This document shows, one piece after another, positions 1 through 64,000 of a stretch of DNA of 64,000 nt. How positions within the stretch are numbered: position 1 is the stretch's first letter; every line of letters starts with the position of its first letter. Location: contig NZ_CP133089.1 of assembly GCF_030908405.1 (NCBI RefSeq), positions 1,860,001-1,924,000 on the forward strand, written 5' to 3'. A program made the translations under genes and the position numbers. The notes below the pieces were generated by a model. The model ran no database searches. It worked only from the letters and a program-made list of their open reading frames with translations, and had not been told where the DNA came from. Source of the DNA: Aminobacterium sp. MB27-C1 (lineage in GTDB: Bacteria; Synergistota; Synergistia; Synergistales; Aminobacteriaceae).

Positions 1-8
1 GGAAAGAG

Positions 9-1622
9 GTGCTCCATAGATTGTCTTTAACCGTAAGGGAAATATTATTTTTTCCTGAACTTAAGGGCGTTAAGGTTATTGCAGGAGAAAAAGGTCTCAA
101 TAGAGTCGTCACAAAAGTTACTGTTATGGATGCGCCTGATATCCTAAATTGGCTTCATGGTGGTGAACTGCTGATCACCAGTGGTTACGTTATCCGTGAA
201 AACCCACTAAAGTTAAAACAACTGATACAAGATATGAATAGCGTAAATGCTGCTGCTTTTGGAATAAAAGTACATCGTTTTCTCAATGAAATTCCTGCAG
301 AAGTTATTCAAAAAGCAGATGAACTTGACTTTCCGCTACTTCATATACCTGTCCAATTCACTTTTTGCGATGTCTTTAACCCTATAATATCGAAACTATT
401 TCACAAAGAAGTGGATAATCTGCGCTACTCAGAAACCATACATCGATCATTTTTTGATCTCATCGCCCACGGAGGTGGCGTAGAAGAGATTTTGTCTGCT
501 CTTGGGTATTTTTTACAAACGGATATTGCGTTTCACGAGGTTTCAGCAGGCATAACGAATATTTTCTCCAAAGATGAAGGTTTCAAACAAAACGTTCTAA
601 ACTCGTCATTATCGGAATTGCTTCGGATGTTTCCTAATGAAATTGTGGCATCGGAAGATAAAATATACGGATACATCTTACTCAACGCTGAAAAAGAAAA
701 AATGAATTTTGATAATTATAAAGCTGCAATTGAAGACGCAAGGACAGCCCTTCTTCTCGCTATAAAGAAGAGAATTTCATCTCACGAAACAGAAAAACAA
801 TATAAAAGTGTATTTGTTCATGACCTTCTTTTTCACAATGTCAAATATGCCCATGAAGTTTGGAATAGAGCTAAAATTTTTGGATGGGACTTTTTGGGCT
901 TTGTTAAGGTAATAGCGTTTGATATTGATAATTTCAATACTCTTCTAGATACTAAAGGAGAAAGCAAACATGAATCGCTAAGAGAACGTATTTTCAGCAT
1001 TGCAATTGCTATGATGGAATCCAAATTTCCAAAGATTCCGTACGTTACAATGAGTGATTCTGTTGTTTTCTTATTATGCATTGGTGAAGACAAAAAAAGT
1101 TTTAATAAAGAGGAATTCTCTAAATTCCTCTCATCAATCCAAAAAAAGATAACAACCGAAAGCGGTACTACGGTCACCATAGGACTCGGGTCTATAAAAG
1201 AAAGTGTTTTTCAATGTCATGAAAGTTTTGAAGAAGCCCGCAGTGCTGTCCAATTTGCTCGTAGCATTTCCCAGAAGGATAAAATCCTTTTTTGGGAGGA
1301 TACTGGAATATACAGAGTACTTAATCCTATATATGACACTAATCCGGCAGTGGCATTCTATCAATCTCATTTAGGAAAACTTATCGATTATGATTTAAAA
1401 AACAAATCTTATCCCCTTTTACCAACGTTAAATTGTCTCGTAAAAAATAACTGGTCATTGAATAAGGCAGCACAGAAACTTCACATTCACTACAATACAA
1501 TGAAATATCGAGTTGACAAAATACATGAACTTATCGATCTCGACATCGACAATCATGAACAAAGGGTTAATATTCTTTTCTCTTTAATCATTTACTATAT
1601 GAACAATAACTTAAGTATATAA
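9..1622 (+). CDS. PucR family transcriptional regulator
   Basis: A regulator of about 537 residues. Residues 8-125 match the N-terminal PucR (purine catabolism regulator-like) sensor domain, with the typical 'DAPDILNWL' followed by 'GGELLITSGY'. A variable ligand-sensing middle follows. The last ~60 residues form the PucR C-terminal helix-turn-helix, seen as 'LNKAAQKLHIHYNTMKYR'. The family controls amino-acid, purine or amide use in response to a bound metabolite. It is convergent with the transporter/peptidase module at 1687-4301 and is a reasonable but unproven candidate to control it. The GTG at 9 is the first start visible, but the frame stays open to the window edge, so the true start may lie upstream. 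Confidence 0.88.
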   Translation: MLHRLSLTVREILFFPELKGVKVIAGEKGLNRVVTKVTVMDAPDILNWLHGGELLITSGYVIRENPLKLKQLIQDMNSVNAAAFGIKVHRFLNEIPAEVIQKADELDFPLLHIPVQFTFCDVFNPIISKLFHKEVDNLRYSETIHRSFFDLIAHGGGVEEILSALGYFLQTDIAFHEVSAGITNIFSKDEGFKQNVLNSSLSELLRMFPNEIVASEDKIYGYILLNAEKEKMNFDNYKAAIEDARTALLLAIKKRISSHETEKQYKSVFVHDLLFHNVKYAHEVWNRAKIFGWDFLGFVKVIAFDIDNFNTLLDTKGESKHESLRERIFSIAIAMMESKFPKIPYVTMSDSVVFLLCIGEDKKSFNKEEFSKFLSSIQKKITTESGTTVTIGLGSIKESVFQCHESFEEARSAVQFARSISQKDKILFWEDTGIYRVLNPIYDTNPAVAFYQSHLGKLIDYDLKNKSYPLLPTLNCLVKNNWSLNKAAQKLHIHYNTMKYRVDKIHELIDLDIDNHEQRVNILFSLIIYYMNNNLSI

Positions 1623-1641
1623 ATCGAAAATTTAATATTAC

Positions 1642-1680
1642 AAAGGCCTCCTTTATGGAACTTTTTCGAAGGAGGCCTTT
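1642..1680. terminator. Bidirectional intrinsic terminator
   Basis: The arms AAAGGCCTCC (1642-1651) and GGAGGCCTTT (1671-1680) form a perfect 10-bp stem between two convergent genes. T-rich sequence at both ends would let it stop transcription from both sides. Confidence 0.85.
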
Positions 1681-1686
1681 AAACAT

Positions 1687-2352
1687 TTATAATGCTACTT
1701 TCTTATTTTGAAGCATTATTCCAAATAAAACTGTTCCAAAGACACATAAGGGAATTGTGATCCATATAGGAAACCAACCAAGCTTAAGTGCAATAATACC
1801 TAAAACAAGTGCAATGACTCCAAGCTTAAAATCTCGAATGACAAAGCTTCCAAAAACCCCTCCAAAAATAGCCGGAAGAATATACTTAAATGCCTCTAAT
1901 ACAAGAGGTGGAAAACTAGCAACAAGCTTTGCACCTAAGCCAATTCCAATTGTTAGAATAAAAATGTTTATCAATATGGAAACCCCAATACCCAAGGTAG
2001 ATAAAATAGCCCCTTCATAAGAACCCTCTTCCACTCCAGCTGCCTCTTGAGCAAGGGCAGAACAAGGAAGTCTGACATTGGAAATGTTACCAGAAAGGAA
2101 AGACATATAGGTTCCAGGAACCCCCAAAATAGGGAAATATGCCAAAGGTTCAACAAACCATAATGGACCAGAGTAAGCAAAAATTAAGGCAAAACCAGAG
2201 ATTATGGCCTGCAACGGAGGCATAATATTATATTTTGCAAAAATATAAAGGGGAGGGGAAAAACTCAACAAAAAAGCAAACAGACATGTCAATATCCCCC
2301 AGAAAACAATTGGTTTTTGGAATTTTTCTAAGAAAATCTCTTTCTGTGACAT
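1687..2352 (-). CDS. Uncharacterised membrane protein, first half of a paired transporter-like module
   Basis: A polytopic membrane protein of 221 residues with about five to six hydrophobic segments and no signal peptidase site. It has a conserved central stretch, 'FPILGVPGTYMSFLSGN', followed by 'ISNVRLPCSALAQEAAG'. Both recur almost unchanged in the paralogue at 21954-22649. It is followed on the same strand order by a DUF5058-like membrane protein and an M20 peptidase, and this three-gene order is repeated in the second module. I know of no characterised homologue. The conserved GxPGTY and RxPC motifs inside a membrane protein, and the linkage to a hydrolase, suggest a transporter or channel subunit. 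That is inference. A ribosome binding site (AGGAGAGG) precedes ATG 2352. Confidence 0.75.
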   Translation of the reverse strand: MSQKEIFLEKFQKPIVFWGILTCLFAFLLSFSPPLYIFAKYNIMPPLQAIISGFALIFAYSGPLWFVEPLAYFPILGVPGTYMSFLSGNISNVRLPCSALAQEAAGVEEGSYEGAILSTLGIGVSILINIFILTIGIGLGAKLVASFPPLVLEAFKYILPAIFGGVFGSFVIRDFKLGVIALVLGIIALKLGWFPIWITIPLCVFGTVLFGIMLQNKKVAL

Positions 2353-2367
2353 TTTTGCTCACCTCTC

Positions 2368-3075
2368 CTAAAAAAGGACTGCGGAGAACATACCTAAAGC
2401 CATGGCGACACCTAAGGACCACTCTTTAAGCCATCTCTTACCCAATTTATCCGCAACTATCTGCATCACTACCATTGTCAAAGCAGCCACAATAGCAGCA
2501 ATACTAGGACGACCGACAGTAACAAGAGCTTTTGACACCTGAAACCCAAAAGCACCCAAAATAGCACCTATCGATATTACGGGTAAAAGATCCTGTCTCT
2601 TCCCTACAATGCGAGACCTTAATCCATCTAGTTTGTGGGTAAAAAGCCCCGTAATTAACAACCATCCACAAGATCCCAAAGCAATAACCCATAATGAGTT
2701 TGCAAACTCTAGCACTCCGTATCCTTCAGACCCCACAGATGTACCTAACACCTGAGCTCCACATTCAGCAGCATAACCTTCATACATCACTGCTCCTATA
2801 ACAGAAAGTCTCATCCATGCCATCGGAGCCCCTATAATAGCAATAAGAGCAACCATACCGATAAGAACAGCAAATGATGGACCTAATGATGAAATTACTG
2901 CCGAACGGAGTCCACTCTTCAGTTGCTCTGGTCTAAGCCCCATTTCCAAACCAGTAAACCATGCTTTTTTCATAAAAATAATGGATTGGAAAACAACGAT
3001 ACTAACCATAACAATACCAATAACCCAGAAACCCCATTCATTGGCTACTTCTAAATAATCTGGCATTATCAACAT
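2368..3075 (-). CDS. DUF5058-like membrane protein, second half of the paired module
   Basis: A polytopic membrane protein of about 235 residues with roughly six hydrophobic segments. It resembles DUF5058 proteins by its opening ('PDYLEVANEWGF'), its loop ('ISSLGPSFAVLIGMVALI') and the later 'GAPMAWMRLSVIGAVMYE'. The paralogue at 22662-23360 has the same landmarks ('SSIGPSIVIVIGMVSLL', 'GGPTALMRLAYIGNVAYE'). It lies 15 bp upstream of the partner gene at 1687, so the two are surely co-expressed. The function is unknown; pairing with M20 hydrolases points to uptake of the hydrolase's substrate or export of its product. ATG 3075, TTG 3072 and ATG 3066 are all possible starts around the GGGAGG site. 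Confidence 0.75.
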   Translation of the reverse strand: MLIMPDYLEVANEWGFWVIGIVMVSIVVFQSIIFMKKAWFTGLEMGLRPEQLKSGLRSAVISSLGPSFAVLIGMVALIAIIGAPMAWMRLSVIGAVMYEGYAAECGAQVLGTSVGSEGYGVLEFANSLWVIALGSCGWLLITGLFTHKLDGLRSRIVGKRQDLLPVISIGAILGAFGFQVSKALVTVGRPSIAAIVAALTMVVMQIVADKLGKRWLKEWSLGVAMALGMFSAVLF

Positions 3076-3107
3076 TCACCTCCCAAGAAAGAACAAACAA
3101 ATCGCCA

Positions 3108-4301
3108 TTAAGAAAGATAATCCAGAGCTAAAGCAATGTAGAACTTAGTGGCATCAATAACACTAGAAAGTTCAACGTATTCGTCAATCTTATGATTCCT
3201 TGTAAAATTCCCTGGGCCATAAATAATGACAGGTATTTCAGGATTAATTTCACGAAATGGCACTGCATCTGTGTAATACACAACACCTTGTAAATCTGGT
3301 TTTTTTGAAAAAAGCTGCTCATATGAATTCTCAGCACTTTTTACTAGAGGGTTGTTAGGATTTGTTTCAATAGGCAAGAGATTATGCAGAATTTCATACG
3401 TTATATCCATGTCTTTATTTTGCGATTTTAACTTTTCTATTATGGCATCAATTTGAGCAAGAAGTGCAGCATGATCATTCCCTGGAATTGTCCTTATATC
3501 AACTTTAGCTTCACATCTGTCAGGAATAATATTAGTGAGATCTCCAGCATGCATCGTTGTAAGGCTAAAAGTGGGGGCGGAAAGATAGGTATTTTCCATC
3601 TCCTTGAATTTAAGGTCTTTAAGCTGGTTCATAAATTCAATCATATTTGTTAGTGCATTAACTCCTTGTTTAGGTTGTCCACCATGAGCCCTTTTCCCTT
3701 TTGAAATGAACTTGAGCCACAATGTACCTTTTTCAGCGACAAAAACAGTGCCATTACTTGCCTCACTTATAGCAATGGCATCGATGCCATCTGCTCCATA
3801 TTTTTCTACATACGCTCTTGAGCCATAAAGGTCCACTTCTTCTCCAGACGTCCCCAATAAACTCAAAGAACCTTTTAATTCAATTCTAGCTTTTTTAAGA
3901 ATACACATAGCTAAAGTCATCGCGGTAACACCAGCTTTCATGTCACTGGTTCCGCGGCCATACATTAAGTCTCCTTCTATTACTGCACCAAAAGGAGCAT
4001 GCTTCCATCCTTCTCCAGCAGGAACAACATCATAATGCCCGCTATAAACAAGATTTGGACCATTAGAATTATTCCCAATTTTTGCCATTAAATTAGCGCG
4101 ATTGCTTTGATTTAATTCCCATATTTCTGAACTTATCCCATAACTTTTTAGTTTCTCATGAACTTTGTAGGCTACGTTTATTTCATTGCCTGGAGGGTTA
4201 GAACTATTCACTTGAATTAATTCAGAAAGGAATTCAATGACCTCCTGCTCATCCAACAAAGATATACACTCATCATATTCTTTTTTTCTACTAAAAAGCA
4301 T
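3108..4301 (-). CDS. M20 family peptidase/deacylase (ArgE/DapE/ACY1-type)
   Basis: A cytoplasmic zinc-dependent hydrolase of 397 residues, the usual length for M20A enzymes. The metal and catalytic motifs are visible in order: 'YSGHYDVVP' (metal His, catalytic Asp), 'GRGTSDMKAG' (bridging Asp), 'SGEEVDLYG' (general-base and metal Glu). The dimerisation lid lies in the middle ('KRAHGGQPKQG'), and the C-terminal metal His in 'NFTRNHKIDEY'. The family removes acyl groups from amino acids or splits small peptides; the exact substrate cannot be read from sequence. The gene heads an operon with the two membrane proteins below it. ATG 4301 is preceded by AAGGGGG at good spacing. Confidence 0.9.
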   Translation of the reverse strand: MLFSRKKEYDECISLLDEQEVIEFLSELIQVNSSNPPGNEINVAYKVHEKLKSYGISSEIWELNQSNRANLMAKIGNNSNGPNLVYSGHYDVVPAGEGWKHAPFGAVIEGDLMYGRGTSDMKAGVTAMTLAMCILKKARIELKGSLSLLGTSGEEVDLYGSRAYVEKYGADGIDAIAISEASNGTVFVAEKGTLWLKFISKGKRAHGGQPKQGVNALTNMIEFMNQLKDLKFKEMENTYLSAPTFSLTTMHAGDLTNIIPDRCEAKVDIRTIPGNDHAALLAQIDAIIEKLKSQNKDMDITYEILHNLLPIETNPNNPLVKSAENSYEQLFSKKPDLQGVVYYTDAVPFREINPEIPVIIYGPGNFTRNHKIDEYVELSSVIDATKFYIALALDYLS

Positions 4302-4494
4302 AACAAGTACCCCCTTATTACATTTAATAATTTGGACTATCCTCTTAGGGGGTAATGATAAACTTTTAACGGAAACAAAGAATCATTTCTTTTTTATATT
4401 TTTTTATAGCAAAATGCTTTTTTACTATAAAAAATTTTTACTTATTATTCTTTCTGCATAAAAAATATATTATTTTGGGGCTTTCTTGTTAGTT

Positions 4495-4789
4495 TTATAC
4501 AGAGAGAGTAACCCATTTTCCAAATGAAACTTTTTTATAATATTTACTGAGATAAATGAAACTTTCTACTAACATATTAGGAAAGCTAGCAAGACCAAAG
4601 AGTGATGGAGCATGATCAATAATAACAACCACTCCATATGGTGATATCTGGTAAGTCAAATCCATGATTTCCTCCTAAAACAGTTACCACATTACTCAAC
4701 GCTCTCTTCCTTGCTTGCCTTTCTACAAAATTTAAATATTTTCTATTCGTATCAACTGCATACACTCTGCCATCTTCACCAACATTTGA
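4495..4789 (-). pseudogene. Remnant of a SAM-dependent methyltransferase
   Basis: Read on the minus strand from about 4789, the translation gives a class I methyltransferase signature: 'EDGRVYAVDTNRKYLNFV', then 'RALSNVVTVLGG', then 'FDLPD'. That is motif I/II followed by the motif around the D/E-loop. The glycine-rich start is missing. This frame stops near 4617, and the homologous continuation ('SPYGVVVIIDHAPS', like the 'GG.lvviDf' strand) is in a different frame. Some 20-25 residues between them appear deleted. A 56-codon frame (4495-4665) with a good AGGAGG site is embedded and could be translated, but I take it as coincidence because the AGGAGG falls inside the old 'LGGN' codons. This remnant explains most of the 566-bp gap 4302-4867. 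Confidence 0.6.
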
Positions 4790-4803
4790 CTAGATTTGTA
4801 TAC

Positions 4804-4830
4804 TTGACTCTATTATCGATAATCTATAAT
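4804..4830 (+). promoter_or_regulatory. Candidate sigma-70 promoter for the amino-acid ABC operon
   Basis: TTGACT (4804-4809) and TATAAT (4825-4830) lie just upstream of the substrate-binding protein gene. The 15-bp spacing is short, so the -35 assignment is uncertain; the -10 is convincing. Confidence 0.45.
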
Positions 4831-4867
4831 ATGATTAAATCAGAATATTTAAACAGGAGGTGTCTCT

Positions 4868-5743
4868 ATGAGCAACGTATGGAATTCACAAGTAAGGTTT
4901 CGGCTAGTTCAATTCTATCTATTGGTATTGTTTGCTCTTCCTCTCTTATTCTGCAGTAAAACGGCTTATGCCACCTACCCAACGACAGAAAATCCAACAC
5001 CTAATCTCAATCGAATAATAAAATCTGGCGTTCTTAAAGTAGGTACAATTCCAGACTACATCCCTTTTCAAATGGTACACAAAGATGGAGAGCTTTTTGG
5101 TTACAATATTGAACTCATGAAAAACATTGCTCAAGAACTAGGCGTAAAGTTAGAAATAAAGCAACCTGCATTCAACATGCTTATTCCCTCACTGCAAAAT
5201 GGTGATATTGATATGCTTATTATGGGAATGGCGATTACTCCCAAAAGAGCCCTGGCCGTAGACTTTACTATTCCTTATTTCCATACCGGATACTGTTTAT
5301 TGGCAAATATGAAACATAAAAACGAACTTCAATCTATAGCTGATTTCAATCAAAAGGACATCATTCTTGGCGCTATGATGGGAACTCCTACCGTCGAAAA
5401 AGCTCAGAAAGCGTGTCCCAACGCAATAGTAAAAGAGTTTAATCATCTAGGGACAGCTTTCATGGCTCTTTTAGCAGAGCAAATAGATGGCGTATTTGCC
5501 GACGAAGCCCTAGCAATGTATTTTTCTCTACTCCAGCCAGAAAAAACCTATCCCATCTACGAAAAACTTACAAATAACGGACATGGAATCACCATTAAAC
5601 AGGGACAACCAGACTTGCTTTTATGGCTGAACACATACTTACGTAATTATATGGATTCACCTGAATATAAAGAAAACTACGATAAATGGTTTACCAACCA
5701 TTGGTGGTGGGAAGAATTATCCCCGTCCCTTAAAGGGCAATAA
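4868..5743 (+). CDS. Amino-acid ABC transporter substrate-binding protein
   Basis: A periplasmic binding protein of 291 residues (SBP_bac_3 family). A signal peptide covers residues 1-35, with a hydrophobic core and likely cleavage after 'KTAYA'. The family core follows: 'GVLKVGTIPDYIPF', 'GYNIELMKNIAQELGVKL' and 'TPKRALAVDFTIPY', where the Arg normally binds the alpha-carboxylate. 'GVFADEALAMYF' supplies the Asp that normally binds the alpha-amino group, so an amino acid or close analogue is the likely ligand. A consensus AGGAGG precedes ATG 4868. It is followed by its ATPase and one permease gene, forming a complete importer with presumably homodimeric permease. Confidence 0.92.
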   Translation: MSNVWNSQVRFRLVQFYLLVLFALPLLFCSKTAYATYPTTENPTPNLNRIIKSGVLKVGTIPDYIPFQMVHKDGELFGYNIELMKNIAQELGVKLEIKQPAFNMLIPSLQNGDIDMLIMGMAITPKRALAVDFTIPYFHTGYCLLANMKHKNELQSIADFNQKDIILGAMMGTPTVEKAQKACPNAIVKEFNHLGTAFMALLAEQIDGVFADEALAMYFSLLQPEKTYPIYEKLTNNGHGITIKQGQPDLLLWLNTYLRNYMDSPEYKENYDKWFTNHWWWEELSPSLKGQ

Positions 5744-5758
5744 TCGCAGGCCTCTTTC

Positions 5759-6562
5759 ATGGTAAAACACTCTCTTTTAAGGGTAGAAAATATCTATAAA
5801 TCCTTTGGGAAAGAAAGAGTTCTCAATGGAGTATCCTTCTCTCTTCAACAAGGAGAAATACTCTGCCTTGTCGGCCCCAGTGGCTGTGGAAAAAGCACTC
5901 TTCTGCGATGTATCAACGGCCTTGAAAAATGTGATACTGGGCAAATATATCTCTCTGGAGCTCCTCTCTGTGGAGTAAGCAGTGAAAAAACACGACATAT
6001 TCGCGAAAAAATTGGCGTCGTGTTTCAGCATTTTAACCTCTTTTCCCATCTCAATATTATTGACAATATCGCTCTAGGACCTCTCAAGGTAAAGAAAGAA
6101 TCGGAAAAAGAAGCATATACTCGTGCCAAAAAACTGCTTCAGTCTGTAGGGTTGGGTGAAAAGACAGAAGCGTATCCTTCAGAACTCTCTGGAGGGCAAC
6201 AGCAACGTGTTGCTATAGCGAGAGCTCTTGCCATGGAGCCACAACTGCTTCTCTTCGATGAACCTACCTCAGCTCTTGATCCGGAAATGATCTGCGATGT
6301 GCTTGACGTTATCAAAAATATCGCAAAAAAGGGAGCAACGATGATCATTGTGACGCACGAAATGGCCTTTGCCAGACAAATCGCCCATCGAATGATCTTC
6401 CTCGAAAATGGAAAAATTTTAGCGGATTCCTCCCCTGCTCATTTCTTTGGAAATAACAGCCACACCAGAATCCAATGTTTTTTAAAAAGATTGCCAGACC
6501 ATCACGATTTTTTTATTAATCATTATGAAAAAAAAGAAGGGAGTGAGAAGGATGACATTTAA
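5759..6562 (+). CDS. Amino-acid ABC transporter ATP-binding protein (GlnQ-like)
   Basis: The nucleotide-binding subunit of the polar amino-acid importer, 267 residues, cytoplasmic face. Motifs in order: Walker A 'GPSGCGKST' (near residue 40), Q-loop 'VVFQHFNLF', signature 'LSGGQQQRV', Walker B 'LLLFDEPTSALDPE' and H-loop 'VTHE'. The last ~20 residues ('FINHYEKKEGSEKDD') extend past the usual GlnQ end and overlap the start of the permease gene, so the two are translationally coupled. It lies 15 bp after the binding-protein gene. Confidence 0.95.
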   Translation: MVKHSLLRVENIYKSFGKERVLNGVSFSLQQGEILCLVGPSGCGKSTLLRCINGLEKCDTGQIYLSGAPLCGVSSEKTRHIREKIGVVFQHFNLFSHLNIIDNIALGPLKVKKESEKEAYTRAKKLLQSVGLGEKTEAYPSELSGGQQQRVAIARALAMEPQLLLFDEPTSALDPEMICDVLDVIKNIAKKGATMIIVTHEMAFARQIAHRMIFLENGKILADSSPAHFFGNNSHTRIQCFLKRLPDHHDFFINHYEKKEGSEKDDI

Positions 6563-7214
6563 TTTCACCGCCGTGCTGGCATATAGAGAACTCTTTTTTC
6601 TTGGATTGAAAAATACAATCCTTATTTCTTTAACGGCAATGATTTTCGCTCTTATTATAGGAACAATAGCTGCATTTTGCAGAATAAGCCATCTTCGTAT
6701 TCCTCGATATCTGGCTATCTTCTATATCGAAATCATAAGGAATACACCAATCCTTATTCAAGTTTATTTTATGTACTTCGGAATAGGACAGCTTATTCGA
6801 TATAAAACCATATTTTGGCCATCTGTAGCTATTCTTGCTTTTTTTTCAGGTTCATTTGTCGCCGAAATAATACGATCTGGAATTAATGCAGTTCCAAACG
6901 GACAAAAAGACGCGGCATTCTCCATTGGCATGAGTTCTATACAGGTAGCAAGATATGTAGTTTTTCCCCAGGCCTTAAGACGTGTTTTACCTGCCTTGGC
7001 TGGGCAATTGATCACCTTAATCAAAACATCATCTCTCGTATCTCTTCTTGCTTTGGAAGATCTCACATACGTTGCTCAACGGGTAAGTATGATGACATTT
7101 AGGGTATTGGAATCGTACATCATTGTAGCGGTGTTTTATTTCATCATAACTTCCACCCTTTCTCAGGGAATAGGCTTGCTTGAAAGGAAACTAGCGAGAA
7201 GTTCTAAATTGTGA
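6552..7214 (+). CDS. Amino-acid ABC transporter permease
   Basis: The inner-membrane permease of the importer, 220 residues, of the HisM/GlnP type. The N-terminal targeting half has 'LFFLGLKNTILISLTAM'. The EAA loop that docks to the ATPase is 'GMSSIQVARYVVFPQALRR'. About five hydrophobic segments are present. ATG 6552 is preferred over ATG 6525 because it has a purine-rich site (GGGAGTGAGAAGG) and aligns with the family start. It overlaps the ATPase gene by 11 bp. As the only permease gene here, it probably works as a homodimer. Confidence 0.92.
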   Translation: MTFNFTAVLAYRELFFLGLKNTILISLTAMIFALIIGTIAAFCRISHLRIPRYLAIFYIEIIRNTPILIQVYFMYFGIGQLIRYKTIFWPSVAILAFFSGSFVAEIIRSGINAVPNGQKDAAFSIGMSSIQVARYVVFPQALRRVLPALAGQLITLIKTSSLVSLLALEDLTYVAQRVSMMTFRVLESYIIVAVFYFIITSTLSQGIGLLERKLARSSKL

Positions 7215-7250
7215 GCATTTTCAAAAAGTATGAGCAAGGAGGAAACTACG

Positions 7251-7895
7251 ATGCCAGCAAAGCCTGTTACGTATAAAGATTACGTAAAAGAGTTTCTAAT
7301 GGGGAAAATATATGAAGGCAAATATAAACCTGGAGAGAAGATTACTGTCGTAGGGATTGCACAAGAACTTGACGTCAGCCAATCTGTTGTACGCGAAGCT
7401 TTGGCCGAATTAAAAGTGAAAAAAGTAATCGAATCCATACCATATAAAGAAACATATATTCGCAACCTATCTAAAGAGGAAGTACGAGACGCTATTCAAG
7501 TTCGCACAGAAATGGAAGAACTCGCTTTCAAATGGATTTTAGAGAACCAAACAAATCTCTCTCTACTTGTTAAAGATCTAGAAGAAATTTTAAAAGAAAT
7601 GAGGAAATCATCATCAGATACAAATAGCAATACATACCGTGAAAACGACATCTCCTTTCATAGAAGAATATTTATAGAAGCACAAAGCCCAACAATGCTC
7701 TTCATATGGGATTTACTAGGTGACATTGGGTGGATATATTTGGGCCTTTATACATCTCAGACATTTCGTCAAAAAATGGGGGAAAAGGAATTTAGCGTGA
7801 TATGTGATATATACCACGATATTATCGAATCTATCGAGAAGAGAGATCTTCCTAGATTCTCTTCTCTGTTAAGAAACACAAAACTGCGCGTTTAA
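7251..7895 (+). CDS. GntR family regulator (FadR/FCD subfamily)
   Basis: A repressor-type regulator of about 214 residues. The winged helix-turn-helix covers residues 10-70 ('KPGEKITVVGIAQELDVSQS' then 'VVREALAEL'). The helical FCD effector domain follows, with the Asp/His ligand positions plausibly in 'YRENDISFHR'. The usual later metal-binding histidines are less clear ('YHDIIESIEKRD'). ATG 7251 has a strong AAGGAGG at 8-bp spacing and is preferred over ATG 7230. Sitting between a transporter and an amidohydrolase, it probably senses the transported compound and controls this cluster; that is inference from context. Confidence 0.88.
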   Translation: MPAKPVTYKDYVKEFLMGKIYEGKYKPGEKITVVGIAQELDVSQSVVREALAELKVKKVIESIPYKETYIRNLSKEEVRDAIQVRTEMEELAFKWILENQTNLSLLVKDLEEILKEMRKSSSDTNSNTYRENDISFHRRIFIEAQSPTMLFIWDLLGDIGWIYLGLYTSQTFRQKMGEKEFSVICDIYHDIIESIEKRDLPRFSSLLRNTKLRV

Positions 7896-7908
7896 AAGGA
7901 GAAAGCAA

Positions 7909-8934
7909 ATGACAAAGTCTCAAGCCAAGTCACGAGAATATATTGACTGCCACATGCATCTATGGAGTCCATATCTTGAGTCGTGTTATCCCCAAAATGT
8001 CAAAAGCGCATTAGAGAAACTTATGAGGGAAAAGATAACACCACAAATAGAACTAGTTCCAGACAACAAACGAGAGAAGCAAGAATATGAGAAGCCAAAA
8101 GATGGAAACGCCAAAACACTTGTACACGCTCTGGATCAGGCAAAATTTGCCAAAGGGGTTGCATTCTCAGGAGCATATTTTTGGGGTAGTCCGCTGCTTC
8201 CGCGAACAAACTTAGTGCATCGCGTGCAAGAAGAAAACAACTATGCTGCTTCTCAAGGAATCTTAGCCAAAGGCAGACTAATAGTTGTAGCGAGTATAAA
8301 CCCTCTACTTGACTTTGCTCTTCAAGAGGTGGATCGATGCGCCTTAGAGCTACATATGAAAGGCTTAAAAGTACACTTCAATGTGGCACAAATCGAGGTA
8401 AAAAACGCAAAACATCGCCAAAGGCTAAAAGACCTCTTTCAAAAAGCTGCCACGCATAATATGCCTGTCGCTATTCACTACCATGCTTTAAACAAATCAT
8501 ACGACGTAGAGAGCTTTTCCCTCTTTATGGACGATGTTATACTCCCCATCAGCAATCTGAAAGTCCAATTTGCTCACGTTCTTGGAACAGGCGGTTTCCC
8601 AAAAATGACACAGCGTATTATGCAAAAGCTTAAAGAGTACTGTGATCGAAATGCTGAACTTAAGCACAGAATATGGGTTGATATTTCAGGATCCATTATC
8701 GATGAGCCGACAGCTAAAGAATATGAAGGTTTTTTTACACGATCCACAAAGGAAGAGATACAAAACTTAGCCAAAACTCTTCGGGCTTTCGGCCTAAAAA
8801 ACGTCTTGTTTGGAAGTGATTATGGCGGATCTGCCACTCTTCAACCTAAACCACACAGTGAACTTATGTGTAAAGAACTCGGTTTCAACAATGAAGAACT
8901 AGAAGAAATATTTTCTAATGCGGGACCTTGGTAA
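7909..8934 (+). CDS. Amidohydrolase family protein (TIM-barrel, amidohydrolase_2 type)
   Basis: A probable metal-dependent hydrolase or decarboxylase of 341 residues. The N-terminal metal motif 'YIDCHMHLWSP' gives the HxH pair. 'GLKVHFNVAQ' is on an inner strand, 'MPVAIHYHAL' gives the next His, 'QFAHVLGTGG' the following His, and 'VLFGSDYGGS' the C-terminal metal Asp. These are the hallmarks of the amidohydrolase_2 family. The substrate is not predictable. It lies 13 bp after the GntR gene with a good AAAAGGAG site, so it is likely the catabolic enzyme of this cluster. Confidence 0.85.
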   Translation: MTKSQAKSREYIDCHMHLWSPYLESCYPQNVKSALEKLMREKITPQIELVPDNKREKQEYEKPKDGNAKTLVHALDQAKFAKGVAFSGAYFWGSPLLPRTNLVHRVQEENNYAASQGILAKGRLIVVASINPLLDFALQEVDRCALELHMKGLKVHFNVAQIEVKNAKHRQRLKDLFQKAATHNMPVAIHYHALNKSYDVESFSLFMDDVILPISNLKVQFAHVLGTGGFPKMTQRIMQKLKEYCDRNAELKHRIWVDISGSIIDEPTAKEYEGFFTRSTKEEIQNLAKTLRAFGLKNVLFGSDYGGSATLQPKPHSELMCKELGFNNEELEEIFSNAGPW

Positions 8935-8940
8935 AACCTG

Positions 8941-8968
8941 TTGACTCCTTGCTTAAAACACCTATACT
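8941..8968 (+). promoter_or_regulatory. Sigma-70 promoter for the EamA transporter gene
   Basis: TTGACT (8941-8946), 16-bp spacer, TATACT (8963-8968). The predicted transcript start near 8975 places the ATG at 8975 at the very first base and so supports the internal ATG 9020 as the true start. Confidence 0.65.
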
Positions 8969-9019
8969 GGCGGAATGTTTTGCTTTAACATAAGCAAAAT
9001 CGCAGGAGGAAAAACGTAC

Positions 9020-9952
9020 ATGAATCGTCTTATAAAAGACTACGGAGCATATCTACCCATGTTAAGTGCTACATTGCTATGGGCTGGAGCATATATCTGC
9101 GGTAAATTAGGTGTTGATGAATTCATACCTTTACATCTGCTTTTTTTCCGCTTTCTTATAGCTTCTATTTTTATTTTTATCGTCATTGCTTTGCGAAAAA
9201 AACAAGAATGGAAAATATCAGTACACGACATCCCCGTATTATTTATACTTGGTTTTACAGGCGTTTTTGCAAATAACCTTTTCTTTTTTCTTGCGTTACT
9301 CTACACATCAGTAACAAATGCTGCGATTATTTTTGCCACAACGCCGTTCATGACAGCTATTCTGGCTTTTATCTTTCTTAAAGAACCTTTAGGACTTAAA
9401 AATATATGTGCTCTGATAATAGCTCTTTCGGGGGTCATCTTTCTTATTACAAACGGAGACATACACGCTCTGCTTCATATGAACTTCAACATTGGAGATC
9501 TTTATGAGGTTGGAGCTTCTTTTGCCCTGGCCGTTTTTACAATCATAAGTAGGAAGGTCGCCAATAATTATGCTCCAATAACTATGGTGGGCTACGAAAA
9601 TCTCTTTTCTCTCATTATCACCATTCCGCTTTTGTTAATAACTGGTGCTCTTGACCTTCAAGTTACCCCCACATATAAGGGATGGCTCTCCATTCTGTAT
9701 CTTGGAGTATTCGCATCTGCTCTAGGTTATATTTTCCAGCAAATCTCCATAAAAAGCATAGGGGCAAGTAAATCTGCTGCTTTCTTAAATCTAACTCCTT
9801 TTCTTTCTGTTCTACTTGGAATGATCTTCTTGGGAGAAAGTCTCTCCACTGTGAAAATTATCAGCGGGATGTTGATTTTAGCTGGAATATATCTCAACTC
9901 TTATTCAAATCGTCAGGCTGTTCCTTGCGTCGAAAAGTGTCATAATAACTAG
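9020..9952 (+). CDS. EamA/DMT family transporter
   Basis: A ten-helix inner-membrane transporter of about 310 residues made of two EamA repeats: first half 'YLPMLSATLLWAGAYICGK', second half from about residue 165. Conserved drug/metabolite-transporter landmarks include 'FFRFLIASIFI', 'TPFMTAILAFIFLKE' and 'LNLTPFLSVLLGMIFLGE'. Members usually export amino acids or other metabolites. ATG 9020 is preceded by GCAGGAGG and fits the upstream promoter, whereas ATG 8975 would add a 15-residue non-homologous leader. It has its own promoter but follows the amidohydrolase closely. Confidence 0.92.
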   Translation: MNRLIKDYGAYLPMLSATLLWAGAYICGKLGVDEFIPLHLLFFRFLIASIFIFIVIALRKKQEWKISVHDIPVLFILGFTGVFANNLFFFLALLYTSVTNAAIIFATTPFMTAILAFIFLKEPLGLKNICALIIALSGVIFLITNGDIHALLHMNFNIGDLYEVGASFALAVFTIISRKVANNYAPITMVGYENLFSLIITIPLLLITGALDLQVTPTYKGWLSILYLGVFASALGYIFQQISIKSIGASKSAAFLNLTPFLSVLLGMIFLGESLSTVKIISGMLILAGIYLNSYSNRQAVPCVEKCHNN

Positions 9953-9987
9953 ATGCATAGAGAAATAAGCAACAGGAGGAATTTTAA

Positions 9988-10182
9988 ATGTCAGGAAATA
10001 TACGAAAAGATATAACTCCGGGCCTTCGAGTTAAAATCGTTCAAAAACCACATCAAAGAACGGGGCAATTAACTGAAGGTATTGTTAAAGATATACTTAC
10101 AAAAAGCCCGACGCATCCCCACGGGATAAAGGTTCGCCTAGAAAGTGGCATTGTAGGAAGAGTTCAAGAGATATTGGGATAG
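9988..10182 (+). CDS. ywbE: YwbE family small basic protein
   Basis: A 64-residue protein matching the YwbE (DUF2196) family over its whole length: 'GLRVKIVQKPHQRTGQLTEG' near the start and 'SPTHPHGIKVRLESG' later. The function is unknown; the beta-rich fold resembles small KOW/SH3-like RNA-binding domains, which is inference. A consensus AGGAGG precedes ATG 9988. Confidence 0.88.
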   Translation: MSGNIRKDITPGLRVKIVQKPHQRTGQLTEGIVKDILTKSPTHPHGIKVRLESGIVGRVQEILG

Positions 10183-10227
10183 CTATCCTCATATTTTAAG
10201 CATTTCTTAAGTTCTACTCGCTATTCT

Positions 10228-10253
10228 ACTTTTACGAACAAAAACGTAAAAGT
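10228..10253. promoter_or_regulatory. Perfect inverted repeat upstream of the glycosyltransferase operon
   Basis: ACTTTTACG (10228-10236) and CGTAAAAGT (10245-10253) are perfect 9-bp arms with an 8-bp centre, ending 18 bp before the GT39 start codon and overlapping the region of its ribosome binding site. It lacks a following T-run, so a protein operator or translational hairpin is more likely than a terminator. Confidence 0.45.
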
Positions 10254-10271
10254 AATGGAGAGATTTTCATT

Positions 10272-11960
10272 ATGATAAAAGAAGAAATGCCTAATGCTCG
10301 CTTCGAAAAAATATTGTTACTTCTTATTTTACTCACCGCTCTTGTTTATTTATTTACTCTCGGAGGCTACAGTCTCATCGATCCAGACGAAGGAAGATAC
10401 GCAGAAGTAGCGAGAGAAATGGTAGAAACAGGGGACTATATAACTCCACATTTAAATTATGTGAAGTTTTTTGATAAGCCAGCTTTACCATATTGGCTTA
10501 CATCTATTTCGTTTCATCTCTTTGGAATAAACGAATTTGCCACTCGTTTAAGCCCTGCGCTTCTAGCCTTATTAGGCATGTTTTACCTCTATAAGCTTGC
10601 TTCAATCATTTATAACAAACGTGCAGGACTAATAACATCTTTAATTATAGGAACTTCTTTATTGTATTTCCTTATCTCTCATATAACCATCACAGATATG
10701 CCCCTTGCTTTTTTTATCACTCTTTCTCTTTCAGGGTTTTATATTGGATATATTGAAAGAAGCAGAGACTATTTACTGTTTTATTGTGGAATGGCACTTG
10801 CTCTACTCTCAAAAGGTCTTATAGGAATAATTTTCCCCTGCGGAATTATTTTTTGGTGGAGTATTTTTACAAAAAAATGGGAAATATATAAAGAAGTAAT
10901 TACATTAAAAGGTATCATGCTATTTTTTGCCATCGCTTTGCCATGGTTTATCATAGTATGCTACAAAAATCCTGATTTTTTTCACTACTTTTTTGTTCGT
11001 CAGCATTTTATTCGTTATCTTACAACTGCTGATAACCGATATGAGCCATTTTGGTTCTTTATTCCTATTATCATTTTGGGGTTTCTTCCATGGGCAGGTT
11101 TTATTTGGACCTCATTCAAAGAAAGTTTCCTTTTGTTATGGACACCACCTTCTAAACAAAAAGACAGCGAGCTTTTTCTTCTTATGTGGTTTATGTTTAT
11201 TTTCCTTTTCTTTTCTGCTTCTAAGTCAAAACTTGTCCCTTACATAATCCCAGTTTTTTCTCCTCTTGCAGTCCTCGTCGGAGGCAAAATAGACTCTATA
11301 CTTAGTAAGAAAGAAACTTTAAAATTTAAAACAGCCCTTATTTGGAATTCATTATTTCTTTTCACCTTTAGTACCCTTCTTTTATCATTGTCATTTATTC
11401 AAAGAGATTATTTATTAGGAGAAATCTTACCAATCAGTCTTTCTCTGTTCTTAGCCATTGGAATTGGGGTGTTCTCTCTCTTTATTTTTTATAAAAAAGG
11501 AAAGTTGAAAGAAGTTATTATTATCTTAACTATATTAGGCATTACAAACTGCATCGCAAGCCATTTTTTCCTCAATATTTATGCGGAAAAACATACATCT
11601 AAATATGTAGCTACATTTATTAACTATCAAAAGAAACCAGGAGATTTAATAGTTCAGCTTAAAGGATTTGACCAAGGATTGCCATTCTATTTACAAGAAA
11701 GAGTGATTCTTCTAAGTCACTCTAATGATATGTCATTTGGCAATGAGCATGAAACCAATAGATTTTATTTTATAAACACAGAAAACTTAAAAAAACTTTG
11801 GAATAGTAACAAACGTATTTTTATTGTGGCGTATGTAAGCCAAAAAGAAGAAATTAAGTCTATAAGTGGCAGAAAGGTAGAACCTCTTATCGTTATTGGT
11901 AATAAATGTATTTATTCAAATAAGCCCTTTTCAATGAAGGGGGTAACTCAAGGTGTTTAG
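10272..11960 (+). CDS. GT39-family glycosyltransferase (ArnT-like)
   Basis: A large inner-membrane glycosyltransferase of 562 residues with about 11-12 hydrophobic segments. The first periplasmic loop carries the diagnostic 'LIDPDEGRYAEVAREM', where the Asp/Glu are the catalytic acids of the GT-C ArnT/PMT superfamily. 'DKPALPYWLTS' and 'THITITDMP'-like elements follow. Such enzymes transfer a sugar from an undecaprenyl-phosphate carrier to lipid A or another periplasmic acceptor. It overlaps the next gene by 8 bp and heads the GT39-GT2-GtrA operon. Confidence 0.9.
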   Translation: MIKEEMPNARFEKILLLLILLTALVYLFTLGGYSLIDPDEGRYAEVAREMVETGDYITPHLNYVKFFDKPALPYWLTSISFHLFGINEFATRLSPALLALLGMFYLYKLASIIYNKRAGLITSLIIGTSLLYFLISHITITDMPLAFFITLSLSGFYIGYIERSRDYLLFYCGMALALLSKGLIGIIFPCGIIFWWSIFTKKWEIYKEVITLKGIMLFFAIALPWFIIVCYKNPDFFHYFFVRQHFIRYLTTADNRYEPFWFFIPIIILGFLPWAGFIWTSFKESFLLLWTPPSKQKDSELFLLMWFMFIFLFFSASKSKLVPYIIPVFSPLAVLVGGKIDSILSKKETLKFKTALIWNSLFLFTFSTLLLSLSFIQRDYLLGEILPISLSLFLAIGIGVFSLFIFYKKGKLKEVIIILTILGITNCIASHFFLNIYAEKHTSKYVATFINYQKKPGDLIVQLKGFDQGLPFYLQERVILLSHSNDMSFGNEHETNRFYFINTENLKKLWNSNKRIFIVAYVSQKEEIKSISGRKVEPLIVIGNKCIYSNKPFSMKGVTQGV

Positions 11961-12726
11961 AAAATTTTCAGCATGGATTATCGTCCCTTGTTACAATGAA
12001 GAAAAAAGGCTTAGTATAAAATTATTTACAGAATTTCTTGCTTCCCATCAAGACATCGGCATATGTTTTGTTAATGATGGAAGCCATGATAGAACAATTA
12101 GAGTGCTAGAAAATATCCAAAAAGAATTCCCAACACAAGTAGCACTTCTGAACAGTAGAAAAAATAGAGGAAAGGCAGAAGCTGTTAGGTCGGGCTTTTT
12201 TTATGTATCGCAATTATCTTATTCTCAATACATAGGATTCTGGGATGCAGATCTTGCTACTCCTCTTTCAGAAATCGAAGATTTTATTCAAATACTCAAT
12301 TCTAATAAAAATATTATTATTGCCAGTGGTTCAAGAATTTCTCGTATGGGAGCTCTTATTGAAAGAACTTTTTTACGAAATTTAGAAGGGAAAATTTTTG
12401 CAATCCTTTCTTCGTTTGTACTTGGGTTAAAATTTAGAGATACACAATGTGGAGCTAAAGTAATTGAACGGGAAACAGCCCTCAAAATTTTTACGGCTCC
12501 ATTTATAAGCAGATGGTGTTTTGATGTTGAAATTTTCGCCAGACTCCGAAATTTACTTGGGCAAACACGGGTAAAAGAAACCATTTATGAAGTCCCCTTA
12601 CAACAATGGAAGGAAATCCCTGAATCTAAAATTCGCTTTAAAGATAGTATGAAAATGATTCTTGATCTTGGGAGAATTTTCATTCACTATAGAGGGAGAT
12701 CTCGTCATGAAACCTTTTACCTTTAA
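11953..12726 (+). CDS. GT2-family polyprenyl-phosphate glycosyltransferase
   Basis: A GT-A fold glycosyltransferase of 257 residues, similar to dolichyl-phosphate beta-glucosyltransferases (ALG5-like). It has 'IIVPCYNEEKRL', 'FVNDGSHDRT' (nucleotide and metal contacts), 'GFWDADLATPLSEI' and the late signature 'FRDTQCGAKV' with 'SRWCFDVEIFAR'. It would load a sugar from a nucleotide donor onto polyprenyl phosphate at the cytoplasmic face. The start is GTG 11953, with AAGGGGG upstream, overlapping the GT39 gene by 8 bp. Confidence 0.9.
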   Translation: MFRKFSAWIIVPCYNEEKRLSIKLFTEFLASHQDIGICFVNDGSHDRTIRVLENIQKEFPTQVALLNSRKNRGKAEAVRSGFFYVSQLSYSQYIGFWDADLATPLSEIEDFIQILNSNKNIIIASGSRISRMGALIERTFLRNLEGKIFAILSSFVLGLKFRDTQCGAKVIERETALKIFTAPFISRWCFDVEIFARLRNLLGQTRVKETIYEVPLQQWKEIPESKIRFKDSMKMILDLGRIFIHYRGRSRHETFYL

Positions 12727-13126
12727 AAACATCTCCCCTCATCCTTTTCTATTTGACTTTACCTTTGTAAAATATTGCATTATCGGAGTCATAAACACTA
12801 TTTTCTGTTTCTCCACAATCTTCGTGCTCATGTACTTTTTAAAAATAAACTACTTAATGAGCAATATAGTAGGTTACGCGGTGGGATTAATAATTTCTTT
12901 TTCTCTTAATAAATATAAGAACTTCAAAAGTAGAGGTTCTTTAAAAAAAGAATTCCCTCTTTTTTTAGCAGCGTTCGGATGTGCTTATTCTACTAATATT
13001 ATTATTCTTTGGATTGCAGCAGAGTTTTTTCATGTCAACAAGATGTTTAGTCAGATAATAGCTGGCATCGCATACACTATAGTATTCTATTTTTTTATTA
13101 AATTAATAGTATTTATTAAACAATAA
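12707..13126 (+). CDS. GtrA family protein (candidate lipid-linked sugar flippase)
   Basis: A four-helix membrane protein of 139 residues with the GtrA pattern: 'FVKYCIIGVINTIFCFS', 'NIVGYAVGLIISFSLNKYKNF' and a final pair of hydrophobic helices. Family members are thought to flip polyprenyl-phosphate-linked sugars to the periplasmic side. Together with the GT2 and GT39 genes this makes a full synthesise-flip-transfer set. ATG 12707 with an AGAGGGAG site is chosen over the upstream TTG. It overlaps the GT2 gene by 20 bp. Confidence 0.88.
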   Translation: MKPFTFKNISPHPFLFDFTFVKYCIIGVINTIFCFSTIFVLMYFLKINYLMSNIVGYAVGLIISFSLNKYKNFKSRGSLKKEFPLFLAAFGCAYSTNIIILWIAAEFFHVNKMFSQIIAGIAYTIVFYFFIKLIVFIKQ

Positions 13127-13162
13127 GATATAAAGTCTTTTATATTACGTATCAAAGGGGAT

Positions 13163-13840
13163 GTGAAAATTATTCGTCTTTTACTCGTTGAAGATGATCA
13201 GATGATTGGAGAAGAAATCCAAACCGGCCTTTCTTATAGAGGTTTTACTGTCGAGTGGGTAAGAACAAAAAGTTCAGGAGAGGAAGCTTTAAAAATTGAT
13301 GATTTTGACCTTCTAATCCTTGATCTCGGCCTTCCTGACGGATCTGGGCTAGAACTGTTACAAACACTAAGAAGAAACAAAAATGGAATACCAACAATTA
13401 TTCTTACAGCACTTGATGCCATATCAGACAGAATTAGTGGTCTAGATGCAGGCTCTGATGACTATATGGTAAAGCCCTTTGATCTTGATGAGTTAGCCGC
13501 TCGAATCAGGGCTCTTTTAAGAAGATATGCTGGAAGAGTTCGTTCAACAATAGAATATAACCATATTTCAGTCGATCCATCTTCTATGGAGGTTACCTCA
13601 AATGGGAAAGTAGTACACCTTTCTAGAAATGAATATATCCTTCTCGTCACTTTTCTAGAAAACCCTGATAGGATTTTTTCTAGAACAGAATTGGAAAAAA
13701 TTCTTTATGGATGGGAACAAGAGGTAGAAAGCAACACAATCCAAGTATATATCCATAGTCTAAGAAAAAAATTTAGCGATAAGAAGTTTATCCATAATGT
13801 TCATGGGGTAGGATATATCTTAAAAAAGAGGGGCTCATGA
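13163..13840 (+). CDS. OmpR/PhoB-type response regulator
   Basis: A 225-residue two-domain regulator. The receiver domain (1-118) has the acidic pair Glu10-Asp11-Asp12, phosphoacceptor Asp54 in 'LLILDLGLPDGSG', and the conserved Lys in 'DDYMVKPFD'. The winged-helix domain (about 130-222) has 'SRNEYILLVTFLENP' and 'VESNTIQVYIHSLRKKF'. It resembles the QseB/PmrA group. The start is GTG 13163 after AAAGGGG; the overlapping ATG 13161 is out of frame. It overlaps the kinase gene by 4 bp and follows the sugar-transfer operon by only 36 bp. Confidence 0.94.
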   Translation: MKIIRLLLVEDDQMIGEEIQTGLSYRGFTVEWVRTKSSGEEALKIDDFDLLILDLGLPDGSGLELLQTLRRNKNGIPTIILTALDAISDRISGLDAGSDDYMVKPFDLDELAARIRALLRRYAGRVRSTIEYNHISVDPSSMEVTSNGKVVHLSRNEYILLVTFLENPDRIFSRTELEKILYGWEQEVESNTIQVYIHSLRKKFSDKKFIHNVHGVGYILKKRGS

Positions 13841-15150
13841 TGTCTATTAAGAAAAGACTCTTCTTAGGCCTTCTTATAGGGGCTACTTTCAGCATATCCT
13901 TAATAACGCTCATCCTTTTTTTTGAGATAAAAGACGAGGTCTATGAAATTATGGATTACCAAATGGAACAATTAGCTTTTATGCATAGGCTTCAAAACTA
14001 CCCCCGACAGATAAATACAAAAAGTGGATTTGAAGAAGACAAAATAGACTCTCTCGTTCAAATCTGGGATAAATCAACTACACTCATTTATAGTTCCGAT
14101 AGTTCTTTATCCTTTCCTATAACAACTCAAAGCGGTTTTTCCATAATAACTTGGAAAGGAGAAAAATGGAGAATTCTTTTAGAAAAAGGGCAAGAAACAA
14201 TACAGATAGTCCAAGCAATGAAGTTAAGAGAAAAAGTCATTTTTTCTATTACTACCAAATTTATTTTTATAATGCTTATTTTCTTATTCTTTTTAGGAGG
14301 CTGGGTTTTACTCGTTATTAAAATTAGCTTTAATCCATTGAATAACGTTCGCAAACAAATAGGTGAAAGAAAAGCCTCTTTACTTACACCTATCTATGAT
14401 AAGAACGTTCCAGAAGAAATACGTCCCCTTATAAAAGAATTAAACTCTCTTCTTTCTCGTCTTGATAAGGCTTTAAAAAATCAAAAACGATTCCTAGCTG
14501 ACGCAGCTCACGAATTAAGAACCCCTATTACAGCACTAGATCTTCAAATTCAAAATGCACGTTACGCCACTTCAGAAGAAGAAAGAACCTTAGTTATTCA
14601 AAAATTAAAACGAGGAATTAATCGGGCTAGTGCTGTAATTAATCAATTACTCGCTATATCCCGGATGGAATCTGATTTCTTAGAAAATGAGGTCATGAGT
14701 ATTGATATAGAGGAATTAATTTCAAGAGTATTATTAGATTATTCTATGATAGCTGCAGAACAAAACATAACGATAACATTCCAACCTCAAAGAGGGGCTA
14801 CTCTTTTACAAGGAAATGCAAAAAGTTTAGAAGTAATGCTTTCATCACTTCTTGATAACGCTATTAAATACTCCCCTTCAAAAGCGAACATTTGGATATA
14901 TACGTTAAGAAATACTAATGGAGTTACCATTTCTATAATAGATCAGGGCCCTGGCATTCCAACAGAAGAAAGAAAAAAAGTCTTTGAAAGGTTTTATCGA
15001 TACAAAGGAGAAAGTGTACAGGGAAGTGGCTTAGGATTGTCGATAGTAAAAGATATCGCTGATTTTCATGATGCAACTATCTCTCTTGAAGATGGATTCG
15101 ACGGGAAAGGATTAAAAGTCAGTGTATTTTTCCCTTTTAGAGCTAACTGA
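13837..15150 (+). CDS. Sensor histidine kinase (QseC/PmrB-like)
   Basis: A membrane-bound kinase of 437 residues, partner of the preceding regulator. TM1 is at residues 8-29, a short periplasmic sensor spans about 30-130, and TM2 (about 132-157) is in 'IFIMLIFLFFLGGWVLLV'. The dimerisation helix follows, with phosphoacceptor His225 in 'DAAHELRTP'. The ATP-binding domain shows the N box 'LLDNAIKYS', G1 'DQGPGIP', F box 'FERFYR' and G2 'GSGLGLSI'. The small periplasmic domain and the PmrAB-like architecture fit envelope-stress or cation sensing. The link to the adjacent ArnT-like gene is contextual. Confidence 0.93.
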   Translation: MMSIKKRLFLGLLIGATFSISLITLILFFEIKDEVYEIMDYQMEQLAFMHRLQNYPRQINTKSGFEEDKIDSLVQIWDKSTTLIYSSDSSLSFPITTQSGFSIITWKGEKWRILLEKGQETIQIVQAMKLREKVIFSITTKFIFIMLIFLFFLGGWVLLVIKISFNPLNNVRKQIGERKASLLTPIYDKNVPEEIRPLIKELNSLLSRLDKALKNQKRFLADAAHELRTPITALDLQIQNARYATSEEERTLVIQKLKRGINRASAVINQLLAISRMESDFLENEVMSIDIEELISRVLLDYSMIAAEQNITITFQPQRGATLLQGNAKSLEVMLSSLLDNAIKYSPSKANIWIYTLRNTNGVTISIIDQGPGIPTEERKKVFERFYRYKGESVQGSGLGLSIVKDIADFHDATISLEDGFDGKGLKVSVFFPFRAN

Positions 15151-15192
15151 AGATTGTCAATTATTTTAGCTTCAGCAAAAATTTTTTCTTAG
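15147..15192 (+). terminator. Weak intrinsic terminator after the two-component system
   Basis: CTGAAG (15147-15152) can pair with CTTCAG (15170-15175), followed by AAAATTTTTTC. The stem is short and begins inside the stop codon, so termination may be partial. Confidence 0.4.
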
Positions 15193-15316
15193 CAAAATTA
15201 AGTTAATAACAAATTACAAAATAAATTGTTTAAAAATTCATTAATATTTTACAAGCAGCATCTACAACACTTTGATCTCCACCAGCAAATCTGCTACAAA
15301 CAAAAGGAGGAGTATC

Positions 15317-16924
15317 ATGAAAAGAATGGAGTTAGCAAGGATTCTGCGAAAACCCGGAGAAAGCATACCTATAAAATTTGGTGATCCTCATCATGACCAA
15401 TGGATTTTTGACATGTATGGTGGCGAACAAATCGTTAAAGAAAAATTGCCTGTTCTCTATAATGCTTTACGAACAACGGCATTGATTTCCCAAGGGGAAG
15501 TTAAGGAGAAAGAGACAGAAGGATTCGAAGATGGAGCTGAAATAGGAATCATCAAATGGGATAAGGAAAGCCACTCTCTCGTAATCAAAGCATCAACATC
15601 TCTCGTTTCAAAAGCTCTTTATATAGACGAAAAAATCGAAGTACGCACGTCAAAAGATGAACATGTAGCTACCTTTGCCCAAACGACTGAGGAGACAGAT
15701 CACACGAAACTGGTACTCTGTTCTGATTTCGATCCTGCGGACTATGCCTCAAACGTACTGGAAATAGACTATACTTCCCATTGGGCAGAAGCGACAAATG
15801 GACAACTTAAAGGATTTCTGAGCAGCCGCAATATAGAGTCGCAAATATATCTATCTGGCGAAGTAAAAGAAGTACACTTACTAAAACCCGTCAAAAAGGA
15901 TTCCACCCAAGAGAGCCCCATCAATATTTGCTACAACCGCAGACCTGTTGCCGAAGAGGAAATTGATTACATCTATGAGGAAAGCTTCGATCCTGCTACT
16001 GGAAAACAACGTCTCTTCGCGCCTCTCTCCGCATGGGTGGAGTTCGAAGATGACAGTGATCCTTTTAGATGTATTGATCTTAGTACCTTTGATCTGAAAC
16101 TAGACTGCCAAAATGGTATTGCACGCTACACGAAGACAGACAGAGAAATTCCGCTGCAAGACAGGTTCGTTAAAGGTCAGGATGCACCGGCAAAGTACAC
16201 AAATGGTTTTTTCTTCGACCTTGATCCAGACTGGAAGACAAATGTTCCTTCTAACCGATTACCTCAAAAAGACAAAGTCGACATCTACTTCACTGTTCAA
16301 TATGTAAGAGAGAGCGGTGATAGAGGCAGCATACAGATCAGTAGCACGCTGGCCCCCCCTATACCTTCTAATGCCGCCCTTTCCAGATGCCTGCATATTC
16401 TGTGGGGATGCTTGTCTAAGGGAACTAAAATTCTCATGGCTGACGGATGTGAACGCCCTATCGAAACTATAAAGATCGGTGACTTAGTACAGATGAACAC
16501 CAACGGTTATACTGCTGTAGTAACACAATGTATTAGGGGTAATGAAAAAGATGACATGATCCACTTCCACACACTAAACGGTCTTGACCTTGTCTGCACT
16601 AAAGACCATCCGATTGTTACTGACAAGGGAGCTATGAGAGCATCAGAAGTAACTGGCAACTGCCACTTTATACATCAAACTGGAGAAATCCTTAAACTTA
16701 CAGGCATATGGGAAGTGCCCGGCGACGAGGTTTATAACTTGGAACTATGCCCCCAAGAAAATGATCCTTCCTCAAAAGAAGGCTGTACTTTTTTCGCTGA
16801 AGGTATCCTTGTAGGAGACAACAATATGCAAGCACTAGTAAAAGCACCTACGAATGAGATATTCGACAATCCCCACAGAGATAGCGCCGCAGTCAAGCAA
16901 ACTCTGTGGGAGGCAATGAAATGA
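15317..16924 (+). CDS. Hint-domain protein of unknown function
   Basis: A 535-residue protein with no signal peptide or membrane helix. Residues 1-362 are an unrecognised, charged, mostly beta region with several Asp/Glu-rich segments. Residues 363-506 are a Hint (hedgehog/intein) autoprocessing domain. Cys365 opens it in 'WGCLSKGTKILMADG'; the block B His431 lies in 'TKDHPIVTDKG'; the closing strands are 'VYNLEL' and 'FFAEGILVGDN' (from Phe492). No homing endonuclease is inserted, and the usual terminal His-Asn is not evident, so Cys-dependent cleavage at Cys365 is more likely than splicing. A ~30-residue tail follows. ATG 15317 has AAAGGAGGAG. The last codons overlap the start of the LamG gene (ATGA), so both are made together. 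Confidence 0.78.
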   Translation: MKRMELARILRKPGESIPIKFGDPHHDQWIFDMYGGEQIVKEKLPVLYNALRTTALISQGEVKEKETEGFEDGAEIGIIKWDKESHSLVIKASTSLVSKALYIDEKIEVRTSKDEHVATFAQTTEETDHTKLVLCSDFDPADYASNVLEIDYTSHWAEATNGQLKGFLSSRNIESQIYLSGEVKEVHLLKPVKKDSTQESPINICYNRRPVAEEEIDYIYEESFDPATGKQRLFAPLSAWVEFEDDSDPFRCIDLSTFDLKLDCQNGIARYTKTDREIPLQDRFVKGQDAPAKYTNGFFFDLDPDWKTNVPSNRLPQKDKVDIYFTVQYVRESGDRGSIQISSTLAPPIPSNAALSRCLHILWGCLSKGTKILMADGCERPIETIKIGDLVQMNTNGYTAVVTQCIRGNEKDDMIHFHTLNGLDLVCTKDHPIVTDKGAMRASEVTGNCHFIHQTGEILKLTGIWEVPGDEVYNLELCPQENDPSSKEGCTFFAEGILVGDNNMQALVKAPTNEIFDNPHRDSAAVKQTLWEAMK

Positions 16925-19900
16925 GCCATCAGAGAAGAAGTTTTTTCTCTCTGAAATGCAACCCTCCCGACTGTGCCATCATAAATGATCCCCCACTCAT
17001 ATCCCTATGCGGCAGTACTCCTTTCACCCTTAGCGCAAGATTCTATATCTCTAGCCGGGAATCAAATGCCACGATAATCACCCAAGAAGGCGTTTTTTCC
17101 TTAGAAATAGTAAAGGGTGCTCTTCGTTTTTTCTCAAAGGGACTAGGAACCTTCACTCTTGACATCGCTAAAGACCCTCTTGCAGAAAGGGACTGGAACA
17201 AAGTTGACATCGTCTACGACAAAACCAACGTCATAATATATTTACAAGGTTTTCCCGCACTGTCAGCCAAAACATCTTCCTCTCAATCTTCTTTCATCGA
17301 CAAGAATACTCCATGGAAAATGGGCCTTATGGAGGGCTATTTACAAGATGTGGAGTTCTACTCCCAAGCTCTAGATAAAGATGAAGTACAAAAACTCTTC
17401 TTCTCCAATCATCATATTTCCCGAGATAAGATTGAATTATGGGCCGATTTTGGGGAGTACGAACCGCTTGACCGCAGTTCCCGTAAACATAAGCTACAGC
17501 TGACGGGAGGTTGCGACATAGTGAATCTGGTATATGGTATTACGCCGGGGAAAGAAGGTTGTATTGTTCCTATAGGAACCGCTCCCGTCAACCCAGGAAG
17601 TAAAGAGTGTTCAACGTTCACATTATTAGCTAAAGTGTATCTTGGCATTACGACAGAGGATAATGACACATATATCTTTTGTAACGGCACACCTGAAAAA
17701 CCAGGATCCGTATGTTTGGGTTTATCCGATAAACAGACTCGCCCATTTTTTTCATTGGGAGAGAAACGTTTTACCTTCGACAGAGAGATCAAAGCTCAGA
17801 GATGGATAGACCTAACCGCGACTGTCTCTAGTACCTCAGTAAGCCTTCACATAGATGGATCCCCCGCTGGGAGCCATACCATCTCAACGTCCCCAGCAAG
17901 AACAGAAGGAGCCGAAATATACTTGGGCAACTGTCAGAAGGGAAGAACTTTCAACAACGGCCTCCAAGGACATCTGGATAGTATCTGTATCTTTTCCTCT
18001 GCCTTGACAGCAGAGAAGCTAACAGAATACGCTGATGTAGCACCTTACTACTTCGCCCCCGATCTAAAGGCTCTATGGATATTTTCTCAAGAAGGCAACG
18101 GCGCAGAGATCCTCCATGGTGGGAACCTCGCATATTCGAAAACAGAAGTAACCCTTATTGAAAATACTGTCTTAGACAGAGAACTACCTCCGTTCGAATT
18201 CGCCATGCCCGATAATGAAACAGGATTTAGCAACATGGAAGAATGGCAAAATCGTTTCGCCGCTGAAGTCTTCCTGCAAATATTGCATTCCGTAACAGGT
18301 CTTGAAGCTACGAGGGGATTTAAAGACGAGGAGAAACAGAAACTCAACGGTTCAATGTCGCTACTACTGAGGAATTGCTTAACTTCTGATCCTTCACTAT
18401 CGAATCTAATGATAGAAGACGAGCCAGATTCTAAAGATATTCTCGAGTTTATTCTTGCCATATACGGGTGCTTTGAACTGAGCGTTATACTATACTCGTT
18501 TTATTGTGCTTGGATCACACATAACCCCTTTGGGACAAGACCCTTCATGGTACGATTCCTCTATTGTGTAAGCAAATGCATAAAAAGTCCGGAATATCTT
18601 GCAGCAAATGGAGCCTTTATCCTGGCTGTCAGTAGAGGAATAAAGGGATACAGGGAAATACACCATTTTCCCAACACCGATCCATCTCAACCTACTGGTA
18701 GCGAAGAGTGCACCCTTTTAGTTAAATCCATCGCCTTCTACGATGAAACACTTATCGATGCAGGAGCGCTGTTAGGGAGACCTGATTTCGACCATGATCC
18801 TGTGCTTCCTGAATGGAATTCTTCGGAACTTAAGAACGCATCGATTCTCTATCATAATCAGGGAGAAAAGACAGAAAACATATTCGTCAAGGCAACCCTC
18901 AACTGCAACAATTTCACCAATGAGAAAATTGTTGTCACTATAGGTGCCAGGACACCTGAGAAATCCCTTTTAGGAAGAATCCCAGAGATAAACTTTACAG
19001 TTACGAAAAGCGGAAACTATACTGTTAAACTTCCTTTGAAGGATAATACTCTTTCTGGAGCACATTCCCAATGTTACACTCAACAATGGGAATGGTATTT
19101 CAAGGTAAAAGGAAAAGTCGAACCGCTGGGAACCACAGAACATAAAATCTACGTCATCTTAGGAAAGCCCTTATCTCCATGGACAACAGAGAAAGATACT
19201 GCCAACTTGCCTGTCTACCCCATGATAGACTTATGCAACGAAGTGACCAAACAGGAGTGTACGGAGACTGCAAAAGATAGAAAATTTGCGTCTCAGTTCG
19301 TAAAATGGTTCAGAAGCTGCGGGAAATTTGCTTCCAGAGAAAGGCTAGATAGCCCACAGAATGCAAGATGGACCAATTTCCACCGCATCCTTACCATAGA
19401 CGGCAAGGCTATCTTGACATCTATTCAAAACTTCGAAAAAACCCAAAAAACCGAGAACAAGGCCGCTTTCAACGATTTGGAAACAGCTTGTTTCCACTGC
19501 CTACTTGCCCGATTGGAAGGAGTGGAAGGCATAAAGATTCTGGAACTTTCTCCAGGACATAATGTATCAGGATTCTTGCTTAGAGGCGGTAAAGGACCTG
19601 ACGGCATCGTTATGGAAAAAGGAATAAGGGGAACCTATTCCGTCTGCGGAATCTATCCTGGAAGTGGCAAAATTCCACAAATTTGGGATGCTTTCCTGCA
19701 GTTGAAGGGCTCCGACAACAAATGGATAACCGCAACCGGTATAGCCTTTGGAGCTGGTGATAGGAAAAGTGATTTAGTAGGAACAAAAGATGATAAACAA
19801 TATCGCTCTCTTTTATGTATGCCGTTCAACACTTGCCAAGTGGGATTAAAAATAAATGTTCTTAAAATGAACACACTCCCTCTCACAAAGATAACGTCAG

Positions 19901-20835
19901 GGAATCCAGTTTTGGATATAACTCCGGGCAGACTAGATTTTGACAAATCGGTACAAGAGGGAATAAAACTCAACCCATTTCAAGTTAGATGCCATGCAAT
20001 AAGTTACGAGTCAATAGAGAAAGCTATCGTTCTCTGCATCAACACAGCAAACGAGAATGCCTCACACATTGCCAAAGAAGATTATGTTAATCTACTTGAA
20101 AATTTATGCAGAGCGGTGACGCTTACCCCTGAAGGAGAGGTCCCCCTCTCAACAACAATGGAAGGCTCGACATTTCTTGAACTTGCATTTCTGGAAGAAG
20201 ATTTTAACTTTCCTCTTGACGATGAAGGCAAGAAAGACATTGTGGAATATTGTAATCAACTTCTCTATTCATTGAATAGCTGTCTACCTAATCTTCGAAC
20301 AGGGATGTCCGACTGGAACTCTTCAATTGGAGCTAATCTAGACTTGGAAGAATGGATCCATGTAACTGGAGATGGAGAACAGTGTTATGTAGACTGTGCC
20401 TGGGATAATCCGGATATCTTTGAAATTCTGGAAAATACTATTTTGTCAGGGCTGCCTGTTCCTCCAAACGTAGGTTTTTATATCAGAAACACAAAGGATT
20501 GCCACCGTCTCTTCCATTTGAGGGAATTCCTTCTCGGTATTCGCAATAAAGGTGCTTCTCCATTAAAACAAAATCCATTCATATTACGTATGGCCCATGT
20601 AGATCTATATAACGAACTTCTTCAAGATAAAATCAGTGACCCAAGAAAAAGGATACTCTCTTCTTCCAACAACAATTGGCGTTTAAACGATTATATTCGG
20701 CATAACATGTCATCATCTTATCCGCAAGAAGAGCCTATTTACTTCTTGGCTAAAGATAGTAATGGTAATCTATTTTGGCTACAATGGCCTAACGCACAAT
20801 ACATGTATAATATTCCATTACCTGCTAATAATTAA
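16921..20835 (+). CDS. Giant LamG-domain protein, partner of the Hint protein
   Basis: A 1304-residue protein without signal peptide. Two LamG/concanavalin-like jelly-roll modules cover about residues 30-160 and 225-375; the first shows 'RDWNKVDIVYDKTNVIIYL', the second 'RWIDLTATVSSTSVSLHIDG'. A helical, partly hydrophobic region spans about 430-585. An Ig/CARDB-like beta module (about 620-750) ends in 'TTEHKIYVILGKPLSPW'. Next comes a Cys-rich region recalling transglutaminase-like cysteine-protease modules: 'ACFHCLLARLEGV' (Cys857, Cys860) and 'IWDAFLQLKG' near 920. The expected catalytic His is not evident, so it may be inactive. The C-terminus (1000-1304) is unassigned. ATG 16921 overlaps the Hint gene stop, giving translational coupling. 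Confidence 0.72.
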   Translation: MSHQRRSFFSLKCNPPDCAIINDPPLISLCGSTPFTLSARFYISSRESNATIITQEGVFSLEIVKGALRFFSKGLGTFTLDIAKDPLAERDWNKVDIVYDKTNVIIYLQGFPALSAKTSSSQSSFIDKNTPWKMGLMEGYLQDVEFYSQALDKDEVQKLFFSNHHISRDKIELWADFGEYEPLDRSSRKHKLQLTGGCDIVNLVYGITPGKEGCIVPIGTAPVNPGSKECSTFTLLAKVYLGITTEDNDTYIFCNGTPEKPGSVCLGLSDKQTRPFFSLGEKRFTFDREIKAQRWIDLTATVSSTSVSLHIDGSPAGSHTISTSPARTEGAEIYLGNCQKGRTFNNGLQGHLDSICIFSSALTAEKLTEYADVAPYYFAPDLKALWIFSQEGNGAEILHGGNLAYSKTEVTLIENTVLDRELPPFEFAMPDNETGFSNMEEWQNRFAAEVFLQILHSVTGLEATRGFKDEEKQKLNGSMSLLLRNCLTSDPSLSNLMIEDEPDSKDILEFILAIYGCFELSVILYSFYCAWITHNPFGTRPFMVRFLYCVSKCIKSPEYLAANGAFILAVSRGIKGYREIHHFPNTDPSQPTGSEECTLLVKSIAFYDETLIDAGALLGRPDFDHDPVLPEWNSSELKNASILYHNQGEKTENIFVKATLNCNNFTNEKIVVTIGARTPEKSLLGRIPEINFTVTKSGNYTVKLPLKDNTLSGAHSQCYTQQWEWYFKVKGKVEPLGTTEHKIYVILGKPLSPWTTEKDTANLPVYPMIDLCNEVTKQECTETAKDRKFASQFVKWFRSCGKFASRERLDSPQNARWTNFHRILTIDGKAILTSIQNFEKTQKTENKAAFNDLETACFHCLLARLEGVEGIKILELSPGHNVSGFLLRGGKGPDGIVMEKGIRGTYSVCGIYPGSGKIPQIWDAFLQLKGSDNKWITATGIAFGAGDRKSDLVGTKDDKQYRSLLCMPFNTCQVGLKINVLKMNTLPLTKITSGNPVLDITPGRLDFDKSVQEGIKLNPFQVRCHAISYESIEKAIVLCINTANENASHIAKEDYVNLLENLCRAVTLTPEGEVPLSTTMEGSTFLELAFLEEDFNFPLDDEGKKDIVEYCNQLLYSLNSCLPNLRTGMSDWNSSIGANLDLEEWIHVTGDGEQCYVDCAWDNPDIFEILENTILSGLPVPPNVGFYIRNTKDCHRLFHLREFLLGIRNKGASPLKQNPFILRMAHVDLYNELLQDKISDPRKRILSSSNNNWRLNDYIRHNMSSSYPQEEPIYFLAKDSNGNLFWLQWPNAQYMYNIPLPANN

Positions 20836-20877
20836 CATACATTTTCGTACGTTAATACTCAGAAGCACCAAAAGGAC

Positions 20878-20909
20878 AAAAAAGAATCCCTTGCGATTGC
20901 AAGGGATTC
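20878..20909 (-). terminator. Terminator of tRNA-Asn (copy 1)
   Basis: GAATCCCTTGC (20884-20894) pairs perfectly with GCAAGGGATTC (20899-20909). On the minus strand it is followed by six T residues. It also lies downstream of the LamG gene and may slow that transcript. Confidence 0.85.
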
Positions 20910-20941
20910 TTATATGTAAAAACATCTTGAATTCTAAAATT

Positions 20942-21017
20942 TGGCTCCTCGGGCAGGACTCGAACCTGCAACCTAGTGGTTAACAGCCACCCGCTCTGCC
21001 GATTGAGCTACCGAGGA
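20942..21017 (-). tRNA. tRNA-Asn (GTT), copy 1
   Basis: A 76-nt cloverleaf with 7-bp acceptor TCCTCGG/CCGAGGA, GTT anticodon, GGTTCGAGTCC T-arm and encoded CCA. It is identical to the copy at 31340-31415, but the downstream terminators differ. Confidence 0.97.
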
Positions 21018-21091
21018 ATATCAAAACTCGTTTATTAAACACCTAATATACTCTTTTGGCAAGTCCCTTTAAGGAAGAAACGCACCAAGTT

Positions 21092-21721
21092 CTATGAATA
21101 TAAATATTTTAGTGATGCCTGAAAACTATCGACCATTTTTTCAATTTCAGCAACCTTATATTCTTTTTTCATCAACGTACCAAGCATTCCGCAGTACGTA
21201 TATACGGTCAGATCACTTAAAATTTTTATCTGTTCTTCTGTATATTTTGTGCTGGAGTGTTTTATATAGTTTTCGTTTTCAAAGAAAAGCTCCCCCATTT
21301 GAAGCATAAGTTGAGATACTTCTCCTACGTTAAAGACATCCATATCAAAAATATAATAATAATCTTTTATTATCTGATACACCTGATCTCTATAAGGACC
21401 TATAAAAAGTTGAGCGAATATCTCTGGCGTAAAGAATGAAGAACGAGCGATATTTGCCCACATTTGTATGGCAATTTCAAGAGAGTTGTTACTCAATCTT
21501 TTAAAGTATTTGAAGTCCTCTACGTAAGGTTCCAAATAACCAATGCACGCATAGGTCAATAAATGATCGAAGTTTTCAAAATGTCGATAGAGGGCTGCAG
21601 AGCTATAACCAGTTTTTGCTGCTACTTTACGTATAGTAACGTTGGTAATTCCCTGATCTCCAATCATATCGTAGGTAGTTTTTATTAAAATTTTTTTAAC
21701 TGCCTTATTACTCATTAACAT
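21092..21721 (-). CDS. TetR family transcriptional regulator
   Basis: A one-domain repressor type of about 209 residues. The N-terminal helix-turn-helix is clear: 'GITNVTIRKVAAKTGYSS' followed by 'AALYRHFENFDHLL'. The C-terminal ligand and dimer region is helical and unique. It is transcribed in the same direction as, and downstream of, the transporter/M20 module at 21954-24561, so it is the natural candidate for that module's regulator. ATG 21721 is used (GAGAGG site); ATG 21715 is also possible. The 13-bp palindrome GCTCTATAAGAGC lies at 21758-21770 in its own leader. Confidence 0.87.
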   Translation of the reverse strand: MLMSNKAVKKILIKTTYDMIGDQGITNVTIRKVAAKTGYSSAALYRHFENFDHLLTYACIGYLEPYVEDFKYFKRLSNNSLEIAIQMWANIARSSFFTPEIFAQLFIGPYRDQVYQIIKDYYYIFDMDVFNVGEVSQLMLQMGELFFENENYIKHSSTKYTEEQIKILSDLTVYTYCGMLGTLMKKEYKVAEIEKMVDSFQASLKYLYS

Positions 21722-21842
21722 ATCCACCTCTCGTATAAAACCGGCGTTAGCAATGAAGCTCTATAAGAGCCATACACATTAATTGTTATCATCTTACCGC
21801 AGAAGACAAAGAGAAGATAGTCTTGAAGACTGGATAAAAGAA

Positions 21843-21888
21843 ACCCTGTGCCTGATTAGATAAAACCAGCTCTAATCAGAGACAGGGT
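21843..21888 (-). terminator. Long hairpin terminator of the second M20 module
   Basis: ACCCTGT..CTGATTAGA (21843-21860) pairs with TCTAATCAG..ACAGGGT (21871-21888), interrupted by one 2-nt internal loop. The minus strand continues with TTTCTTTT, so it terminates the operon ending at 21954. Confidence 0.7.
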
Positions 21889-21953
21889 CGTTATTAATAG
21901 CAAATAAATTTTTATCTTTCCTCAGTGAAGCTAAGACATTATAGTGTTAATTT

Positions 21954-22649
21954 TTATTCACTAGCATCAACACTGTTATCTTTATATGTAAGTTTGGCAA
22001 ATAACATCGTACCGAAAATAGGAACCAAAATATTTATGATATATGGATCTAACGGAAGCCAATTAAACAACCCTTTGTTATACAGAGTCAAACAGAGAAT
22101 GCCGAGCCCCATACCGCATACACCAGACTTCACATCGTCCAATGAAAACTGGGCAAAAACTGCACCAAACAGGGCCGGAAGCAAAAATGAAAAAGAATCG
22201 GTAACATTTTTGGGAAGCATAGCAATAAGCTTGGTTCCTACGATAACTCCTACAACAAGCAAAATAATATTAACAAAAACTGAGGCTCCTACGCCTATCG
22301 TCGATATAACCGAGCCCTCTTCAGATCCAACTTCCGTATTTGTCGCTTTAAGAGCTGCTGCTGCGCAAGGAATTCTAAGATTACTTATATTTCCAGATAA
22401 GAAAGAAATATATGTTCCTGGAATACCGAGTATCGGAAAGAAAGAAATAGGCTCAATGAACCACCATACTGCATTCACGGATAACTGGGCTACCAATGCA
22501 ACCATAAGAGGCCCTTTCTCGGGAACGATATTAAAAAGGTATGTAACTGCCAAGGCAGGAAAGAAAACGAGGAAAGCACCTATCCAGCATGTCCATTTTC
22601 CGGCCTTTGTAATTTGTGGAATATATGTATCGTTATAGTAGTTTTTCAT
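21954..22649 (-). CDS. Uncharacterised membrane protein, first half of the second paired module
   Basis: A polytopic membrane protein of 231 residues, paralogous to 1687-2352. The shared core is 'FPILGIPGTYISFLSGN' followed by 'ISNLRIPCAAAALKA', then a conserved GSEEGSVISTIGVG-type loop with acidic residues. It is the last gene of the M20-DUF5058-membrane protein operon and sits 12 bp after the DUF5058-like gene. The conservation of both subunits and their order in two distant modules argues that the two membrane proteins form one complex. No function is known to me. Confidence 0.75.
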   Translation of the reverse strand: MKNYYNDTYIPQITKAGKWTCWIGAFLVFFPALAVTYLFNIVPEKGPLMVALVAQLSVNAVWWFIEPISFFPILGIPGTYISFLSGNISNLRIPCAAAALKATNTEVGSEEGSVISTIGVGASVFVNIILLVVGVIVGTKLIAMLPKNVTDSFSFLLPALFGAVFAQFSLDDVKSGVCGMGLGILCLTLYNKGLFNWLPLDPYIINILVPIFGTMLFAKLTYKDNSVDASE

Positions 22650-22661
22650 CGTTTTTTCCTC

Positions 22662-23360
22662 CTAGATAAGTACTGCGCACAAAACGCCGCCTACCATAGC
22701 TATCGTAAGTCCCCACTCGTTCAACCATTTCTTTTTCGTTTTCTTGTAACAAATCATAATAGCCAACATAAGGAGGAACCCCGCCGACAAAGCAACTGTC
22801 TTTCCATCCATACTAATTGCATATCCTGCATTTAAGTATCCATAGGCTCCCAACATTGCAGCTGTTGATATAACAGGAACCATTCTAGAAGCACCGCCAG
22901 TAAATTTATTTTTGAACTTATCCATTTTGTCTGTAATCAAGGCGGTAAAAACAATCCATCCAATGCAACCTACTGCCATTGCCCATAAGGTTGTTACAAA
23001 AACACCTTGAGGAATAGAGGGATCTGTGAGCACTACTCCGTAAGCATCAGCAGCAAATTGAGCCGCAAGCAATTCATAAGCTACATTACCGATATATGCC
23101 AATCTCATTAATGCAGTGGGGCCACCTACAACAATAAGCAAAGAAACCATTCCAATAACGATGACTATCGATGGACCTATTGAGGAAATAGAGCCTGTTA
23201 TAAACGCTGTTTTCATTTTTTCCTCGCTTATTCCCATCTCTTTTCCTGCTTTAAAGCTCTTTTTCAAAAAGATTATGGTTTGAAATAACACTAATCCGAC
23301 CGCAAGTGCTGTTATCCCCCAAAGAAGAGGACTATTTGCTATCGATGCGTAGCTTTCCAT
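22662..23360 (-). CDS. DUF5058-like membrane protein, second paired module
   Basis: A polytopic membrane protein of 232 residues with about six hydrophobic segments, paralogous to 2368-3075. Landmarks are 'SYASIANSPLLWGI' at the start, 'SSIGPSIVIVIGMVSLLI', 'GGPTALMRLAYIGNVAYE' and the C-terminal 'KKWLNEWGLTIAMVGG'. It starts at ATG 23360 after GGAGGTAT, only 4 bp after the M20 stop codon, so all three genes are tightly co-translated. I infer a role in moving the substrate or product of the adjacent hydrolase. Confidence 0.76.
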   Translation of the reverse strand: MESYASIANSPLLWGITALAVGLVLFQTIIFLKKSFKAGKEMGISEEKMKTAFITGSISSIGPSIVIVIGMVSLLIVVGGPTALMRLAYIGNVAYELLAAQFAADAYGVVLTDPSIPQGVFVTTLWAMAVGCIGWIVFTALITDKMDKFKNKFTGGASRMVPVISTAAMLGAYGYLNAGYAISMDGKTVALSAGFLLMLAIMICYKKTKKKWLNEWGLTIAMVGGVLCAVLI

Positions 23361-23364
23361 ATGC

Positions 23365-24561
23365 CTATACCTCCATGTTTTCTGTTATTTTGTCCATGAT
23401 CCCGGTTAGTAATTCAACCCCGATACATAGACATTCTTCGTCAACGTCAAATAATGGATGATGGAATGTAATTTTGCCCAAATCATCTACTTTAGAGGTT
23501 CCAAAATAAAAATAACTTGCTTTAGATTTCAAACCATAATATGCAAAATCGTCATACCCCATCTCAGGCAGTTCCATATACGAGACATTTTCAGCACCCA
23601 GAACTTCATTTCCTACAGATTCAAAAATATCAATCATGTCGTCTTCGTTTTTAAGTGCAATGCTTATAGTCTCTATATCAATTTCAGAGGAACACCCTCT
23701 TAATACACAGACACTCTCAAGTATTTCTTTTATTCTCTTCAAGACAAAGGTTCTGACTTCACTATCAAAGGTCCTGACCGTTCCGCTCATAGTGACTACA
23801 GGAGGAATAACGTTTGTTCCCTTTGGAGTTCCTGCATTAAAGGAACATATGGATAACACTGTAGATTTCACAGGATCAAGCTCTCGAGTCAACATGTTTT
23901 GCAACGCGTTATAAACTTCCACTCCGGTCATGAGAGCATCTTTTGTCTGATGAGGATAAGCGCCGTGACCACCAGTTCCCTTGATCGCTATTATGAAGTT
24001 ATCTGCACTAGCCAACATTTCATTTCTCCGCAGAAGCATAGTGCCAACAGGATGGTCTGGGTTCGTATGGAACCCAATCATTACATCAATATCATCAACC
24101 TGTCCGCTATCAGTAATCAGCTTGGCGCCACCAGGAGCCGGCCCCTCTTCTGCAGGCTGGAAAACAACTTTCAATGCTCCCTTCAACTCATCTCTGTGTT
24201 CTGAATAGTATTTCAGTACACCAAGGGCAACCGTAGTGTGGACATCGTGTCCACAAGCATGACACACGCCAGGATTCTGCGATTTGTAATCTACATCTTT
24301 CTGATCCACTATGGGCAAAGCATCAATGTCTGCCCTTATGCCAATTACTGGCCCATCGCTATTTCCTTCTATTGTCGCGATGACAGCAGTTTTGCAGAAA
24401 TTCTTTACAACGCTAACACCCGGGAAATCCTCTAATATCTCTACGATTCTTCTCGACGTACGAATTTCTTCAAATCCTGTTTCAGGATGTTTGTGAAAAT
24501 CTCTTCGCCAGCAAACCATCTCTCCCTTATAGCTGCGAATACACTCTTTTCTATCTGCCAC
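23365..24561 (-). CDS. M20D-type amidohydrolase (N-acyl amino acid / hippurate hydrolase-like)
   Basis: A 398-residue cytoplasmic metallohydrolase of the IAA-amino-acid/hippurate hydrolase group. It differs in subfamily from the M20A enzyme at 3108. Metal motifs: 'GIRADIDALP', 'GVCHACGHDVHTT' (metal Cys and His), 'PAEEGPAPGGA' (Glu-Glu) and 'IGFHTNPDHPVG' (His). The lid has 'GTGGHGAYPHQTKDAL', and the C-terminal metal His is in 'ITFHHPLF'. Members release free amino acids from N-acyl or aromatic amide conjugates. ATG 24561 has AAGGAGG. It heads the operon. Confidence 0.92.
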   Translation of the reverse strand: MADRKECIRSYKGEMVCWRRDFHKHPETGFEEIRTSRRIVEILEDFPGVSVVKNFCKTAVIATIEGNSDGPVIGIRADIDALPIVDQKDVDYKSQNPGVCHACGHDVHTTVALGVLKYYSEHRDELKGALKVVFQPAEEGPAPGGAKLITDSGQVDDIDVMIGFHTNPDHPVGTMLLRRNEMLASADNFIIAIKGTGGHGAYPHQTKDALMTGVEVYNALQNMLTRELDPVKSTVLSICSFNAGTPKGTNVIPPVVTMSGTVRTFDSEVRTFVLKRIKEILESVCVLRGCSSEIDIETISIALKNEDDMIDIFESVGNEVLGAENVSYMELPEMGYDDFAYYGLKSKASYFYFGTSKVDDLGKITFHHPLFDVDEECLCIGVELLTGIMDKITENMEV

Positions 24562-24670
24562 ATCGTTTCCTCCTTACGTAAGTAAATTAGTTAGCTTAAT
24601 TTATAAGAGCATGAAAAATACAAAGATTTTTCATTAAAATTTTCTCATCAACTTGCGTTAAACAAAATAT

Positions 24671-24769
24671 GTTATCAAGATAACTGGATAATAACACCCT
24701 AATATTGATTCGTCAATAAATTCACTAGTATATTTTTATATATTTATCTTATTTAGTTATCTTGTTAAC
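24671..24769. promoter_or_regulatory. Promoter and paired palindromic operators of the second M20 module
   Basis: On the minus strand TTGACG (24716-24711), a 17-bp spacer and TATTAT (24693-24688) form a promoter for the operon starting at 24561. The 14-bp palindrome GTTATCAAGATAAC (24671-24684) covers the predicted transcript start. A near-copy, GTTATCTTGTTAAC (24756-24769), lies about 85 bp upstream. This is a classic repressor layout; the TetR protein at 21092 is the likely ligand. The rest of 24562-24797 is AT-rich with no gene. Confidence 0.6.
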
Positions 24770-24797
24770 CTAATGCATTTAAAACTGGTTAGAAAAT

Positions 24798-24874
24798 AAC
24801 AAAAAAAGCCGTTTCGGAAAATCCGAAACGGCTTGAATTATCTGGTACCTCGTGCAAGACTCGAACATGCAACT
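24798..24874 (-). repeat. Degenerate tRNA-Asn 3' end plus terminator (attachment-like repeat)
   Basis: Bases 24843-24874 match the T-arm, acceptor 3' strand and CCA of tRNA-Asn, with about five mismatches. Bases 24798-24842 repeat the downstream sequence and GCCGTTTCGGA hairpin found after the intact tRNA-Asn at 31296-31339. Both copies have the same orientation. The 5' half of the tRNA is absent. The hairpin still ends in a T-run on the minus strand and now terminates the ABC operon. Confidence 0.75.
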
Positions 24875-24891
24875 AACAAAATTATATTATT

Positions 24892-25992
24892 TCATATGAT
24901 ACGTAATTCAGTTTCTTTATCAAACAAGTTAACATTTGAGGAATTAAAGTATATCTTCACATATTTACCTACCTCTATATCATAATCTGCCGGCATTTTA
25001 CCTACAACACTACCTACTTGGGTATTTATATACACGAGCGTTTCAGAACCTAAAAGTTCTGTGAACTCTACACAACCTGTTAAAGGTTTCATTTCGACAG
25101 GGGGTATTTCGAAAGAAACGTTTTCCGCTCTAACTCCCAATACTATCGATTTCCCTACGTATTCTTTATCCTTTAGAATTTTCTGCTGCTCTTTATGTAA
25201 AAAAAGCATTCCCTCTTTAAAAATTAATTTTATTTCGCTCTTATCCTCAACAACTTTTGCTTCCACCAAATTAATCTGAGGTGAACCAATAAAACTCGCC
25301 ACAAAAATATTAGATGGATCATTGTAAATGTTTCTAGGAGTATCATTTTGCTGTATAAGCCCATCTCTCATAACAATAATTCTAGACCCCATAGTCATCG
25401 CTTCTGTTTGGTCATGAGTAACATAAACAAATGTAGCCTTCAATCTTTTATGAAGTTTTATAATTTCAGCACGCATTTGAACTCTGAGTTTAGCATCCAA
25501 ACTCGAAAGAGGTTCGTCCATTAAAAAGACTTGGGGTTCCCTGACTATTGCTCGACCTAACGCAACTCGCTGTCTTTGACCTCCCGAAATTTGATCAGGT
25601 TTTCTTTGTAACAACTCTTCTATATCTAATATATGGGAAGCTGCCATAACCTTTTCTTCAATTTTTGATGGCTTCTCTTTTTTCATCTTAAGACCGAAGG
25701 CGAGGTTTTCATAAACTGTCATATGAGGATATAACGCACAATTTTGAAAAACCATGGCAATATCTCTTTTATTAGGCTCAATATTATTTGCTCTTATACC
25801 ACTGATATATAGATCTCCAGAAGTAACTTCTTCAAGTCCTGCAATCATCCTGAGTAAAGTCGTCTTTCCACATCCAGAAGGCCCTACAATAACAATGAAT
25901 TCCCTATCTTCTATATCCAAATTTAAACTTTTTATTGAATGAACTCCATTTTTATAAATTTTATTAACGTTGTTTAGTTGTAATCTTTTCAA
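24892..25992 (-). CDS. Sugar-type ABC transporter ATP-binding protein (UgpC/MsmX-like)
   Basis: A 366-residue ATPase of the CUT1 carbohydrate class. Walker A 'GPSGCGKTT', Q-loop 'MVFQNCALYPHMTVYENLA', signature 'ISGGQRQRVALGRAI' and Walker B 'QVFLMDEPLSSLDAKLR' are intact. The C-terminal 110 residues form a TOBE/MalK-like regulatory domain. It is the last gene of the four-gene importer operon. The start is either GTG 25998 or TTG 25992; TTG is preferred because its spacing to AGGAG is better and it yields the family's usual N-terminus. The stop lies 17 bp from the tRNA-Asn fragment. Confidence 0.93.
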   Translation of the reverse strand: MKRLQLNNVNKIYKNGVHSIKSLNLDIEDREFIVIVGPSGCGKTTLLRMIAGLEEVTSGDLYISGIRANNIEPNKRDIAMVFQNCALYPHMTVYENLAFGLKMKKEKPSKIEEKVMAASHILDIEELLQRKPDQISGGQRQRVALGRAIVREPQVFLMDEPLSSLDAKLRVQMRAEIIKLHKRLKATFVYVTHDQTEAMTMGSRIIVMRDGLIQQNDTPRNIYNDPSNIFVASFIGSPQINLVEAKVVEDKSEIKLIFKEGMLFLHKEQQKILKDKEYVGKSIVLGVRAENVSFEIPPVEMKPLTGCVEFTELLGSETLVYINTQVGSVVGKMPADYDIEVGKYVKIYFNSSNVNLFDKETELRII

Positions 25993-26004
25993 TGTCACAC
26001 TCTC

Positions 26005-26838
26005 CTAAATTTTGTTGAGACCTTTTACGATGTATTTTTGTAAAATTAAAAACAAACTCCCAACTGGAATTAAAGATAAAATAATAACAGCAGACAACGT
26101 CCCGTACTGCCATGATGCCGCTTCATCTCTCAAAAAAGTTATTCCTACAGGAAGAGTTTGTGCAACGTAAGTGTTCGCAAGCGTTTTAGCAAACATAAAT
26201 TCACCCCACACGTTAATAAAGGTAAGTATAGTAACTACAAACAAACCTGGTTTCACAAGTGGAAGCAGTATTTTGAGCCACACTTGAAACAAACTGCAAC
26301 CATCAATAACTGCCGCTTCTATCAATTCATTGGGAATTTTTTTAAAGCTTGCTCTCATAATTAATGAAGCAAAAGGTAAATTCACAGCTACATAGGGTAA
26401 AATCAATCCCCATCGCGTATTTATCAACCCAAACTTATCTTCCATCATATATATAGGAACTAAATATGTAGCTAAAGGAACAGTAATAACAATAGACATA
26501 AAGAAAAGAAAATATTTTTTCCCTTTAAACTCCAGTGAAGCAAAAGCATATCCTGCTAACGCGCTTAACAGAAGCACCAACGCAATAGTAACAATGGATA
26601 TAGCTACTGTATTAGAAAAATAGCAAAAAAATTTATTAGATCCTTGTGTGAGATTTTCATAATGCGAAAAATCAAAGTTTATAGGGAAGAAATTAAAAGT
26701 TTTACTATAAATTTCAGAATCAGGTTTGAACGACGTAGTTAACGTCCATAAGAAAGGAAGAAGAAAAAGAAAAGAGCACCCAACAAGAATAAGATAATAA
26801 AGAAATAGATGGATTATTTTTTTATTCAATATAATCAC
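26005..26838 (-). CDS. Carbohydrate ABC transporter permease (MalG-like)
   Basis: An inner-membrane permease of 277 residues with six hydrophobic segments. 'LPFLWTLTTSFKPDSEIY' marks the MalG-type N-terminus, and the EAA loop is 'EAAVIDGCSLFQVWLKILLP'. It couples to the UgpC-like ATPase. The start appears to be GTG 26838 with a weak binding site; TTG 26829 is an alternative. Confidence 0.9.
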   Translation of the reverse strand: MIILNKKIIHLFLYYLILVGCSFLFLLPFLWTLTTSFKPDSEIYSKTFNFFPINFDFSHYENLTQGSNKFFCYFSNTVAISIVTIALVLLLSALAGYAFASLEFKGKKYFLFFMSIVITVPLATYLVPIYMMEDKFGLINTRWGLILPYVAVNLPFASLIMRASFKKIPNELIEAAVIDGCSLFQVWLKILLPLVKPGLFVVTILTFINVWGEFMFAKTLANTYVAQTLPVGITFLRDEAASWQYGTLSAVIILSLIPVGSLFLILQKYIVKGLNKI

Positions 26839-26853
26839 CGCTTCTTCAAAAAT

Positions 26854-27747
26854 TTATACTTTCTTCTGGGCTAGCCATACATTAATTAAAGACAAAGTAA
26901 TAACCATAAGCCCCATAAAATAACCAATAGCTGAGGCATAGCCCATATCGTAATATTTAAAAGCACTTTGCCAGAAATATTGATACAACACTAATGTTGA
27001 AGTTCCAGGTCCACCCTGTGTCATAACAAATGAGGGTTCGAATATTTTTAAAGACGTTAAAATCCCCCAGATTCCAGCAACAACAAATGTTTCTTTAAGA
27101 TTTGGAATAATCACGTAAAAAATTTCTTGCAGAGGATTTAAGCCATCCATTCTCGCCATTTCATGTAACTCTTTGGGAATTGTCTGTAAGCCTGCCAAAA
27201 ACAATATCATTTCAATTCCTACATATTTCCATAAACTTATCAAGATAATACTGTACATAGCCCATTTTTCATGAGTAAGCCAATTACATGCTAGCTGAGG
27301 CATATTCAAGATATTAACCAAAAAATGATTAACTAAGCCATAGTTTTCGTTTAAAATCCATTGAAAAATAATTCCTGTTAGTGCTAATGGCACTATAACT
27401 GGTAAAAATATTGATGTTCTAAAGATTGCTACTCCTTTTAAGCGTTTATTAATTAATAAGGCTAGAGTAAAAGAAATCACTATTAATAAAGGGAAAAAAC
27501 AAAAAGAAAAAAACAATGTATTGCTTAGAGCATCTATGAAATATTTATCAGAAAATAATTTTATATAATTGGAAAAACCAATAAAGCGAGGTTCGTTATC
27601 AAAAACAAAATTGTATTCTGTCAAACTGAGATAAAAAGACCGTGCTAAGGGATAAACCATAAACACAAAAATAAAAAACAAGGCAGGCAGGACAAACAAA
27701 AAACTATTTTTTTTTCGAAAATCGTAATGATAGTCGTCTTTTTTCAA
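26854..27747 (-). CDS. Carbohydrate ABC transporter permease (MalF/UgpA-like)
   Basis: An inner-membrane permease of 297 residues with six hydrophobic segments. 'FVLPALFFIFVFMVYPLARS' opens the protein, and the EAA loop is 'EMARMDGLNPLQEIFYVIIP'. 'MTQGGPGTSTLVLYQYFW' is typical of UgpA/MsmF permeases. The start is TTG 27747 after GAGGTG at suitable spacing. It is separated from the binding-protein gene by a strong hairpin. Confidence 0.9.
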   Translation of the reverse strand: MKKDDYHYDFRKKNSFLFVLPALFFIFVFMVYPLARSFYLSLTEYNFVFDNEPRFIGFSNYIKLFSDKYFIDALSNTLFFSFCFFPLLIVISFTLALLINKRLKGVAIFRTSIFLPVIVPLALTGIIFQWILNENYGLVNHFLVNILNMPQLACNWLTHEKWAMYSIILISLWKYVGIEMILFLAGLQTIPKELHEMARMDGLNPLQEIFYVIIPNLKETFVVAGIWGILTSLKIFEPSFVMTQGGPGTSTLVLYQYFWQSAFKYYDMGYASAIGYFMGLMVITLSLINVWLAQKKV

Positions 27748-27778
27748 AATATAAACACCTCAAAAGATATGATAAAAT

Positions 27779-27812
27779 AACCACAAAGCAAGACTATACT
27801 TGCTTTGTGGTT
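27779..27812 (-). promoter_or_regulatory. Intercistronic hairpin between binding protein and permeases
   Basis: AACCACAAAGCAAG (27779-27792) pairs perfectly with CTTGCTTTGTGGTT (27799-27812). It has no long T-run, so it probably limits read-through or protects the 3' end of the binding-protein message, raising its level over the permeases. Confidence 0.6.
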
Positions 27813-27844
27813 GTTGGTTATTCCTCTTTTCAATGTTAAAAAGA

Positions 27845-29128
27845 CTATAGACCAGATGAAGTGTTTATAGAACGAACATACCCATCTAAATTTTTCAAAA
27901 CCTTTTCTATCGGTGTTTTACCCATAATAGCTGACTGAAGCTGAATATTCATTTCATTATCTAATCGCGGCCAATCTTTATAAAGGGGGCAACTCCCAGC
28001 TTTCACAGCAGACTTCAAAATCTCGCTCCATATGGGGGCATCTGCACCTTCATAATTCCTTTTTAAAACAGGCATTTTCCCGTATTTGTTCAAAGTCCAA
28101 AGCTGGAACTCTCTATCCATAAGCCTTTCTTTAATAAATAATTTTGCAAGCTCAGGATTTTCAGAAACCTTAGGAATCATTATCCCCGATACAAATGCTA
28201 TCGTTCCGTTTCTATCGGCACCAGGTAAAGGCATTCCGGTAACCTTATCCGCCCCTAAAATCTCTGATGCTTCTTTCCATCTGGAAACGGAAGAAATATG
28301 CATTGCTACATTTCCTGCTTGGAAATTACTTCTACCAGCATCCATATCAGCAAAAGTATCAACAGGGGTGTAGCCATCTTTTACAAGGTTATTCCAAACC
28401 TTCAACATATGACTTGCTTCATCGCTTCTAAAATCAATTATATTCGATTTTTCATTTGCATAAATGCTTCCCCTAACTCCTTGTAAAGAAGAAAGATAGG
28501 AATATGCCATAAAGTTTTTACCCCAATCTATTGCCAAACCGCTAGTCACAACTTTATTGTCTTCTTTTTCCGTCAATTTTTTAGCATACTCATAAAATTC
28601 ATCCCAATTTTTAGCTGGAATAACATTCCCTTCTTTATCTGTTAATCCAGCTTTTTTCATGAGATCTTTTCTTACTGTCACATACATAATTTGTCCTTGA
28701 ATAGGAATAAGATATTGCGTTCCTTCAATTTTCCCTAAATCAAGAAAGGCTGGGATAAAATCTTCTCTTGCCACTTTTTGGTCAAAAAAGCCTTCATCAA
28801 AATTCATTAATAAATCTTTCGCTACATAAGGAACTGCATTTTCGCGACTTCCGCCGATAACCATATCTACGCTTGTTTTCTTCTGAGACCATTGCAGTAA
28901 ATATGATGTATTATCAGCTGTTTCTACTTGCACATATTCAACTTCTACCTCTGGATGGTCTTTCATAAAAATTTGAGCAGCATTCTGAAGATCAAACTTT
29001 TTCAACATCCACGCCTCTACACCAACTCTGAGAGTTTGCTTTTGTGCAGCAGCGGCAACTCCTGATATTATGCTAATTATCATCAATGCTATGAATAGAA
29101 TAGATACGCGTGCAAAATTTTTTCGCAT
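27845..29128 (-). CDS. Extracellular solute-binding protein (CUT1-type, family 1)
   Basis: A periplasmic binding protein of 427 residues. The signal peptide is 1-27 (hydrophobic core, cleavage near 'VAAAAQ'). The mature part follows the SBP_bac_1 pattern: 'QIFMKDHPEVEVEYVQ', a hinge near 'GMPLPGADRNGT' and the late 'NPELAKLFIKERLMDREFQ'. This class binds sugars, polyols or glycerol-3-phosphate-type solutes; the ligand is unknown. It heads the four-gene importer operon, divergent from the double-cubane reductase genes. A good AAAGGAG precedes ATG 29128. Confidence 0.9.
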   Translation of the reverse strand: MRKNFARVSILFIALMIISIISGVAAAAQKQTLRVGVEAWMLKKFDLQNAAQIFMKDHPEVEVEYVQVETADNTSYLLQWSQKKTSVDMVIGGSRENAVPYVAKDLLMNFDEGFFDQKVAREDFIPAFLDLGKIEGTQYLIPIQGQIMYVTVRKDLMKKAGLTDKEGNVIPAKNWDEFYEYAKKLTEKEDNKVVTSGLAIDWGKNFMAYSYLSSLQGVRGSIYANEKSNIIDFRSDEASHMLKVWNNLVKDGYTPVDTFADMDAGRSNFQAGNVAMHISSVSRWKEASEILGADKVTGMPLPGADRNGTIAFVSGIMIPKVSENPELAKLFIKERLMDREFQLWTLNKYGKMPVLKRNYEGADAPIWSEILKSAVKAGSCPLYKDWPRLDNEMNIQLQSAIMGKTPIEKVLKNLDGYVRSINTSSGL

Positions 29129-29243
29129 TTAGATCTCCTTTCAGAATAATTATTATCAAGCATAGGAATACTCAACTTCGGTATATTATATTGCTCTACG
29201 TTATCTGTCAATTCTCATTTACGATTCTTACTTAATATTTTCA

Positions 29244-29271
29244 TTGACACTTTGTTTATGATTAATATAAT
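29244..29271 (+). promoter_or_regulatory. Sigma-70 promoter of the double-cubane reductase operon
   Basis: TTGACA (29244-29249), 16-bp spacer, TATAAT (29266-29271), a near-consensus promoter. Transcription would begin near 29278, which excludes the ATG at 29252 as start of the next gene. Confidence 0.75.
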
Positions 29272-29302
29272 TAAATGGAATTTGTATACGGAGGGGAATT
29301 TG

Positions 29303-30073
29303 TTGAATTACATAGGAATTGATATTGGCTCAACCGCAGCAAAAACACTCGTATTCGATGGAGAAAAGATTGTACATTATTTTGACTTACCTACTGGTTG
29401 GAGTAGCAAAGAGAGTGCTCTTCGGGTAAAACAGAAACTCAGCTCTCTAGGAATTGATGTACATTCCGAAAGTACCAAAATAGTAGCTACAGGCTACGGG
29501 CGTATTTCTGTAGATTACGCAGATAAGGTAATAACTGAAATTACCTGCCATGGGAAAGGCGCCTATTATCTTTTCTCTGAAGATAGCGTAGTTATTGACG
29601 TAGGCGGGCAAGATACCAAAATTATCACAATAGAAAAGGGAGCCGTCTCGCATTTTTTAATGAATGATAAATGTTCTGCTGGCACTGGAAAATTTTTAGA
29701 AGTTATGGCCAATCGCTTAAATGTCGATATTGATTACTTATTTTCTTTAGCGGCAAAAGGAGATCCTATCCCAATAAGCTCAATGTGTACGGTATTTGCT
29801 GAATCCGAAGTTATAAGTTACATAGGTGCTGGACGTCCCAAAGAAGATTTAGCCGCTGGAATTATCCAATCAGTGGTATCACGGGTAGTCATGTTAGCCA
29901 ATCAGCATGATATTAATGGAATTTGTATTTTAACTGGAGGACTTAGTCATATTCCTTATTTTGCAGATCAGCTTTCCAAAAAATTAGGGCACAAAATATA
30001 TACGCACACCTTAGGGAAATACGCAGGAGCATTAGGAGCCGCACTTATCTCCGCAGAAAAACTCACAAAATAA
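29303..30073 (+). CDS. BadF/BcrA-type ATPase, activator of the double-cubane-cluster reductase
   Basis: A 256-residue ASKHA-fold ATPase carrying a [4Fe-4S] cluster at its dimer interface; it injects low-potential electrons into a partner iron-sulfur protein at the cost of ATP. The phosphate motif is 'IGIDIGSTAAKT' at the start, phosphate 2 is 'VIDVGGQDTKI', and the cluster cysteines are in 'NDKCSAGTGKF' and 'SMCTVFAESEV'. The adenosine motif is 'ILTGGLSHI'. TTG 29303 is the start, chosen because GGAGGGG lies just upstream and the promoter excludes earlier ATGs. The partner gene follows after 15 bp. Confidence 0.9.
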   Translation: MNYIGIDIGSTAAKTLVFDGEKIVHYFDLPTGWSSKESALRVKQKLSSLGIDVHSESTKIVATGYGRISVDYADKVITEITCHGKGAYYLFSEDSVVIDVGGQDTKIITIEKGAVSHFLMNDKCSAGTGKFLEVMANRLNVDIDYLFSLAAKGDPIPISSMCTVFAESEVISYIGAGRPKEDLAAGIIQSVVSRVVMLANQHDINGICILTGGLSHIPYFADQLSKKLGHKIYTHTLGKYAGALGAALISAEKLTK

Positions 30074-30088
30074 AAGAGAGGTTTTATC

Positions 30089-31237
30089 ATGCTAAAGCTA
30101 CCCGAAAATTTTCATAGTTATTCCGAAGCACGAAAAGAAGGCTTTATACGATTAAAAGAATTGAAGGAAACAGGAAAGAAGGTCGTCGGATTATTTTGTA
30201 GCTATACTCCTACAGAGATTATTTTGGCCTCAGGTGCAGTTCCTGTTGGTTTATGCGGAGTAAATGAAGAATCAATTCACTTTGCGGAGAAGATTTTACC
30301 TAAAAACTTATGCCCATTGATTAAATCAAGTTTTGGTTCAGCAATATCTGATACATGCCCCTATTTCTACTTCTCAGACATAATCGTAGCTGAAACAACA
30401 TGTGATGGAAAAAAGAAAATGTACGAATGGATGAATGAAATTAAAGATACGCATGTAATGCAATTACCGCAAGGAAGAGACGGATATGGTGCCCTTAATA
30501 GCTGGCGTGGAGAAATGATAAGACTTAAGGATGCACTTTCTAGTAAATTCAACGTAAAAATCACTGAAGATGACCTTCATAAGGCTATTAAACTTGTTAA
30601 CAGAGAAAGAAAGGCCCTCGTTGATTTTTTTGAAATAGGTAAATTAAAACCTTCACCTATTTCGGGATATGAAATAAATACAGTAGTAGACGCCAATGGT
30701 TTTCTTTTTGACACTGAAGAGAAAATAAATCTTCTAGAAAAAAGAACAAATCAGCTACGCAACGATTACGAAAGCAACTATAAAGGGCAAGCATCTCGTC
30801 CTCGAATTTTAATTACAGGGTGTCCTACAGGGGGAGTAAGAGAAAAGATCATCCGTCAAATCGAAGAACTTGGAGCTGATATAGTTGCATTTGAAAATTG
30901 TTCTGGCCCAAGAGCTCAAAAAGATTTAGTTGATGAAAATAAGGAACCATATTTGGCACTAGCTGAAAAATATTTGCGGGTAAATTGTTCAGTAATGAGT
31001 CCTAACCCGGGACGAATAAAAGATATGGAAATAATGCTTGATGAATATCGCGTCGACGGGGTAATAGAGGTACTTCTCCATGCATGCCATACTTTTGCTA
31101 TCGAATCATACAGAATGAGAAAATTTGTAACCGAAGAAAAGCACATTCCATACCTTACATTGGAAACAGATTTCTCTCAGTCAGATACAGGTCAAATTAA
31201 TACAAGGATTAGTGCTTTTTTAGAGATGCTTTCTTAA
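30089..31237 (+). CDS. Double-cubane-cluster anaerobic reductase (HgdB/2-hydroxyacyl-CoA dehydratase superfamily)
   Basis: A 382-residue single-subunit member of the 2-hydroxyacyl-CoA dehydratase superfamily. The many conserved cysteines match the double-cubane-cluster protein group, not the two-subunit dehydratases: Cys37 in '[11 protein letters not shown]', '[11 protein letters not shown]', '[10 protein letters not shown]', '[12 protein letters not shown]', 'TGCPTGGV', 'ENCSGPRA' and 'HACHTFA'. Characterised relatives hold an [8Fe-9S] double cubane and reduce small molecules such as acetylene in vitro; the natural substrate is unknown. It pairs with the upstream ATPase and lacks a second dehydratase subunit, which supports this reading. 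Confidence 0.85.
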
Positions 31238-31298
31238 GATTTCAAGTTTTGAGCAGGGTGATTTTTTTCTGTTTGTCTTAACAAGTTTTCTAATAAAC

Positions 31299-31329
31299 AA
31301 AAAAGCCGTTTCGGATTTTTCGAAACGGC
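31299..31329 (-). terminator. Terminator of tRNA-Asn copy 2
   Basis: GCCGTTTCGGA (31305-31315) pairs with CGAAACGGC (31321-31329) and is followed on the minus strand by TTTTTT. The same hairpin sits beside the tRNA-Asn fragment at 24808-24832. Confidence 0.85.
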
Positions 31330-31339
31330 TTGAATTATC

Positions 31340-31415
31340 TGGCTCCTCGGGCAGGACTCGAACCTGCAACCTAGTGGTTAACAGCCACCCGCTCTGCCGA
31401 TTGAGCTACCGAGGA
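31340..31415 (-). tRNA. tRNA-Asn (GTT), copy 2
   Basis: A 76-nt cloverleaf identical to copy 1 at 20942-21017, with encoded CCA. It is the last gene of the six-tRNA cluster and forms the intact end of the putative island 24875-31339. Confidence 0.97.
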
Positions 31416-31438
31416 ATGTCATTATATTCTTTTGAAAA

Positions 31439-31512
31439 TGGAGGCGGCACCCGGATTCGAACCGGGGATAAAGGATTTGCAGTCCTCTGCCTTACCACTT
31501 GGCTATGCCGCC
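31439..31512 (-). tRNA. tRNA-Cys (GCA)
   Basis: A 74-nt cloverleaf with GGCGGCA acceptor, GCA anticodon, GGTTCGAATCC T-arm and encoded CCA. Confidence 0.96.
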
Positions 31513-31528
31513 GCCACAGAAAATTCCA

Positions 31529-31603
31529 TGGAGCGGAAGACGGGATTTGAACCCGCGACCCCAACCTTGGCAAGGTTGTGCTCTACCCCTGAGCTACTTC
31601 CGC
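31529..31603 (-). tRNA. tRNA-Gly (GCC)
   Basis: A 75-nt cloverleaf with GCGGAAG acceptor, GCC anticodon, GGTTCAAATCC T-arm and encoded CCA. Confidence 0.96.
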
Positions 31604-31625
31604 ATTTTCTCTCGTAAATTGTGAA

Positions 31626-31701
<76 letters not shown>

Positions 31702-31719
31702 TTGTCCCTTATATTTAAA

Positions 31720-31796
31720 TGGCGGGGCCGACGAGACTCGAACTCGCGACCTTCGGCGTGACAGGCCGACGCTCTAACCGACTGAGCTACGACCCC
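31720..31796 (-). tRNA. tRNA-Asp (GTC)
   Basis: A 77-nt cloverleaf with GGGGTCG acceptor (one G-U pair), GTC anticodon, AGTTCGAGTCT T-arm and encoded CCA. Confidence 0.96.
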
Positions 31797-31830
31797 ACCA
31801 TGAGACTGTCAAAATTCACAAAAAGGCAAT

Positions 31831-31905
31831 TGGTGGGCGGAACAGGGTTCGAACCTGTGACCCCTTGCGTGTAAGGCAAGTGTTCTTCCGCTGAACTATC
31901 CGCCC
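31831..31905 (-). tRNA. tRNA-Val (TAC)
   Basis: A 75-nt cloverleaf with GGGCGGA acceptor, TAC anticodon, GGTTCGAACCC T-arm and encoded CCA. It is the first gene of the six-tRNA cluster. Confidence 0.96.
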
Positions 31906-32078
31906 TATTCGCCACTCGACCAACGCAAGGGATAGTATATAGGCTGAATCTGCACCCGTCAACCCCCACAAAGTATTGAATAAAAAAGAACAAATATTCA
32001 CACTTTTTGTCTTTTCACTTTTTCTACTTCTCTACCAATAGCCTTCATCACTGGTTTTTCTTCACTATGACAAAAAAG

Positions 32079-32918
32079 TCAACGCTCCGACACCAGAAAC
32101 TTTTCTACATTTTCCACAAACAGCTTCTTTATATCTCTATTTTTCTCAAAAAGGCCATTTATAGCCTCTTTATACCTTTCAAAAGAGAGGATAGGGAAGT
32201 CAGATCCATAAAAAAATTTTCCCATTATTCCGGCGCTATTTACGGCTTCTAAAATTTTCGATTTATATAACCATGGCAAAGCAGCTATATCATAACGAGC
32301 ATTTTTAAGATATCTTTTCATTTCCGGCATAAGTTCATATAGCCATAACCCTCCACCAAAATGAGCAAAGATAACTTTGGCTTCAGGATGATTTATACAA
32401 AATTGAGCGGCTTCACGAGGCCCAACATTTCCTTTTCCGGGATAATCATGCCCAACAGGTTCTGCTGTGTGAAAGAGAAGCACCATGTTTGCCTCTTGGG
32501 TAACAGCTACTAAACGCCACGTCTGACGAACGTCATCTATATCAAACCCCTGCCCTCCAGGGAAGAGTTCACCTACGCCGATAAGACCTCTTTCTGCGCA
32601 CCTAACTACTTCTTCTTCTGCTTTGGGATCTAGAGGAGGAACAACAGCCAATCCCTTTAAACGGTCAGGATATTTTTTTATGGATTCAATAACATAGTCA
32701 TTGCAATGTTTGCACAACCCTAAATCTCTGAAGGCAAAACCGAATATCCACGATTGTTGAATGCCATCTTCATCCATTTGTCTGATAACGTCTTCCACAG
32801 TAGCCCATTTATGTACTTTACCGTGAGAGAGCAAACTGAAATAATCTTCACGCTCCGATATTTTTTCAAAATCCCTAATAACATCTGGGGGGTAAACATG
32901 AACATGAGTATCGATCAT
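32079..32918 (-). CDS. Amidohydrolase family protein (amidohydrolase_2)
   Basis: A 279-residue TIM-barrel hydrolase or decarboxylase. The N-terminal 'MIDTHVHVYPP' gives the HxH metal pair, 'VLLFHTAEPVGH' the middle His, 'VIFAHFGGG' the next and 'FYGSDFPILS' the catalytic Asp. The substrate is unknown; this is a different branch from the protein at 7909. It overlaps the endonuclease V gene by 4 bp (ATGA), so the two form an operon that may be a chance assembly of housekeeping repair and catabolism. Confidence 0.85.
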   Translation of the reverse strand: MIDTHVHVYPPDVIRDFEKISEREDYFSLLSHGKVHKWATVEDVIRQMDEDGIQQSWIFGFAFRDLGLCKHCNDYVIESIKKYPDRLKGLAVVPPLDPKAEEEVVRCAERGLIGVGELFPGGQGFDIDDVRQTWRLVAVTQEANMVLLFHTAEPVGHDYPGKGNVGPREAAQFCINHPEAKVIFAHFGGGLWLYELMPEMKRYLKNARYDIAALPWLYKSKILEAVNSAGIMGKFFYGSDFPILSFERYKEAINGLFEKNRDIKKLFVENVEKFLVSER

Positions 32919-33607
32919 AAAACTTCACCGCCCTTTTCAATAAACTTACGACGCACCTCTGTTACATAATTATGAGCCGCCCGTGTTGGCTCAGGTAATC
33001 TGTAACGTATACATGCCTCTAAAACAAGACGCATTGCTTTTTCGATTGATATTTTATGTCCCGGACTTATAAATAAAGGTTTTACTGCTGTTCTAGAACG
33101 TAAAACAACTCCTACGCGTTCTTCATTGAACACTAGAGAGGAAAAAGACCCTTTTTCTTCTCTAGGTTCACAATACTCCCCAATGAGCCGACTTTTAGCA
33201 ACACCAATAGTAACAGAATTCGTTATAACTCCAAAGTGAGAGGCTAAGCCTATTTTACGGGGATGGGCTATTCCAGCGCCATCAACCATCCAGAAATTAG
33301 GTTTACTTTTCAACTTCTTATAAGCTTCTAAAAGGGCAGGGAGCTCGCGATAGGAAAGAAGCCCTGTCAAATAAGGAAAGGAAACGGGATATACGGCATG
33401 AACATGCTCAATAGGGCGAAATGATCCCCATTCCATAACGACAATCCCTGCGATAGCCCAGGCATTTTTTCCCTTTTTACTATACGCAACATCTGTTCCA
33501 GCAACAATTTTAAGAGGAAAATCTTCATCATTTACATAAACGTTCGAAGCTATGTTTCGCTGTTCTGCAATAGCCTCTTTATAGGACGGTGGTATTTTGA
33601 ATTCCAA
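32915..33607 (-). CDS. nfi: Endonuclease V (deoxyinosine-specific)
   Basis: A DNA repair endonuclease of 230 residues that nicks DNA near deoxyinosine. The metal Asp is in 'VAGTDVAYS', the lesion-recognition wedge region is 'PVSFPYLTGLLSYRELP', followed by 'DGAGIAHPRKIGLASHFG' (catalytic Asp and the conserved GxAHPR) and the late 'SPGHKISIEKA'. All family landmarks are present. It begins at TTG 33607 with AGGAGG at about 9 bp. It lies just past the rplL terminator, where rpoB would normally be found. Confidence 0.93.
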   Translation of the reverse strand: MEFKIPPSYKEAIAEQRNIASNVYVNDEDFPLKIVAGTDVAYSKKGKNAWAIAGIVVMEWGSFRPIEHVHAVYPVSFPYLTGLLSYRELPALLEAYKKLKSKPNFWMVDGAGIAHPRKIGLASHFGVITNSVTIGVAKSRLIGEYCEPREEKGSFSSLVFNEERVGVVLRSRTAVKPLFISPGHKISIEKAMRLVLEACIRYRLPEPTRAAHNYVTEVRRKFIEKGGEVL

Positions 33608-33624
33608 AAGGACCCCTCCTATTG

Positions 33625-33655
33625 CAAAAAAGGGCTGTCCTTAAATGGACAGCCC
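33625..33655 (-). terminator. Terminator after rplL
   Basis: GGGCTGTCC (33632-33640) pairs perfectly with GGACAGCCC (33647-33655), followed on the minus strand by TTTTTT. It ends the ribosomal protein operon cleanly, so no rpoBC read-through is expected. Confidence 0.9.
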
Positions 33656-33681
33656 TCTCATATGCTACGTTATGATTGAAA

Positions 33682-34065
33682 CTACTTAACTTCGACTTCA
33701 GCTCCGGCTTCTTCGAACTTCTTTTTAAGCTCTTCTGCTTCATCCTTGCTAACAGCCTCTTTAACAGGTTTGGGAGCATTGTCAACAAGCTCTTTAGCTT
33801 CTTTCAAGCCAAGGCCTGTTACTTCGCGAACAACTTTGATTGTCGCGATTTTGTTGGAGCCGGCGCCCTTAAGAACTACGTCGAACTCTGTTTTCTCTTC
33901 CTCTGCTGCACCAGCAGCTGCACCAGCGCCGGCCATCATCATGGGCATAGCCATGGCAGGAGCGGAAGCGGAAACTCCAAATTTGTCCTCAAGAGCCTTC
34001 ACAAGTTCGGAAAGCTCAAGTACTGTCATACCTTCAATAGCCTGAATGATCTCTTCATGGGTCAT
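33682..34065 (-). CDS. rplL: Ribosomal protein bL12 (L7/L12)
   Basis: The 127-residue stalk protein that recruits GTPase factors to the 50S subunit. It has the N-terminal dimer helix ('[20 protein letters not shown]'), the Ala-rich hinge ('[11 protein letters not shown]') and the globular domain '[20 protein letters not shown]'. It follows rplJ after 70 bp; in that gap the palindrome CCCCAATATGGGG (34112-34124) may be an RNA processing or attenuation site. It is last in its operon. Confidence 0.98.
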
Positions 34066-34135
34066 TTCTATTGTTCCTCCTTAAATTAAAACTTTTCTCA
34101 AATTTTAGATTCCCCAATATGGGGTTATGCAACCT

Positions 34136-34666
34136 TTATGCAGCCTGCTCTTTCTTTTCTTTGATCTGAGAAAGGCATGTAGCCAAACCTCGGATAGGAC
34201 CAGAAAGAACGGTAACAAGTCCAGAGAGAGGAGCAGCAATAGTGCTGACAACCTGTGCGATAAGTACTTCTCTGGATGGGAGATCGGCCAAAGCATCAAC
34301 CTGAGCAGCATTAAGGACATTTTCTCCTAACACGCCACCTTTGGTGATAAATGCTTTGTTTGCCTTATCTTTAGAAAATTCCTTGAAGACTTTCGCCACA
34401 GCAACAGGATCCTCATAAGCCAAAGTATAGACATTCGGTCCTGTCATAATATCTTCTGGAATTGGCTTGTTTTCTTCTCGGAGAGCAATCTTAAAGAGTG
34501 TATTTTTGGCAACTTTCATCTCACCACCAGCTTGACGAACTCTAGAACGGAGATCTGTAAACTGGGCAACGGTAAGTCCACGATACTCTGCTATAAAAAC
34601 AGCCTCACTTTTGCTTAACATCTCTTTTAACTCATCAACTTGCTCAAATTTAACGTTTGCAGGCAT
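34136..34666 (-). CDS. rplJ: Ribosomal protein uL10
   Basis: The stalk base protein, 176 residues, that anchors L7/L12 dimers and binds 23S rRNA. It has 'AVFIAEYRGLTVAQFTDLR' and 'GEMKVAKNTLFKIAL', followed by the C-terminal L12-binding helix ending 'LATCLSQIKEKKEQAA'. It is preceded by an L10 leader RNA, by which L10-L12 should repress its own message. Confidence 0.97.
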   Translation of the reverse strand: MPANVKFEQVDELKEMLSKSEAVFIAEYRGLTVAQFTDLRSRVRQAGGEMKVAKNTLFKIALREENKPIPEDIMTGPNVYTLAYEDPVAVAKVFKEFSKDKANKAFITKGGVLGENVLNAAQVDALADLPSREVLIAQVVSTIAAPLSGLVTVLSGPIRGLATCLSQIKEKKEQAA

Positions 34667-34683
34667 GGGTTCACCTCCTCCCT

Positions 34684-34822
34684 AAAAAAAATCTCCCGAC
34701 ACCAAGGCCGGGAGATTTTTATACACGAAAAGGAACTCAGCGTTCTTTTATGTACGTATCCCCAAACCTCGGTGGGCGGTATTTACCATTAAGCGCCACG
34801 GCGCCCACTGTCTCTGGTTTGT
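34684..34822 (-). ncRNA. Ribosomal protein L10 leader with attenuator hairpin
   Basis: On the minus strand a structured stretch (GTGGGCGCC, then ACCGCCCACCGAGGTTTGGG) resembles the L10-binding kink-turn region. It is followed by an intrinsic terminator: AATCTCCCG (34690-34698) with CGGGAGATT (34709-34717) and eight T residues. It ends just before the rplJ ribosome binding site. This is the known layout of L10 leaders: L10(L12) binding favours termination. Confidence 0.85.
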
Positions 34823-34878
34823 TGAATTTCGATATTTTATTTTAAATCTAAATACCTTAACTTACAATGACTGACCTG

Positions 34879-35592
34879 CTACTTTTGATCTATTACTTCT
34901 TTTGCAGCAGCAGAAGGATCAATCTTAATCCCTACGCCCATAGTCGGAGCAATATAAAAGCTTTTTACATAGGTTCCCTTTACTGATGCAGGACGTGCTT
35001 TCAATATTGTCTGATAAAGGGCTTTTATGTTTTCGAAAAGTTGCTGTGTTTCAAAACTTTTCTTACCGACCATATTATGAATTATTGCTGATTTATCAAC
35101 ACGGAATTCCACACGACCCGCTTTGATTTCTTTAACGGCATCAGCCACATCAAATGTAACTGTTCCAGCCTTGGCACTTGGCATGAGGCCACGAGGACCT
35201 AAAACTTTACCAAGACGGCCAACATTTTTCATCATGTCGGGGGTCGCAATAACCGCGTCAAAATCAAGCCAGCCAGAGCTTATTCTCTGAATCATATCAT
35301 CTCCGCCGACAAAGTCCGCGCCTGCTTCCTCTGCCTCTTTTACCTTTTCGCCCATAGCCAAAACTAAAACTCGTTTGGTTACACCAGTTCCATGGGGCAA
35401 TGCAACTGTCCCACGAACCTGCTGGTCTGCATGGCGGGGATCAACGCCGAGGCGGATATGAATTTCAAGACTCTCATCAAATTTCGCGGTAGCAACTTCT
35501 TTGAATAGCTCAATAGCTTCTCGTAATCCATAAAGCTTCGAACTGTCAACTTTTTCTGCTATAGCAACATATCTTTTACTTTTCTTTGCCAT
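34879..35592 (-). CDS. rplA: Ribosomal protein uL1
   Basis: A 237-residue 23S rRNA-binding protein of the L1 stalk. It has '[20 protein letters not shown]', '[18 protein letters not shown]', '[17 protein letters not shown]' and '[20 protein letters not shown]'. ATG 35592 (preceded by AAGGAGG) is chosen over an upstream frame extension. It lies between rplK and the L10 leader. Confidence 0.98.
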
Positions 35593-35660
35593 AATAATTT
35601 CCTCCTTGTGGTCGTAACGGGTTTTCAGCCCTGCCACGGGTAAAAACTTAAAAAAAGCTA

Positions 35661-36086
35661 TTAGTCAATGATTTCTATACCCATAGACCGTGCGGTACCT
35701 TCGATCATGCGCATAGCTGCTTCTACATCGTTAGCATTCAAATCATTTTTCTTAAGCTCTGCTATTTCACGAACTTTATCGCGACTAACTTTTGCGACCT
35801 TCACCTTATTCGGCTCACCTGATGCTCTCTCAAGGCCAGCAGCCTTCTTCAAGAGAACGCTTGCCGGAGGTGTTTTCAGAATGAAGGTGAAGCTTCGGTC
35901 AGCATAAACAGTTAAAACTGCAGGAATAATCATCCCTGCCTGATCAGATGTTTTGGCGTTAAACTGTTTACAGAACTCCATGATGTTTACGCCATGCTGA
36001 CCAAGGGCTGGACCTACAGGAGGCGCTGGTGTAGCCTTACCGGCAGGCAGCTGCAACTTGATCTGCGCTATTACTTTCTTCGCCAT
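35661..36086 (-). CDS. rplK: Ribosomal protein uL11
   Basis: A 141-residue protein of the GTPase-associated centre. The N-terminal '[20 protein letters not shown]' and C-terminal '[12 protein letters not shown]' are canonical, and the length is standard. ATG 36086 is used, with AGGAGA upstream; the in-frame extension to 36134 is not part of the family. Confidence 0.98.
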
Positions 36087-36173
36087 TACTACAAATCTCC
36101 TCTCATTAGCACAGAGCACCCCTCTAAACAACATCTACAACGAGGTGTGCCCGCTTTTAAATTTCCTTTATTT

Positions 36174-36719
36174 TTAGAGCTTATCTAGCTCCATATAGTC
36201 AGTCTCTACTATAGTTTCACGCCCAAAGACAGTAACTGTAAACTTGACTTTTCCCTTCTCTGGAACAATTTCGACAACAGGACCAACTTGTCCTTCAAAG
36301 GGACCACTTTTCACCTTGACAATATCTCCAGGTTTCAAGTTCATCTCAATCTTCGGCTTACTCTGATCTTTCCCAATCTTATTCATAATTTCTTTAACTT
36401 CTTTTTCGGAAAGAGGAATGGGGTGGTTCCCTGCTCCGACAAAGCCTGTTACTCCGGGAGTGTGACGTACGACATACCAGGACTGATCATTGAGTCGCAT
36501 TTCCACGAGCACATAACTCGGATAAAGTTTGCGAGTAACTTTCTTGCTTTTGCCGTCTTTGACAAAAACACGCTCTTCTACAGGAACCAAGACACTAAAT
36601 ATTTCGTCTTCCATGCCCATAGTGGCAATTCTCTGTTCAAGATTTGCCTTTACTCTATTCTCGTATCCAGCGTATGTCTGAACTATATACCAGCGTCTCT
36701 CGCTGCTACTTTCCATCAC
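36174..36719 (-). CDS. nusG: Transcription termination/antitermination protein NusG
   Basis: A 181-residue RNA polymerase-associated factor. The NGN domain begins 'RRWYIVQTYAGYENRVK' and continues 'LYPSYVLVEMRLND', with 'VRHTPGVTGFVG'. The C-terminal KOW domain is 'KSGPFEGQVGPVVEI'. No normal ribosome binding site is adjacent: GGGAGG is about 32 nt from the start, but a hairpin lies between them. The start is GTG 36719 or ATG 36716. Confidence 0.96.
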   Translation of the reverse strand: MMESSSERRWYIVQTYAGYENRVKANLEQRIATMGMEDEIFSVLVPVEERVFVKDGKSKKVTRKLYPSYVLVEMRLNDQSWYVVRHTPGVTGFVGAGNHPIPLSEKEVKEIMNKIGKDQSKPKIEMNLKPGDIVKVKSGPFEGQVGPVVEIVPEKGKVKFTVTVFGRETIVETDYMELDKL

Positions 36720-36724
36720 GCAAA

Positions 36725-36744
36725 GGGGGTCTCACTTGGCCCCC
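36725..36744 (-). promoter_or_regulatory. Hairpin between the Shine-Dalgarno sequence and start of nusG
   Basis: On the minus strand GGGGG (36744-36740) can pair with CCCCC (36729-36725) around a 10-nt loop. It sits between GGGAGGTGA and TTTGCGTGATG. Folding would bring GGAGG to roughly 12 nt from ATG. Confidence 0.45.
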
Positions 36745-36799
36745 TCACCTCCCTACTCAATCTATTTAACCCCATTAATAATTCCATAAACACGAAAGC

Positions 36800-36982
36800 C
36801 TAACTGATAACCTTCGAGAAGATTCCAGTTAATGCCATGTCGACAATGCCAAGATATGCTGCAACAAAAAGGGTAAAAGCAATTACGACAAGCGTAGAAT
36901 ACCACACTTGTTTTTTTCCTGGCCATGTCACTTTCTTAAGTTCTGCTTTTGCTTCTCGCACGAAGCTGAGGATCTTTTCCAT
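36800..36982 (-). CDS. secE: Preprotein translocase subunit SecE
   Basis: A 60-residue single-span membrane protein that clamps SecY. It has the amphipathic 'FVREAKAELKKVTWPGKKQV' followed by one membrane helix. Position between rpmG/trnW and nusG is the conserved gene order. Confidence 0.96.
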   Translation of the reverse strand: MEKILSFVREAKAELKKVTWPGKKQVWYSTLVVIAFTLFVAAYLGIVDMALTGIFSKVIS

Positions 36983-37013
36983 ACCTCGGCCTCCTATCTT
37001 TAAACAAAAAAAA

Positions 37014-37089
37014 TGGCAGGCCCGGCAGGACTCGAACCTGCAACCCCCGGTTTTGGAGACCAGTGCTCTGCCAATTGAGCTACGGACCT
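37014..37089 (-). tRNA. tRNA-Trp (CCA)
   Basis: A 76-nt cloverleaf with AGGTCCG acceptor, CCA anticodon, GGTTCGAGTCC T-arm and encoded CCA. Location between rpmG and secE is a common bacterial arrangement. Confidence 0.96.
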
Positions 37090-37110
37090 GCGAGCAGTGT
37101 GTATTTTACA

Positions 37111-37263
37111 CTACTTAGTTTCTTTATGCAAGGTGTGTTTATCACACCATTTGCAGTATTTGTTTAGTTCAAGTTTTTTAGTCTGCTTTTTCTTATTAAC
37201 AGTGGTCGTGTAATTTCTTCTCTTACACTCCGTGCACTGCAGACCAATAATGTCAGCTGCCAT
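37111..37263 (-). CDS. rpmG: Ribosomal protein bL33
   Basis: A 50-residue ribosomal protein. Translation gives '[18 protein letters not shown]', then '[18 protein letters not shown]' and a basic tail. Both CxxC pairs are kept (CTEC and CKWC), so this is the zinc-binding form. It lies 20 bp after tuf. Confidence 0.97.
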
Positions 37264-37283
37264 AGTTGTTCCCCTCTCTTAAT

Positions 37284-38486
37284 TTAGCCAAGAATCTCGG
37301 TAACAACGCCAGCTCCGACAGTGTGTCCACCTTCACGAACGGCAAAACGAAGTCCTGCCTCCATGGCGATTGGCACTATCAGATCTACCTCAAAGGTCGC
37401 GTTGTCTCCCGGCATAACCATCTCTACTCCATCAGGAAGCTTGATACCTCCGGTTACGTCTGTTGTTCGGAAATAGAACTGCGGCTTATAACCAGCAAAG
37501 AACGGGGTGTGACGGCCGCCTTCCTCTTTCTTCAACACGTATACCTCAGCCTTAAACTTCGTGTGGGGTGTTATAGAACCTGGTTTCGCTAATACCTGTC
37601 CACGCTCTACGTCTTCCTTGTCGATACCACGAAGAAGTATTCCTACGTTATCTCCCGCTATGGCTTCGTCAAGAATCTTACGGAACATCTCAAGGGAGGT
37701 CGCTACTGTCTTCGTCGTATCTGGCTTCATGCCTACGATCTCAACTTCTTCGCCGGCCTTGACCATTCCTCGCTCCACTCGGCCTGTAACTACTGTGCCA
37801 CGGCCAGTGATGGTGAATACGTCTTCTATCGGCATAAGGAAGGGCTTATCTGTCTCTCGCTGCGGAGTCGGAATATAAGAATCACATGCAGCCATCAAGT
37901 CCCAAATGCACTTGCTTATAGGATCGCTCTCTTCGCCTGTGCCCTCTTCCAATACCTTCAATGCGGATCCGCGGACGATGGGAACCTCGTCTCCGGGGAA
38001 CTCATACTTGCTCAGAAGCTCACGAATCTCCATCTCAACAAGATCAAGAAGCTCTTCATCATCAACCTGGTCTGTCTTGTTCATGAACACGACTACGGCT
38101 GGAACGTTAACCTGACGGGCAAGAAGTACGTGCTCTCGTGTCTGAGGCATTGGACCATCTGCTGCTGATACAACAAGAATGGCTCCATCCATCTGAGCTG
38201 CTCCCGTGATCATGTTCTTAATATAGTCTGCGTGACCAGGGCAATCTATGTGAGCATAGTGACGATTCTCCGTCTGATACTCTACGTGAGAAATGTTGAT
38301 CGTGATTCCTCTCTCACGCTCTTCTGGCGCCTTGTCGATCATGTCGTACGCCTCAAAATTCGACCAGCCCTTCGTCGACAAACATTTTGTGATCGCTGCT
38401 GTCAGCGTCGTCTTTCCGTGGTCTATGTGTCCTATCGTTCCCACGTTAAGATGGGGCTTCGCTCTTTCAAACTTCTCTTTTGCCAT
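37284..38486 (-). CDS. tuf: Elongation factor Tu
   Basis: A 400-residue GTPase that delivers aminoacyl-tRNA to the ribosome. G motifs: '[12 protein letters not shown]', 'DCPGHADY', 'NKTDQVDD' and 'GSALK'. Domains 2 and 3 end in '[18 protein letters not shown]'. AGGGAGG precedes ATG 38486. It is the first gene of the tuf-rpmG-trnW-secE-nusG-rplKA block. Confidence 0.99.
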
Positions 38487-38577
38487 TTCTTCTCAGGCCT
38501 CCCTGCGTATATAGAATCTCTGCCCTTTCGGGCTCTGTATTCCATGTTTAATACTCAACTGTAAATCGTACTGAACA

Positions 38578-38693
38578 GATTTTATCATACGAGTCAAGAA
38601 TATCCATATCTCTGCACATAAAAAGACTCGGAAGAGATTTTACCATACGAGTCAAGAATATCCACATCTCTATACATAAAAAGACTCGGAAGG
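38578..38693. repeat. Two tandem 58-bp repeats downstream of metS
   Basis: Units 38578-38635 and 38636-38693 differ at about five positions. Each contains CGAGTC near its start and GACTCG near its end, so each can fold on itself. The second unit runs into CCCGAGTCT (38702-38710), with which it forms the terminator of the symporter operon. Confidence 0.85.
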
Positions 38694-38710
38694 GAATTCC
38701 TCCCGAGTCT
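38681..38710 (-). terminator. Terminator of the NSS/MetS operon
   Basis: AGACTCGG pairs with CCGAGTCT across an AT-rich loop, followed on the minus strand by TTTTTATG. The left arm lies in the second 58-bp repeat, and the first repeat carries another copy of that arm and T-run. Confidence 0.75.
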
Positions 38711-38803
38711 GACTTTCAAAAAAGAATTTAATGCACAAACTTGAACCCAAAAGCTTTTGATTACAAGTTGGCAAACTTAAGATCGAGAAAATATAAATTC
38801 ACA

Positions 38804-38914
38804 TTAATCCTCCCATTCACCTCCTCCTTTTCCCATTTTACTGAAGCAATATAACAATCCTCCGATAATTACAACCGCCATAAAAATCGCTGAAAAGATC
38901 GCAGTACCAGTCAT
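38804..38914 (-). CDS. metS: MetS family NSS transporter small subunit
   Basis: A 36-residue single-span membrane protein beginning 'MTGTAIFSAIFMAVVIIGG' and ending in a short charged tail, matching the MetS pattern. It starts at ATG 38914, one base after the symporter stop codon (38916), with AGGAGGGG just upstream. In Corynebacterium, MetS is an essential partner of the methionine/alanine symporter MetP. That precedent and the spacing give the call. Confidence 0.82.
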   Translation of the reverse strand: MTGTAIFSAIFMAVVIIGGLLYCFSKMGKGGGEWED

Positions 38915-38915
38915 A

Positions 38916-40427
38916 TTACTTCCCCTCCTTCTCGATCTCTATTTTTGATTTCATATTTTGTAAAATAAAACTAACGATGAGCACGACAGCTATAAGAATC
39001 CAAATGAAATTAGCCCATACTCCATACCCTCCGTAGGGTTTTTTTAAATCCTGCATAAAACCTCCATAAATCACAACAAAAAGAAGACCAGCAGGAACAA
39101 CATACTTGATGAGCACATCCATCCACGGTCCAACTTTGATATCAGATGTAGCATTGACGTGCTTTCGCAACTTATCAGCACCAAAGACCCATCCAACAAC
39201 AAGCGAAGCAATAGCTCCACCCAAGAGGAGCGTATAGAAAGCGACAGTTCTATCTATAATGTCCAGCCAATACAGTCCTCCACCTGTACAATAAAGGAGT
39301 CCTACTAAAAAACATACGAGACAGCCCCAGAAAACCACTTTTTCACGTTTCCAGCCAAATTTATCAATTAATGGAACCATGAAACCACCATATGCCAAAA
39401 AGTAAGCGGAACTCAAGCCTATAATCCAGAACATAAGGAAAAACAAAACTCCAGTGAGCGTGTTCAAGGCAGGCATCAGAGAAACACCAACAGGATATGT
39501 TACAAAAGCCAATCCTATTCCAGAAATCGTAACATCTTGCAAAGGAACTCCCAAAGCCTGCATAATATATCCTACTGTACTGAAGACTGCAAAACCGGCA
39601 AGAAAGGCAAAACCTGAATCTGCAAGACCTGTAATAATTGCGTTATTTGTAATATCACCTTTTTTTGCTATAAACCGGCCATAAGCATACATACCGGCCA
39701 TTCCCAAAGACATGGTAAATGCAATCTGGCTAAAGGCCGCAAACCAAACACCTGGCCCCTTAAGAACAGACCAATCGATATCCAGATAATAGTTAAGTCC
39801 GTCAACAGCACCTATAAGAGTTACGCTTCTGGCTATGATTGCAAATATAAGGATCCACGCTAATGTCATCACGACTTCTGACACCTTGCCTATAATTTCA
39901 GCACCACGTCGAATAACAAAATAAATCACAATCCATGTAAAAGCCAAAGACAAAACGATCTGCCACCGCATACCACCGAGAACTCCTGGCCCATCGGTGA
40001 TTTGAAGAACTTGTTCAAAGAAGTAAGGACCTGCCCCTTCTGCTCCTGCCGGGCCAACTCCCCAAGCAAGAGTCATTGAACTGAACATGTAAATCAAGGT
40101 CCATGCCATAATGACACAATAGTATGAGTCAATCAAAAAGGCTGATACAGCGGGAAACCAGCCCACCCACTCCCATTTTTTGCCAATGTTTGAAAAAACC
40201 TCGGGAGCTCCCTTCTGAAAATAATGCCCCATAGCAAATTCTGTAACGAGCCAAGGAATACCAATGGCAAAGAGGCCTATAACATACGCCACCAAGAAGG
40301 CTGCCCCACCATAGTTGTAACACATGTAAGGGAAACGCCAGACGTTCCCAAGCCCGATAGCGGATCCGATAGCCGCAAATATCAAATGACGCCGTTTTAA
40401 AAACTTTTCACGCCCAACTTCCACCAT
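38916..40427 (-). CDS. NSS family sodium-dependent amino-acid symporter (MetP-like)
   Basis: A 503-residue, 12-helix sodium symporter of the SNF/NSS family. TM1 carries 'AIGSAIGLGNVWRFPYMCY', which forms the Na+ and substrate site. TM6 and TM8 regions are 'AAFSQIAFTMSLGMAGMYAYG' in the middle third and the 'FAFLAGFAVFSTVGYIMQAL' stretch. Linked to a MetS small subunit, it likely imports methionine, alanine or a related neutral amino acid with Na+. AAGGAGGGAG precedes ATG 40427. The C-terminus is followed at once by metS. Confidence 0.93.
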   Translation of the reverse strand: MVEVGREKFLKRRHLIFAAIGSAIGLGNVWRFPYMCYNYGGAAFLVAYVIGLFAIGIPWLVTEFAMGHYFQKGAPEVFSNIGKKWEWVGWFPAVSAFLIDSYYCVIMAWTLIYMFSSMTLAWGVGPAGAEGAGPYFFEQVLQITDGPGVLGGMRWQIVLSLAFTWIVIYFVIRRGAEIIGKVSEVVMTLAWILIFAIIARSVTLIGAVDGLNYYLDIDWSVLKGPGVWFAAFSQIAFTMSLGMAGMYAYGRFIAKKGDITNNAIITGLADSGFAFLAGFAVFSTVGYIMQALGVPLQDVTISGIGLAFVTYPVGVSLMPALNTLTGVLFFLMFWIIGLSSAYFLAYGGFMVPLIDKFGWKREKVVFWGCLVCFLVGLLYCTGGGLYWLDIIDRTVAFYTLLLGGAIASLVVGWVFGADKLRKHVNATSDIKVGPWMDVLIKYVVPAGLLFVVIYGGFMQDLKKPYGGYGVWANFIWILIAVVLIVSFILQNMKSKIEIEKEGK

Positions 40428-40781
40428 TTATCTCCCTCCTTTAAAAATTACCACGCCCCTACCTTCGAGCCTTCACGCTCGTTCTACGAATTAACATAAG
40501 CAAGGCTCCAATAAGAAGCCTAGCTACGTGCAACGCATATTTATGTTCACATGGGCTTTATGAAAATAGAAAGATCGCGGATGGGGAACAAAAATAAATG
40601 GAGGCTTTAAGAACCTAAAAAATGCGATTTAGGTTTCATGATAGCAATAGAAAAATTACTACCTTTTACTTAAAATGTTACTAGGAAGCAGAGCCCTTGT
40701 TGTACTATATTAATAGTAAAGCATATTGAATATAAAGTAAAGAGTACGAATTGTTTTACTCTAAGCTATAGAAAGAAGCAC
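40428..40781 (-). promoter_or_regulatory. Long structured leader/promoter region of the symporter gene
   Basis: This 354-bp gap holds no gene. Three hairpins are visible: CGAGC/GCTCG (40466-40481), AGGCT/AGCCT (40503-40521) and a perfect AACCTAAA/TTTAGGTT (40612-40635). I did not find the conserved bases of a T-box or SAM riboswitch. Confidence 0.35.
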
Positions 40782-40813
40782 AAAAAAAGGATCCCTGAAA
40801 ACGTCAGGAATCC
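40782..40813 (-). terminator. Terminator of the Thr-Tyr-Thr tRNA cluster
   Basis: GGATCCCTGA (40789-40798) pairs with TCAGGAATCC (40804-40813) with one mismatch, followed on the minus strand by seven T residues. Confidence 0.85.
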
Positions 40814-40824
40814 TTCCTAATCCA

Positions 40825-40900
40825 TGGAGCCGACTTCCGGACTCGAACCGGAGACCCCATCCTTACCATGGATGTGCTCTACCTGCTGAGCTAAGTCGGC
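40825..40900 (-). tRNA. tRNA-Thr (GGT)
   Basis: A 76-nt cloverleaf with GCCGACT acceptor, GGT anticodon, GGTTCGAGTCC T-arm and encoded CCA. Confidence 0.96.
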
Positions 40901-40914
40901 TTTTCACATATAAA

Positions 40915-41000
40915 TGGTGGTGGGAGTAGGGTTCGAACCTACGTAGGCGAACGCCGGCAGATTTACAGTCTGCAGCCTTTGACCACTCGGCCATCCCACC
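40915..41000 (-). tRNA. tRNA-Tyr (GTA)
   Basis: An 86-nt class II tRNA with long variable arm, GGTGGGA acceptor, GTA anticodon and encoded CCA. Confidence 0.96.
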
Positions 41001-41018
41001 ACATTTTTAACTATTTAC

Positions 41019-41094
41019 TGGAGCCGGCGCCCAGACTCGAACTGGGGACCTGCTGATTACAAGTCAGCTGCTCTACCAACTGAGCTACACCGGC
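41019..41094 (-). tRNA. tRNA-Thr (TGT)
   Basis: A 76-nt cloverleaf with GCCGGTG acceptor, TGT anticodon, AGTTCGAGTCT T-arm and encoded CCA. It is first in the three-tRNA cluster. Confidence 0.96.
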
Positions 41095-41173
41095 TCGCCG
41101 CTGGTATATTATAGCGGGAGAAAATAATCTGTCAACACTTTTTGTCAACTCTTATTCTCAACGGAATATCATT

Positions 41174-41473
41174 CTACAGTACTTTTTCTGCTTCTGCAAC
41201 AAAAGCTTTTATTCCAGCCTGATGTATATACGGTTCCTCAGCCAATTGCGCTAAACGTTCGTGTAAAAGGGCTACATCACATTCTTCGCAAAAGACCATA
41301 AATGCCCACTCTTTTCCAGGGAAGATAGCATCCCCCCAATGAGTCTTTCCATTCTTTCGATCTTTACAAAGAACATCTTTCCACACAAAATAGCCATCAA
41401 GCCCATTAGCGTCAAGAATTTCCATCAAATCTTCCGCTACGCTTTCATTGCAAAAAATCCAAAACATTTTCAT
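41174..41473 (-). CDS. PG0541-like small transporter-associated protein
   Basis: A 99-residue soluble protein resembling the PG0541 transporter-associated family, beginning 'MKMFWIFCNESVAEDLMEIL' and ending 'HQAGIKAFVAEAEKVL'. The alternating alpha/beta pattern suggests a PII-like fold, which is inference. It overlaps the RND pump gene by 4 bp and closes the efflux operon, so it may bind or tune the pump. No catalytic motif is visible. The family call rests on memory of its sequence and context. Confidence 0.65.
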   Translation of the reverse strand: MKMFWIFCNESVAEDLMEILDANGLDGYFVWKDVLCKDRKNGKTHWGDAIFPGKEWAFMVFCEECDVALLHERLAQLAEEPYIHQAGIKAFVAEAEKVL

Positions 41474-44400
41474 GCTGTTTTCACCTGCCGCCCTTCTTCA
41501 AAACGCTTGGTTCGACGTAGTTTTTCTTCAAAAAGGCTGTAAATTACAGGAACAAGTACAAGCGTAACAATAGTCGATACAAGCAATCCTCCCATTACTG
41601 ATATTGCCAAAGGCTGCCACAATTCAGCCCCTTGTCCACGGCTCACAGCCATAGGCAACATTCCAAAGAACGTTGTCAATGTTGTCATAAGAACAGGACG
41701 TAAACGGCGTTCTCCTGCCTCTAACAAAGCCTCGCGCAGTTTTAATCCTCTGGCACGAAGCAAGTTTATATAATCTACAAGAACTATGGCGTTATTGACG
41801 ACTATTCCGATTAGCATAATGACCCCCAACAACCCCTGTAACGAGAGATACGTCCCCGTTAAAAGATAGGCAAAAGCAACACCCGTCAAAGCAAATGGTA
41901 TGCTGAACATAATAATAAAGGGGTCAAGATATGCTTCATATTGCCCGGCCATGACCATGTAAACAAGAAGAACTCCCAAGAGGACAAGATATCCCATCTG
42001 CCTGAATGCATCGGCTTGTTCTTCCACTTCTCCGCCAAAGTTGATACGCACACCATGTGGAATCTCTACATTACGTATCATATCTCGCGCATCTTGTGTA
42101 ACCTCACCTAATGACCGACCATGAACATTCGCCTCTACGATAATATACCGTTGCTTATTCTTTCGCTGTATTTCAGGCGGCCCTACGGTATCATCAAGAC
42201 TGGCTATAGAGGAGAGACGAATAAGCTTTCCCGTAACACTTGGAACCATAAGACGATCAAGAATATCTCTGGAATCCCGCTGCTCATTGTTTAGGCGAAT
42301 TCGAATAGGGTAGTCATCGTCACCTTCCCAATAACTTTCATTTGTCTCATATCCATAGTAGTAGGTTCGCAACGTTTGAGCTACAGCAGCAGTGCTGACT
42401 CCGGAAAGAGCGGCTTTTTCACGGTCTAATTCAACCCATACTTCTGGCCTGTTTTGTTTCTGGCTCAACGTTATATCGACAGCCCCTGGGATTTGAGCCA
42501 AGCTATCTTTTATTCGTGTTGCTGTGCTTAAAACTTCGCTCAGATTATCTCCATAAACTTCAATGTTTAGCGGTTTAGATCCTAAAAACATAGCTTTTAT
42601 TGGAGATGTAACAATTACTGTCATTTTTTCAATTCCTGGTTTAGCTCTGAGCCATGAGCGCAATTCATTGGCTACGACAAAAGCGCTTCGATTTCTTTCT
42701 TTTTTAGGAACAAGCTTTATTCCCACTGTTCCTATATTGGGACCAGCTTCCTGACCTACGGCGACAGCATACCCCTTCTCATCTTTTCCATCGTAAGCAT
42801 AAATGTTTGTTGCCTCGGGAATTGTCTCTTTGGCGTGCGCCATAATATCGTTCAAGAGAGCTGTCGTTTTTTCGAGTCGCGTTCCTTCAGGCAAGACAAA
42901 AGTAATTGAAATATCTCCCGTATCAGGTTCAGGAGTAAGCTCAGTTCCTATATAGCGGAATCCCCAAAAGGTCAAAACTAAAAGTAAAATGGCTACGGAT
43001 ACAACTTTTTTCCGATTATTTAAACTCCACGAAAGAATATTACGATACGTTTTTTCAAGCCAGACAAGACACCGTTCTGTAAATTTATGTATTCGAAATT
43101 GATCCTCTTCTCGTTTAAAAAAGCGGCTTCCCATCATAGGGATAAAAGAGAGACTTACGAAAAGAGACGCAACAACTGCTAAAACCATAACGATAGTAAG
43201 AGCAGAGAAGAATACACCAACAAGGCCAGAGATAAAGGCCAGAGGTAACAAAACAACAGCTGTTGTAAGGGTAGATGCAACAAGTGCAGATTGAACTTCT
43301 CTCGCTCCCAAAACGCTCGCAACAGACCGGCGCTCACCTAATTCAAGGTGATAAACAATTTGGTCAGTAGCAACAATAGAATTGTCAACTACCATTCCGC
43401 TGGCAACTGCAAGGGCCGATAAAGTGAAGATATTGATTGTATAGTCAAGCCATCCCATAACAATAAAAGTGATAATCAGTGAGAAGGGTATTGCCGAACA
43501 AATAATAAGTGAAGCAGGCAACCGTTTTAAAAAGGCCCAAGTCACTATAAACACCAAAAGAATTCCTACAAATAGTGACGATCCCAAATTCTTAATGGAA
43601 TCCTGTATAAAATCAGCAGTATTGAGTCCCACGTAATATTGAACGTCAGAGGGAAACTCCCGAGCTTTCATTTCCTCCATTTTGGCCAATACCGAACGAC
43701 TGACTTCCACTGTATTTGCGTCACTGTTTTTTAAAACGATAAGTATGACAGATCGTTGACCATCATGGAAACCTTCAATTTCTGTTTCTTTAAGGCCATC
43801 GACTATTGTCGCTACATCTTGTAAGTAAACAGGCCGCCCCCGTATAACACCAACAATAACTTTTTTAAGTTCATCTACAGATTTAAATCGTCCAGGAACA
43901 CGAAGATAATACTCTACCTGATCTTCTTTCATTGATCCTGCTGGGATATTGATGTTTTCACTTTCAATAGCCTTGATTATTGTTTGAGTAGACAGCCCTA
44001 AAGCTTCGATTTTGTTTATATCGAGCTGAACTTGTATTTCTCGACGATCTCCTCCATAAATAAGAACCTCTCCCACTCCTGGAATCCGTGAAAGCGTTTC
44101 CGCTACTGTATTATCTGCGAAATGATAGAGACCCTGAAATGAGCTTCCCGCTGTAAGCGACATACTCAATACGGGAACTGTACCTGACGTAATTCTCAAA
44201 ATTATCGGCTCTTCTGCATCGTCAGGAAGGTCTCGTTTTGCAAAATTAACAGCGTCACGTATATCCCCTACTTTTACATCAAGATCTTCTCCCCATTTAA
44301 ACTTTACAGAGACGACAGAGAGATTATCCTGAGACTTAGAAAAAATTGTATCTACGCCTTCTATAATAGAAACCTGATTTTCTACAATTTTGCTTACTCG

Positions 44401-44583
44401 TTGTTCCACATCGCTTGCGGAAGCCCCTGGCCATGTTGTCAATATATTGATAACAGGGGGTTCAATTTCAGGCAATAAGTCTACTTTCAGAGTTGTAAAT
44501 ACCAACCCCCCCAAAAGTAATACTGCCAGAAAAACCATTAGTGTCGTAATTCGGCGTTTTACAGAAAATTCTGGTAACGTCAT
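41470..44583 (-). CDS. RND efflux pump inner-membrane transporter (HAE-1/AcrB-type)
   Basis: A 1037-residue proton-driven multidrug exporter with 12 membrane helices and two large periplasmic loops. The N-terminus 'FSVKRRITTLMVFLAVLLLGG' is TM1. The TM4 proton-relay acids are in 'ASGMVVDNSIVATDQI', the second repeat has 'LLGVIMLIGIVVNNAIVLVD', and the C-terminal 'RLRPVLMTTLTTFFGMLP' is typical. It overlaps both the adaptor gene (4 bp) and the PG0541-like gene. Substrates are unknown; the TetR gene at 47028 probably controls it. Confidence 0.95.
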   Translation of the reverse strand: MTLPEFSVKRRITTLMVFLAVLLLGGLVFTTLKVDLLPEIEPPVINILTTWPGASASDVEQRVSKIVENQVSIIEGVDTIFSKSQDNLSVVSVKFKWGEDLDVKVGDIRDAVNFAKRDLPDDAEEPIILRITSGTVPVLSMSLTAGSSFQGLYHFADNTVAETLSRIPGVGEVLIYGGDRREIQVQLDINKIEALGLSTQTIIKAIESENINIPAGSMKEDQVEYYLRVPGRFKSVDELKKVIVGVIRGRPVYLQDVATIVDGLKETEIEGFHDGQRSVILIVLKNSDANTVEVSRSVLAKMEEMKAREFPSDVQYYVGLNTADFIQDSIKNLGSSLFVGILLVFIVTWAFLKRLPASLIICSAIPFSLIITFIVMGWLDYTINIFTLSALAVASGMVVDNSIVATDQIVYHLELGERRSVASVLGAREVQSALVASTLTTAVVLLPLAFISGLVGVFFSALTIVMVLAVVASLFVSLSFIPMMGSRFFKREEDQFRIHKFTERCLVWLEKTYRNILSWSLNNRKKVVSVAILLLVLTFWGFRYIGTELTPEPDTGDISITFVLPEGTRLEKTTALLNDIMAHAKETIPEATNIYAYDGKDEKGYAVAVGQEAGPNIGTVGIKLVPKKERNRSAFVVANELRSWLRAKPGIEKMTVIVTSPIKAMFLGSKPLNIEVYGDNLSEVLSTATRIKDSLAQIPGAVDITLSQKQNRPEVWVELDREKAALSGVSTAAVAQTLRTYYYGYETNESYWEGDDDYPIRIRLNNEQRDSRDILDRLMVPSVTGKLIRLSSIASLDDTVGPPEIQRKNKQRYIIVEANVHGRSLGEVTQDARDMIRNVEIPHGVRINFGGEVEEQADAFRQMGYLVLLGVLLVYMVMAGQYEAYLDPFIIMFSIPFALTGVAFAYLLTGTYLSLQGLLGVIMLIGIVVNNAIVLVDYINLLRARGLKLREALLEAGERRLRPVLMTTLTTFFGMLPMAVSRGQGAELWQPLAISVMGGLLVSTIVTLVLVPVIYSLFEEKLRRTKRFEEGRQVKTA

Positions 44584-45671
44584 TTATGAACCACCTCAAT
44601 AGCAACGCCTTCTGAAACTTTTTCTGACCTAGTCAAAATAACTTCGTCAGAAGAGGAAAGGCCATCAAGAATCTCAATCATTCCTTTTGACTCGTCCCCT
44701 AATGTTACATAACGCAATTCAGCCGTATCCTCTTTTGTTCGCACATAACATATGGATTGCCCAGTTCCAGCCATTTGTCCCACAGCTTCAAGAGGAAGGG
44801 CTAAACCTTCATGCGTTTCCAATTCAATAACTGTGCGGGCAAACATCCCCGGTTTTAATATTGAAAGGGAATCAAGCAACACCTCAACTTTTCCAGTTCG
44901 TGTCGCTGCATCAAGGGTTGGTGAAATTCGAGAGACAGAAGCCTCAAATTGCCTCCCCGGAAAAGCATCCAGCTGCAAAGAAGCTTTTTGACCAACTCGA
45001 ACTCGAGGGTATACCTTTTCTGGAACGGAACCTACTGCCTTGACTTTCATATTCTTGGCTATCATGAAAGCAGGCGTTGACGACGTCGTATCGCCGGGAT
45101 CTAGATTCCTTGCGGTGATAACTCCTGAAATAGGCGCTTCTATTTTGTGATAGCTTTTTAAAATTTTGAGTTGTTCAAGAGCTGCTTGAGCTTCTTTTAC
45201 CTGTTTTTTAGATGTTTTGTACTCACCATCTATATGCTCAAAATGTTGCCTGCTAATAACTTCTTCTTTATAAAGTGCTGAGAAACGTTCAAAATCGTTT
45301 TTTACTGTCCGATAATAAATTTTAGCTTTCGATAGCGTCGCTGCCGCCTGATTAATCTGCTCACTTATCAAGCTCTCATCAAGTTCAGCCAGAATCGTAC
45401 CCGCTTTAACTATGTCGCCTTCATTGACAAATACTCTTAAAACAGTTTTACCGGGAACCTTACACACTACAGCGGCTTCTTCCTCTGGTTCTAAAGTTGC
45501 TGCAAAATGAAGCTTTTCAGTAAAAAGCTTTGTTTCGGGAGAAACCGTTTCTACTTTAATTCGCTCTCGTTCAATAGGCTGTTGCTCTAGCTGATGTTGT
45601 TGATAAGCACGAAAACCTATGAGCCCAAGAAAAAGAATGACAATACTGAAGAGCAATAACACTTTTTTCAT
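44580..45671 (-). CDS. RND efflux periplasmic adaptor (membrane fusion protein)
   Basis: A 363-residue adaptor that bridges the RND pump and TolC. An N-terminal membrane anchor (residues 3-22) is followed by the barrel-sandwich half 'AAVVCKVPGKTVLRVFVNEG' and 'AGTILAELDESL'. A short coiled-coil hairpin covers about 95-160, then 'KIEAPISGVITARNLDPGD' and beta-barrel domains. ATG 45671 is chosen: the in-frame GTG at 45680 overlaps the AGGAG site. Confidence 0.92.
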   Translation of the reverse strand: MKKVLLLFSIVILFLGLIGFRAYQQHQLEQQPIERERIKVETVSPETKLFTEKLHFAATLEPEEEAAVVCKVPGKTVLRVFVNEGDIVKAGTILAELDESLISEQINQAAATLSKAKIYYRTVKNDFERFSALYKEEVISRQHFEHIDGEYKTSKKQVKEAQAALEQLKILKSYHKIEAPISGVITARNLDPGDTTSSTPAFMIAKNMKVKAVGSVPEKVYPRVRVGQKASLQLDAFPGRQFEASVSRISPTLDAATRTGKVEVLLDSLSILKPGMFARTVIELETHEGLALPLEAVGQMAGTGQSICYVRTKEDTAELRYVTLGDESKGMIEILDGLSSSDEVILTRSEKVSEGVAIEVVHK

Positions 45672-45682
45672 CGAAACCACTC

Positions 45683-47038
45683 CTATTCCCTATTCTCCGC
45701 AACCATATGGTTAGAACCAATTGAGTATAAAAGCTCAGATTCAGATGTATATGTGTCATATACAGCATCAACAAGTTGGGTTCGTGCGTTAGTTAACGCA
45801 ACTCTGGCATCAAGCACATCAATGTTTGTTCCAACCTGTGCTCCATACCGCTTCAACGCCATTCGGTAGTCTTCTTCTGCACTTTCTACTTGCTTCTGAG
45901 CTACATTGATACGTTGCATCGCTGACTCAAGATTTAACTTTGCAACTGAAACTTCAAGACAAATTTGCTTTTTAAAATCTTCTGCTCTGTAAAGAAATTC
46001 ATCAGCAGCAGCTCGTGCTTCTTTAGCTTTCGACTTACTCGCTCCTCCATCAAAGAAGGTCCACAAGGCTGTAACAGATATTTTCCAATCATCTTTTTCA
46101 CTTGGGAAAAAGGTATCGTCTACAACGTAACTTTCAGCTTGCAACACTACCTGAGGACGTCCTTCTGCTGATGCCGCCTGAGCCAAAGCAAGAGAAGATT
46201 TAAGAGCATAGTCTAGAGCTTTCAGTTCAGCTCTTTGTTGTAGTGCTACATCTAGTGGTTTCTCTGGAATATATACATTTTTTACACTCTCTTCAGGAGT
46301 TGAAAGAACATATTTTTCTCGAAGAGAAGAACCAACGGCCCTTTCTAGAGCATTCCATGCCACATCTACAGCATTAACAGCACGAATGCGGTTTAATTCT
46401 GCTTCTGAAACATCCACGTCAACTCTGAGAAGCTCGTTCTTAGCCACTACTCCATGTTTATAAAAAGACTCGACTTGTTTTAAGTGCTCTTGTGATAAGT
46501 CCCAAACATCTTCAGCTATAACCAATTTAGCTCTGGCTCTTTGTAAATTATATAAAGCCTTTAAAACATTATTTTGTACTGTTTGAGAAACTCTGGTCTC
46601 TTGAGCCTTGGCTCCCTCAAAGGCAAGCTTTTGACTCCGTATCGAATTCTCAACTCCTCCGCTGCTATAAAGCAAGTAGTTGAGAGAAATAGCAGCTCTG
46701 TATGTTTTTTCAAAACCGGCAACAGCTCTACCTGTAGGAGCCGGACTGCCATTCAAATAGACGGGATACCAAAGAGCTTCTTTTTCTTGTTGATATGTTA
46801 TAGATGTTGATAACTGTGGAAGCTGTGAAGCTTTTATTCCCTCAAAACGAGCTTGTGCTTGTTTTACCCTTTCTGCCTCGGCAGCTAACACAGGATTATT
46901 TTTTTGAGCTAGTTCTAACACTAGAGATTCAGTGAGGACTTGAGGACTTTGCGCCCAAAGCTTTCTCTCGCATGAAAGGACCAGAACAAAAATAGCCACC
47001 ACTAAAATAAAAAAAGAAAATATTCTGTTATGGCGCAT
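45683..47038 (-). CDS. TolC family outer-membrane efflux protein
   Basis: A 451-residue outer-membrane channel with two OEP repeats of long helices: 'LVLELAQKNNPVLAAEAERV' in the first half and 'VAQKQVESAEEDYRMALKRY' near the end. The N-terminus is a signal peptide; 'VLVLSC' could be a lipobox, so it may be lipid-anchored. ATG 47038 with GGGAGGGG is chosen. The start overlaps the end of the TetR gene by 11 bp, so the repressor is co-transcribed with the pump. Confidence 0.9.
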   Translation of the reverse strand: MRHNRIFSFFILVVAIFVLVLSCERKLWAQSPQVLTESLVLELAQKNNPVLAAEAERVKQAQARFEGIKASQLPQLSTSITYQQEKEALWYPVYLNGSPAPTGRAVAGFEKTYRAAISLNYLLYSSGGVENSIRSQKLAFEGAKAQETRVSQTVQNNVLKALYNLQRARAKLVIAEDVWDLSQEHLKQVESFYKHGVVAKNELLRVDVDVSEAELNRIRAVNAVDVAWNALERAVGSSLREKYVLSTPEESVKNVYIPEKPLDVALQQRAELKALDYALKSSLALAQAASAEGRPQVVLQAESYVVDDTFFPSEKDDWKISVTALWTFFDGGASKSKAKEARAAADEFLYRAEDFKKQICLEVSVAKLNLESAMQRINVAQKQVESAEEDYRMALKRYGAQVGTNIDVLDARVALTNARTQLVDAVYDTYTSESELLYSIGSNHMVAENRE

Positions 47039-47636
47039 ATGACGCCCCTCCCTTAAGAATACGCAAAACAATAAATTTCCAAGAACGTTTAGCTTCTTCG
47101 GCAGAGTATATTGTTCCCAAATTGACTAGTACTCCCGAAAGAAAGCTTTCAAAGAGCCGAATTAACTCCTTCACAGTTAATTCACCTGCTCCATTTTTAA
47201 GCTTGGGATACATTCGTATAAGGGTTGATTCAAGCTCTTCTACCAAAGAAGCGCTAATTGACTTATTGAGCTCCAGAATTTCCTTATTTCCCCTTATGGA
47301 TTCAAGAGCCATATGAACGCTGAACATACGCCAAATTTTATCGTTCATCATTGCATCAATAAGCTGTTCACCCCTCCGAATAAAGAGTCCATCACGTTCT
47401 TCTGGTTCTTCCGCTTCAGATGGGAGCATAATACCCCTAATCCGTTCTACCTCCTGTTTTAACACCTCTCTGTAAAGGTCAAGTTTCCCCGGGAAATGCC
47501 AATATAAGGCTCCCTTACTCAACCCGGCTTCTCTTACTATGACATCAATACTCGTTCCGTAAAAACCTTTTTCTGCAAAATGTTTACGAGCTATATCTAA
47601 TATATGCGTTCGTGTATCTTGTGCGTTATCCTTCAC
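47028..47636 (-). CDS. TetR family regulator of the efflux operon
   Basis: A 202-residue AcrR/TtgR-like repressor. The helix-turn-helix is 'TSIDVIVREAGLSKGALYWHF', 21 residues in all but the last two belong to the next helix; 'ARKHFAEKGFYG' precedes it. The C-terminal region binds the effector. It heads the efflux operon and has a palindrome over its own promoter, so autorepression relieved by pump substrates is the likely scheme. Confidence 0.93.
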   Translation of the reverse strand: MKDNAQDTRTHILDIARKHFAEKGFYGTSIDVIVREAGLSKGALYWHFPGKLDLYREVLKQEVERIRGIMLPSEAEEPEERDGLFIRRGEQLIDAMMNDKIWRMFSVHMALESIRGNKEILELNKSISASLVEELESTLIRMYPKLKNGAGELTVKELIRLFESFLSGVLVNLGTIYSAEEAKRSWKFIVLRILKGGASYAP

Positions 47637-47650
47637 GGATTCACCTCCCG

Positions 47651-47698
47651 ACCGTTTAGTATGTTATGATATATACAACATACCGAACGGTCTGTCAA
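47651..47698 (-). promoter_or_regulatory. Promoter with overlapping TetR operator
   Basis: On the minus strand TTGACA (47698-47693), 17-bp spacer, TATATA (47675-47670). An inverted repeat with arms ACCGTTTAGTATGTT (47651-47665) and AACATACCGAACGGT (47677-47691), 13 of 15 positions symmetrical, spans the spacer and -10. It includes the ACCG...CGGT half-sites often bound by AcrR-type repressors. Confidence 0.8.
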
Positions 47699-47717
47699 TA
47701 TTAAGCATATAAAAAAA

Positions 47718-47739
47718 GGGGTGCTTTATAAAGCACCCC
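47718..47739. terminator. Bidirectional terminator beyond mgtE
   Basis: GGGGTGCTTTATAAAGCACCCC is a perfect 22-bp palindrome flanked by A- and T-runs, so it can act in both directions; it ends the mgtE transcript. Confidence 0.88.
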
Positions 47740-47760
47740 TTTTAACATTTTCTCTGATTT

Positions 47761-49119
47761 TCACGAAAGGGATAAAATATTTTTTGCTATTTCAAAATAG
47801 ACGATTAGCCCAAATACATCGACGATAGTTGTAATAAAGGGACCAGACATAATGGCAGGGTCGATACGCACCATTCGGGCTATAAAAGGTAAGAGTGTCC
47901 CAGCAAGATTTCCAAGTAAAACTACGGCAACAATAGCAAAAGCTACAGTTAAGGCTACGCCATATCCTGTATGAAGCATATATGCCCGAACTAAGCCTAA
48001 AACGGCTAAAGCTGCGCCTAATAAGATTCCTGTTAGCGCTTCTCTACAAATAACTTTTCCTATATCTTTCCATTCAATATCACCAAGGGTAAGACCTCTT
48101 ATTACGAGAGTGGAGGCCTGCGTTCCAGCATTTCCACCTGTACCAATAAGCAAAGGGATAAAAAAGGTTAAAGCAACGACACTTTGCAAAGCAAAAGAAT
48201 ATCGTTTTAAAACAACAGATGTCATTGCCTCCGTTAATATACAAATGAAAAGCCACATAAAACGTTTTTTAGCCAACGTAAAAATACTCGCATCAAGATA
48301 ATTCTCTTCTACAGGCTGAATACCAGCCATACGTTCAAAGTCTTCCGTTGCCTCTTCCTCAATAATATCGAGAATATCGTCAAAGGTAATAATACCGACA
48401 AGGCGCTTCTCATTATCGACTATAGGGATAGCCTGTAAGTCATATTTCGACATTATCTGAGCAACTTCCTCCTGGTCGGTTGTTGTTGTTGCATATATAG
48501 GGTCGTCCATAAGGGCTGCCACTGTAGTATGAGGTTCAGCCATTATGAGCGTTTCTAAATCGACAACCCCTTTCAGGTATCGCTGGGTATCAACAACAAA
48601 ACATGTATAAATAGTCTCTTTACTTCGTGCTTGCTTACGGATTCTCTCAATAGCCTGCTCTGTTGTCATTTCTTCCTTTAAATCTATATATTCAGGAGTC
48701 ATTATTCGTCCGGCAGAGCTCGCTGGATAGTTCAAAAGCATATTAGCAACCTTACGTTCATCTGAAGAAAGACGTAATAACAATCTTTTAACAGTCTTTG
48801 CAGGTAACTCATCAAAAAGAGCTGTTCTGTCATCATCAGACATTTCTTCCATAATCTCTGATACTTCCGCATCAGTGAAATGGTTCAGCATTTCTTCTAT
48901 TTCAGTGCTATCCATAAACTCAAACACGTCAATAGCCTGATCTTTTGCCAGCAACCTGAAAAGAAAGACCCTTTCTACAGGAGGTTTTTCTCCCAAAATT
49001 TCAGCAACATCAGCTGGCTCAATAGTGCTTAGAAGCTCTTTTAAGCTTTTAAATTTTTTGCTAAGGAATAATTTATCGATGCTCTCGAGGAATTTGTGGT
49101 GCAAATTATCCACTGGCAT
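47761..49119 (-). CDS. mgtE: Magnesium transporter MgtE
   Basis: A 452-residue Mg2+ channel. Residues 20-140 are the MgtE N-domain superhelix ('EIMEEMSDDDRTALFDELPA'). Two CBS domains cover about 145-265 ('MTPEYIDLKEEMTTEQAIER', 'AIPIVDNEKRLVGIITFDDI'). The C-terminal five-helix pore has 'LLIGTGGNAGTQASTLVIRG' and 'PAIMSGPFITTIVD', whose Asp lines the ion path. The cytoplasmic domains close the pore when Mg2+ is plentiful. Confidence 0.96.
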   Translation of the reverse strand: MPVDNLHHKFLESIDKLFLSKKFKSLKELLSTIEPADVAEILGEKPPVERVFLFRLLAKDQAIDVFEFMDSTEIEEMLNHFTDAEVSEIMEEMSDDDRTALFDELPAKTVKRLLLRLSSDERKVANMLLNYPASSAGRIMTPEYIDLKEEMTTEQAIERIRKQARSKETIYTCFVVDTQRYLKGVVDLETLIMAEPHTTVAALMDDPIYATTTTDQEEVAQIMSKYDLQAIPIVDNEKRLVGIITFDDILDIIEEEATEDFERMAGIQPVEENYLDASIFTLAKKRFMWLFICILTEAMTSVVLKRYSFALQSVVALTFFIPLLIGTGGNAGTQASTLVIRGLTLGDIEWKDIGKVICREALTGILLGAALAVLGLVRAYMLHTGYGVALTVAFAIVAVVLLGNLAGTLLPFIARMVRIDPAIMSGPFITTIVDVFGLIVYFEIAKNILSLS

Positions 49120-49126
49120 CTCCCCC

Positions 49127-49300
49127 TTTGTTCCTATATTTTTTTAAAGGGTGAGAAACAGGTCACACCCGACGGGCGCCGGGCGCTATCAAACCTGCAA
49201 TGAGGGATAATAGAACGAACTCGACGCCTGTTAGTTCATGAGAAACCTTATAAAACTACACGATAAAGGGACTATACCGCTATCCATGTTACACCTCTTT
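49127..49300 (-). promoter_or_regulatory. Structured mgtE leader with attenuator-like hairpin
   Basis: Minus strand: a GC-rich stretch (GCGCCCGGCGCCCGTCGGG) inside AT-rich DNA is followed by GGGTGTGA/TCTCACCC (49150-49171), then TTTAAAAAAAT, just before the mgtE ribosome binding site. A terminator this close to a start codon suggests transcription attenuation. It does not show recognisable M-box core bases. Confidence 0.45.
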
Positions 49301-49308
49301 TAAAAGAA

Positions 49309-49343
49309 CATACGGGGCATTGCATATGAAAACACCCCGTATG
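49309..49343 (-). terminator. Terminator after rpsI
   Basis: CATACGGGG (49309-49317) pairs perfectly with CCCCGTATG (49335-49343), followed on the minus strand by TTCTTTT. Confidence 0.8.
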
Positions 49344-49363
49344 TTTTTCTTTTCGTAAAGTAA

Positions 49364-49759
49364 TTAACGTTTGGAGAACTGTCGCAGTCCTCGGGCACCC
49401 TTCTGACCGAATTTCTTTCTTTCGACCATACGAGGATCTCGGGTAAGATACCCTGCCTTTTTAAGAACGGGACGAAGTTCTGGATTTAGCTTAAGAAGGG
49501 CTCTGGCAATACCAAGGCAAACCGCTCCGGCCTGGCCGGTAAGACCGCCTCCATTAGCCCTGACAAAAACATTGACTTTTCCTTCTACGCCAGCAGTTTT
49601 TAAAGGAGCTAAAGCATGTACCTGCCATACGTCGCGGGGGAAATAGTCTTCAACTGTTCTTTCATTAATTTTTATAGTTCCATCGCCCGGGCAAACTCTC
49701 ACGCGAGCAATAGCATTTTTACGTCTTCCTGTACCCCAAAAATAGGAAGGAGTTGGCAT
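49364..49759 (-). CDS. rpsI: Ribosomal protein uS9
   Basis: A 131-residue 30S protein with 'YFWGTGRRKNAIARVRV' at the start, 'VRANGGGLTGQAGAVCLGIA' in the middle and the basic C-terminal tail 'RKKFGQKGARGLRQFSKR' that reaches the P-site tRNA. It follows rplM, the universal gene order. Confidence 0.98.
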   Translation of the reverse strand: MPTPSYFWGTGRRKNAIARVRVCPGDGTIKINERTVEDYFPRDVWQVHALAPLKTAGVEGKVNVFVRANGGGLTGQAGAVCLGIARALLKLNPELRPVLKKAGYLTRDPRMVERKKFGQKGARGLRQFSKR

Positions 49760-49780
49760 TCTTTTTCCTCCTTTCTTATA

Positions 49781-50215
49781 TTAAATGTCAAGAGTAACTG
49801 GCTGTTGTGCTTCGTGAGGATGATTGGCTCCCGCATAGACCTTAAGTTTCCGCTGGAAATTAAGGCGTGTCTTGGAAGGAAGCATCCCTTTCACAACAAG
49901 CTCGACAAGTCGCTCTGGTCTTTTCGCCATGATTTCACCGTAGGTCTGGCTTTTAATTCCGCCAGGATATCCTGTGTGGTGATATCTTTTAGCATTCATC
50001 AGCTTATTACCAGTCAACTTTACTTTATCCGCATTGATAACAATCACGAAATCTCCACAATCAACATGTGGGGTATAGGTCGCTTTATGTTTCCCCATCA
50101 GTATTCTAGCTATTTTGACAGCTAGTCTTCCCAATGGTTTATCGGTGGCATCTACTACATACCACTCACGCGCAACTTTGTCGCGAGTAGCCATGTAGGT
50201 ACGATTGCTCGCCAT
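49781..50215 (-). CDS. rplM: Ribosomal protein uL13
   Basis: A 144-residue 50S protein with '[20 protein letters not shown]', '[16 protein letters not shown]' and '[20 protein letters not shown]'. ATG 50215 is preferred over ATG 50221 because GGAGG lies 8 nt from the former and only 2 from the latter. It is first in the rplM-rpsI operon. Confidence 0.97.
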
Positions 50216-50221
50216 GCTCAT

Positions 50222-50377
50222 TTCCTCCTTTATACTTCAATTCAAATATATAGGGAAAAGCCCCAAAGGACACTCATAGACACGAAACTGTTTCTTTATA
50301 GTCGCATCTGGGAATGGTGGCGGCACTCCCACTAAAAGGAAACGTTTCTATATTCTAGAAGCATCCGTAGAACTTAC
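50222..50377 (-). promoter_or_regulatory. Structured leader of rplM (candidate)
   Basis: The 5' region of rplM carries a hairpin on the minus strand, GGGAGTG/CATTCCC (50313-50333), and a second possible pairing nearer the gene. Position and structure recall L13 autoregulatory leaders, but I cannot confirm the consensus. Confidence 0.3.
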
Positions 50378-51421
50378 TTATTTTACACGTTTTAGCTTAG
50401 AATTTTCAATAATCCCTGGCAATCTTCCTCGTTTTGCTATAGGAATTCCATCGATAACCTTCAAATCCATGGTCATATCTCGAGGAGTTCCATGAGCAAT
50501 ATAACTTCCAACGCCAAAAGAATCAACACCCGCTTCAGAAAGAATTCTAATTCGCTCTGGATTAAGGCCGCCTGAAGCAATAATTTTCACATGTGAAAAT
50601 CCTGCTATATCTAAACGATACCGAACTTCTTTTACAAGCTCAGGTGTTACTCCGCCTCGTTCGCCGGGGGTATCGAGACGAACTCCAAAAAGACGGTCTC
50701 CGAGAGCACGAGCTACACGAAGCGACTCTTCAGCTTCATCTTTAAATGTATCGATAAGAACGATCCTCGGTTCCCCTTCCGGAACCTCTTGGTCATAATA
50801 CTTGGCTAATTCAACGGTGTCTCCCACAATAAGAACTGCAGCGTGAGGAACTGTTCCTGTCGGCTCATGCCCAGCTAATTTGGCTCCTAACATGCAACTC
50901 GCACCGGAACAACCACCAACAGCGACAGCCACTCTTTCCATTACTGGAGCAATAGCAGGATGGACGTGTCTTGCACCAAAGCAAAGAACCGGCCTTCCTT
51001 CCGCAGCTTCAACGCACTGACGGGCAGCCGTTGCCCACCCACTGGAACTTGCCAAAATTCCGAGAAGAACCGTTTCGTATAGACCGAACTCGGAATAAGC
51101 CCCGCTTATTCTCATAACAACTTCTTTAGGAGCGAAAGTATCTCCTTCTTGTAATGAAGAGACAGAAACGTTTTTACTCTGCAAAATTCGCATTGCCTCT
51201 GGAAGTCCTGCAAAAACACCATTACCACGAGCAAAAAACTCCGCTACAACCGGAGTATTATCTTTTCCAGCTCGATGGAGCACATCTTTTGTTTTCAAAA
51301 AATAGACATCGGAGGTCAATCCACTCAAAATTTCTTCGTGCGTTGCACTATAAAAGCGATCTGTATCGACCGTAATAGAAGAAAGATCGTCGAGGGAATT
51401 TAAGTTCCCGTTTTTGGTCAT
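50378..51421 (-). CDS. pncB: Nicotinate phosphoribosyltransferase
   Basis: A 347-residue enzyme of the short NAPRTase type, which makes nicotinate mononucleotide from nicotinate and PRPP for NAD salvage. The N-terminus 'TVDTDRFYSATHEEILSG' and 'TFAPKEVVMRISGAYSEFG' are seen first. 'FGARHVHPAIAPVMERVAV' carries the substrate-contact Arg/His, and the barrel ends in 'KIIASGGLNPERI' and 'DSFGVGSYI'. The C-terminal extension of the long enzymes is absent. Confidence 0.9.
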   Translation of the reverse strand: MTKNGNLNSLDDLSSITVDTDRFYSATHEEILSGLTSDVYFLKTKDVLHRAGKDNTPVVAEFFARGNGVFAGLPEAMRILQSKNVSVSSLQEGDTFAPKEVVMRISGAYSEFGLYETVLLGILASSSGWATAARQCVEAAEGRPVLCFGARHVHPAIAPVMERVAVAVGGCSGASCMLGAKLAGHEPTGTVPHAAVLIVGDTVELAKYYDQEVPEGEPRIVLIDTFKDEAEESLRVARALGDRLFGVRLDTPGERGGVTPELVKEVRYRLDIAGFSHVKIIASGGLNPERIRILSEAGVDSFGVGSYIAHGTPRDMTMDLKVIDGIPIAKRGRLPGIIENSKLKRVK

Positions 51422-51433
51422 ACCTATTCTCCT

Positions 51434-51664
51434 TTATTTTGTCATTATTACAAGTACAAGAGAAGTTAACATGAAAAGGCCGGTTAACACAACCGTTATT
51501 TTCGTCAAGCCACTCAAACGCTGCCACTGACTTCCACCCATATCCGACTGGGTTCCTCCTCCAAAGATGCCGGAGAATCCGCCTTCTTTACGCTGTTGAA
51601 GAAGAACTACTCCCATTAAGGCAATACTCAAAAGGATATGAACTATGCCAAGAAACATTCTCAC
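51434..51664 (-). CDS. secG: Preprotein translocase subunit SecG
   Basis: A 76-residue, two-span membrane protein with 'VLLQQRKEGGFSGIFGGGTQ' between the helices and 'ITVVLTGLFMLTSLVLVI' at the C-terminus. It is the usual length. Confidence 0.95.
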   Translation of the reverse strand: MRMFLGIVHILLSIALMGVVLLQQRKEGGFSGIFGGGTQSDMGGSQWQRLSGLTKITVVLTGLFMLTSLVLVIMTK

Positions 51665-51719
51665 TTACTACACCCCCTACACAATAAGGCACCCAAAATC
51701 CAAACAGTAGATTATTCTA

Positions 51720-52304
51720 TCACATTTGTTGTTGAAGAATATGTATTAATTGATAAGAAGCTATAGCTCTATGTGAAATACGAGCTTTTATTTTATCAGG
51801 AAGATCAGCAAATGGACTATCAAACCCCTGAGGAATAAAGAGTGGATCGTAACCAAATCCACCTTCTCCTTGTTGTTCCTCTGCAATTTTTCCCCAACAC
51901 TCGCCTTCCGTTATTATAGTATGCCCCTCTTCAGGAAAACAGAGAGCAAAAGCAGCTACATATTTTGCTGTTCGATCTTCTTTCCCTTCAAGAGATTGAA
52001 GAAGCCACTTATTCCTCGCCTCGCTGGAAGCAGCAACTCGAGCAGAAAAAATACCAGGTTTCCACTGCAGGGCGCGAACTTCAAGACCGCTATCGTCAGC
52101 TAAAGAAGGCATACCGCTTGCTTCCGCCCACGCCGCAGCTTTCAGATAAGCATTCCCCATATATGTCTGGTATGTTTCGTCCACATCAAGAGATAGACGT
52201 TCTGGACCAAAAACAAGATTTATCTGCAAGGGGGCAAGTAAAGCGACAACTTCTTCGTATTTATTACGATTACTGCTGGCAAAAAGAACAGATCTCACCA
52301 ACAC
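51720..52304 (-). CDS. rdgB: XTP/dITP diphosphatase (RdgB/Ham1)
   Basis: A house-cleaning pyrophosphatase of about 194 residues that removes non-canonical purine nucleotides. Motifs: 'FASSNRNKYEEV' at the start, 'SLADDSGLEV', 'GGFGYDPLFIP' and 'SHRAIASYQ' at the end. The 5' end lies inside the rph gene. GTG 52304 (AGGAG at 10 bp) is used, but TTG 52301 and GTG 52298 are also possible. The overlap with rph is about 35 bp. Confidence 0.93.
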   Translation of the reverse strand: MLVRSVLFASSNRNKYEEVVALLAPLQINLVFGPERLSLDVDETYQTYMGNAYLKAAAWAEASGMPSLADDSGLEVRALQWKPGIFSARVAASSEARNKWLLQSLEGKEDRTAKYVAAFALCFPEEGHTIITEGECWGKIAEEQQGEGGFGYDPLFIPQGFDSPFADLPDKIKARISHRAIASYQLIHILQQQM

Positions 52305-53055
52305 AAGCCTGTCGCTCCTCTTCCGTAATATCAAGAACTGCTACCTGATGCTGCATTATCGATTGAAGTCCTTCTTCTGCCAAGTCGAGCATTGCATTGA
52401 GTTCGTCTCTAGCAAAAATTCCCTGCTCACCTGTCCCTTGAATTTCTATAAGCTCTTTATTGCCATTCATTACAACATTACAATCGACTTCAGCTCTGCT
52501 GTCTTCCTCGTAACAAAGATCCAAACAAAGACCGTTTTGTATTTTGCCAACGCTGACAGCACCAATAAAAGATTTAAGCGGCAATGTATTTATTTTTTTA
52601 TTTTCCCTTAAATATCTCAGGGCATCAAACAATGCAATAAAAGCTCCAGATATGGCAGCGGTACGAGTTCCACCATCAGCTTGAATAACATCACAGTCTA
52701 GCCAGATCGTTCTTTCTCCCAAAAGAGAAAGATCAACTGCAGCACGTAAAGAACGCCCTATAAGACGCTGAATTTCTTGGCTTCTTCCGTTAATCGTTCC
52801 CTTAGTGGTGCTTCTCGTTGTTCTTTCAGCAGTAGCCCGAGGCAACATGGCATATTCTGCAGTAATCCACCCCTGGCCGCTCCCTTTCAAAAAGGATGGA
52901 ATTTTTTCTTCAACAGAGGCTGTACAAATAACCTTAGTTTGGCCAAAACAGGCTAAAACTGACCCTTCGGCATAGCATGTGTATCCACGCTCAAAAGTTA
53001 TTGGGCGCATGTCGTTGAACTTTCTACCATCACTTCGTACATAAATATTTTCCAT
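52270..53055 (-). CDS. rph: Ribonuclease PH
   Basis: A 261-residue 3'-5' phosphorolytic exoribonuclease that trims tRNA ends. It opens 'RSDGRKFNDMRPITFERGYT', with 'LPRATAERTTRSTTKGTING', 'RSQEIQRLIGRSLRAAVDL', 'CDVIQADGGTRTAAISGAF' and 'ELIEIQGTGEQGIFARDEL'. The order rph-rdgB is widely conserved. Confidence 0.97.
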   Translation of the reverse strand: MENIYVRSDGRKFNDMRPITFERGYTCYAEGSVLACFGQTKVICTASVEEKIPSFLKGSGQGWITAEYAMLPRATAERTTRSTTKGTINGRSQEIQRLIGRSLRAAVDLSLLGERTIWLDCDVIQADGGTRTAAISGAFIALFDALRYLRENKKINTLPLKSFIGAVSVGKIQNGLCLDLCYEEDSRAEVDCNVVMNGNKELIEIQGTGEQGIFARDELNAMLDLAEEGLQSIMQHQVAVLDITEEERQACVGEICSFCQQ

Positions 53056-53077
53056 AATAATGCGTTGATCCTTCCTT

Positions 53078-53818
53078 TTACGAACGAATTTCCCAAGGAA
53101 CCGAAAGATTTACAGGCGCGCCGCTCTGAGGAACTTTCCCCTCTACGAGAAATCTCACTTTTGCAACTGGAGAGAAACTCTCTTTCACCGTCTGCACGAT
53201 CCCCGTTATAAGCAGAGTACTTGTCTGCTCCCCTAGAGCATTAAGTGAAGCCATAAAGGCATTATTTACATTAAGATATGCCGTATCTCCATTTCTAAAA
53301 ACATGTTGAACGCTCACTCCGCGCAATGGATCGCCGCACTCTTCAAAAAGTTTCGCAATAAGACGCTTCATGTCATCTTCCATAATGCTTGAAACTACAA
53401 CTGCATCTTTTTTAACGATATTTCCGTCTATAGGAATATAGATAGGAAAGGTTACCTTTCTTCCTACAGTTGAGTCTGCTGCCAAAAATTCCGAAAGCTC
53501 CTGCTGATTCTCAACAACATCACTCTGGTTTACCAAATTTTTCTTATTCAAAAGATCCAACGTAAAAGATGTTCCCCAATAACCCACTCCAAAAAACAAA
53601 AAGACAATAGCAACCCACGCTATGATACGAAAGACCATGGGAGCTTTATGTGTCGATGTCTCTTCTGCATACCTCCGCCCACGCTTAGAACGAGGCTTTG
53701 TCTTTGATAACTCCGCTTGTCTATCTAAATTACGACGAATTTGCAAATCATCTTCAAAATCGTCAGAAAAACGATCTTCTTTACGAACCATGTTGTATAG
53801 CGCTAACGCGCCACACAC
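53078..53818 (-). CDS. GerMN-domain envelope protein
   Basis: A 246-residue protein with a ~75-residue charged cytoplasmic stretch, a single membrane span near 'IIAWVAIVFLFFGVGYWG' and a C-terminal GerMN domain from about 120 ('ADSTVGRKVTFPIYIPIDGN' to 'VSVQHVFRNGDTAYLNVNNA'). GerMN domains occur in sporulation and cell-envelope proteins of unknown biochemistry. It lies beside the amidase at 53839, which supports a cell-wall link. The ATG at 53818 is not strongly supported; TTG/GTG or ATG 53788 (MVRKEDRFS) is equally possible. Confidence 0.78.
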   Translation of the reverse strand: MCGALALYNMVRKEDRFSDDFEDDLQIRRNLDRQAELSKTKPRSKRGRRYAEETSTHKAPMVFRIIAWVAIVFLFFGVGYWGTSFTLDLLNKKNLVNQSDVVENQQELSEFLAADSTVGRKVTFPIYIPIDGNIVKKDAVVVSSIMEDDMKRLIAKLFEECGDPLRGVSVQHVFRNGDTAYLNVNNAFMASLNALGEQTSTLLITGIVQTVKESFSPVAKVRFLVEGKVPQSGAPVNLSVPWEIRS

Positions 53819-53838
53819 CTCCTCTCACATCTCCTATT

Positions 53839-55446
53839 TTATCGGCCTCCATTGAAGTAGGCCTCTACCCCTTGCGCAATAGCTTCGGCAAACTGTCTTT
53901 GAAAAGACGTAGAAGCAAGCTTTTTCGCTTCACTTCGTTCAGTAATAAAACCTGTTTCTATGAGCACTGCCGGCATCGAAGCACCACGCAAAACAAAAAA
54001 TGGGGCCTGCGCAACTCGTCTCATATTTAAACGATTATTTTTTCCTGCTTTAAATAGATATTCCGCTACGTCAGTACTATCACTAATTTTAGCGTTTTGC
54101 TGCATATTTCCAAGAATATTCAAAAGCATTTTTGTCTTTTTATCAACTTGTGCTGAACTCTCACTACCATTATCGCCTGTCAACTCTCGGTTTTCAATTA
54201 AAGCCAACTGCATTGCGTCTTTATCTGTAGGCAAAGCCATAATGTATATTTCCGTGCCAGTCGCATGCCTGCCTTTAGGTAAAGCATTGGCATGAATACT
54301 GATAAACATATCAGCTTCCCAATTATTCGCCAACTCAGTACGCTCTCTCAACTTTAGATAAATATCTGTGCTTCGAGTCAAACGCACATCAAAACCTCGT
54401 TTTTTAATACTCTCCGCTAATAATTTCGAAAACTGAAGGTTTAAATTCTTTTCTCTCAAGCCGTTTGAAACGGCGCCAGGATCTTTCCCCCCATGACCAG
54501 GGTCAACAACAATGAGGGGTTTTTTTGATTTCTTCTGAGGTGGCACAGCAACACGTTGAGGAACAGAAACATTCTGAGATTCAGGAATATTCCCGCCAGG
54601 TGCTGTTATTTCCAGAATTTCTTTCTGTTTTTCGGGGAATATGTCAACCACCAATCGCGTCGGATTAGGAAGGGTAAAGATGTTCATTTTCCCGCCCTGA
54701 ACGGAATGCAAGGATACTATATATTTCCCATTTAAAGTATTCATTTTGACAGATACATCTTGAGGATACGGAGAAGAAAGATCGTTTTGAGAAAGACTCG
54801 AACCAGAGAAAACAATAGAAACCGACGTATCTACCTCTTTTGCTTTAGGTTCGGCCACACCCAAATAGTCAAAAACTACCCTAATTTTTTCTTCATAACG
54901 TCCCCATCTCAGCGACTTTAGCTCACATGTCGGTTGCTGAACCGGTTGCTGAATCGCTGGCTTAATTTCTTCTTGAAGAGGTTGAAGCTCTTCTATAACA
55001 ACAGGAATATCAGAAGCCCCCATCCACGATAGCGTAGATTTATCCCCCGCTGCCTGATATAAAGATTGAAGAATTTTCATGGCAGATCGAGAATCAAGCC
55101 ACCAATGTCCATTTTCCAAAACGGGTGCTGAGGCTGTCGGTAGAAGCTGAACATTCAACCATACTGCTGTAGCTTTATGAACAAGTTGTAACTTATTGTT
55201 TTTGTAATAAATCAAAAGTGTATCTTCTTTTTGCTCCAAATCAAGCTGTAGAAGTCTCACCATAGTCCCAATAGAAACCATGGTCAATCTGCCTTGTTCT
55301 TTTATTGGAACGTCTCCAAGGACACGACCGTTAAGAGCCAAATTCCATCCCGTCGAAGACATCGCCGAATCGGAAATAAAAACAAGTGCTGTTATAAGAA
55401 AAATAAAAATAAATATAAATTTTTTACAAACCTGCCGCTGTAACAT
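53839..55446 (-). CDS. N-acetylmuramoyl-L-alanine amidase with AMIN domain
   Basis: A 535-residue exported peptidoglycan hydrolase. A signal peptide or anchor covers residues 1-30. A copper-amine-oxidase-N-like region spans about 33-130, an AMIN domain about 175-285 ('KYIVSLHSVQGGKMNIF'). The Amidase_3 catalytic domain is about 310-535: zinc ligands His in 'VVDPGHGGKDPG', Glu in 'REKNLNLQ', His in 'FISIHANALP' and catalytic Glu in 'AVLIETGFI'. It separates daughter-cell peptidoglycan in relatives. It overlaps the TldD/PmbA gene end by 23 bp. Confidence 0.93.
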   Translation of the reverse strand: MLQRQVCKKFIFIFIFLITALVFISDSAMSSTGWNLALNGRVLGDVPIKEQGRLTMVSIGTMVRLLQLDLEQKEDTLLIYYKNNKLQLVHKATAVWLNVQLLPTASAPVLENGHWWLDSRSAMKILQSLYQAAGDKSTLSWMGASDIPVVIEELQPLQEEIKPAIQQPVQQPTCELKSLRWGRYEEKIRVVFDYLGVAEPKAKEVDTSVSIVFSGSSLSQNDLSSPYPQDVSVKMNTLNGKYIVSLHSVQGGKMNIFTLPNPTRLVVDIFPEKQKEILEITAPGGNIPESQNVSVPQRVAVPPQKKSKKPLIVVDPGHGGKDPGAVSNGLREKNLNLQFSKLLAESIKKRGFDVRLTRSTDIYLKLRERTELANNWEADMFISIHANALPKGRHATGTEIYIMALPTDKDAMQLALIENRELTGDNGSESSAQVDKKTKMLLNILGNMQQNAKISDSTDVAEYLFKAGKNNRLNMRRVAQAPFFVLRGASMPAVLIETGFITERSEAKKLASTSFQRQFAEAIAQGVEAYFNGGR

Positions 55447-56782
55447 TATCGATCACCATCGTACATCCCCCAATATCGCCAAAAAAGGAAAGATCGCCCC
55501 CTACTAAAACGATACGATTCAACAAATCAAGTAAATTCCCAGCTATTGTCATTCCTGCAATAGGACGATCAAGGAGGCCTTCAAAGAGACGTACTCCTTT
55601 TATTCCAAGGGAAAAATCCCCACTTACAGGATTAACTGTATGAAGTCCAAGAAGCTCTGTTACATAAAGTCCATTCTGAACAGAATGGAAAATTTCCTCA
55701 GGTGAGAGCGTCCCCGGTTCCATATAAAGATTGGAAATATCCACATCAGGAAGAGAGGAGAAACTTCTTGCCCCATTTCCTGTAGAACGTACCCCATCTT
55801 TTCGAGCATATTTAAGGTTATAGAGAAAAGCTTCCACTATACCTTCTTTCATCACAACCGTTTTCTGACAAGGAACGCCCTCTCCATCGAAAGGAGAGGT
55901 TCCAAGTTTCCGTGGCATAAGACCATCATCTATGAGAGAAAGAAGAGGGCTGGCAACTTTTTTCCCGAGTTTCCCTTTGTAAAGGGAACGATTTTTATGG
56001 ACGTTTGAAGCACAAAAAAGATCCCCAATGACAGAAAGCAGTGATGATGAAACCTCTGGAGAAAAAATCAAAGTATATTTTTTAGTAGGGAGAGGCGTTC
56101 CCCCCAATGTATAGGCTGTCTGTTTCACAGCCTTTTCCGCTATCTTTTGAAGAGAACAATCTTCAAGAAAACGAAACTCTTCCCCAAAACCCCCCATCTC
56201 CATATGTTCGCCGTCGCTCATAACAAGGCTAACACCAGCAGCAAGAGCCGTTCCTTCATACCATCCATATATACCTGCAGAGGACATATAAAAAGTATCC
56301 CCTTGCCCATCGGCCCATGAAGCACTTCGTACAGAAACAACCCGAGAGTCCTTTTCTCTTACATAACGAGTCATTTCATTACACCACTCCATACGCTGTT
56401 CTGGTGTGATTGACTGAACAGCATCATCTTTGAGCTCTAATTCTTCCGAATAGGAGGGGGCGTCTTCATAAAGAACAACCCACGGATCGGGTTCAACCAG
56501 AGAACAATTGTGCAAGCTCCAATCGACAAGTTGCTGTAACGCCACTTTATTTATGGCATTAACATGTGCTACACCCTGACGACCTTCCCCATCAAGAACG
56601 CGCAGTCCAATACCTGTAATACAGCCTGAATTATTCTGCTCCGGTTTCCCATCTCGAAGAGATAAGGAAGAATTACATCCTGAATAATAGAGGACATCGG
56701 CCCCAGACGCTCCTTTTTTTGTTGCTTCGTCTATTAGAAATTCTGAACAGTGAACTATCTCATCATACCAAGGGACAACCAT
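55424..56782 (-). CDS. TldD/PmbA family protease-like protein (TldE-like)
   Basis: A 452-residue protein of the TldD/TldE family. The N-terminal part has 'YYSGCNSSLSLRDGKPEQNN' and 'GIGLRVLDGEGRQGVAHVN'. The C-terminal half has 'FSPEVSSSLLSVIGDLF', 'SPFDGEGVPCQKTVVMKEG', 'SNLYMEPGTLSPEEI' and 'LGLHTVNPVSGDFSLGIKG'. The HExxH zinc motif of TldD is absent, so this is the non-catalytic PmbA/TldE-type partner. No TldD gene is in view. Starts at GTG/ATG 56782, just after the aldolase gene. Confidence 0.88.
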   Translation of the reverse strand: MVVPWYDEIVHCSEFLIDEATKKGASGADVLYYSGCNSSLSLRDGKPEQNNSGCITGIGLRVLDGEGRQGVAHVNAINKVALQQLVDWSLHNCSLVEPDPWVVLYEDAPSYSEELELKDDAVQSITPEQRMEWCNEMTRYVREKDSRVVSVRSASWADGQGDTFYMSSAGIYGWYEGTALAAGVSLVMSDGEHMEMGGFGEEFRFLEDCSLQKIAEKAVKQTAYTLGGTPLPTKKYTLIFSPEVSSSLLSVIGDLFCASNVHKNRSLYKGKLGKKVASPLLSLIDDGLMPRKLGTSPFDGEGVPCQKTVVMKEGIVEAFLYNLKYARKDGVRSTGNGARSFSSLPDVDISNLYMEPGTLSPEEIFHSVQNGLYVTELLGLHTVNPVSGDFSLGIKGVRLFEGLLDRPIAGMTIAGNLLDLLNRIVLVGGDLSFFGDIGGCTMVIDNVTAAGL

Positions 56783-56783
56783 T

Positions 56784-57818
56784 CTATTGTCTAACCTCTT
56801 CGACTATAATATCTGCGGCCGCCACGGCTTGTTCCCTAGAAACATCAAGATGAGTTACAAGACGTATACGCCGCTCTCCCATTGCCGTAAAAAATACGCC
56901 TCTCTTTGAGCAACGATCTATCAACATATCTGCGGTAAGATCACCTTCAGGTAAAGAGAAGAAGATCATGTTTGTCCGCTTACCATTATTCTCTACAGCT
57001 ATGCCTGCTGCTTCAAGTATCTGAGCAACAAGACTGGCATTATCATGGTCTTCTTTCAAATGTTCAATATTATGTTCTAAAGCGTAGAGGCCAGCTGCTG
57101 CAATAACTCCAGCCTGCCGCATTCCTCCACCTACACGTTTCCTCCAATGGCGCGCTCTTTCTATAAAATTGCGAGAGCCGCAAATAATACTCCCAACAGG
57201 AGCCCCAAGCCCCTTTGATAAGCAAAGCTGCACAGAATCAACGAGAGTTGTATAAGCAGAAACATTTGTTTCCCACGCTGTAGCAGCATTGAAAAGCCGT
57301 GCGCCATCTAAATGAATGGATAGCCCGAGTTCTCGAGCCTTGCAAGCTGTTTGGGCAAAGACGTCAGGAGAAAGAGCTATTCCACCACATTTATTGTGAG
57401 TGTTTTCAAGACAAAGAAGCTTGGCAGGAGCAAAATGAACGTTGAGAGGAAGACATTTCTCTTGAACAGCCTCCGGGCTCGGAATCCCCACAGAGTCATC
57501 TACAAGCATAGGAAATAATCCGCCGAGAACGGATAGACCGCCACCTTCGTAATTATTGATATGAGAATAGGTCCCAAGAATGACACCATCTCCTCGATTG
57601 CCGTGAGTCAGAAGAGAAACAAGGTTCCCCATAGTTCCAGAGACTGCAAATAAAGCCGCCTCTTTTCCTGTTAGTTGGGCAGCCTTTTCTTCTAGTTTTA
57701 TGACTGTGGGATCTTCTCCATAGACGTCATCTCCTACTTCAGATTCATACATTGCTCGACGCATGGCTTCACTAGGTTTTGTCACTGTGTCACTTTTTAG
57801 ATCGATGGGAAAGTGCAT
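56784..57818 (-). CDS. Low-specificity L-threonine aldolase
   Basis: A 344-residue PLP enzyme that splits threonine into glycine and acetaldehyde. 'IDLKSDTVTKPSEAMRRAM' opens the protein; 'VSGTMGNLVSLLTH' binds the phosphate; 'LENTHNKCGG' and 'IHLDGARLFNAA' surround the cofactor ring (Asp); the PLP lysine is in 'LCLSKGLGAPVGS'. The length is typical. It fits an amino-acid-fermenting host. Adjacent to the TldD/PmbA gene with a 1-bp gap. Confidence 0.94.
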   Translation of the reverse strand: MHFPIDLKSDTVTKPSEAMRRAMYESEVGDDVYGEDPTVIKLEEKAAQLTGKEAALFAVSGTMGNLVSLLTHGNRGDGVILGTYSHINNYEGGGLSVLGGLFPMLVDDSVGIPSPEAVQEKCLPLNVHFAPAKLLCLENTHNKCGGIALSPDVFAQTACKARELGLSIHLDGARLFNAATAWETNVSAYTTLVDSVQLCLSKGLGAPVGSIICGSRNFIERARHWRKRVGGGMRQAGVIAAAGLYALEHNIEHLKEDHDNASLVAQILEAAGIAVENNGKRTNMIFFSLPEGDLTADMLIDRCSKRGVFFTAMGERRIRLVTHLDVSREQAVAAADIIVEEVRQ

Positions 57819-57884
57819 CTCTATTCTCCTCCTTACATCATTTAGACTCTTTCGTTAACCTTATCACGTTATACTACCATTTAT

Positions 57885-58712
57885 CTACAGGGATATACCT
57901 AAACGCGCCCAAGGTAAGAAATCAGTCTTTACACGAATCCCCATTGACACACTGGGTCTATTCGTTCCGTGAAAATCTGAACCTGCCGTAGTAAAGAGAT
58001 CCATCTCTTTTGCAATACGAAGATACTGAAATATTTGTTGTGAAGAATGGCTGGGGGAAAGACACTCTATTCCCCATAAACCTAAAGATTTTAATTGTTT
58101 CAAAATATCGACAAGAACACCATAATCATCTGTCGTTTGGGCAGGATGAGCTAAAACAGCCACTCCATCCGCTTTTTGTATAACATCAATACAAACTTCA
58201 GGGGAAAGACGATAGCGAGGAACGTATGCAGAAGCATCGTGGCCAAGATATCTGTCAAAGGCCTGCCACATATTCTGAACATATCCTTTTTTAATGAGGA
58301 CTCTTGCAATATGCGGACGCGCTACTACATCTCCGTTGGCTTCTGCTCTTACTTCTTCGATAGAAACAGACATCCCCAGTTTCTGAAGCTTTTCACATAT
58401 TTTTATGTTTCTTTCGTCTCGTCCTTCTCGCAAATCTTTCATATGTTTTTGGAAGAGAGGAGATTCAACGTTAATCCTATATCCAAGAATATGCATAACG
58501 CCATTAAACTCTGCTGAAAGCTCTACTCCCGAAACTCCACGCACTCCCAATTTATTGCAAGCTGTTAAAAATTCATTTACACCTTCCGTGGTGTCATGAT
58601 CTGTTAAACTCATGACAGACAATCCTCGCCTTTTTCCTCTGACCACAAGATCCCGAGGAGCAAGAGTTCCATCGGAACTGGTACTATGAAGATGTAAATC
58701 AATGAAAATCAT
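57885..58712 (-). CDS. PHP domain phosphoesterase
   Basis: A 275-residue metal-dependent PHP phosphoesterase, like the nucleotide/oligonucleotide phosphatases (YciV/RnaseAM group). Metal motifs: 'IDLHLHSTSSDG', 'SLTDHDTTEG', 'SGVELSAEF', 'VVARPHIARVL', 'VAVLAHPAQT' and 'TTAGSDFHG'. The inserted helical part is typical. The substrate is not certain. It lies 4 bp after cheW. Confidence 0.9.
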   Translation of the reverse strand: MIFIDLHLHSTSSDGTLAPRDLVVRGKRRGLSVMSLTDHDTTEGVNEFLTACNKLGVRGVSGVELSAEFNGVMHILGYRINVESPLFQKHMKDLREGRDERNIKICEKLQKLGMSVSIEEVRAEANGDVVARPHIARVLIKKGYVQNMWQAFDRYLGHDASAYVPRYRLSPEVCIDVIQKADGVAVLAHPAQTTDDYGVLVDILKQLKSLGLWGIECLSPSHSSQQIFQYLRIAKEMDLFTTAGSDFHGTNRPSVSMGIRVKTDFLPWARLGISL

Positions 58713-58716
58713 CTTG

Positions 58717-59238
58717 CTAGCCTGCGATTTCCGAGTCTAGCTCATCAGCAAGAATAACATCAAGATCAAAAAGCGTAACGAGATCAAGAAGCACGACAAG
58801 CCGTCCGCCTTCTTGTTTTATAACTCCCAAAAGATATTTCTTTTCCATAGAGGTATCCAGTTGAATATTCTGTTCTATCTGAGAGTCAAAGACAGTACAT
58901 ACTTCGCGAACTGAATCGACTAAAATACCAAATTGAATATCATTCCATGAAACTACAACGATTCGAGAATCTTCAGTCAAAGCTTTTTCTTCCATCCCCA
59001 ACTTCAATTCCATATCAAATACTGGGACGATCGTGCCACGAAGATTTATTACTCCACGAATGTAATCTGGAGCGTTAGGAACGCGTGTAATTACTGGCGG
59101 GACTCGAACAATTTCCTTCACTTCATTTACGTTCAGAGCAAATTCTTCCTTGCCAAGAGAAAAGACAAGAATGATTTGCTCTTCTCCTCTATCTTCCTGA
59201 GCTACATTTTCAATATTCTGCGTCTGAGATACATCCAT
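58717..59238 (-). CDS. cheW: CheW-like chemotaxis adaptor
   Basis: A 173-residue adaptor that couples chemoreceptors to the CheA kinase. It has 'VFSLGKEEFALNVNEVKEIV', 'APDYIRGVINLRGTIVPVFD' and 'FGILVDSVREVCTVFDSQI'. It stands alone among housekeeping genes; no cheA, receptor or flagellar gene is in the window. Confidence 0.93.
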   Translation of the reverse strand: MDVSQTQNIENVAQEDRGEEQIILVFSLGKEEFALNVNEVKEIVRVPPVITRVPNAPDYIRGVINLRGTIVPVFDMELKLGMEEKALTEDSRIVVVSWNDIQFGILVDSVREVCTVFDSQIEQNIQLDTSMEKKYLLGVIKQEGGRLVVLLDLVTLFDLDVILADELDSEIAG

Positions 59239-59268
59239 TTTAGGTACTCCTCCTTGTGGAATCCTTAT

Positions 59269-59787
59269 CTACCACTGTTCATGATGCAAAAGAACGCCAT
59301 CTAACGTAATGATCCGTATATCATGCTCTTCGATTAGAGCTATGCTTGCCGGATCTCGCCCGCGGGGTAAAGAAGCCCCTCCCGGATTTAAAAACCACGT
59401 TTTCCCTTCTCTGACAAGTGAACCTACATGAGTATGACCAGATATGACAAGATCTGCTTTTGCATTTAATGCTAAATGTCGTAGTTGAGAGAAATGAGAG
59501 CCGTGATTTAAGAGTATAAGTTTGCCGGCCCACCATATTGTCACGTAAGGAGAAAGTATAGGCCACTTCAGCCACTCCTGATCCCGAGAAAAATCACCGT
59601 TGCCTTTTGCAATAAGAACGGGAACAGAAGAAGCATTCATCATATCGGCTAGTCCAGTATCAACTCCACTTTTTAAAACATCTCCTGCGTGAAGAATGGC
59701 CTCCACATCACCCCATATATTCAAAGCCTTCTCCCATGCATCTGCGTGACCATGTGTATCGGCAATAACACCAAGACGACGAGACAT
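59269..59787 (-). CDS. YfcE/MJ0936-type metallophosphodiesterase
   Basis: A 172-residue calcineurin-like phosphodiesterase. Metal motifs: 'RLGVIADTHGHA', 'AILHAGDV', 'LIAKGNGDF' (a variant of the usual GNCD), 'ILLNHGSHF' and 'VISGHTHVGS'. ATG 59787 is used. It overlaps the end of the homoserine dehydrogenase reading by none but its leader (GAGGAGG) lies within it, so the two are coupled. Confidence 0.9.
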   Translation of the reverse strand: MSRRLGVIADTHGHADAWEKALNIWGDVEAILHAGDVLKSGVDTGLADMMNASSVPVLIAKGNGDFSRDQEWLKWPILSPYVTIWWAGKLILLNHGSHFSQLRHLALNAKADLVISGHTHVGSLVREGKTWFLNPGGASLPRGRDPASIALIEEHDIRIITLDGVLLHHEQW

Positions 59788-59795
59788 CCTTTCTC

Positions 59796-60845
59796 TCACC
59801 TCCTCATAGAATCGACAATGGAAAGAACGTCACGTAAAAGGGCAAAAGCTGCTGATCGACGGCCAGCACCAGCACCTTCTATACATATCTCCCCCATTGT
59901 ATCAGTCGAGATAACTGCACCATTTGTTACGCCATAAAGAGTAACGAGAGGATGATTGGCCGGTAAGGCCGCTGGGGCTACTTCTATGTAAACGTTCTGG
60001 CCTTTCCTTTCTATTCTTGAAAGGAGACGCACCACTCCACCTTTAGTTCTTGTCCTGTTAAGCATTTCAGGAGTAACTTCACGAATTCCTTTTACATGTA
60101 TTTTATCTTTTGTAAGCATGGGAGAGCCCATAAGTGCTTGAGCTACAATCATTGCCTTATAAGCAGAGTCCCAACCATCAATATCTATACTGGGATCAGC
60201 TTCTGCATATCCTCGCCTTTGCGCATCAAGCAGTGCATCATCAAGAGTGCTTCCCTGACGCATTTGCTCAAGAATATAATTACATGTTCCATTCAAAACT
60301 CCTTCAAAAGACAGAACTTGAGTTGCAGGCAATCCATGTCGGACTAAAGAAAAGAGAGGGGTTCCACACATAACAGTTCCCTCAAAAAGGAAATGAGCTT
60401 TATTAACCTGAGCCAGTTTTGATAAAGGGTGATACCAAAGAGCTACTGGAGATTTGTTACATGTAACAACTGATTTTCCTCGCAAGAAGGCTCTCTCGAT
60501 AAAAGAACGAGCCGGCTCTCCTGTTTCCAAACTTGAAGATGTTGTATCTATGAGAACATCATATTCTCCGTTACAAAGTAACTCTTCAAGAGAAACAGAA
60601 TCACGATTTTCCTTAGCGTACAGTATCTTACCATCGATACGCCCTGTCTCTTCTTCTGCCTTAAAAACCTCATTAATATCAAGTCCTCGCGGGGAATATA
60701 TATTTCCTCTTCTTCGCGTAGCTATTCCGTTAATTTGCACTGAACTTTTAAATTGAGAAAAAATTTCTTCTTTTTTTCGTATCAGTAGAGAACAAAACTC
60801 ACGCCCAACGTTGCCAAAACCAAGAAGAAGAATAGATAAATTCAT
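59796..60845 (-). CDS. hom: Homoserine dehydrogenase (short form without ACT domain)
   Basis: A 349-residue NAD(P)-dependent enzyme that reduces aspartate semialdehyde to homoserine for Thr/Met synthesis. The Rossmann start is 'ILLLGFGNVGREF'. 'VVTCNKSPVALWYHPL', 'FEGTVMCGTPLF', 'FEGVLNGTCNYILEQM' and 'AEADPSIDIDGWDSAYK' carry the active-site Lys and Asp residues. The usual C-terminal ACT regulatory domain of ~430-residue enzymes is absent, so threonine feedback through ACT is not expected. Confidence 0.94.
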   Translation of the reverse strand: MNLSILLLGFGNVGREFCSLLIRKKEEIFSQFKSSVQINGIATRRRGNIYSPRGLDINEVFKAEEETGRIDGKILYAKENRDSVSLEELLCNGEYDVLIDTTSSSLETGEPARSFIERAFLRGKSVVTCNKSPVALWYHPLSKLAQVNKAHFLFEGTVMCGTPLFSLVRHGLPATQVLSFEGVLNGTCNYILEQMRQGSTLDDALLDAQRRGYAEADPSIDIDGWDSAYKAMIVAQALMGSPMLTKDKIHVKGIREVTPEMLNRTRTKGGVVRLLSRIERKGQNVYIEVAPAALPANHPLVTLYGVTNGAVISTDTMGEICIEGAGAGRRSAAFALLRDVLSIVDSMRR

Positions 60846-61002
60846 ACAAACTCCTCCAACGCATAATCATTACAGTGCTTCAGCTTGGATAATGTTTTAT
60901 TTTATCACTTTAGGTAGTGCTTCGTCTTATGTCTATTCATGTTGTATTATTTCTAAATAGAAAATAGAATAGTTCTATATCATACGGAGGGAGTTCTTAT
61001 CT

Positions 61003-61374
61003 ATGAGCGAACACATTTCTCAGGAATCCGTTTTAAAGGAACTTAAAAATCTCGTGGAGTCTTCTTCTCTTGTAACAGCCAGATTAATAGAAGCAGTCTC
61101 ACTTAACTCCCAGCTTGCATCCTCTTCCACCCCCGAAATGCAGGATCTCTTTCATCAGTGGATCAACTATATTGCTGGAGAAATTCTAAACATCGCCAAT
61201 AAAAATGAAACTGTCAACGTAAAAGAAGTGGCAGAGAGTATTGGCGTGTGCGAAACGACAATTCTTTCTCTGCTTCTCTACCTTGAAAGAAATGGATCAA
61301 TAATTGTTGAAAACGTCACAGTAAAAAAAGGAAAGGGTGAAAATCAGGAATTGTGCCACTGCCTCCGTTCATAA
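61003..61374 (+). CDS. Small protein with winged-HTH-like C-terminus, unknown function
   Basis: A 123-residue soluble protein. The N-terminal half is helical. The C-terminal half has a plausible helix-turn-helix ('VNVKEVAESIGVCETTILSL' then 'LLYLERNGSIIVENV' as the wing). I do not recognise the family. It starts the plus-strand trio and has CGGAGGGAG upstream of ATG 61003. A role as a small transcription regulator is inference. Confidence 0.6.
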   Translation: MSEHISQESVLKELKNLVESSSLVTARLIEAVSLNSQLASSSTPEMQDLFHQWINYIAGEILNIANKNETVNVKEVAESIGVCETTILSLLLYLERNGSIIVENVTVKKGKGENQELCHCLRS

Positions 61375-61393
61375 AAAATAATGAGGTGATAGT

Positions 61394-62140
61394 ATGGCAA
61401 CAGATTTACAACTCTTGTCAAAAAAGGCTCGCAGAAGAGCGGCTCTCGCTGAGGCAGGGTTAGAAAAATCAGCCTCTTTTGATGTCTTATATAGTAATAT
61501 GAGTTATATTTTTTCTGACATTCTCAATGAACAACAACTTTCAGAAACTTGCGATACATGCATCCAATATGAGATAAATACTCTTTTTGTTCCACTTCTT
61601 GCTGTTCCTTATGTGTCCAAGCGTTTTTCAAAAGAAAAAATAAAGGTGGGAGCTATTATAGACTACCCCTTAGCAGGGCTCCCTCCATCGTTAAAACAAG
61701 ACGCCATACTCTGGGCGGCAAAAAATGGGGCAGATGTAATTGTTGTCCTCATAAGATCTGACGTCATGCATCAGAACAGTGATCATAACGAACTACGTCA
61801 AGCGCTTATCTCATACAGAAACGTTTTACCTTTTGATTTCCCTCTCTATTTTGCTTTTAATTCGTATATTTTATCTGAGGAGGAAATCATCACTTTTGCC
61901 AGATATTCAGAAATCGCTCGCGCCTCTGGCATCATTTGTATCAAGTACACGAGACAACAACATATTTTACAGAATATAGCTCTTTTACGCTCTGCTTCTC
62001 CCGACACAATGAGTGTGGGATTTTTAGGAAATAGCAAATCCTGGCAAGAGATAGAAACATTAAATGCTGCCGGAGCTGATATGGTCATTACATGTTGTCA
62101 ACCTGATCTTTTTCGATATCCTTCTCATTTTAAATTTTAA
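61394..62140 (+). CDS. DeoC-like TIM-barrel protein, possibly degenerate
   Basis: A 248-residue protein that recalls class I aldolases of the DeoC/FbaB type: 'KVGAIIDYPLAGLPPSLKQD' matches the DeoC strand 2-3 region, 'AAKNGADVIVVLIRSDVM' follows, and 'MSVGFLGNSKSWQEIETL' then 'AAGADMVITCC' match the late barrel. The Schiff-base lysine may be the one in 'GIICIKYTRQ', but the surrounding bases differ from DeoC ('KTSTGF'-type). The usual second Lys is absent, so activity is doubtful. Second gene of an unrecognised trio; AATGAGGTGAT precedes ATG 61394. Confidence 0.5.
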   Translation: MATDLQLLSKKARRRAALAEAGLEKSASFDVLYSNMSYIFSDILNEQQLSETCDTCIQYEINTLFVPLLAVPYVSKRFSKEKIKVGAIIDYPLAGLPPSLKQDAILWAAKNGADVIVVLIRSDVMHQNSDHNELRQALISYRNVLPFDFPLYFAFNSYILSEEEIITFARYSEIARASGIICIKYTRQQHILQNIALLRSASPDTMSVGFLGNSKSWQEIETLNAAGADMVITCCQPDLFRYPSHFKF

Positions 62141-62164
62141 AATTTAAATAATGGGGGCATGGTA

Positions 62165-63340
62165 ATGAATAGCAATTCATCAAGCTATATAAAGCGACTT
62201 TCTATTCCACCAATTATTTCTATACTAATTATCCTCATTTTCATTACAACTCGAAATTCCTCTTCGAAAATACAACTCACTCCCTTATTTTCTATTCTCT
62301 TACTTTGTTATATTGCCAGCTGTATTTACTATTTTTTTTCGAGTAAGTGGGGACAAAATCACGAAGTTTGGGGGTATCAATTTTTTTCGCAAGGGCTCAT
62401 CATTGCGGTATTCGGATCTATACTTGGTCAGCATTTCCTAGTTTCATGGCTAGGTGTAACTTTAACCATGGTAGGTCTTATCCTTATGGGAAATAGCTTT
62501 TATTCCCATATTTCTTTCCACTTTCAGTGTAAAAACGCTACTGAAAGCATAGAAAATAGTGCCTATCAACCTATAGATATACTCTCTTGCGAGCATTCTC
62601 TCGAAATTTTTCCCTTTCCAGCTCTTATTGAAAAAGATGAGGAGAGTTTTCCCAATGGGAAAATGGAAGAACTAATTTCCCTTGATTCAATAGAACCCCC
62701 TTCCTCCGCCTTTATAAAAAAACAAAAAAATTCAGATGGTGTTATAACGCTGCCTTCTGGAGAATGGAAGGTTATTGAACATTCAAAAGAAGATATGAAA
62801 GCCCTTTTTTTAATACCACATATGAGTAACGAAAAAGAAAATGCAACAAAAACTCTGGGAATATACGATGAGACGGGGCTTTACACAAAGGAATATGCTG
62901 TAATTCGAGGGACACAAGAATTAGAAAGATCGTATAGATATCGCCGCTGGCTTTCAGGGCTTCTTATAAATTACTCCATCTCTGACTCTAATAACCTCAT
63001 AGACGAAAACAAGCATACTCAACTTTTTGAAAAATTTAGTTCCCATCTTATTAAGAATCTACGACATACGGATCTCATATTCCTAATCGAAAATAATGAA
63101 ATACTTGTTATGCTACCAGAAACGCCGCGTGACGGATTAAAAACCATAAGCAGCCGTATAGAAGATATGGCTTCAATACTTATAGAAAATGATAACAGTA
63201 TCAGTCACTTATCAACTTGTTGCAAAATCAATTTACGAATAGGAAGTGTTTTTGTAAGTGGGAATGAAAAGATAACATATAAAGATTTTATAGCTGCACT
63301 GAAAAGATCAATTAAAAAACAAAACGAAGAAAGCATTTAA
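62165..63340 (+). CDS. Membrane protein with degenerate GGDEF-like domain
   Basis: A 391-residue protein. About four hydrophobic segments cover residues 15-120, a ~120-residue linker follows, and the C-terminal ~150 residues look like a GGDEF domain ('DETGLYTKEYAVIRG', then 'RHTDLIFLIENNEILVMLPE'). The position of the GGDEF active-site loop reads 'IENNEI', so catalytic residues are lost. It may be a c-di-GMP or nucleotide sensor, or have no enzymatic role. ATG 62165 is preferred over ATG 62159 because the GGGGG site needs more spacing. Confidence 0.55.
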   Translation: MNSNSSSYIKRLSIPPIISILIILIFITTRNSSSKIQLTPLFSILLLCYIASCIYYFFSSKWGQNHEVWGYQFFSQGLIIAVFGSILGQHFLVSWLGVTLTMVGLILMGNSFYSHISFHFQCKNATESIENSAYQPIDILSCEHSLEIFPFPALIEKDEESFPNGKMEELISLDSIEPPSSAFIKKQKNSDGVITLPSGEWKVIEHSKEDMKALFLIPHMSNEKENATKTLGIYDETGLYTKEYAVIRGTQELERSYRYRRWLSGLLINYSISDSNNLIDENKHTQLFEKFSSHLIKNLRHTDLIFLIENNEILVMLPETPRDGLKTISSRIEDMASILIENDNSISHLSTCCKINLRIGSVFVSGNEKITYKDFIAALKRSIKKQNEESI

Positions 63341-63423
63341 CTCAAATTGTTTCATGCCAGAGAAACCAAAGGAATTATCATAGGAAATTATAGTAAGGAA
63401 GGATGAGGGTATAAAAAAAGATC

Positions 63424-63538
63424 TCTGGCGGCGACCTACTCTCCCACAGATAGCCTCTGCAGTACCATCGGCGCTGGAGGGCTTAACTTCCGGGTTCGGC
63501 ATGGAACCGGGTGTGACCCCTCCGCTATTACCACCAGA
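63424..63538 (-). rRNA. rrf: 5S ribosomal RNA
   Basis: About 115 nt on the minus strand, from TCTGGTGGTAATAGCGGAGG at the 5' end to GCCGCCAGA at the 3' end, which pairs with it. The conserved CCGAACCCGGAAGTTAAGC loop is present. It follows the 23S gene as usual; no tRNA lies between. Confidence 0.95.
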
Positions 63539-63607
63539 GATCTCAAACTTTTATTCTTTCGTACTCTAAACACAGAAATCGAGGAAAGAAAACCAAGAGA
63601 AAGTGAG

Positions 63608-64000
<393 letters not shown>

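What the first reader, a model, noticed from the sequence alone, without database searches (positions are those of the whole stretch)
15317..20835. Coupled Hint-domain and giant LamG protein pair, a candidate new system
Two genes share an ATGA overlap, so they are made together. The first has a Hint domain with intact nucleophile Cys365 and block B His431, but no endonuclease and no clear terminal His-Asn. The second is 1304 residues with two LamG modules, a hydrophobic helical block, an Ig-like module and a Cys-rich region recalling transglutaminase-like modules. Neither has a signal peptide, yet LamG and Ig-like modules usually act outside the cell. One reading is autocatalytic release or anchoring of a partner after non-classical export. 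The base composition seems more GC-rich than the AT-rich two-component genes upstream, which may hint at transfer.
Basis: partly seen in the sequence, partly recalled or inferred. Interest (0 to 1): 0.82.

Follow-up and report, generated by a model that had tools for sequence, protein, structure and literature searches.

The report
Hint protein paired with LamG giant
Two overlapping bacterial genes encode a protein with an intein-like self-cutting domain and a giant lectin-like partner; the same pair sits side by side in five other bacteria from two other phyla, which suggests a leaderless two-protein device in which one part cuts or chemically activates itself, but what it acts on is unknown.

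Summary
Gene 1 (15317-16924, 535 aa) has a real Hint domain: AlphaFold pLDDT 82.7, TM-score 0.88 to the gp41-1 intein. It overlaps gene 2 (16921-20835, 1304 aa, two LamG modules) by ATGA. Related pairs in the same order occur in Gordonibacter, a second genome of its family and three Lachnospiraceae. In 723 genomes, every full-length partner lies next to the Hint gene. In 30 Hint relatives Cys365 and His431 never vary; the usual terminal His-Asn is Gly-Asp (once Gly-Glu) without a conserved nucleophile after it, so N-terminal cleavage or acyl transfer is expected, not splicing. The N-terminal half is tandem beta-sandwiches. Leader-bearing relatives carry a cysteine pair that all leaderless ones lack, which speaks for a cytosolic protein; two sister loci place the Hint gene beside RHS-repeat and eCIS_core giants. 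Base composition equals the genome mean and gives no sign of transfer; the Hint tree (nearest kin in another phylum) and a variable 32-kb stretch, 2-4 kb in both congeners, do. A related bacterial Hint subgroup was noted in 2008. New here are the leaderless branch and its tight pairing with giants. Chemistry and target are inferred.

The parts
15305..15310 (+). Shine-Dalgarno AGGAGG, 6 nt before the ATG of the Hint gene
   Evidence: sequence
15317..16924 (+). Hint-domain protein, 535 aa, no leader peptide
15317..16408 (+). N-terminal module (residues 1-364): short helical start, then tandem beta-sandwich domains; conserved motif N-R ... D-Y
   Evidence: AlphaFold model; Foldseek to tandem beta-sandwich proteins; alignments
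16409..16822 (+). Hint domain, Cys365 to about Asn502
   Evidence: Pfam; Foldseek (gp41-1 intein TM 0.88, BIL 2lwy 0.79, Hedgehog 1at0 0.69)
16409..16411 (+). Cys365 codon, predicted N-S acyl shift nucleophile, invariant in 30 aligned members
16607..16609 (+). His431 codon, block B histidine (T428-x-x-H431), invariant in 30 aligned members
16814..16819 (+). Gly500-Asp501 in place of the intein penultimate His and terminal Asn; the residue after it (Asn502) is not a nucleophile
16921..20835 (+). Giant partner, 1304 aa, start overlaps the stop of the Hint gene (ATGA)
17002..17415 (+). LamG module 1 (about residues 28-165)
   Evidence: Pfam Laminin_G, (limits approximate)
17611..18018 (+). LamG module 2 (residues 231-366)
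   Evidence: Pfam Laminin_G_3
18439..18495 (+). Hydrophobic helix 507-525, candidate membrane segment; the top hydrophobic stretch falls in this zone in all six partner proteins
18712..19161 (+). Ig-like beta module, about residues 598-747
   Evidence: only moderately confident part of the model
19363..19932 (+). Degenerate transglutaminase-like region: C-H-D motif in G283, G470 and G117 relatives; Cys and His lost here
   Evidence: motif only; profile searches 97, 98 negative
19930..20832 (+). C-terminal domain with invariant RCHxxS and NLRxG...WNxSI motifs; also found alone in genome G307
20882..20911 (.). 13-bp stem-loop after the unit (terminator-like, T tail on the minus strand)
20942..21017 (-). 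tRNA-Asn, identical (76/76) to the copy at 31340-31415, inside the variable region

Best explanation
The pair is a leaderless two-protein unit. Gene 1 makes a tandem beta-sandwich domain fused to a non-splicing Hint domain. The Hint domain very likely moves the chain from nitrogen to sulphur at Cys365, making a thioester at Gly364. This is resolved by water, giving a free beta-sandwich domain, or by a nucleophile on another molecule, giving a conjugate, as Hedgehog does with cholesterol. Splicing is not expected because the terminal His-Asn is Gly-Asp and no nucleophile follows. The LamG/Ig giant made from the overlapping gene is the dedicated partner: the most likely binder or receiver of the processed domain, and a glycan- or membrane-binding part. 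The unit has moved between phyla and probably acts as a cytosolic or delivered effector-like assembly rather than as a Sec-exported surface protein. Shown: pairing, Hint fold (by prediction), invariant residues, loss of the intein C-terminus, absence of leaders. Inferred: cleavage, nucleophile, binding of the partner, delivery.
For: Hint fold. Cys365, His431, Gly500 and Gln505 are among only 8 invariant columns in 30 proteins at 21% mean identity. G-D or G-E end and a +1 residue that is mostly not a nucleophile in all 30, including members not found through that motif. Related pairs in the same order in six genomes, five of them with overlapping stop/start. Full-length partner only beside the Hint gene in 723 genomes. 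Leader and cysteine pair go together, 11 of 11 against 0 of 19. Sister loci have other leaderless giants beside the Hint gene, including an RHS-repeat protein and an eCIS_core protein. The tree puts the window with Gordonibacter and its kin, support 100/99.
Against: No cleavage, conjugation or binding was measured. The leader/cysteine link is one event on the tree, so it is not replicated. G117 has a LamG/Ig/transglutaminase-like protein with no Hint gene beside it. Whether the genome holds any injection system was not tested. The partner fold beyond LamG is unresolved.
Confidence: 0.5

Rival explanations
1. Plain autocleaving bacterial intein-like (BIL type B-like) protein: Hint releases the beta-sandwich domain by hydrolysis, and the LamG giant is a functionally linked but chemically independent neighbour.
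For: BILs lack the +1 nucleophile, and type B BILs cleave without splicing (PMC4031507). Hint family members occur with many unrelated partners, so a partner-specific chemistry is not needed.
Against: Strict adjacency and overlap with one partner family in this clade.
Confidence: 0.3
2. Effector-like cargo of a contractile injection or RHS-type delivery system: both leaderless proteins are loaded and delivered, and Hint processing frees a part during delivery.
For: eCIS_core protein just upstream of the Hint gene in Streptomyces sp. RP5T (PF13699, E 9.5e-24) and an RHS-repeat protein just upstream of it in G288. C-terminal domain of the partner found alone in G307 in the same stretch as an eCIS_core protein. 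DUF4157 (eCIS_core) marks injected cargo (PMC11297309).
Against: Only two of about 19 leaderless loci show such genes. No injection-system gene was seen near the window pair; the rest of the genome was not searched for them.
Confidence: 0.2
3. Surface or envelope display: the giant is a membrane-anchored lectin-like protein reached by the processed domain after non-classical export.
For: LamG and Ig-like modules are usual outside cells; hydrophobic segment in the same zone in all six; the leader-bearing branch is exported.
Against: No leader on either protein in any of the six pairs; the cysteine pair of the exported branch is missing in all leaderless members.
Confidence: 0.15
4. Decayed intein or genetic remnant with no present function.
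For: Sporadic occurrence; transglutaminase-like triad lost in this sub-branch.
Against: Invariant catalytic residues across 30 diverged proteins, intact reading frames, conserved gene pair.
Confidence: 0.05

Closest known systems
Bacterial Hint-like proteins with leader and two conserved upstream cysteines (Burglin 2008, PMC2362128; Reinekea, Myxococcus, Photorhabdus and others)
   Same: Hint domain at the C-terminal side, weakly conserved N-terminal region, some with signal peptides, two conserved cysteines; a Reinekea member (L025) is in our leader-bearing branch
   Different: Window protein and its clade have no leader, lack the cysteine pair and are paired with a giant LamG protein; the paper's alignments were not readable here, so identity of the groups is inferred
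Bacterial intein-like (BIL) domains, type B
   Same: Hint fold, no +1 nucleophile, no usual block G, cleavage without splicing expected
   Different: Found here in a fixed two-gene unit with a near-invariant GDxxxQ ending; cleavage not tested
Hedgehog C-terminal (Hog) domain
   Same: C-terminal Hint after an N-terminal domain; Gly-Cys junction; fold match 1at0
   Different: No sterol-recognition region seen; nucleophile unknown; no sequence membership
BUBL1 BIL2 domain of Tetrahymena (structures 6y75, 6tmm)
   Same: Hint fold among the best matches (TM 0.71-0.76)
   Different: No ubiquitin-like unit recognised in the window pair
Polymorphic toxins with pretoxin Hint
   Same: Hint in large multi-domain loci; RHS-repeat neighbour in G288
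   Different: No toxin domain follows the Hint; only a tail of about 30 residues

Membership tests
Hint (Hedgehog/intein) superfamily | Hint fold | tested here: met
   TM 0.88 to gp41-1 intein; Pfam above cut-off
Hint (Hedgehog/intein) superfamily | N-terminal Cys/Ser and block B TxxH | tested here: met
   C365, T428, H431
Intein | terminal Asn (or Gln/Asp) followed by Cys, Ser or Thr | tested here: not met
   Asp501 followed by Asn502; relatives have mostly N, F, Y or L there
BIL type A | C-terminal His-Asn | tested here: not met
   Gly500-Asp501; definition from PMC4031507
BIL type B | no resemblance to intein block G, no +1 nucleophile | tested here: inconclusive
   block G differs and +1 is not a nucleophile, but no type B reference alignment was available
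BIL type B | cleavage without splicing | not testable with these tools
   needs purified protein
Hedgehog | sterol-recognition region and sterol transfer | not tested
   none seen by eye; the tail after the Hint is about 30 aa
Burglin 2008 bacterial Hint-like group | two conserved cysteines upstream of the Hint | tested here: not met
   C205 present, second cysteine absent (Ile216); 11 of 11 leader-bearing relatives have both
Transglutaminase-like core (partner) | Cys-His-Asp triad | tested here: not met
   triad in the G117, G283, G470 alignment; Thr, Ser, Asp in the window protein
Transglutaminase-like core (partner) | profile match | tested here: not met
   no Pfam or PDB profile hit
LamG / concanavalin A-like lectin fold (partner) | Laminin_G_3 above curated cut-off | tested here: met
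   84.2 bits against 27.6, two stretches
eCIS cargo | location within or near an eCIS gene cluster | tested here: inconclusive
   none recognised near the pair; whole genome not searched for eCIS; association only in sister loci

The most novel reading that the evidence does not exclude
A bacterial Hedgehog-like ligation device: the Hint domain activates the C-terminus of a tandem beta-sandwich protein as a thioester and hands it to a dedicated giant acceptor encoded by the overlapping gene; across lineages the acceptor (LamG, FN3-like, propeller-like, RHS, eCIS_core) is exchanged while the donor stays.
Probability: 0.2. Interest if true: 0.82.

Novelty: new variant of a known kind. Interest (0 to 1): 0.55.

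Why it matters
Hint domains outside inteins and Hedgehog have few known jobs. A leaderless branch with invariant catalytic residues, a changed C-terminal motif and exchangeable giant partners gives a testable case of bacterial protein conjugation or programmed release, and an explanation of why such LamG giants without leader peptides exist. If it is only a cleaving BIL, it still adds a defined gene pair and a marker motif (GIxVGDxxxQ) with which to find the rest.

Tried and rejected
AlphaFold of partner residues 425-1304 with five sequences failed (pLDDT 38); both prediction jobs are used. Profile searches of the partner's C-terminal regions against PDB and Pfam gave nothing. PADLOC gave only a weak homing-endonuclease match at the Hint, and PHROGs only weak matches. 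Viral contigs: no relative of the partner, only generic Hint/intein matches. The first genome scan with the single protein found nothing; the alignment-based one found 34 loci; that scan used the VGD motif, so the motif was judged also on members found by other routes. Compositional transfer was rejected. Integrase-borne origin: no integrase recognised by eye between -0.5 and 31.3 kb. G117's 342-aa upstream protein as a split N-terminal module was rejected. A likeness of the RCH...WNSSI motifs to endonuclease VII-type motifs was thought of from memory and dropped for lack of evidence.

Full report
What is there. Gene 1 runs from 15317 to 16924 (535 aa, AGGAGG six bases before the ATG) and gene 2 from 16921 to 20835 (1304 aa). 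They share ATGA. Pfam finds a Hint match at 365-433 in the first and two LamG stretches in the second. NCBIfam puts the first close to the intein N-terminal splicing region but below its cut-off. Neither protein has a leader.

Hint fold. With 27 sequences AlphaFold gives pLDDT 82.7 for the first protein. Foldseek finds the gp41-1 intein (TM 0.88 by target length, E 3.4e-10), the BIL domain of Clostridium thermocellum (0.79), the BIL2 domain of Tetrahymena BUBL1 (0.71-0.76 over four chains) and Hedgehog (0.69); longer matches to tandem beta-sandwich proteins cover the N-terminal half.

Family. A tblastn of plasmid records found Tistrella, Embleya, Azospirillum and Pseudoalteromonas relatives. 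Their alignment served for a scan of GTDB contigs that returned 34 loci, and a profile of the close relatives found more in whole genomes. In a 30-sequence alignment with 21% mean identity only eight columns are invariant, and Cys365, His431, Gly500 and Gln505 are among them. Where other Hint domains end in ...VHN, this family has ...VGD (once GE), and the next residue is mostly not a nucleophile; two leader-bearing members have Ser or Thr there. The GTDB scan searched for that motif, but members from the plasmid and genome-profile searches have it too. Some inteins ending in Asp or Gln can cleave at the C-terminal side by cyclization of that residue (PMC4031507), so C-terminal cleavage is not excluded; splicing is unlikely.

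The pair. Gordonibacter sp. Marseille-P2775 has both genes (45% and 32% identity, nearly end to end), as do a second genome of its family (G126) and three Lachnospiraceae-family genomes (L012, G283 and, with a shorter partner, G470). Stop and start overlap in five of the six; L012 has a gap of about ten bases. With a model of partner residues 425-1304, 138, 397 and 188 genomes were searched: full-length matches occur only in the five genomes with the Hint gene next to it (the G470 partner is shorter and was found by another route). Exceptions at the margin: G117 has a related LamG/Ig protein without an adjacent Hint gene, and a Hint-only ORF of 184 aa far away; G307 has the last domain alone.

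Partners change. Sister branches of the Hint family have other giants beside them: FN3-like proteins plus a second protein of about 1100-1270 aa in Tistrella, a Peptococcaceae and a Lachnospiraceae genome, FN3-like giants of about 2000 aa in Embleya and Streptomyces, proteins of propeller-like appearance in Lachnospiraceae, an RHS-repeat protein in G288 and an eCIS_core/beta-propeller protein in Streptomyces sp. RP5T. Most of these have no Pfam match, and some of these labels are by eye.

Place of action. Eleven members have a hydrophobic N-terminus, and all eleven carry cysteines at both positions equivalent to 205 and 216; none of nineteen leaderless members does (Fisher p 2e-8). On the tree this is a single change, so it counts as one event. 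The simplest reading is that leader-bearing members form a disulphide outside the cytosol and leaderless ones do not. Burglin (PMC2362128) described bacterial Hint proteins with leaders and two conserved upstream cysteines, from Reinekea among others; that is probably the leader-bearing branch, but I could not read the supplement.

The partner beyond LamG. The strongest hydrophobic stretch lies in the zone 503-578 in all six. An Ig-like module follows. Then comes a region with Cys-His-Asp in transglutaminase order in G117, G283 and G470, but with Thr, Ser and Asp in the window protein; the assignment rests on motif alone. The last 300 residues have invariant RCHxxS and NLRxG...WNxSI motifs and no relative found except in the other pairs and the solitary copy in G307.

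Origin. Genome GC is 0.415 (240 kb sampled) and the pair has 0.42-0.43; codon usage is within the background. The two-component genes upstream are the AT-rich ones. The pair is absent from both congeners and from all other genomes held of its phylum. That group holds 188 genomes, too few to be Bacillota or Actinomycetota, where the nearest kin are; on the tree the window pairs with the two Gordonibacter-family genomes inside a group of LamG-paired Lachnospiraceae (100/99). Transfer between phyla is therefore likely, and old enough for composition to have levelled. In the congeners the stretch from the gene before the window to the tRNA cluster at 31.3 kb measures about 2-4 kb; here it is about 32 kb. 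tRNA-Asn is duplicated without a difference at 20942 and 31340. No integrase was recognised.

Mechanism. Shown: fold (by prediction), invariant residues, pairing, lack of leaders. Inferred: N-S acyl shift at Cys365, resolution by water or by a nucleophile, and the partner as binder or acceptor. I put about 0.6 on Cys365-dependent cleavage or acyl transfer and 0.2 on transfer to the partner. Delivery by a contractile or RHS system would explain giants without leaders, but rests on two sister loci and one solitary domain.

Verdict. Real, conserved and under-described, but in a known superfamily and with a subgroup already noted. New variant of a known kind.

Noticed in passing
window -420 to 31295, with tRNA-Asn at 20942-21017 and 31340-31415: Variable region of about 32 kb upstream of a tRNA cluster; 2-4 kb in both congeners; tRNA-Asn duplicated without a difference; no integrase recognised.
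   Followed up: partly
1687-4301 and 21954-24561 (minus strand): Two paralogous three-gene cassettes, two membrane proteins plus an M20-type hydrolase, 40%, 37% and 25% identical, on both sides of the pair.
   Followed up: no
L186:6530-7378 (G307): Solitary 282-aa copy of the partner's last domain (RCHTVS, NLRYG...NSSI) in the same stretch as an eCIS_core protein and a BTAD/AAA regulator.
   Followed up: partly
L140:7270-7824 (G117): Hint-only ORF, 184 aa, starting MNGCCCVEAS and containing VGDNNEQ; no N-terminal module.
   Followed up: no
L185:5116-8178 (G117): 1020-aa LamG/helical/Ig/transglutaminase-like protein with a Cys-His-Asp motif and no Hint gene beside it; an unrelated 342-aa ORF lies upstream.
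   Followed up: partly
L003, L019, L038, L039, L006: Hint gene followed by FN3-like giants whose ends look like a beta-grasp (SLBB-like, by eye); further giants follow in most, and in L003, L019 and L038 an MBL-like or endonuclease/phosphatase-like ORF (by eye).
   Followed up: no
L005: Azospirillum relative of the Hint gene next to LodA/GoxA oxidase, tryptophan 7-halogenase and ferritin-like genes.
   Followed up: no
L135:5397-6551: DUF6765 protein two genes upstream of the Hint gene in G473 (PF20551, E 3.8e-44).
   Followed up: no
G062 partner (L181 / L012): The model match to the partner includes one in-frame TGA, so this copy may be shortened at its end.
   Followed up: no
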